21,715 bases of DNA. Source: a virus. Shown piece by piece: positions 1 through 21,715 of this stretch. Both the position numbers and the translations under genes were made by a program. The stretch covers positions 1-21,715 of IMG/VR virus record IMGVR_UViG_3300020400_000052; one strand, given 5' to 3'. Positions within the stretch are counted from its first letter, which is position 1. Each line of letters starts with the position of its first letter. The notes under the pieces are model-generated. The model did not search any database, was not told where the DNA came from, and worked only from the letters and a program-made list of their open reading frames with translations.

Positions 1-803
1 GAAAGCTTGGGCTAACCCCCGAAGAGGCAGGATGGGACTGTCATGGGACTTACGTGCTGTTGCACAAAGCGTTAGAGAAAGTGGCGGCATCAAAGGGGAT
101 TAAGTTCGATGAACCGAAAATCATCAACGCAGACATCAGTGCCAAAGAAGTAGTGGTTCTAGTGACCGGGCATCTGGGAGATAAGAGCGAATGGTCTTTT
201 GGCGAGGCCGCTCCTTATAACTCTAAAAACTCTTACCCGTTTGCTATGGCAGAGAAGAGGGCAAAGGATAGAGTCATCCTAAAGCTTGTTGGTCTGCATG
301 GGGATGTCTATTCAGAAGAAGAAGCAGACGAGTTCCAAGAGATCATTGCCAATGAGCGAGGCTCTAACACTGTCGAGCAAAAAGACAAAACCGGGCAGGA
401 AGAGGTGGCAGAGTCCTCTGATAACAAAGTGGTGGAGATCAAATCCGATAAACCTGCCAACTATGATGAGCCAATGCAAATGATCAACCAGCAGATCATA
501 GAGCAAAAAAGCCTTAATCATGTAATTGATCTTTGGGTACAAAGTTTAGAGGACGGAGAAGACAAAACTTTTCTCAATCAGATAAAAGCAAACGACAAAG
601 ACACATACAATGTCATTGTTGAACATCGTGATCATCAGGTTAAACATTTCTTGTCTGAGGTAAAAGATCTCGACAGCTTGAAAAATTTAGTTATGAAGGA
701 TTGCAAACAACCTTTGAATGCTTTGAAGGACAAACATCCTGAAGACTTCAAGGAAATTATGGCGATTGCCACTCAACGTAAAAAAGAACTAGGAGGAAAA
801 TAA
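1..803 (+). CDS. Partial phage recombination/replication-associated protein (5' end outside window)
   Basis: The reading frame is open to the left edge: codons from base 3 onward translate as KLGLTPEEAGWDCHGTYV before the first in-window GTG at 54, so the true start lies upstream and the GTG is probably internal. The conserved core (GEAAPYNSKNSYPFAMAEKR, then AKDRVILKLVGLHG and YSEEEADEF) is what I recognise from a family common in alphaproteobacterial phages and prophages. Members are sometimes labelled tRNA isopentenyltransferase, apparently wrongly, since no P-loop is visible here. The C-terminal half is charged and helical. It sits one base upstream of an SSB-like gene and two genes before a NinB-like gene, which favours a role in single-strand annealing or recombination (inference). 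I am confident that it is a real gene and unsure of its function. Confidence 0.85.
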   Translation, partial: KLGLTPEEAGWDCHGTYVLLHKALEKVAASKGIKFDEPKIINADISAKEVVVLVTGHLGDKSEWSFGEAAPYNSKNSYPFAMAEKRAKDRVILKLVGLHGDVYSEEEADEFQEIIANERGSNTVEQKDKTGQEEVAESSDNKVVEIKSDKPANYDEPMQMINQQIIEQKSLNHVIDLWVQSLEDGEDKTFLNQIKANDKDTYNVIVEHRDHQVKHFLSEVKDLDSLKNLVMKDCKQPLNALKDKHPEDFKEIMAIATQRKKELGGK

Positions 804-804
804 A

Positions 805-1128
805 ATGGCTCAACAAAACAGCCAATACGTGAAACTGAAAAACAACTTTAATATCTTCAGGAACGAAGATAAACAATCAGAAAAGCACCCAGATTGGAGT
901 GGAACAATAGTTGTGGATGATGCGTTTCTAAACGAAATGGTTATGCTCTTCAAGATGAGTGACGATAGAACGGTCAAAATGAATATTGCTTTTTGGGCCG
1001 ACACAAAAAAGACAAACGGGAAAGAGTTCTATAATGCATCGTTATCCATGTACCGTGGCAAAGTTGAAACTGATGCCCCCCTTGTGATTGAGTCAGACGA
1101 AGGTGAAGACGATGAAATCCCCTTCTAA
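805..1128 (+). CDS. Single-stranded DNA-binding protein-like
   Basis: This 107-residue protein ends in an acidic tail (ESDEGEDDEIPF). That matches the C-terminal tip of bacterial and phage SSB proteins, which usually recruits partner proteins through its last residues (family knowledge). The N-terminal 90 residues are β-rich and contain a WSGTIVVDD segment and a YNASLSMYRG strand, consistent with a small OB fold, but no decisive motif can be seen. The ATG at 805 follows a strong Shine-Dalgarno sequence (AGGAGG at 791-796) and lies one base after the stop of the preceding gene. The neighbouring recombination-type genes support a role in binding ssDNA during phage replication or recombination. 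The alternative is a non-SSB protein with a convergently acidic tail. Confidence 0.65.
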   Translation: MAQQNSQYVKLKNNFNIFRNEDKQSEKHPDWSGTIVVDDAFLNEMVMLFKMSDDRTVKMNIAFWADTKKTNGKEFYNASLSMYRGKVETDAPLVIESDEGEDDEIPF

Positions 1129-1567
1129 GATAACCCTTGTGGCAAACCTAAAAACCTCTGAGAAGCTTATTGAAAGCCTCTCGGAGGTGTTCCCTGACCA
1201 CAAGGTGAAGCTATTAAAAATAAAAGACTCATCGCCCTTGGGGATGAACCTGGAGCTATCGAAGAAGGTGGAAGGACGTAGCCGCCCCCAGGAGAACTAT
1301 TACAGGAAATATGTAAGAGAGTTTGCAAACTATTGCGGTTTGTTAGAAGACGAAATGCATCACGAACTTCTTTGTAAAGCGTTTGGTTCTACGACAACAC
1401 CAACAAAGTTTGGCGATAAAAGACGGGCAAACAAACGTAGTGCTGATGTAAACCCAAAAGAGTATTCTAGCCTTATAGAAACTTTAATTATTGTGGCGGC
1501 AGAGATGAGCTTTGCAGTTCCACCACCGCCCACACCAGAGGAATACGAGGATTATGCACATGGTTAA
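1112..1567 (+). CDS. NinB-like recombination protein
   Basis: The 151-residue protein has the layout of the phage NinB/Orf family, which modulates recombination and binds ssDNA in lambda. There is an N-terminal β segment (KITLVANLKTSEKL), a basic RSRPQENYYRKYVREFANYC helix at about 55-75, a central segment HELLCKAFGSTTTPTKF, and a C-terminal helix with IVAAEMSFAVPPPPTPEEY (compare the 'AAE.GI.IP.P' ending of the family). I chose the ATG at 1112 because GAAGGTGAAG lies just upstream; a TTG at 1088 in the same frame would add eight residues. It overlaps the SSB-like gene by 17 bases, which suggests co-translation. Its position beside SSB-like and other nuclease genes is like a lambda nin region. 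Confidence 0.6.
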   Translation: MKSPSKITLVANLKTSEKLIESLSEVFPDHKVKLLKIKDSSPLGMNLELSKKVEGRSRPQENYYRKYVREFANYCGLLEDEMHHELLCKAFGSTTTPTKFGDKRRANKRSADVNPKEYSSLIETLIIVAAEMSFAVPPPPTPEEYEDYAHG

Positions 1568-1976
1568 ACGATTAATAGGGATAGCTTTGCTTGGCACTAG
1601 TATGCAAGTGAATGCTGAATGCTTTCCTGTAACGGAAGTATTGAAAGTTGTAGACGGGGATACGGTGGATGTGCAGATAAGAGTCAAGCCTCTTGATCTC
1701 GATATGCTGGCAAACATGCGTATCCGTATGGAAGGAATCAATGCCTGGGAAAGCAGGACATCGAATGCCGAAGAAAAGGTTAAAGGACTTGCCGCTAAAA
1801 GCAGGTTATCAGAACTGGTACTAGCACCTATCACGGTTTGTCTTTCTGGCAAAGGCAAGTTTGGAAGATGGCTAGGAACTCTGTTTGATGGAGAAACAAA
1901 CATCAATGAACAGCTTGTCCAGGAGGGCCATGCCCAATGGTACGATGGCGGCAAAAGGAAAGCATTCGGTGAGTAA
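1560..1976 (+). CDS. Secreted thermonuclease-like (SNase-fold) protein
   Basis: The 138-residue protein starts with a typical Sec signal peptide: KR at 3-4, a hydrophobic core LIGIALLG, and a likely cleavage after VNA at residue 19. The mature part has the staphylococcal-nuclease landmarks: VVDGDTV at 30-36, the RxxxxNxxE block at 56-64, and GRW at 102-104 (equivalent to R87 of SNase). The residue matching SNase D40, a calcium ligand, is N61, and the usual Pro before the catalytic Glu is Trp (AWESR), so activity or metal use may differ. The ATG at 1560 sits 9 bases after GAGG (1547-1550); an ATG at 1554 is the alternative. The gene overlaps the NinB-like gene by 8 bases. A periplasmic nuclease could degrade host or competing DNA (inference). 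Confidence 0.8.
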   Translation: MVKRLIGIALLGTSMQVNAECFPVTEVLKVVDGDTVDVQIRVKPLDLDMLANMRIRMEGINAWESRTSNAEEKVKGLAAKSRLSELVLAPITVCLSGKGKFGRWLGTLFDGETNINEQLVQEGHAQWYDGGKRKAFGE

Positions 1977-2121
1977 GAAAGCCATGATCATCATGGACGT
2001 AGACGACATCAACGAGCTTAAACAAATGCTAGATCTAATTTATACTGAGCTTTCCGATCTCAACGAAATGATCAGAGAAACTAAACAGGAAATGGAAACC
2101 AGTTCTCAAGGAGAAGAATGA
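1969..2121 (+). CDS. Small coiled-coil hypothetical protein
   Basis: This 50-residue acidic protein runs from a GTG at 1969 that overlaps the end of the nuclease gene by 8 bases. Upstream, AAAAGGAAAG around 1952-1961 gives a plausible ribosome site; ATGs at 1984 and 1993 are alternatives. Residues from about 11 (VDDINELKQMLDLIYTEL) form a heptad-like amphipathic helix, so it probably folds as a short coiled coil. I do not recognise a family and no function can be assigned. Confidence 0.55.
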   Translation: MSKKAMIIMDVDDINELKQMLDLIYTELSDLNEMIRETKQEMETSSQGEE

Positions 2122-2312
2122 TGCGTTTTTTTAAATGGTTGGGTAGTTTTTTTGGTGAAACCGACTTTGCCAAAAAAACAGCAGAGACTGTTGAAAAAGT
2201 TAAGGTCAGGGCTAGGGATGCAAGGGGGCGTTTCATAGCGGATGACCCAAAAACAAAAGAGAATGAAGCTTATACCACTCAGGACAAAAGCGATTACGTT
2301 GGGCGAGAATGA
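2118..2312 (+). CDS. Small basic phage protein with an RGRFIADDP motif
   Basis: The 64-residue protein has an amphipathic, aromatic N-terminus (MMRFFKWLGSFFGE) followed by a basic stretch and the motif DARGRFIADDPKTKENEA. The GRF-(I/V)-x-DDP...NEA pattern is one I associate with small proteins of marine phages, function unknown. The ATG at 2118 overlaps the preceding stop (ATGA). A second ATG at 2121 is 7 bases from AAGGAG (2108-2113) and may be the real start. It could be a membrane-associated or nucleic-acid-binding accessory protein, but nothing in the sequence decides this. Confidence 0.6.
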   Translation: MMRFFKWLGSFFGETDFAKKTAETVEKVKVRARDARGRFIADDPKTKENEAYTTQDKSDYVGRE

Positions 2313-2536
2313 TTAAACTCTATATCTTTACATTCTCTCTTTATAGCTTGGTAGGAACCTTCGACACCATTCCAGAATGTGCTGAAGCGGCAAGCAGAAT
2401 TTATGAAGATTACAGGTATGACAAAGAAATCAGATTTACAATGTATTGTGTAGATGATGAAGAAAGGCATCCGAAAATCAGCGAGAGGGGAGTTGTGCAG
2501 TTTGATGATTTACCCTTATTGCAACGGAAACCCTGA
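2309..2536 (+). CDS. Hypothetical small protein
   Basis: The 75-residue protein has a hydrophobic aromatic N-terminus (MIKLYIFTFSLYSLVG), two cysteines and an acidic middle (YCVDDEERH). The start ATG at 2309 overlaps the upstream stop as ATGA, and GGGCGAGA lies just before it, so translational coupling is likely. The 3' part overlaps the next gene by 83 bases in another frame. The N-terminus could be a weak membrane anchor or a β-strand. I do not recognise the family. Confidence 0.5.
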   Translation: MIKLYIFTFSLYSLVGTFDTIPECAEAASRIYEDYRYDKEIRFTMYCVDDEERHPKISERGVVQFDDLPLLQRKP

Positions 2537-2756
2537 GACAACTGTACTTTGTCATTTAGGTAGCATGAGGAAAGGCATGGCACTGAAGTCTGAGGATTAC
2601 TTCGCAGTCTATGCCTGTAGCAGTTGCCACGATGTCATTGATGGGCGAATGAAAACAGATCTATCAAAAGAAGAGATACTGAGATGTCAGATGCGTGGGC
2701 TTGAAAGAACCTGGAGCAAGCTAATTGAAAAAGGATTGGTGAAAATAAATGGATGA
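2454..2756 (+). CDS. YbcO-like (DUF1364) putative nuclease
   Basis: The 100-residue protein matches the phage YbcO/DUF1364 family, thought to be a small HNH-type, zinc-bound nuclease of lambdoid recombination regions. The signature is clear: IRKSARGELC at 6-15, CNGNPETTVLCHL at 23-35, then YACSSCHDVIDGR at 53-65. Candidate zinc ligands are C15, C23, C55 and C58, and H34 and H59 are candidate catalytic residues. Length is typical for the family. The start at 2454 (ATGATG) lies 83 bases inside the upstream gene, but the conserved RKSARG segment requires a start close to here. It overlaps the following gene by 8 bases. Confidence 0.85.
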   Translation: MMKKGIRKSARGELCSLMIYPYCNGNPETTVLCHLGSMRKGMALKSEDYFAVYACSSCHDVIDGRMKTDLSKEEILRCQMRGLERTWSKLIEKGLVKING

Positions 2757-2934
2757 TATCAAATGTTCTAACACGGTTTGCGACAACAAACGCCCTGTCA
2801 AACGAGATCCCAGGAAACAATGGTGCGACAAGTGCTATCCATTAAGAGTAGATCGCCAGCAAAGAAGAGAAAGAGAAATAGGAGAAGAACAAAGATTTTT
2901 TAACAGTCTTTGGGTAGTGGCTAAAAATGAATGA
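2749..2934 (+). CDS. Putative zinc-ribbon small protein
   Basis: This is a 61-residue basic protein with four cysteines arranged C6-x4-C11-x14-C26-x2-C29 near the N-terminus, consistent with a zinc ribbon, followed by an Arg/Glu-rich helix (DRQQRREREIGEEQRF). Such proteins often bind nucleic acid, but no specific family is recognised. The start ATG at 2749 overlaps the end of the YbcO-like gene by 8 bases. Its size and cysteine content recall phage Mu Com, the zinc-binding translational activator of mom. Because a Mom-like gene lies about 500 bases downstream this is worth noting, but it is only an analogy. Confidence 0.6.
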   Translation: MDDIKCSNTVCDNKRPVKRDPRKQWCDKCYPLRVDRQQRREREIGEEQRFFNSLWVVAKNE

Positions 2935-3106
2935 GTATCATAAAACTTTAGATTCTATCTTAATCTTGAAACAAATAACCATTGATGAATTTAATTTAAA
3001 ATTAAAAAAACAAATAATAAAAAACTTTAGTAAGTGGTATGGACTCACAAAAGAGGAAACAAAAGATATATTAGATATGTGGCTCAGTAAAAACCAGGGG
3101 AGGTGA
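2927..3106 (+). CDS. Small hypothetical protein (59 residues)
   Basis: The ATG at 2927 overlaps the end of the upstream gene by 8 bases. The frame runs to TGA at 3104-3106, one base before the next ATG, so it fills an otherwise empty 170-base gap exactly. The product is Lys/Ile/Leu-rich and mostly helical, beginning MNEYHKTLDSILILKQ and ending in WYGLTKEETKDILDMWLSK. DNA here is AT-richer than the genes to its left. No family is recognised. The tight fit between neighbours is the main support. Confidence 0.5.
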   Translation: MNEYHKTLDSILILKQITIDEFNLKLKKQIIKNFSKWYGLTKEETKDILDMWLSKNQGR

Positions 3107-3107
3107 A

Positions 3108-3437
3108 ATGCAACATAGTATTATGTTTGGAACAGAAGCACGAAAACTAGCTAGAAGAGATAGTCCAGACACTAGCAAGGAAGCTGCGGCTAAGCTAAAT
3201 CCTGCCGGGCTAGAGAAAGAAGTCTATGACGTAATTGCTAATGCAGGGCCACGGGGCGTGATCAGTGATGAGGTTCGTGCGGCCCTACCTCATGTCAGCA
3301 GTTATTCTAGCGTTACTGCACGATACAAAGCATTGAAAGAAAAGAATCTTATCGTAGCAACTGCAAAGAAACGCCCTGGCGTAAGCGGCAGAAATCAACA
3401 CGTTATGGTAGAAAGGAAATATCAGTTGTGGGATTAA
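3108..3437 (+). CDS. Putative winged-helix DNA-binding phage protein
   Basis: The 109-residue protein opens with a basic motif RRDSPDTSKEAA, common in small phage proteins of this kind. A region with winged-helix character follows: EKEVYDVIANAGPRGVISDEVRAAL (helix 1, a turn and helix 2), SSVTARYKALKEKNLIVAT (recognition helix and start of the wing) and a basic wing KKRPGVSGRNQHV. The ATG at 3108 follows an excellent ribosome site (GGGGAGGTG at 3097-3105). It could regulate the operon or act in replication. The fold is inferred from the pattern and no catalytic motif is seen. Confidence 0.6.
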   Translation: MQHSIMFGTEARKLARRDSPDTSKEAAAKLNPAGLEKEVYDVIANAGPRGVISDEVRAALPHVSSYSSVTARYKALKEKNLIVATAKKRPGVSGRNQHVMVERKYQLWD

Positions 3438-3440
3438 AAA

Positions 3441-4160
3441 GTGCTTCAATTTGAAAAGTTTATGATCAAGAATTACTCAGTAAAAAGTATTAAAAATAAA
3501 GAGTGTAAAGATTGGTTTTTAAATAAGCACTATGCAAAAAGGCTACCATCTATTTCATTCGCTTATGGATTATACATTGATAGTTGTTTAGAGGGTGTAT
3601 GTAGTTTTGGGCGGCCTATGAGCTTTACATTGATAAAAGGAGCATTAAACGGTTTATATAGGAATAGTTTTTTAGAATTGAATAGATTAGTAGTAAATGA
3701 AGGATTAAAGAAAAACACTCTTTCTTTTTTTATTTCGCAATGCTTTAAACAATTACCTAAGCCTTTGGTTATTGTTTCCTACGCTGATACATCTCAAAAT
3801 CATCATGGATACATCTATCAGGCAACTAATTGGATTTACACAGGCTTAAGCAACAAGTTTACAGATTATGCCGTTAGGGGTCTTGAACACATGCACCACT
3901 CATCAATTGAAGATAGTGTTGGCCGTTATGATAAAAATAAAAATATAGATAAACATACGTTGTTGAAAGAAAAGTACGGAGACAAATTATATTTGAAAGA
4001 ACGTCCTAGAAAACATAGATATTTTTATTTTTTAGGTACAAAAAAACAAAAAAAAGATATGCTTAAAAATTTAACTTATAAAATCTGTACTTATCCAAAA
4101 GGCGATAACAAAAGATATGTGTCAAACTATGTTCCTGCAACTCAACGTCTTTTATTTTAA
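3441..4160 (+). CDS. Mom-like DNA adenine hypermodification protein
   Basis: The 239-residue protein resembles the phage Mu Mom family, GNAT-fold enzymes that convert adenine in phage DNA to a carbamoylmethyl derivative and so protect it from restriction. Visible landmarks are NKHYAKR at 28-34, SFGRP at 55-59, ELNRLVV at 79-85, and the family block SYADTSQNHHGYIYQATNW at 113-131, followed by IYTG and a basic C-terminus. The start is uncertain: GTG at 3441 is four bases after the upstream stop and has no clear ribosome site, while ATG at 3462 also lacks a strong one but matches a typical N-terminus (MIKNYSVKSI). A weak start would fit controlled translation, as for Mu mom. The gene is visibly AT-richer than its neighbours, suggesting separate acquisition. 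It is the last gene of the plus-strand operon. Confidence 0.75.
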   Translation: MLQFEKFMIKNYSVKSIKNKECKDWFLNKHYAKRLPSISFAYGLYIDSCLEGVCSFGRPMSFTLIKGALNGLYRNSFLELNRLVVNEGLKKNTLSFFISQCFKQLPKPLVIVSYADTSQNHHGYIYQATNWIYTGLSNKFTDYAVRGLEHMHHSSIEDSVGRYDKNKNIDKHTLLKEKYGDKLYLKERPRKHRYFYFLGTKKQKKDMLKNLTYKICTYPKGDNKRYVSNYVPATQRLLF

Positions 4161-4167
4161 TATAGAA

Positions 4168-4187
4168 GCCCCTCTAAAAAGAGGGGC
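4168..4187. terminator. Hairpin between convergent operons, probable terminator
   Basis: GCCCCTCT (4168-4175) pairs perfectly with AGAGGGGC (4180-4187) around an AAAA loop, giving an 8-bp GC-rich stem 7 bases after the Mom-like stop codon. No clean T-run follows on the plus strand (GTTACC). On the minus strand TTCTATATT follows, so it is an imperfect intrinsic terminator that may work in both directions. Its place between converging gene blocks supports this role. Confidence 0.55.
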
Positions 4188-4232
4188 GTTACCAGGGGAT
4201 AAAAAAATGAAAAAAAACTTACAAACGACTGA

Positions 4233-4274
4233 AAGGAGATTCATGTGTTTGCCTGGTTAATTTCTCTCAAATAA
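4233..4274 (+). other. Orphan Shine-Dalgarno sequence with micro-ORFs
   Basis: AAGGAG (4233-4238) precedes an ATG at 4243 (five codons, stop at 4258) and an overlapping GTG at 4245 that reads VFAWLISLK and stops at 4272. The rest of the 127-base gap (4161-4287) holds the hairpin and A-rich DNA with a further short ATG frame from 4208. It may be a leader peptide or the remnant start of a lost gene. Neither is established. Confidence 0.3.
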
Positions 4275-4287
4275 AACCTAAAATCAA

Positions 4288-4563
4288 CTATTTTTTCTTT
4301 TTTTTGTAGTTTCTTGCTCTGTTTTTTGCTTTGCTCTCTATTTTAATACCGTCTTTATTGCTTCCCCCACGGCTTAAAGCCTTCTTGTGGGATACATCTT
4401 TGCCTTCTCTTTTGTCTGCTTTGCCGTTCTTATTTTTGTCAACGCCTGTTTTATCTAGCTTTCTCCTGGCACGTTGCCGCTCCATCCTGGCTTTGTGTTC
4501 GCCCCTTGCTTTCTGCTGTTTATATTCTTTCTTGTATGGCCTTGGCTTGTTTTTATATGGCAT
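4288..4563 (-). CDS. Lys-rich HNH-like small phage protein with EF-hand-like loop
   Basis: The 91-residue, extremely basic protein has the segment GKDVSHKKALSRGGSN (54-69) followed by SKAKNRARN. This resembles the DV(D/S)HK-x-PL-x-GGS...NR pattern of small HNH-type proteins in marine phages, although the canonical HNH triad cannot be confirmed. Just before it, D42-x-N44-x-N46-G47-x-A49-D50-x-x-E53 fits the spacing of a calcium-binding EF-hand loop. Its ATG lies 2 bases after the stop of the giant gene, making it the last gene of the minus-strand operon, with a weak ribosome site. Packaging-associated nuclease and nucleic-acid condensing protein are both possible. Confidence 0.6.
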   Translation of the reverse strand: MPYKNKPRPYKKEYKQQKARGEHKARMERQRARRKLDKTGVDKNKNGKADKREGKDVSHKKALSRGGSNKDGIKIESKAKNRARNYKKKKK

Positions 4564-4565
4564 AG

Positions 4566-7500
4566 TTATTCAATCTGCTCTAAGTATTTAAGCACATCAG
4601 TCGGAAAAACATTATCTGAGTACCTGTCTTGTAAAAACTTTCGATACTCTGATTCTGAAACATCTCTATCTACAAAAATAGGTATTTGTGCCGCTGTTTT
4701 TATAGCATAGATACTTGCATCGTAGCTATCTATCATTTTATCAAGCTCATCTATTTGTTGTTTTTTTACCTCCGCAGGGTAGTCAGCTTGCATAATGACT
4801 TTTTTTCTTTTTCTGAGATCTGATAGTTTTTCGCCTATATTTTTAATTGATTCTCTTTCATCTACGAGAAGATTAGCATATGCAATGTGTAGTCCTCTTT
4901 TCTCCTCATCACTTGCAGTTTCCGTTTTTAATGATGTTGTGGCTTGATTCAAAATCTTTTTCATATCGTAAAAATCTTGCAATGCCCCAGTGTCATACTT
5001 ATCTCTAAAAAACGCATTAACAAAAGGATAGTCCCACCAATCTTGGTTAGAAAAATCTAGCCCCTGGCCCGGTATAACTTTTGTTTTGTCCCCTTGAACT
5101 AGCTCAGACCTAATCGCTGCATCTGTTATCCCTAAGAGATACTGTCCAATTCCTGGCAAGTAGCTCTTCATAAGATGATCTATCTTGATTGGACTACTTC
5201 CAGGGATAACATTAGCTATTCCTTTTGCTAATTCAGAAGTATAAGGAGTTTGTTGATACCTTGGGAAAACAGAGGTTTCAATGTAAGACGGGACTATTTG
5301 TCTTCGACTAAACGTATCAAAATTCATTGCATACTCATAAAAAGGAGAAATAGCCTGTATCGCAAGAGGATTAAACGCTAGTCCCTCCGCAGTACCAAAG
5401 ACAAATCTTTCCACTGTTTCTTTAAGTTCAGTTGGCGTTGTCCTACCTTCTCTATCAGAGTACATGTCTGCTATTCTTTGAGGGATGGTGTAATAAAATA
5501 TTCCAGCCTCAAACGGGAGAGGGAATAAGAATGGAACCCCAGAAGGGGTGGGAATAACAATATTTAGATCTCTAACTTCATCTGGCGTATCTTTAAATTG
5601 TTCATCATCTCCTGTTAAAGCTAACATTGCTAAAGAAGCAAAGGTGAAAAGAGAGCCTCTTGCTAAAGCCGTCATAATCTGTGTACTTGCTTCCGCAGGT
5701 TTACCATCTTTGCCAACAATGGCAAGATTTCTTCCTGTCTGCGCTCTGTAAAGAACATCTAATCCTTGATATCTAGCGTTTAGAAACGGAGTCAATGATG
5801 TCATCATTCTTACCGAGGGAGATCTGCCTCTTCTGCCAAAGTTAAGAACCTCAGAAGCCCCAAACACAGCGGCTGCTTCGCTTCCTGTTCTCGCCAAAGT
5901 ATCTTTGTAGACAGCCATTCTGGTAGCTGCGTCACTAGCAGTAGTAATATCCCCAGACAACTCCCATAAACGAACAAGATAGTTAGCAAGCGGTATTTTG
6001 TCTCTGAGTCCACGCAACCTGGTGGCTTGTTGTTCTCCCGTTTCGATATCCAACTGCGCTTCGTACTTAGGAATTTTTACTCCTTTTTCTGCAAAAAACT
6101 TTCTCATTGCCCTTTTCATGTCATCAGGATCTCTGAGATTGTCGTAGCCGCCCACAACTCCGTATTTGCTTAATTCTGCCATCCCTCCAAACATGCCCTT
6201 AAATGTGTCAAGCACAGGTATGTAGTTGGAGCCAGCACTAATGAAAGCAGAAAAGGTATCTCGCAAAAGGTTTTTAACTATAAAAGTTGGCCTCCTGGTA
6301 ATTAACTCACGCATCACAACAGCAGGGATACCAAGCATTTTTATAATTATGTTATCGTAGCTTTCACTCATTGGTAGCAAGCTTTCATAAACTAAGGGAT
6401 CGTCTATGTGGAAGGTTACTTTCTTGCCTTTTACTCTGAGGCTTACTGGTCTGTTGTTTGGATCGTTTTCTCCCTTGACTATTTGCCTTGCCATCCCAGC
6501 TTCCATCATGTCCCTGATGACTCTCTGCTGAGCAATGTTTTTCATGCCAAGCTCTGTTGCCATAACAAGATTTCTTGTCACTGCATCAAGAAGGGGGACT
6601 GTCAAAGACCTTTCGCTACCTTTAATTGGTTCTAGTTTCACAGCGGAGGACATGCCGCCAAACACAGAAGGATATTCCGCTGGCATTTGCTCTCCCTCTG
6701 CCTCTCTATAGAAAGGAACGTAGTCGGAATAGTTTCTCCAATCCTCTGCTTTTTCAGAATCAAGCACACCTGCTTTTTCTAGGAAGGTAATTGTTTTCTC
6801 GTTATAGGCTTGCCAGGTTTCGTATACCTCTTTAATTATTGGCTGGCCCGTTTCTGAATTAACAAACTTGTTAACTTCCTGCTCAATCTTTTCTAGATCA
6901 CCTTCTTTAACTGGCGTTTCTTTACCCTCTGCTCTAAGCCTTTCTGCTCTCATTCCTGCAAAGTAGGCTCCAGCTAATCTCTCAAGAGAGACTCCATATT
7001 CGTTTTGATATAAAGGAATAAAAACATCTATCAATCCACCAACCTCTTTGCCTTTGAACACAAAGGGTTCTGTTTTAACTACGCCATTTTCGTAGACTAC
7101 CGCACCGTGTCTCATTGCATCAGCAGATACTGCTCTATTTCTGTCTGCCATAATTAAAGCTACGAAAGCACTAGACTCATAATCTCCAAACTTGAGATCG
7201 CCTTTGTTGTAAAGCCTCTCTAATTCAGCGTAATTAAATACGATGTTTTGTTTTGCTTTCGTTAGGTAATACATCCACTTGCTTGTATCAGTTACCTCAA
7301 CAAATGTTTCGCCAGCAGTTTTTCCTTTTTCAGCTTCCCTAGATATTCTGTTAACAACTTCGTTTCCTTCTTTGCTAAGATCCGGGCTGTTACTTCTGGC
7401 ATATCTATCTAGCAATGTTTGAGAGGGTTCTAATGCCTCCTCCGGGTTTCTTGCTACATATTGCGCTTCGGGGTCAGCGTCTATGGCAAACCTTGGGATA

Positions 7501-10500
7501 AGGTTAGAAGCTTTTCTGTTTTCAAACTCGTCTATGTTTTTCTGGACGGCTTCTTGTATCTTAGCAGGCGTTCTTGTTCTAAGTTTTTTCTCGTTTGATC
7601 GAACATCGCTATCTCTGGAAAAACGGTCTTGAACCGCAGGCTGCATGTTCTCAGTCTGTATATCCACCGCCTGATCATAAGAATTAGCAAGCGTCCCATC
7701 AGAGTTGCTATATGGTTTATAGTTTTTAGGATCAAACACCATGAAAACAACGTCTGGCTCACCGTTTTTGTATATTTTGTAATTTGTTTTATCCCAATCA
7801 GGGGGAGCCTCTTCAGGGCTAAATGGAAGTCTTGAAACTGCTTTAAATCCATTTAAAGAATATAAATGAGGCAATTCTGTATCAAATGCATCTAGCTTGC
7901 TGCCACCTAGTTCAGTGGCTAACAATAAAGACGAAACGGTTGCATTTGAGTATGTAGATTCTATATCTTTAAAAACACTTACAATGTCTCCGTCTGGCTT
8001 AATTGCAAATCCAGATGACATGTCTTCAGACAAAAAGACCTTCATCTTTTGATAATCTGATTCTGGGTAAACGTATACGGAGGATGCGTTAGGATCTTTT
8101 TCTTTGGCTATATTGATTGCGTCTACAAAAACATTTGCATCTTGACCTGACAACTCATAAAAGTTGATAGGGCTAACATTTGCATCTTTAAGTCTATTTG
8201 TAGGAACTTTATCTATTTTGTAAAACGATAAAGGATTTATTTCTCTTTGGGTTCCGTCTTTTAATAGGACTGTAGTCTTCTTTCCAGTTCTTCTAACGTA
8301 AGACCTGGGTTCTCTTTGAGGATTCTTGCCTCCATAGAGTTGCCTTCGTAACTGGGAGATGATTCTTGGTTTTGCGAAACGCCTCTTTTTTCTTTCAGTA
8401 ACTGCTTTACCTTTCGCCTGAAGAGACTCGTATTCAGTCCGTCCAGGTGATCTTTGTCTCCCTCTGACCAGGGATTGTATGGCGGTTGCTGCTTCATTTT
8501 GTGATGCTCCTCTCCTAACTAGCTCTGCTGTAGCCATGTTTATGGCTTCTGCTCCATAGTCTCTGTTGGCAGGTTCTGCTGTTCTTGCCCCACTTTTCCT
8601 ATAGAAAGCCTGTTCAGGATACCATATTAACGCCTGAATTGTAGCCTCATCTGTATTAATTCCTGCGTCAGCCAATATATTTTTGGCTTTTTCCATTGTT
8701 TTTCTTATGAATGCTCTATGTCTTGCACCGCTAGGACTAAGACTTCCACCCATAAAATTGTTGATCGCTCTAGCCGCTTTAAATATTGGCAAATCTTTTT
8801 CTTTAAAATCTTCAGAGGATACTTTATTAAATACTTTCTTTGCTTCGTTAATTATTCCGTCTTCGCTTTCTACGATTGCTTCCCTGTCGATGTTAAATTT
8901 CTCTACCATTTCCGGGGTAAGACTGTTTTGGAATAATTGTATATTTTTATTGAGTAGCTCTGCGTTGCCTGAGATGAGGGTTCCTGTCATTCTCCCCCAG
9001 GTTCTCATAAACCACCTATCCATAGTGGTTAAACTAAGATTTCCCATCAGGTTAGGAAAAAACGCACCGCCCACTTTCGGGCCAAATATAACGCTGAGAG
9101 GCAATAATGCATCTGCTGCTTCGCCTGCTATTTTAGACTTCAGCCCCATACTATTAATCACCCTGACAGGGAACTCTGACATCAACATTTCTATTGTGTC
9201 TATCGCACCCAGATCAGATATCAACCCATTAATAAGCGTGAACTGTTTTTGCATTGCTTGTGATTCTTTACCAAAACCAACAATAGGAAATTTTCTTTGG
9301 TCTACGTTATCGCTAGATTGTTTGTAGGCAGTGTAGACCTCGTCAGCAAACACCAGGTTAGTTTCTACTGGCTGACCGTTTGATGTAATAGCAAGGGCAA
9401 GCTTAAACATACTTCTCGCTGTTTGGTCTGTGGTAAGCTCTGGATGGAAAACAGACATGGCAGAAATCATGGTATCTAAAGATTCTTTGTACCATTCTGT
9501 GGCATTGTCCCTGCCTCGCAACGCCATCACTGACTCAGCAGCTATCATTCTAGCTATTATTTCTGATTGCTCTTCGCTAGAAAAATCATCCATCTTTTCA
9601 CCGAAGGCATTCTGGTATCTTTGCTGCAACTCTTGTAGCAGTTCAGGAATGGTTTTTGACCCATAGGGTTGCTCAGTGAAGTTTGGATTGTAGAGAGTAG
9701 AAAGGAGAGAGACTTGATATTCTTTGTCGTTAAGTTCTGTTGGGTTATTTCTTGAAAATCTGTCTTTAATGTTTTGTTGATAAAGATTTACATGTTCTGA
9801 AGAAGGCAAAACTCCCCTATCTTCTTTCTTTTTTGCTCCTTTTGGCTTTCTGTCTTGTGGAGCAAGGCTATCTACATACTTTGTAAATTTGGGCAAAAGC
9901 TTTTTAAGAGTTTTGGGGTAAAATCTTTTTAACTCTTTAATTGACTCTCCAGTTAAGTCTTTGATTCCTAAATTTCTTTTTTTAATTACTTCTGGCAAAA
10001 GAGGAACATCTTCTGTGTTCATTCTTTTTCTTATACTTTCTAACTGTTTTGGCGTTAAAGCTTTGCCAAGTATTTTAATTTCTCCGCTAATTAACCAATT
10101 TCCCTCCATGTTGGGATTAGTTTTATAGCGATAATAACCAAATTCTGGAACTTCTTTTATTTCTGCTAATTCAGCAACAAATTCTCCATTTTCCTTAGTC
10201 CCATTTTCCTTTGCCATTTGTGACCATTTTTTAAATTGGTCTGCTCCTACCTGTACTTTTGCCCAGACTTGATTAGCTTTTCTGTAGTTAACTTCACCAT
10301 CTCCAGTAGCCGCTTTCCCTCCTATGTGAGTAGCAGATGGACGATCCCCAGAATGCATTCCCGGTCTATAAGCAAGAACTGTATACTTTGTGCCATCTAT
10401 TTCTACGGTTCTGCCTATGCTAGATACAACGCCAATAATATTGCCGTCTTTACCTCTGACGGGTTGTCCAGACTCGGCAGCAACCCATTCGTCTGTAACC

Positions 10501-13500
10501 ACTTCTTCTTTAGAATCAACAAAAAGAGGATAAAAGGAAGCCCCATCTTTAACTTCTACAGTCATTTTATCTTCATCAACAATGACTTGATCGTTGTCTA
10601 CTCTAAATAATTTATATGCATCTTTGGTTTTTTTAGGAACCCTTGTGTTTAGTTTAAATTTGCTTTGTCTGCTCATTCTGTCATTGATTGAAGCAACCAC
10701 CTCTGCTTCAGAGTTTGGGTCTCCTGGGTTTAATTCTTCAGTTAAATCTACTTGCTCAAGGTCAATATCTGGCCTTTGTGGGGTTCTGATAGTAGGTACT
10801 GGCTCATCTGGCACTGTGTCACCAGGCAATGGAGGAAGCAAATCAGCAGGAACTCCCAGCCGCTCTAGCTCCCTAGCGGATCTCATCTGGCCCCTTTCTC
10901 TCCCACCCACTTCTCCGCTTTCGATAGACGAAACCAGTTCTTCAAAGGTTCTAAAGCCCACCCCATCTATGACATTAGCCATGCCTTTAACGAAGTTAAT
11001 GATTCTTTGCACCAAGGTTTTTGGTTTTCCGCTTAGTTTGTTTTTACCACTAAACGCACCTTTCCCTGCCCTTGCATCCCTGACCAACTCTGCGATGCTT
11101 TCTTCTACTTGATCAACCTCTCTAAACTCTGGATAGTTTTGTTGCGCCCACTCAAAATATGTCTGCCCAGGGGCTTTATTTCGCTGTTTAGCGGTTTTTG
11201 TAAGAAGCCTCCACTCAGCATCCGTAAACAGGTCTAACGCCCTCATAGCGTGTATCTGTTCGTGTGTAAGGATTTCTACAATTTGGTCTATTCTTTCTTC
11301 TATAGGCAGGTCAGGAGACACCCTATCCAAAGCCAGAAATATTTGTCCTGTGGCATCTGAGTAGAATCCATCTCCATCAGGGGTAGTGCCATCAACTACA
11401 AGCGGAGAGCCTTCTCCACCGAATGTTTCTACGCCCTCTTCGTTTGCTTCTCTTTGCCTGATTCCATAAACTAAATTTCCGTTTCTGTCTCTACGAACAT
11501 TTCTAAGAGCATAATCAACATTTGCTTTTACATCTGACAAACCAACTTCATTCATTGCCTCATTAACGGCTTCACGGACTTGTTGTATGTCTGTGCTTGG
11601 CCCTGGTAAAGCTAAAGGCTCTTGCTGTGTTTCTTGGGTGGTTTCAGGTGCAGGGTCTTTGCTAAAATTAATTAAATCAGTTGGTCTAGAAAATTTAGGT
11701 AAAGATCTAATTTTTGAAAGAACTAATTTCTTTTCCCCGGAGGTAAGATCAGACGTTTTGCTAACTTTCTTGCCAACAATTTTTGATACAAGGGCGTTTA
11801 CTTCAGGAGAGTCTGCTTTGGAAGATATGTTTTTGCTTTCTAAAGCCGACTGTAAGTCTTCGTGTAAAACCTCTTCTGGTACAGCGGCAGTGCCTCTGTT
11901 CTTGTTTAGCTTTTCTGCAAACGCTCTCGCTTCTCTTTGCGTCTTAAACGGGTATTTTTTGTTTTTATCTGGCCTTTTGCCAGCTTCTAACTGATCCTGA
12001 TATTCTTTAGCTGTTAAACGCTTGCCTCTGAATCTTTGTCCGTTTGATGAAACAACGACTATTTTCCCGTCAGATTCTTTATCTACTTGATATGTTTCTG
12101 TTTCCAGGGTTGTGTTTATTTTAGGGTCACCAAGATTGCCAAACTTCTTTCCGAGAACTTCTCTGGCTTCTTCAACGGTAAAAGAATTAGTAGGCAACAA
12201 ACCTTTCTTTTCTCTGTTAGCGTTTATTTTTTGAGATACAGTGTACTTTGAAACAGGTAGGTTCTTTTTTCTTTGGTCAAGTAAAGAGGCAGTTTCATCA
12301 AATCCTTTATCAACAGTAGTGTCTCCTGCCAGGTTGACAGCGGATGATGTAAAAGTGGTTTGTTCTGGATCAAGAACGGTGACACCGTATGATGCCATTG
12401 TTTTGGTATCATCGGTAGTGAGAGGTTGTCCGTTAGAAACAATCTGTTGAGACACAGTATTGTTTATTTTTGTTTTTTTTCTTTGATCGCTAAGAACAGA
12501 AGCAAACTTAGCTGCATCTTCATAAGAGTTTAACGGCTGTCCAAATCTTTGTTCACCAACAACAACTTCGTACTTTCTTTGTGGTTGGCCGTTTTGATCA
12601 GTTTCAATGCTTCCTTCAACAACCTCAAATTCACCCTCAATAGTAGCAAAGTCAGGGCCAATAGTTTTTGCAACGTGTACAGCAGATCTTTGTATAGGAT
12701 CTCTACCTCTAGCCGATACTGTAGGGCCAAGAATTATTTCATTGGCCTCTGTTTCTGAAGCACCTTTAGAAATTAATTCTTGTTTTCGTTGATTTTCTTC
12801 GGCAAACAAATCTATTTGATCTGGAGAAACATCTTTTTTTCTTTTTATATATTCAATAGTTGAGTCCATAGCTTGAACTCTTAAAAGATCTCTTCTTCTT
12901 GCTTTTAAAAACTCAAGCTCTTTATTAGTTTCCTCTGTTTTAAAAACTTTGTCTGAGGCTTCAAGCTCGTTTATTCTTTCGTTTAATATGTTTAGATTTA
13001 AATCAACATCTAAGTCAACTTTTGGAAGAGAATCGCCTTTTGCTACTGAAACTGATTCTGCTATATCTTCAATGGCTTTATCTTTTGATTTTCTTAAATT
13101 CTGCTCATGTTCTTTTTGCGCACTATCATTTATGTCAAATCTTTTACCTCTTCCCACACCCTGCAACAAGCCAGTGGCAAAATCTGTAATTGCACCAGCG
13201 GCAAAAGATACTGTGGCTTCTCTGCTGGTAAACACATCTTTGAAGAATTCGGGATCTAGATTGGTCATCTTCCCGTACAGACTGTCATCAACATTGAGGT
13301 CTGGATTGTAGACGTTTGCTTCTATTGCATCGTCCAAGATGCTTGCTGTTTGCTCCTGAACTGATTCAAAAAGACCAGAGGCTCCTATTTCTTTAAGTCT
13401 ATTAAATATTTTTCTTTTTAATGGAGCATCTATATCACCAGGTATTCTTTTAAATATATTCTGTATAGGAGCCATTTCTGAAGCACCGACTAGGCTGTGC

Positions 13501-14159
13501 AGAAATACACCTAAATCTTCTTGTCCTTGAGAAACATCAACGCCTGATTCTCTGGCGGCATCAATTCTTTCTGACCCTCTTCCTGCGCCACTTGTTGTAG
13601 CTACAGCATATCCCAAACCAGGACTAGCGGCCCCACCTGCCATGAAAGCCGCCATAGAGCCTAATGCACCACCAAAATCCGTTGCCCAAGTATCTTTGTA
13701 GGCATCGTCTACTTCAAAGGTTTCTCTTAAAGAATCTTTTTGTCTTTTGGCAAATTTTGTAAGCGCACTCTCATCACTGATTACGTCTTCCAAACCAACA
13801 AAATTGGTTGCTGCATCAGCTAGTTCTGCTGTACCACGAAGAGTATCTAAGGGGACACTAGCAAAGTCCTGCACCATTCTTTGCCCAAACGCTTGTGCTT
13901 GGTTAGGTTTTTGTTCCGCTGTTAGTCCAGAAAGAACTGTGCCTAAAATTGATCCAGCACCAACTGCTTGGGGAGCTATTCCTTCGTCTGCTTTAACACC
14001 AAAATCTACTTCTTCTTCTTCTTCTTCAGCAACAAAATCTACAAAATCTGATTCTTTTGCAAGACCAAGACCGATAGCAGCATTTTTTATTTGTTCTTTA
14101 GGTGTTCCTTCAGGAACATCTGTTAACACTGCCCCGTTGGGTAACGTAATGTCTAACAT
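4566..14159 (-). CDS. Giant polyvalent virion-associated protein (3197 aa)
   Basis: One unbroken 9.6-kb frame encodes a multidomain protein of the 'polyvalent' kind that phages are thought to eject into hosts. In order: a short N-terminal module (ITLPNGAVLTDVPEGTPKEQ); a Glu6 tract at 45-50; Gly/Ala-rich hydrophobic helices around 165-195 and 310-335; coiled-coil regions at about 360-470; three related repeats starting near 544, 619 and 737; a zincin-like HEQIH at 966-970; a block with YRPGMHSGDRP around H1269; an HhH-GPD glycosylase-like core with K1695 and D1714; a GNAT-like segment at about 1985-2145; and a long helical region (YVPFYRE near 2480, RRPTFIVKNLLRD near 2622, an apolar helix near 2840) resembling LPD38-type domains. 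The C-terminus is charged and helical. The ATG overlaps the upstream stop by one base (TAATG), with AGGA 6 bases before it. I see no N4-type RNA polymerase motifs, and no lytic transglycosylase motif stands out by eye. Confidence 0.8.
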   Translation of the reverse strand: MLDITLPNGAVLTDVPEGTPKEQIKNAAIGLGLAKESDFVDFVAEEEEEEVDFGVKADEGIAPQAVGAGSILGTVLSGLTAEQKPNQAQAFGQRMVQDFASVPLDTLRGTAELADAATNFVGLEDVISDESALTKFAKRQKDSLRETFEVDDAYKDTWATDFGGALGSMAAFMAGGAASPGLGYAVATTSGAGRGSERIDAARESGVDVSQGQEDLGVFLHSLVGASEMAPIQNIFKRIPGDIDAPLKRKIFNRLKEIGASGLFESVQEQTASILDDAIEANVYNPDLNVDDSLYGKMTNLDPEFFKDVFTSREATVSFAAGAITDFATGLLQGVGRGKRFDINDSAQKEHEQNLRKSKDKAIEDIAESVSVAKGDSLPKVDLDVDLNLNILNERINELEASDKVFKTEETNKELEFLKARRRDLLRVQAMDSTIEYIKRKKDVSPDQIDLFAEENQRKQELISKGASETEANEIILGPTVSARGRDPIQRSAVHVAKTIGPDFATIEGEFEVVEGSIETDQNGQPQRKYEVVVGEQRFGQPLNSYEDAAKFASVLSDQRKKTKINNTVSQQIVSNGQPLTTDDTKTMASYGVTVLDPEQTTFTSSAVNLAGDTTVDKGFDETASLLDQRKKNLPVSKYTVSQKINANREKKGLLPTNSFTVEEAREVLGKKFGNLGDPKINTTLETETYQVDKESDGKIVVVSSNGQRFRGKRLTAKEYQDQLEAGKRPDKNKKYPFKTQREARAFAEKLNKNRGTAAVPEEVLHEDLQSALESKNISSKADSPEVNALVSKIVGKKVSKTSDLTSGEKKLVLSKIRSLPKFSRPTDLINFSKDPAPETTQETQQEPLALPGPSTDIQQVREAVNEAMNEVGLSDVKANVDYALRNVRRDRNGNLVYGIRQREANEEGVETFGGEGSPLVVDGTTPDGDGFYSDATGQIFLALDRVSPDLPIEERIDQIVEILTHEQIHAMRALDLFTDAEWRLLTKTAKQRNKAPGQTYFEWAQQNYPEFREVDQVEESIAELVRDARAGKGAFSGKNKLSGKPKTLVQRIINFVKGMANVIDGVGFRTFEELVSSIESGEVGGRERGQMRSARELERLGVPADLLPPLPGDTVPDEPVPTIRTPQRPDIDLEQVDLTEELNPGDPNSEAEVVASINDRMSRQSKFKLNTRVPKKTKDAYKLFRVDNDQVIVDEDKMTVEVKDGASFYPLFVDSKEEVVTDEWVAAESGQPVRGKDGNIIGVVSSIGRTVEIDGTKYTVLAYRPGMHSGDRPSATHIGGKAATGDGEVNYRKANQVWAKVQVGADQFKKWSQMAKENGTKENGEFVAELAEIKEVPEFGYYRYKTNPNMEGNWLISGEIKILGKALTPKQLESIRKRMNTEDVPLLPEVIKKRNLGIKDLTGESIKELKRFYPKTLKKLLPKFTKYVDSLAPQDRKPKGAKKKEDRGVLPSSEHVNLYQQNIKDRFSRNNPTELNDKEYQVSLLSTLYNPNFTEQPYGSKTIPELLQELQQRYQNAFGEKMDDFSSEEQSEIIARMIAAESVMALRGRDNATEWYKESLDTMISAMSVFHPELTTDQTARSMFKLALAITSNGQPVETNLVFADEVYTAYKQSSDNVDQRKFPIVGFGKESQAMQKQFTLINGLISDLGAIDTIEMLMSEFPVRVINSMGLKSKIAGEAADALLPLSVIFGPKVGGAFFPNLMGNLSLTTMDRWFMRTWGRMTGTLISGNAELLNKNIQLFQNSLTPEMVEKFNIDREAIVESEDGIINEAKKVFNKVSSEDFKEKDLPIFKAARAINNFMGGSLSPSGARHRAFIRKTMEKAKNILADAGINTDEATIQALIWYPEQAFYRKSGARTAEPANRDYGAEAINMATAELVRRGASQNEAATAIQSLVRGRQRSPGRTEYESLQAKGKAVTERKKRRFAKPRIISQLRRQLYGGKNPQREPRSYVRRTGKKTTVLLKDGTQREINPLSFYKIDKVPTNRLKDANVSPINFYELSGQDANVFVDAINIAKEKDPNASSVYVYPESDYQKMKVFLSEDMSSGFAIKPDGDIVSVFKDIESTYSNATVSSLLLATELGGSKLDAFDTELPHLYSLNGFKAVSRLPFSPEEAPPDWDKTNYKIYKNGEPDVVFMVFDPKNYKPYSNSDGTLANSYDQAVDIQTENMQPAVQDRFSRDSDVRSNEKKLRTRTPAKIQEAVQKNIDEFENRKASNLIPRFAIDADPEAQYVARNPEEALEPSQTLLDRYARSNSPDLSKEGNEVVNRISREAEKGKTAGETFVEVTDTSKWMYYLTKAKQNIVFNYAELERLYNKGDLKFGDYESSAFVALIMADRNRAVSADAMRHGAVVYENGVVKTEPFVFKGKEVGGLIDVFIPLYQNEYGVSLERLAGAYFAGMRAERLRAEGKETPVKEGDLEKIEQEVNKFVNSETGQPIIKEVYETWQAYNEKTITFLEKAGVLDSEKAEDWRNYSDYVPFYREAEGEQMPAEYPSVFGGMSSAVKLEPIKGSERSLTVPLLDAVTRNLVMATELGMKNIAQQRVIRDMMEAGMARQIVKGENDPNNRPVSLRVKGKKVTFHIDDPLVYESLLPMSESYDNIIIKMLGIPAVVMRELITRRPTFIVKNLLRDTFSAFISAGSNYIPVLDTFKGMFGGMAELSKYGVVGGYDNLRDPDDMKRAMRKFFAEKGVKIPKYEAQLDIETGEQQATRLRGLRDKIPLANYLVRLWELSGDITTASDAATRMAVYKDTLARTGSEAAAVFGASEVLNFGRRGRSPSVRMMTSLTPFLNARYQGLDVLYRAQTGRNLAIVGKDGKPAEASTQIMTALARGSLFTFASLAMLALTGDDEQFKDTPDEVRDLNIVIPTPSGVPFLFPLPFEAGIFYYTIPQRIADMYSDREGRTTPTELKETVERFVFGTAEGLAFNPLAIQAISPFYEYAMNFDTFSRRQIVPSYIETSVFPRYQQTPYTSELAKGIANVIPGSSPIKIDHLMKSYLPGIGQYLLGITDAAIRSELVQGDKTKVIPGQGLDFSNQDWWDYPFVNAFFRDKYDTGALQDFYDMKKILNQATTSLKTETASDEEKRGLHIAYANLLVDERESIKNIGEKLSDLRKRKKVIMQADYPAEVKKQQIDELDKMIDSYDASIYAIKTAAQIPIFVDRDVSESEYRKFLQDRYSDNVFPTDVLKYLEQIE
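7725..8207 (-). other. GNAT-like segment within the giant protein
   Basis: Residues about 1985-2145 run from FYELSGQDANVFVDAI through FAIKPDGDIVSVF (D2056) and LLLATELGGSKLDAFDTELP to HLYSLNGFKAVSRL and VVFMVFDP. The strand-helix pattern and the final LY-x3-GF are typical of GNAT acyltransferases, but the usual acetyl-CoA loop (Q/R-x-x-G-x-G/A) is degenerate. The activity is therefore unknown. Confidence 0.4.
8880..9662 (-). other. HhH-GPD DNA glycosylase-like domain within the giant protein
   Basis: Residues about 1500-1760 include VIFGPKVGGAF and TTMDRWFMRTWGR. The Lys of GPK (K1695) and the Asp of MDRW (D1714) are 19 residues apart, the same spacing as the catalytic Lys and Asp of human OGG1 (K249 and D268), with a G-x-K-V match at the hairpin. 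The block AITSNGQPVETN upstream is also conserved-looking. The fold is inferred from this pattern only. Confidence 0.45.
9990..10607 (-). other. Conserved block with RPGMHSGDRP motif within the giant protein
   Basis: Residues about 1185-1390 read as one globular unit: YKLFRVDNDQV, FYPLFVDSKEEV, WVAAESGQP, LAYRPGMHSGDRPSATHIGG (H1269), VWAKVQV and FGYYRYKTNPNMEGNWLISG. The pattern recalls a domain shared by large proteins of phages and conjugative elements, but I cannot name its activity. The invariant-looking Arg, His, Ser and Asp hint at an enzyme, possibly a nucleotide-using one (inference). Confidence 0.4.
10980..11492 (-). other. Zincin-like metallopeptidase domain within the giant protein
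   Basis: Residues about 890-1060 contain ILTHEQIHAMRAL with H966, E967 and H970 forming HExxH. They are followed by a W/Y-rich helix region and VEESIAELVRD (E1019, E1020, E1024), where a third zinc ligand is expected in gluzincin-like proteins. Polyvalent phage proteins often carry such zincin modules (family knowledge). It could process the giant protein itself or cut host proteins. Confidence 0.6.
14010..14027 (-). repeat. (TTC)6 trinucleotide tract encoding Glu6
   Basis: Six perfect TTC units on the plus strand encode six consecutive glutamates (residues 45-50) of the giant protein. Slippage here would change the length of an acidic linker without breaking the frame. Confidence 0.8.
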
Positions 14160-15772
14160 TAATTATCCTGATAATTTGCAAACGAAGCTTGTTTGTTAAT
14201 AACTTGCCCTTGACCAGAAGATGTATTAGGTAGCGAACCCAAAGCTCTTTCTATAATTGGATTCAACTGTGTTAGTGCTGTCTTTATAAGGGCGTTTGCT
14301 TTGTCCACATCCAACGCAGATGAATGCCTAGAAATTAATTCTTCAAGAACTTTTGTCACGCCTTCAATAACTGATCTTCTTGTTCTATTTTTATCTATTT
14401 CGGCAGACGATGCGGCTTTTGCGTAGTCTAAAGCTAATCTTTCAGTTGCTGTTACTAATTGTATTGCTATTGCATCAGACGCTCTATCATCTTGAGTAAT
14501 TGCTCTCATTCTCTCAAATATTGATTTTTCTATTCCAGATTTAAACTTAGCTTCTTCAAGCGCAGCAGTGTATTTGTTTTCAATTTGTTTTGTTTCTAAC
14601 CCTAGCATCTTATCTTCTGCGGCTTGTTGAGCAACTTCTGCAAACCTTTCTTGTTGCCTTTGATCTACCAGGGACGTTCTTCTGTCTGCTTTCAGTTCGC
14701 TGTCTGCTTTAGCTTTTATGTTTTGAATTGTTTTACCAACGTCTGAAAAACCTAAATCTTGCTTACCACTTGCTATGCCTGCGCCTAATTGAATAATCGC
14801 TTGGTTAATCATGTCATCTTTGGTTTCTGCTTTTGCTTTTGTTTCGTATTCTTTAAACTCTGACTTTATAGCTTCGGCTCTATCTATTGCTCTTTGTGAT
14901 CGCTCTGCTCCCATGTTTTCAAGTCTTTCAAGCAAAGACCCGTAATCTGGTGTTTTCCCTATTTGTTTTGCAAGCTCTCGTTGTTGGCCTATAAACGTAT
15001 TAAACGCTCCAGTTTCTTCTGTTCTGTCAACTTCACCTAAATATTTTTCTGTAAGATTTTCAAGGTTGCCTTTTGTTACTAATCCTTTAAACGCATCTAC
15101 CGAACTGAGTAGATCTTTAGCGGTGCCACTTAACCCAGCATCAGGATTTGCACCAGGATTATTATCAGCAAGCACTGCACGCATAAAATCAGTATCAGTA
15201 AGATATGACGTTTGAGTTTTACTTGCGTCTGCGGCAATCGGTTTAGTCAGGCCGAGTTGGCTTGATCCTGACGGAAATAAATTTTGCGAATATAGCTCTG
15301 TTGCTTCTCCAGATTGCATTAATGCGTAAATTTCTTCGTCTGATAAACCTTGATTTTTTAATGTTTGAATTAAGTCGTTGGGATATGCAAATGATGTACC
15401 TCCACCAGCTTGCATTCTGTAAGGCATCATGCCACCGCCAGCAGCCATCATTGTTTGGCCTTGTCCCATCATAGGATCTTGGGACATCATGGGATCTTGA
15501 GGCATCATGGGATTTGGTGCGCCCATAGCGGCATTCATCAAAGGATCGGGATTAGGATTCAAAGATGCTATGCCTTGTTGAATAACCTGGTCAGTTACAG
15601 TTCCTTGAGGATTTTGCTGACTAGCTGCGTAATCAGCCCTCATTTTTTCTCGTCTTTGTATCTCTGATACAACCAAAAACTGAGGAATCTCTTCTGTAGG
15701 CATTTGTGCTAACTGAATTAAAGTCTCGTCTGGTGCGCCTTTTACATAGTCTTCTTTGTCAAGAATATTCAT
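14159..15772 (-). CDS. Marine-phage virion-associated protein with coiled coil (537 aa)
   Basis: The N-terminus (GAPDETLIQLAQMPTEEIPQ, then FLVVSEIQRREKMR) is one I recognise from proteins encoded among virion genes of uncultured marine phages, function unknown. Residues about 80-125 are rich in Met, Pro and Gly, including an 18-base tandem repeat encoding DPMM-x-Q, and contain RMQAGGG. From about 230 to 510 the protein is highly charged, rich in Ala, Glu, Lys and Gln, and probably forms long coiled coils. GAGAGG lies about 5 bases before the ATG. Its stop overlaps the start of the giant gene by one base, so the two are probably made together; it may be a partner or chaperone of the giant protein (inference). 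Confidence 0.7.
   Translation of the reverse strand: MNILDKEDYVKGAPDETLIQLAQMPTEEIPQFLVVSEIQRREKMRADYAASQQNPQGTVTDQVIQQGIASLNPNPDPLMNAAMGAPNPMMPQDPMMSQDPMMGQGQTMMAAGGGMMPYRMQAGGGTSFAYPNDLIQTLKNQGLSDEEIYALMQSGEATELYSQNLFPSGSSQLGLTKPIAADASKTQTSYLTDTDFMRAVLADNNPGANPDAGLSGTAKDLLSSVDAFKGLVTKGNLENLTEKYLGEVDRTEETGAFNTFIGQQRELAKQIGKTPDYGSLLERLENMGAERSQRAIDRAEAIKSEFKEYETKAKAETKDDMINQAIIQLGAGIASGKQDLGFSDVGKTIQNIKAKADSELKADRRTSLVDQRQQERFAEVAQQAAEDKMLGLETKQIENKYTAALEEAKFKSGIEKSIFERMRAITQDDRASDAIAIQLVTATERLALDYAKAASSAEIDKNRTRRSVIEGVTKVLEELISRHSSALDVDKANALIKTALTQLNPIIERALGSLPNTSSGQGQVINKQASFANYQDN
15467..15520. repeat. 18-bp tandem repeat, three copies
   Basis: Units start at 15467, 15485 and 15503 (CATCATAGGATCTTGGGA, CATCATGGGATCTTGAGG, CATCATGGGATTTGGTGC). 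On the minus strand they encode NPMMPQ, DPMMSQ and DPMMGQ in the 537-residue protein. They look like a recent in-frame expansion. Confidence 0.75.
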
Positions 15773-15773
15773 T

Positions 15774-16829
15774 CTAACCTCTCAATGCTCTATACAGACC
15801 TAATCCACCAATGCCAGCACCCAACGCTTGTTGCATGGCTGTCGGCCCACCGTACAATGATCTTGTTTGTTCTGGAGATACAGGCAATCCTTGCAACATC
15901 TGACTAAACAGATTAAGTTGTTGGACAGGATACGTTTTCTGTCTGAGGAAGTCTTCGTATCCCATGTCAAGAGATCTTTGATCCATGCCTCTTCTGATCT
16001 CACCAATACCGCCCAATGCTCCAAGTCTTTCAAGAGCCATTGCTTGGTCTGCCTTCCCTAGATCCGCTAACATTCTAGCCGCATCTAGTGACTGACCACG
16101 CATTGCCATATCTTGGCCTAGTCCAGCAAGCCCTAATCTAGCTCTTTGTTCCATCAATGCAGCATTCTGTTGCCTTGCCAACATACGTCTTTCGTCTTCT
16201 ATCTGCCTGCTTCTCCTGTCTGCCTCAATCCCTTGCATGGCTTGTTGATAAGCTGCTAGTCCGCCTTGTGCCTGAATGTCATCTAGTCTCTGCCCAAGAT
16301 TTCTCTCTCGCTCTGCTTGCATGATGGCTTCTCTATAACCACCTAAACCTCCTGCTTGAGCAGCTTGTCCTGCTAGTTGATTAGCCTGTATATCTGAGTC
16401 TCTTCTGGCCTCTCGCTTAGTTATATCAACGACTTGTTGCTGATACGGATTCATGTATCTGCCAACCATGTATGGGTTGGCTACACTGCCACCGTAGTAG
16501 CCACTTCTCTGGTACTCAGGCTGAAACGATCTAGCTATATCCATTCCTTGGCCTGTGGGCTGATACCCCACTTGAGTAGCTATATCTGTTGCAGATCCTA
16601 TCTGTGAGGGCGCACCCTGAACTGCTAACTGTGCAGTGCCTTCCTGCGCCAAACTCTCATAAGGATCAAAGTATGCTAGTCTTTGCCCAGGATAAGGGGC
16701 ATAAGGCTGTGTGGTTTCGTATAGCGTTCTTCCTAATAGCTCTTCGTAATAGGGTCTAGCGTACTCAGGGAGATTAGATTGAACTACCTCACTTCGAGTA
16801 GTGCTTGGCCCACTTGATCTACCGCCCAT
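15774..16829 (-). CDS. Marine-phage structural-type protein (351 aa)
   Basis: The protein opens MGGRSSGPSTTRSEVVQSNLP, then has EYARPYYEELLGR, a Tyr/Gly/Pro-rich part with PYMVGRYMNPYQQQVVD (about 118-134), and a long Arg/Gln/Ala-rich helical region (about 135-290) with repeated alanine and arginine pairs. The C-terminus is Gly/Leu-rich (QALGAGIGGLGLYRALRG). The YMNPYQQQVVD block is familiar from marine phage virion gene clusters; no activity is known to me. AAAAGGAC lies 7 bases before the ATG. The gene overlaps the GNAT-like gene by 11 bases at its start and is followed after one base by the 537-residue protein gene. Internal virion or tail component are both plausible. Confidence 0.65.
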   Translation of the reverse strand: MGGRSSGPSTTRSEVVQSNLPEYARPYYEELLGRTLYETTQPYAPYPGQRLAYFDPYESLAQEGTAQLAVQGAPSQIGSATDIATQVGYQPTGQGMDIARSFQPEYQRSGYYGGSVANPYMVGRYMNPYQQQVVDITKREARRDSDIQANQLAGQAAQAGGLGGYREAIMQAERERNLGQRLDDIQAQGGLAAYQQAMQGIEADRRSRQIEDERRMLARQQNAALMEQRARLGLAGLGQDMAMRGQSLDAARMLADLGKADQAMALERLGALGGIGEIRRGMDQRSLDMGYEDFLRQKTYPVQQLNLFSQMLQGLPVSPEQTRSLYGGPTAMQQALGAGIGGLGLYRALRG

Positions 16830-17322
16830 TGTTTATGTCCTTTTCGTAAAATACCGCTGTTTCCTCATAGCCAGCTTTCTTCATCCACTGGCTAAATCCT
16901 TTTCTACCCCAAAACTCCACACAATCGCACCCAGTTTCTTGTGCGTATTGTTCTAACTTATTGAGAACACAAGTAAAAATAGAAGTTTTGGTTTGATTTT
17001 CTATGCCCCCTGCAAACTGCACCGCTAAAGATAGTTTAGTTGGGTAGGGTATGAATTGAGTCGTTAAGACAGAAGTTATTTCTTGATCATCATCAAACGC
17101 TACCCACAACTGCTGATCGCCTGTCATTAAAGATTGATATAGATACTCAATGTTCCAACGCTCTTTTGATTTATCGACACCACCTTGCAAAAGTCTTTCT
17201 GCATCCTTCCAGACTGAATTAACAAAATTAGGGGGGACTAAAGTGACGGTGTACTCTGGCATACCGCTTTCTTCGTTTGACGCTAAATCAAAGCCTTCTA
17301 TTGGTTTGAGTTGTGCTTTCAT
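16819..17322 (-). CDS. GNAT-like phage protein
   Basis: The 167-residue protein has an alternating α/β layout with LWVAFDDDQEITSVLTTQF (central strands), a helix NKLEQYAQETGCDCVEFWGR, and the ending KGFSQWMKKAGYEETAVFYEK, which matches the final strand-helix-strand of GNAT acyltransferases. The C-D-x-V-E-x-x-GR-x-GW/F pattern is common in small proteins encoded beside phage virion genes, where substrate and activity are unknown. The ATG at 17322 has a strong Shine-Dalgarno (AAAGGAGGAG on the minus strand, 17333-17342) about 10 bases away, inside the upstream gene. The start overlaps that gene's stop by four bases and the 3' end overlaps the next gene by 11. It may acylate a virion component, or may be a degenerate GNAT with a structural role. 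Confidence 0.55.
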   Translation of the reverse strand: MKAQLKPIEGFDLASNEESGMPEYTVTLVPPNFVNSVWKDAERLLQGGVDKSKERWNIEYLYQSLMTGDQQLWVAFDDDQEITSVLTTQFIPYPTKLSLAVQFAGGIENQTKTSIFTCVLNKLEQYAQETGCDCVEFWGRKGFSQWMKKAGYEETAVFYEKDINNGR

Positions 17323-19208
17323 GCAGGTAAAACTCCTCCTTTAGGCAAAGGGGCTGGTTGTTGTGTCGTTGCTGTTCTTTCCATTCTAACTCTATCTAGC
17401 ATACCATCTAGTTCTTGAACGCCAGCATCGGTACTGCCATCTCCTAGACCTGATACCACATCAGCAGGGACAATGTACTCACCAGGAGAAGCCGCTAATC
17501 TTTGATTGTTACCAATCATACCCGGCACTAAATCATCCATGCCACCGCCTTGGCCTACGATTTCTCCCTCTTTTTGAGAACCTGGTACAATTTCTTCAAG
17601 GGTAACCTCTCTTAAAGCTCTAAATGCCTCCACTCCTAGCTCATCAATAAACATTTGGATAATTGCATCCGCTTCTTCCTCTTCAAGCTCTCCTCTAATT
17701 GCTTGTTGTGCAAGACTAATTAGTCTATCTGTTTTTTGATCTGGCATGTTTTTGGTTTCACCGCCCTCTGCCATAAAATTCATCGGGACACCGTATCTTC
17801 TTAGATACTCAAGACCATACTCATCATAGCCCTCTGGTAGATTAGCCAGCGGATCACCTTCTTTCGCTACTTCTGTAGCCTCTTCAGTTTTTGGCTCAAA
17901 TGCCTCAACTGCTTTTTTGACCTCATCTCCAGTTATATTGCCCACATTAAAGTCGAACATAATATCAGTAAGCCTTGGATCTGCTTTTGCTGTGTCAGAG
18001 AAAGGAGCTATGATTTGATCGAAGGGATCTTCGTCAGTGAAGTATTTAATCTCTGGCCCGAATCCAGCCATCCCTGTATATCCTAGCCTAGCATCTAGCT
18101 CTTCTGGAGTAATTGGCCTTCTGCCTCTAAGAGCTTGCTGTCTTGATGAAGGTGTACCTCCAAGACCTACAGGATCATAGGGCATACCGGGAACAAACTC
18201 TGGGAATCCGCTTGATGATACTGGTCTTGTTGTAGTGGTGGTAAATCTACCGCCTGCTTGCATTCTTTGAATAGAGTCATCCATTTCAACTAGACCATTA
18301 AACCTTCTTCTAAAGTCATTTGGATCAAGAGAAACGATGCCGCCAGCATTTGCGTACTGTGTACCGTAAGAGGAATAGTCTTGAGCAGGTGCAGGTGCAG
18401 GCATAGTGGTTCCTGGGAACACGTTCTGATCTATGATAGCTTGTGTCCTAGCTTCTTGATACTCTCTGTCAGCTTCACTAGCGGCACTCATTGCTTTCAT
18501 AGCTTCTCTTCTGTCTAGGTCAAGGTTAGTGCCTTCTCCTATGGCCGCCCCTACTAATGCTGATGGATCTGTTGCTAATTTAGCTATTCCATCTTTAGTC
18601 AGTAAAGCTCTAGCTCTATCTCCCATGCTCATCGGGTTTGATCCCAAGCCTTTAATAGACTCAGTTATTCCTCTGGCTTGTGCTGACGAAGCCGCTGTTT
18701 TAGTAAGATCAGCTATTTCCGTAGGAGAAAGTCTAGCTGCCTCTAATGAAGGCAATATGTCTTTTGCAGATTGTGTGGCTTTTGTAGCGGCATCTGCTCC
18801 TGCTTCCAGTGCTTTAGTGCTACTGCCTAGTAGGTTGCCCATAGCAGAGCCAATACCAAAGCCTGTAATACCTGATATTAAGCCTTTCTTCAGATCCCCT
18901 TCTGCGATTGCCGTTGCAAGACCTGACCCTATTGCGCCTGCTGCGGTTGAACCTAAAGTAAGCCCACCGATAGTTGCTCCTGTTAAAGCGGTGCTTCCCA
19001 AAACGCCACCCAGCAATGGAGCTAAGAATGGCAAGAATGCTTCTGGTTGTCCTGTCTGCGGATTAACTGTCAGAGATCCTGTAGGAGACAAAGAAGCCAG
19101 CCCTTGAACCTCAACAGGGTTCATATGAACTAGCATAGAATCCCCATACCGCCCTTGATTAGCTAATATGTCGGCTACGCCTTTCATTTGCATTGGTTGG
19201 TTTTGCAT
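17319..19208 (-). CDS. Gly/Ala-rich marine-phage virion-associated protein (629 aa)
   Basis: The N-terminus (GDSMLVHMNPVEVQGLASLS, then NPQTGQPEAFLPFLAPLLGG) and the C-terminus (GQGGGMDDLVPGMI, then SPGEYIVPADVVSGLGDGS) are signature blocks of a protein found among virion genes in many uncultured marine phages. Residues about 58-125 are Gly/Ala/Leu-rich and hydrophobic, compatible with membrane insertion. Mid-protein glycine motifs RMQAGGR and MAEGGE recur. These features fit a protein ejected with DNA or lining the tail, but no function is established. The ATG overlaps the upstream stop by one base (TAATG), with GGAG 8 bases before it. Confidence 0.7.
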   Translation of the reverse strand: MQNQPMQMKGVADILANQGRYGDSMLVHMNPVEVQGLASLSPTGSLTVNPQTGQPEAFLPFLAPLLGGVLGSTALTGATIGGLTLGSTAAGAIGSGLATAIAEGDLKKGLISGITGFGIGSAMGNLLGSSTKALEAGADAATKATQSAKDILPSLEAARLSPTEIADLTKTAASSAQARGITESIKGLGSNPMSMGDRARALLTKDGIAKLATDPSALVGAAIGEGTNLDLDRREAMKAMSAASEADREYQEARTQAIIDQNVFPGTTMPAPAPAQDYSSYGTQYANAGGIVSLDPNDFRRRFNGLVEMDDSIQRMQAGGRFTTTTTRPVSSSGFPEFVPGMPYDPVGLGGTPSSRQQALRGRRPITPEELDARLGYTGMAGFGPEIKYFTDEDPFDQIIAPFSDTAKADPRLTDIMFDFNVGNITGDEVKKAVEAFEPKTEEATEVAKEGDPLANLPEGYDEYGLEYLRRYGVPMNFMAEGGETKNMPDQKTDRLISLAQQAIRGELEEEEADAIIQMFIDELGVEAFRALREVTLEEIVPGSQKEGEIVGQGGGMDDLVPGMIGNNQRLAASPGEYIVPADVVSGLGDGSTDAGVQELDGMLDRVRMERTATTQQPAPLPKGGVLPA

Positions 19209-19537
19209 TAACTTGTCTCCACTCCGAATAGGTTGAAGCTGAAGTCACCGCTACTAGCATAGACTTTCACAACATCTGTTTGTGCTAAACAAATGCCGAT
19301 CACCACTGTCTTAGAGGTGGTTGCGGCTACATCTTCATCATAAAAAATAAACTGTTTGTTATCTGCCCCTGCGCCAGCAACATGTATGCTGACTCGGAAC
19401 GTACCCCCAGAACTACCACGATTACACGCAACCAGACTACTCACTGTCGTTTGAGTCAGATCTGGTGCTGTGTACAACGTAGTTGTAGTAGTAGCACTGG
19501 GAGCAACCTGCCCTAGAACCTTTATGACATCTGCCAC
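19208..19537 (-). CDS. Small β-rich virion-type protein (109 aa)
   Basis: The protein reads as alternating β strands: VIKVLGQVAPSATTTTTLYT, SSLVACNRG, TFRVSIHVAGAG, KQFIFYDEDV, KTVVIGICLAQTDVVKVYAS and FSFNLFGVE. The 'LYT.P...V.SL..CNR...TFRVS' layout is typical of small structural proteins in marine phages, possibly a tail or head decoration component. It starts with GTG at 19537, overlapping the preceding TAG by one base (TAGTG), so translation is likely coupled. Its stop overlaps the next ATG by one base. Confidence 0.65.
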   Translation of the reverse strand: MADVIKVLGQVAPSATTTTTLYTAPDLTQTTVSSLVACNRGSSGGTFRVSIHVAGAGADNKQFIFYDEDVAATTSKTVVIGICLAQTDVVKVYASSGDFSFNLFGVETS

Positions 19538-19734
19538 TAAGAAGCCCCCATCAAAAGGAACTGAAACCTACGCATAGCGAGGGACGTTGTCTTGTCGTCC
19601 CTTTTCTTTGCGGCATCAATGTCTGTATCTATCTGATCGAAAGCAAACTCAATGGTTCTTCTTGTGATTGCTTCGTTTTGATTGTCATAATCTGGCAATG
19701 GTACTGGTAAAGGATTTCTTCTAACTTCTGCCAT
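19537..19734 (-). CDS. Small hypothetical virion-cluster protein (65 aa)
   Basis: This 65-residue protein has a proline-rich N-terminus (RRNPLPVPLPDYD), an amphipathic helix (AITRRTIEFAFDQIDTDIDA) and the ending SLAMRRFQFLLMGAS. The final RR-x-QFL-x-MG is a pattern I have seen in small proteins beside phage tail genes, without known function. The ATG overlaps the preceding stop (TAATG) and follows GGAAGAAG. The stop overlaps the next gene by one base. Confidence 0.6.
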   Translation of the reverse strand: MAEVRRNPLPVPLPDYDNQNEAITRRTIEFAFDQIDTDIDAAKKRDDKTTSLAMRRFQFLLMGAS

Positions 19735-21584
19735 TATCTTCTTCCGTCTTGTCTCATTCCAAACCTAAACCCACCAAGCCTCCATCCGTATCCAGTTCCT
19801 GTAGATTCTAGCCTCAGAACGGTGTGCCTAGCTCTCGCTCTTATATTTGACTGTTTAGTAGTATTGGTAATTGTTGCTGTAGCTATCGAACTCGGTGTTT
19901 CTAAAGGAAAGTTGCTTCCTTTTATTGTCATATTCACAGAGGGAGTTGCGCTACCACTAAATGAAAAATCAGGGACAACTCTGTCAATCATCATAAAGTT
20001 TTGACCATCGCCAATCTCAAGATCGCCAGATTCTATAAAGGCTGTCATGGGCGAACCATCGTCATCGTATCCAACTTCATGGTTAAATATATAATTGTCA
20101 TCAGTGCTTGTAGTAACACTTGATGCTATTGGGCCATCTAACACACCACTGTCTAGCCAAGCACCTCTGCCTAGTGTCCCCACGGCCCACAGATTCTCAT
20201 TGTAATTATAGCTAACGTAATTAGTGATCTCTGTGTCGCCTGTCCCGACAGGATAAAACCAAATGATTTCTGAATATGTATTGTTCTCTGCGGCAAATAC
20301 TTTAAACGCCTGAGATACATTTAGATTCGATAAAACAAAGTCTTGCACTGAGCAAGGTATTTGTTGCACTGCACCGTTGTAAAGATAAAAGCCTGTCTTA
20401 TCCATGAAGTAAACATTTCCCCTTGCATTTACAGCGGCATTAGGTGAAATCATGGATACGTCTGAACTGATAGTTGTAAACTGAAACACAAAAGGTGCGC
20501 CAACAAATCTCATAGAATGAACCGACACATCAGTCCATATCAGTATTTCTTGCCTTGTTTGCAAAGCACCAACTATCTCACTTCCTGAGTTTATTCTTAC
20601 ACCGCCAGCGGTATTCGTGGCAGTTGGTGTCCAATCTGTAATACTTTGCTGATCTGAGAATCTTACAAATAAGGGATCTTGATCCGTAGATCCTATTGGG
20701 TTAGCACCAAAAGCGATAACATGCTGATCGTTGTCGCTGACTAAAACTTGGGCTGCAACTGTTGGGCAGTTAGATGCTCCTGCTAACGAGGCAATATTAA
20801 CGCCTCTCGTTGTCAAACCATTTGATTCGTCCCAATAAAATATGCCGCCATTTCTGACGTTAAACACAAGATCTTCACCAAAATTGTCTTGACTGAAAAG
20901 TCTTAGCTGTCCAGATACACTAAGAGCAGATCCGCTACCCCAGGTTCCATCTCCCCAAGGGTTTGCTCCCCAACCAGCCGCTGATACATAATCAGTCAAT
21001 CCTGTATTAATTTGATATGCGCCAAGTGTAGATCCACCGCCATTGCCGCTGTCACTTGAGTTAGCTGTAACAGTGTTGCCTGATGTATCTTTTGCCACGA
21101 TTGTAAAGGCATTTGCACTGGTGACGCTGGCTACTTGATATTCTTGATTGAGAACAGTAGCGTTAACATTACCACCTAAACTAGCCGCACCAGAAAAAGT
21201 TACAAAGTCATTTTGTACCGCACCGTGGCCTGTGTCAGTCACAGTGACCGTAGATGAACCATTCGTAGCGGAAAAGGTCACATCACCAGCAGATGTCGTA
21301 TTTCTGATTGGCGTTATATCGTTTGGAGCCACGCCTTCTATGACATAAAATTTTAAGTGTGTCCCTGCCCCGATATATTTAATTGCTTCAAGTGATGCCC
21401 AAGAAAACAAAGATCTGCACACACCGAGAAACGCTGTGGTGTTGAGCTTTGCCCACCCACCTATTTTTTCTGGTCTGCCTTTTCTGAATCTAATTTTATC
21501 AGAATCAAACCAACCAGAATCTGCTGTATATTCAGTTCCTTCCTTGTCTATACCTGGAGCGAACTGTATTTTTCGTAGCGGCAT
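19734..21584 (-). CDS. P22 gp10-like tail/packaged-DNA stabilisation candidate (616 aa)
   Basis: The N-terminus (MPLRKIQFAPGIDKEGTEYT, then GWFDSDKIRFRKGRPEKIGGW) is characteristic of phage proteins grouped with P22 gp10, which plugs the portal and builds the short-tail hub. The rest is β-rich with repeated FYVIEG-, IFYWDES- and FYLYNG-like strands, suggesting a β-propeller. Residues about 95-190 (from SAGDVTFSATNGSS to SGNGGGSTLGAY) are Thr/Ser/Gly-rich and look like an inserted Ig-like module. The C-terminus ends in YGWRLGGFRFGMRQDGRR. The ATG directly follows the upstream TAA with only a weak ribosome site. If the match is right, it supports a short-tailed virion. Confidence 0.6.
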   Translation of the reverse strand: MPLRKIQFAPGIDKEGTEYTADSGWFDSDKIRFRKGRPEKIGGWAKLNTTAFLGVCRSLFSWASLEAIKYIGAGTHLKFYVIEGVAPNDITPIRNTTSAGDVTFSATNGSSTVTVTDTGHGAVQNDFVTFSGAASLGGNVNATVLNQEYQVASVTSANAFTIVAKDTSGNTVTANSSDSGNGGGSTLGAYQINTGLTDYVSAAGWGANPWGDGTWGSGSALSVSGQLRLFSQDNFGEDLVFNVRNGGIFYWDESNGLTTRGVNIASLAGASNCPTVAAQVLVSDNDQHVIAFGANPIGSTDQDPLFVRFSDQQSITDWTPTATNTAGGVRINSGSEIVGALQTRQEILIWTDVSVHSMRFVGAPFVFQFTTISSDVSMISPNAAVNARGNVYFMDKTGFYLYNGAVQQIPCSVQDFVLSNLNVSQAFKVFAAENNTYSEIIWFYPVGTGDTEITNYVSYNYNENLWAVGTLGRGAWLDSGVLDGPIASSVTTSTDDNYIFNHEVGYDDDGSPMTAFIESGDLEIGDGQNFMMIDRVVPDFSFSGSATPSVNMTIKGSNFPLETPSSIATATITNTTKQSNIRARARHTVLRLESTGTGYGWRLGGFRFGMRQDGRR

Positions 21585-21715
21585 TTAGGGTCTTATCCCA
21601 GAAAGATTAGGTATAACTCCACCACCTACCCCATACAAGCCGCCTATACCCATGTTAAAAGGGTTAAATCCTCCTTGACGGATCTGATCTATTGCTGCTC
21701 TTTGCTCTGGAGTTA
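21585..21715 (-). CDS. C-terminus of an unidentified virion-cluster protein (partial)
   Basis: The minus-strand frame is open to the right edge and ends with TAA at 21585-21587, immediately before the next ATG. The visible 42 residues begin TPEQRAAIDQIRQGG, continue FNPFNMGIGGLYGVGGG and end VIPNLSGIRP. The Gly/Asn/Phe-rich ending resembles structural proteins of marine phages, but the fragment is too short to assign. Confidence 0.6.
   Translation of the reverse strand, partial: TPEQRAAIDQIRQGGFNPFNMGIGGLYGVGGGVIPNLSGIRP

Follow-up and report, generated by a model that had tools for sequence, protein, structure and literature searches.

A giant frame at the end of a head/ejection block

What is the protein of 3197 residues that closes the head and ejection genes of a marine-type phage, and does its single chain act whole or in pieces? 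The locus lies in a 21.7-kb viral fragment (IMGVR_UViG_3300020400_000052), the full 21,715 nucleotides of which constitute the window analysed here. The opposite (plus) strand is interrupted by stops throughout positions 4566-14159; the first-pass annotation, which named no strand, had placed the intact frame exactly, and it runs from ATG to stop on the minus strand (Table 1).

Seven genes on the same strand precede the giant gene, in the order gp10-like, two small genes, a 629-aa gene, an acetyltransferase-like gene, an ejection-type gene and a 537-aa gene, and the giant gene closes this P22-like block. That it ends a virion gene cluster, as first proposed, is confirmed by the neighbouring genes and by synteny: the stabilisation gene is kept in Roseobacter phage CRP-902, DSL-LC04, Planktothrix phage Pag-Yong1 and Pelagibacter phage HTVC027P, where the last gene of the block differs widely in length (about 676, 1068, 2772 and 1342 aa, respectively), and an acetyltransferase gene is similarly placed in JC1, CRP-902 and ct8d5349. 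In P22, the stabilisation/ejection block ends with the gene for the gp16-type ejection protein. The present protein resembles it in this block-end position only, being about five times longer and multi-domain, and it showed no sequence similarity to the syntenic 'DNA transfer protein' of DSL-LC04.

Another counterpart is the 'DarB-like' gp69 (4515 aa) of the Bcep22-like Burkholderia phage JC1. It sits in the equivalent position of a block that likewise runs from head closure through a small gene, an acetyltransferase and genes for ~330 and ~510 aa to the giant protein, with minus-strand genes beyond, and 51 unique peptides of it were detected in purified virions, in a paper whose text mentions LPD38 (PMC9144972). 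Unlike the present protein, gp69 carries its own cargo (helicase-like HepA and others) and a DarB-like antirestriction label, and the likeness drawn here is one of position and of the published account. Since this syntenic protein was detected in virions, the present one is, by analogy, likely to be a virion component as well.

Table 1. Coordinates in the window of the giant protein, its modules and border tags, and the preceding genes (res, residues of the giant protein).
Feature	Position	Strand	Evidence or remark
Giant polyvalent protein, 3197 aa (P0001)	4566..14159	-	one unbroken ATG-stop frame
N-terminal region, res 1-361, Gly/Ala-rich, ejection-protein-like (putative role)	13077..14159	-	35% identity to L008 giant protein, res 79-361
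Conserved N-terminal/zincin region, res 406-1096	10872..12944	-	in L008, L119/L195; HMM matches in most LPD38 relatives
Border tag 1, PKFSR, res 821-825, before zincin	11685..11699	-	like KPYSR/KPYTR at 759-824 in L196, L212, L215, L216
Zincin motif HEQIH, res 966-970	11250..11264	-	H, E, H invariant in 31 relatives
Zincin downstream EE, res 1019-1020, candidate third zinc ligand	11100..11105	-	invariant in 31 relatives
Border tag 2, DRMSR, res 1160-1164, zincin/RPGMH joint	10668..10682	-	counterpart IAYSRR in L008 just before RPGMH
RPGMH module, res 1165-1420	9900..10667	-	phrog_30118 E 3.9e-33
Border tag 3, DRFSR, res 1466-1470	9750..9764	-	counterpart IAYSRR in L008 after RPGMH
DUF7178-superfamily, glycosylase-like module, res 1505-1902	8454..9647	-	alignments A4, A6; hhalign to DUF7178 family E 5e-16
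GNAT-like module, res 1962-2175	7635..8276	-	phrog_2563; Microbacterium phage minor capsid C-terminus; Foldseek NatB prob 0.82
Border tag 4, DRFSR, res 2178-2182	7614..7628	-	edge of local alignments
Border tag 5, variant DRYAR, res 2251-2255, before C-terminal region	7395..7409	-	orthologous to LxxEDxxx[FY]SRxNxP in relatives
Conserved C-terminal region, res 2326-3141	4737..7184	-	PF18857 E 3e-30, phrog_9854 E 1.5e-36
LPD38, res 2852-3018	5106..5606	-	PF18857 E 3e-30; 106 bits, cut-off 27
gp10-like head-closure/DNA-stabilisation protein, 616 aa	19734..21584	-	phrog_3287 E 2.8e-74; 41% identity to DSL-LC04 'stabilization protein'
Ejection-block protein, 629 aa	17319..19208	-	conserved neighbour
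Stand-alone acetyltransferase-like gene, 167 aa, within ejection block	16819..17322	-	phrog_7642, weak phrog_1249
Ejection-type protein, 351 aa	15774..16829	-	phrog_4287 'DNA ejection protein' E 4.9e-9
Upstream virion/ejection gene, 537 aa	14159..15772	-	neighbour conserved in L008

Separate families along one chain

The first-pass annotation had called for profile searches and for a comparison of domain order across relatives. The searches returned the families PF18857, phrog_30118, phrog_2563 and phrog_9854. LPD38 (PF18857) was the sole Pfam family detected, in agreement with the LPD-like region that had been proposed, and the PHROGs profiles detected RPGMH, the GNAT-like module and the C-terminus. 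A single-sequence search found no close relatives of the C-terminus. E-values of the related-locus search are relative to the candidate stretches, the loci it yielded being given here by L numbers, and single-chain AlphaFold models were built from alignments of 27-35 sequences.

The zincin motif noted at the outset proved sound, with H966, E967, H970, E1019 and E1020 all invariant in an alignment of 31 sequences; Pfam gave weak SprT/M76/M1 matches only. HExxH is present in the zincin region of all 36 complete non-redundant LPD38 relatives, and HExxH of some family in 44 of 48 LPD38 proteins. LPD38 proteins without the present zincin mostly have another HExxH within the first, N-terminal third, where a zincin, sometimes of another family, nearly always lies.

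The RPGMH block had been described as uncharacterised. It belongs to a PHROGs family, its AlphaFold model is confident (pLDDT 94.3, pTM 0.89), and comparison with PDB sequences and PDB folds gave nothing significant, no PDB fold match being better than E 0.7. Several ART toxins are among the best of these fold matches, all of them poor (E >1, prob at most 0.10), so a likeness of the modelled fold to ADP-ribosylating toxins is a hint only; a comparison with predicted viral structures reached E 0.001 for uncharacterised proteins alone. Since viral contigs in their hundreds contain RPGMH (confirmed relatives, 390) and bacterial genomes seldom do (13 loci, L276-L288), it seems to be a mostly viral domain.

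The proposed glycosylase-like core stood in part. It is a homologue of the DUF7178-type family (hhalign 98.7%), with Lys1695 nearly invariant and Asp1714 invariant, while the onward link to HhH-GPD glycosylases is weak: the K and D of the DUF7178-like family align on the HhH-GPD signature GVGRKTAN...VDTH of Nth (endonuclease III) at E 4.5e-4 and prob 33%. A direct profile-profile comparison of the module (D5) with Nth was not significant, PF00730 (HhH-GPD) had no match in the window at E 10 and none in 27 family members, and no glycosylase was among the 50 best Foldseek matches listed. An HhH-GPD DNA glycosylase is therefore unsupported by Pfam, by direct profile-profile comparison and by Foldseek, with the DUF7178 bridge as the sole, weak link, and because these direct tests failed we keep 'glycosylase' as a lead.

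The GNAT-like segment fared better, sharing 41-43% identity with the C-terminal part of minor capsid proteins from Microbacterium phages and matching Streptomyces phage genes annotated as acetyltransferase, in addition to phrog_2563. AlphaFold pLDDT is mostly >90 in this region, and Foldseek, given the model of the glycosylase-like and GNAT-like modules together, returned NatB (prob 0.82) and RimJ (0.63) at E >0.1. The acetyl-CoA loop (Q/R)xxGx(G/A) is not evident, its expected place reading ESTYSNATVS, and the counterpart in L005 keeps GAGRS. We regard the GNAT assignment as fair, with a catalytic CoA site not evident in the present copy.

Modules are shuffled among phages

Different relatives of the giant protein have different subsets of its modules in common with it. 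In L008 the N-terminus, zincin, RPGMH and C-terminus are present, and the D5-type glycosylase-like module and GNAT are absent, replaced by a divergent domain that belongs to the DUF7178-type family. L005 (Limnohabitans phage DC33) shares the glycosylase-like and GNAT-like modules only, and L012 has these two in reverse order. As the glycosylase-like module was also found in 57 of the 88 GNAT-module frames fetched, the two appear to travel together; the DUF7178-type superfamily occurs in 22/36 complete LPD38 relatives. The complete set zincin-RPGMH-glycosylase-like-GNAT-LPD38 was found in this protein only, and neither its set nor its order of modules was matched in any relative among the frames fetched. 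Aligned in this way, the relatives show that RPGMH, DUF7178/glycosylase-like and GNAT-like modules are exchangeable cargo within a frame formed by the N-terminal region, the zincin and the LPD38 C-terminal region.

ART-PolyVal or other YHGT-type ADP-ribosyltransferase-like cargo is also common in LPD38 proteins, YHGT being found in 11/36 relatives (residues ~2312-2452 in L071). The record of L005 says Inoviridae; this is probably a record error, since the gene content (39 kb, with giant virion-type proteins) is tailed-phage-like.

Proteins of this kind are known. The main text of Iyer et al. 2017 (PMC5512222) describes polyvalent proteins, in which several unrelated domains, among them a zincin MPTase, LPD38 and GNAT, share one phage chain, and proposes that such proteins enter with the DNA and are processed by the MPTase. 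The family is recognised by at least two disparate domains per chain, here zincin, RPGMH, DUF7178-like, GNAT-like and LPD38, and by a zincin-like MPTase (the commonest hub domain) and an LPD domain, both of which are present. On the other hand, the words 'glycosylase' and 'linker' are absent from that main text, and the passages considered report no border tag and name no cut site. The early suggestion that the domain combination may be undescribed held among the frames fetched; since the kind of protein is already described there, only the combination and the border tags described below are new. MuF polymorphic toxins (Jamet et al. 2017, PMC5576092) likewise have swappable C-terminal modules on virion proteins, and the GNAT-like module itself also ends a Microbacterium phage minor capsid protein, whereas the present protein carries several modules per chain and no MuF domain (no Pfam match at E 1).

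A short tag recurs at the joints

Between the modules of the giant protein and of its relatives, a short peptide recurs, with a consensus of roughly [DE]x[PI]x[FY]SR[RK]xxP and a core of roughly [DE]x(1-4)[FY]SR. It was first noticed in this protein and in L008, where IVYSRR precedes the C-terminal region. The pattern was changed once before testing, from [RK][FYML]S[RKLM] to [FY]SR, because the former missed the counterpart tags of L008.

For counting, we fetched 80 loci by the C-terminal region only, unselected for the tag, which gave 42 non-redundant proteins. Their cargo regions contain 27 [FY]SR, compared with 11.6 (sd 3.7) in shuffles, and five control motifs showed no excess there; the cargo-region tag is absent in 26 of the 42. 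Just before the C-terminal region, [FY]SR was observed 28 times versus 2.5 in shuffles, a figure that is not independent evidence, as it reflects a single orthologous site. The excess tracks the LPD38 C-terminus more clearly than the present zincin, which was unsupported as a predictor of tag number (MWU p 0.07).

We then expressed the position of the tag as a border index, the proportion of local alignments that begin or stop close to a site instead of running through it; its strict form disregards alignment ends inside the tag. In 112 non-redundant proteins, a set that includes relatives in which the tag was first noticed, the strict index of [FY]SR was 0.486, compared with 0.178 (sd 0.036; reached in 0/200 random sets) for random positions in the same proteins, and eight control tripeptides stayed at background. 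Proteins L071, L086, L220, L233, L256 and L257 carry four to six copies each, and all six tags of L071 lie at most 2 aa from an alignment end. The tag serines mix TCN and AGY codons, even within a single protein, and follow background usage, which argues that selection acts on the tag peptide. Across these alignments, [FY]SR marks module joints and is kept at the protein level.

An independent giant protein of an E. coli phage has the tag at three sites, and tag-bearing phages include PhiR5_2, with E. coli MG1655 as listed host, whose giant protein reads FYSR, QYSR and YYSR at residues ~1459, ~1690 and ~1893. The P1 proteins DarB, DdrB and DarA contain no [FY]SR and were rejected as tag carriers, a distinction that rests on a criterion of the present analysis, outside the family definition. 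In the archaeal Methanosarcina virus MetMV (L317), a giant protein at 4599-13607 has an LPD38-type C-terminal region 43% identical to that of L071 and a pre-C-terminal tag, QPMFSRSDNPDY.

A candidate route from ejected chain to separate modules

The first-pass annotation had read the locus as an ejected multi-tool protein acting early in infection, and this is the best reading, supported by the several independent modules, LPD38, the zincin, the position closing the ejection block and the virion-proven JC1 gp69. We consider it somewhat more likely than not that the protein is a virion-packed, ejected LPD38-type polyvalent tool kit. The chain would be loaded into the head, would exit with the DNA via the P22-type ejection proteins encoded alongside, and would be cleaved at the tags or beside them, its own zincin being the likeliest protease. 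Cuts at the main tags would yield a channel/N-terminal piece of ~824 aa, a zincin of ~340, RPGMH of ~305, a glycosylase-like plus GNAT piece of ~710 and an LPD38 piece of ~1020 aa, and each freed module would then reach its own host or DNA target within minutes of the start of infection. The zincin of polyvalent proteins is proposed, in the main text of Iyer et al. 2017 (PMC5512222) and on grounds other than the tags, to release single functional units, and the tags are positioned where such release would need cuts. Weighing against cutting are the many relatives whose cargo region has no tag, the P1 Dar proteins that lack it, and a tag excess that tracks LPD38 more clearly than the present zincin.

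The tags might instead be docking or unfolding signals, for example for head loading or channel threading, on an ejected chain that stays whole. We think this unlikely, if the most serious of the alternatives: the tag excess follows the LPD38 C-terminal region and not one zincin family, and the related, zincin-fused N4 vRNAP is packaged unprocessed according to the same main text (PMC5512222), whereas a zincin of some family is nearly always present in LPD38 proteins and the tags lie between modules, as expected of cut sites. That the tags are natural end strands of particular domains (the start of RPGMH, an ART-like tail), which would make their border position trivial, is very improbable; [FY]S[x]RxKPxPK does precede many RPGMH modules, and bacterial relatives have tails such as DIRFS/DVRYS, but the same tag stands beside non-homologous modules in each of the six multi-copy proteins named above, and the window's own RPGMH is predicted to fold confidently without it. 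Least probable is a linker left by module swapping, a shared stretch of DNA recombination of no protein function, for although modules do recombine at tag places, the mixed serine codons disfavour a DNA joint and the flanks [DE]..P.. are conserved as residues too.

If the tool kit is indeed cut at its tags, LPD38-type phages could further share a processing code, in which [DE]x[PI]x[FY]SR joints are recognised by interchangeable zincins; this we put forward tentatively, as possible rather than probable. Were it true, the injected giant would be a polyprotein whose cargo is freely swappable while the tag is kept. The finding bears on the means by which a giant injected phage protein can bring in several unrelated activities together: the recurrent joint tag provides exact, testable candidate cut sites in many phages and a simple way to split many unannotated giant proteins into their modules. 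It also draws attention to two unexplained cargo families, RPGMH and DUF7178-like, that are common in viral contigs.

Genes beyond the end of the giant gene

Directly after the giant gene, the window encodes a strongly basic protein of 91 aa (4288-4563, minus strand; phrog_4590 E 3e-7) with an HNH-like stretch, DVSHKKALSRGGSNKDG. On the opposite strand lie a weakly matched NinB/Orf-like recombination mediator (1088-1567), an SNase-type nuclease (1512-1976, PF00565) and a YbcO-type nuclease (2454-2756, PF07102). Past the end of the giant gene and convergent with it, a plus-strand gene encodes a Mom-like DNA modification protein (3441-4160; PF25680 E 4.9e-39, phrog_1384 E 1.6e-58), and the phage therefore probably modifies adenines in its own DNA, which may have a bearing on its carrying a glycosylase-like module.
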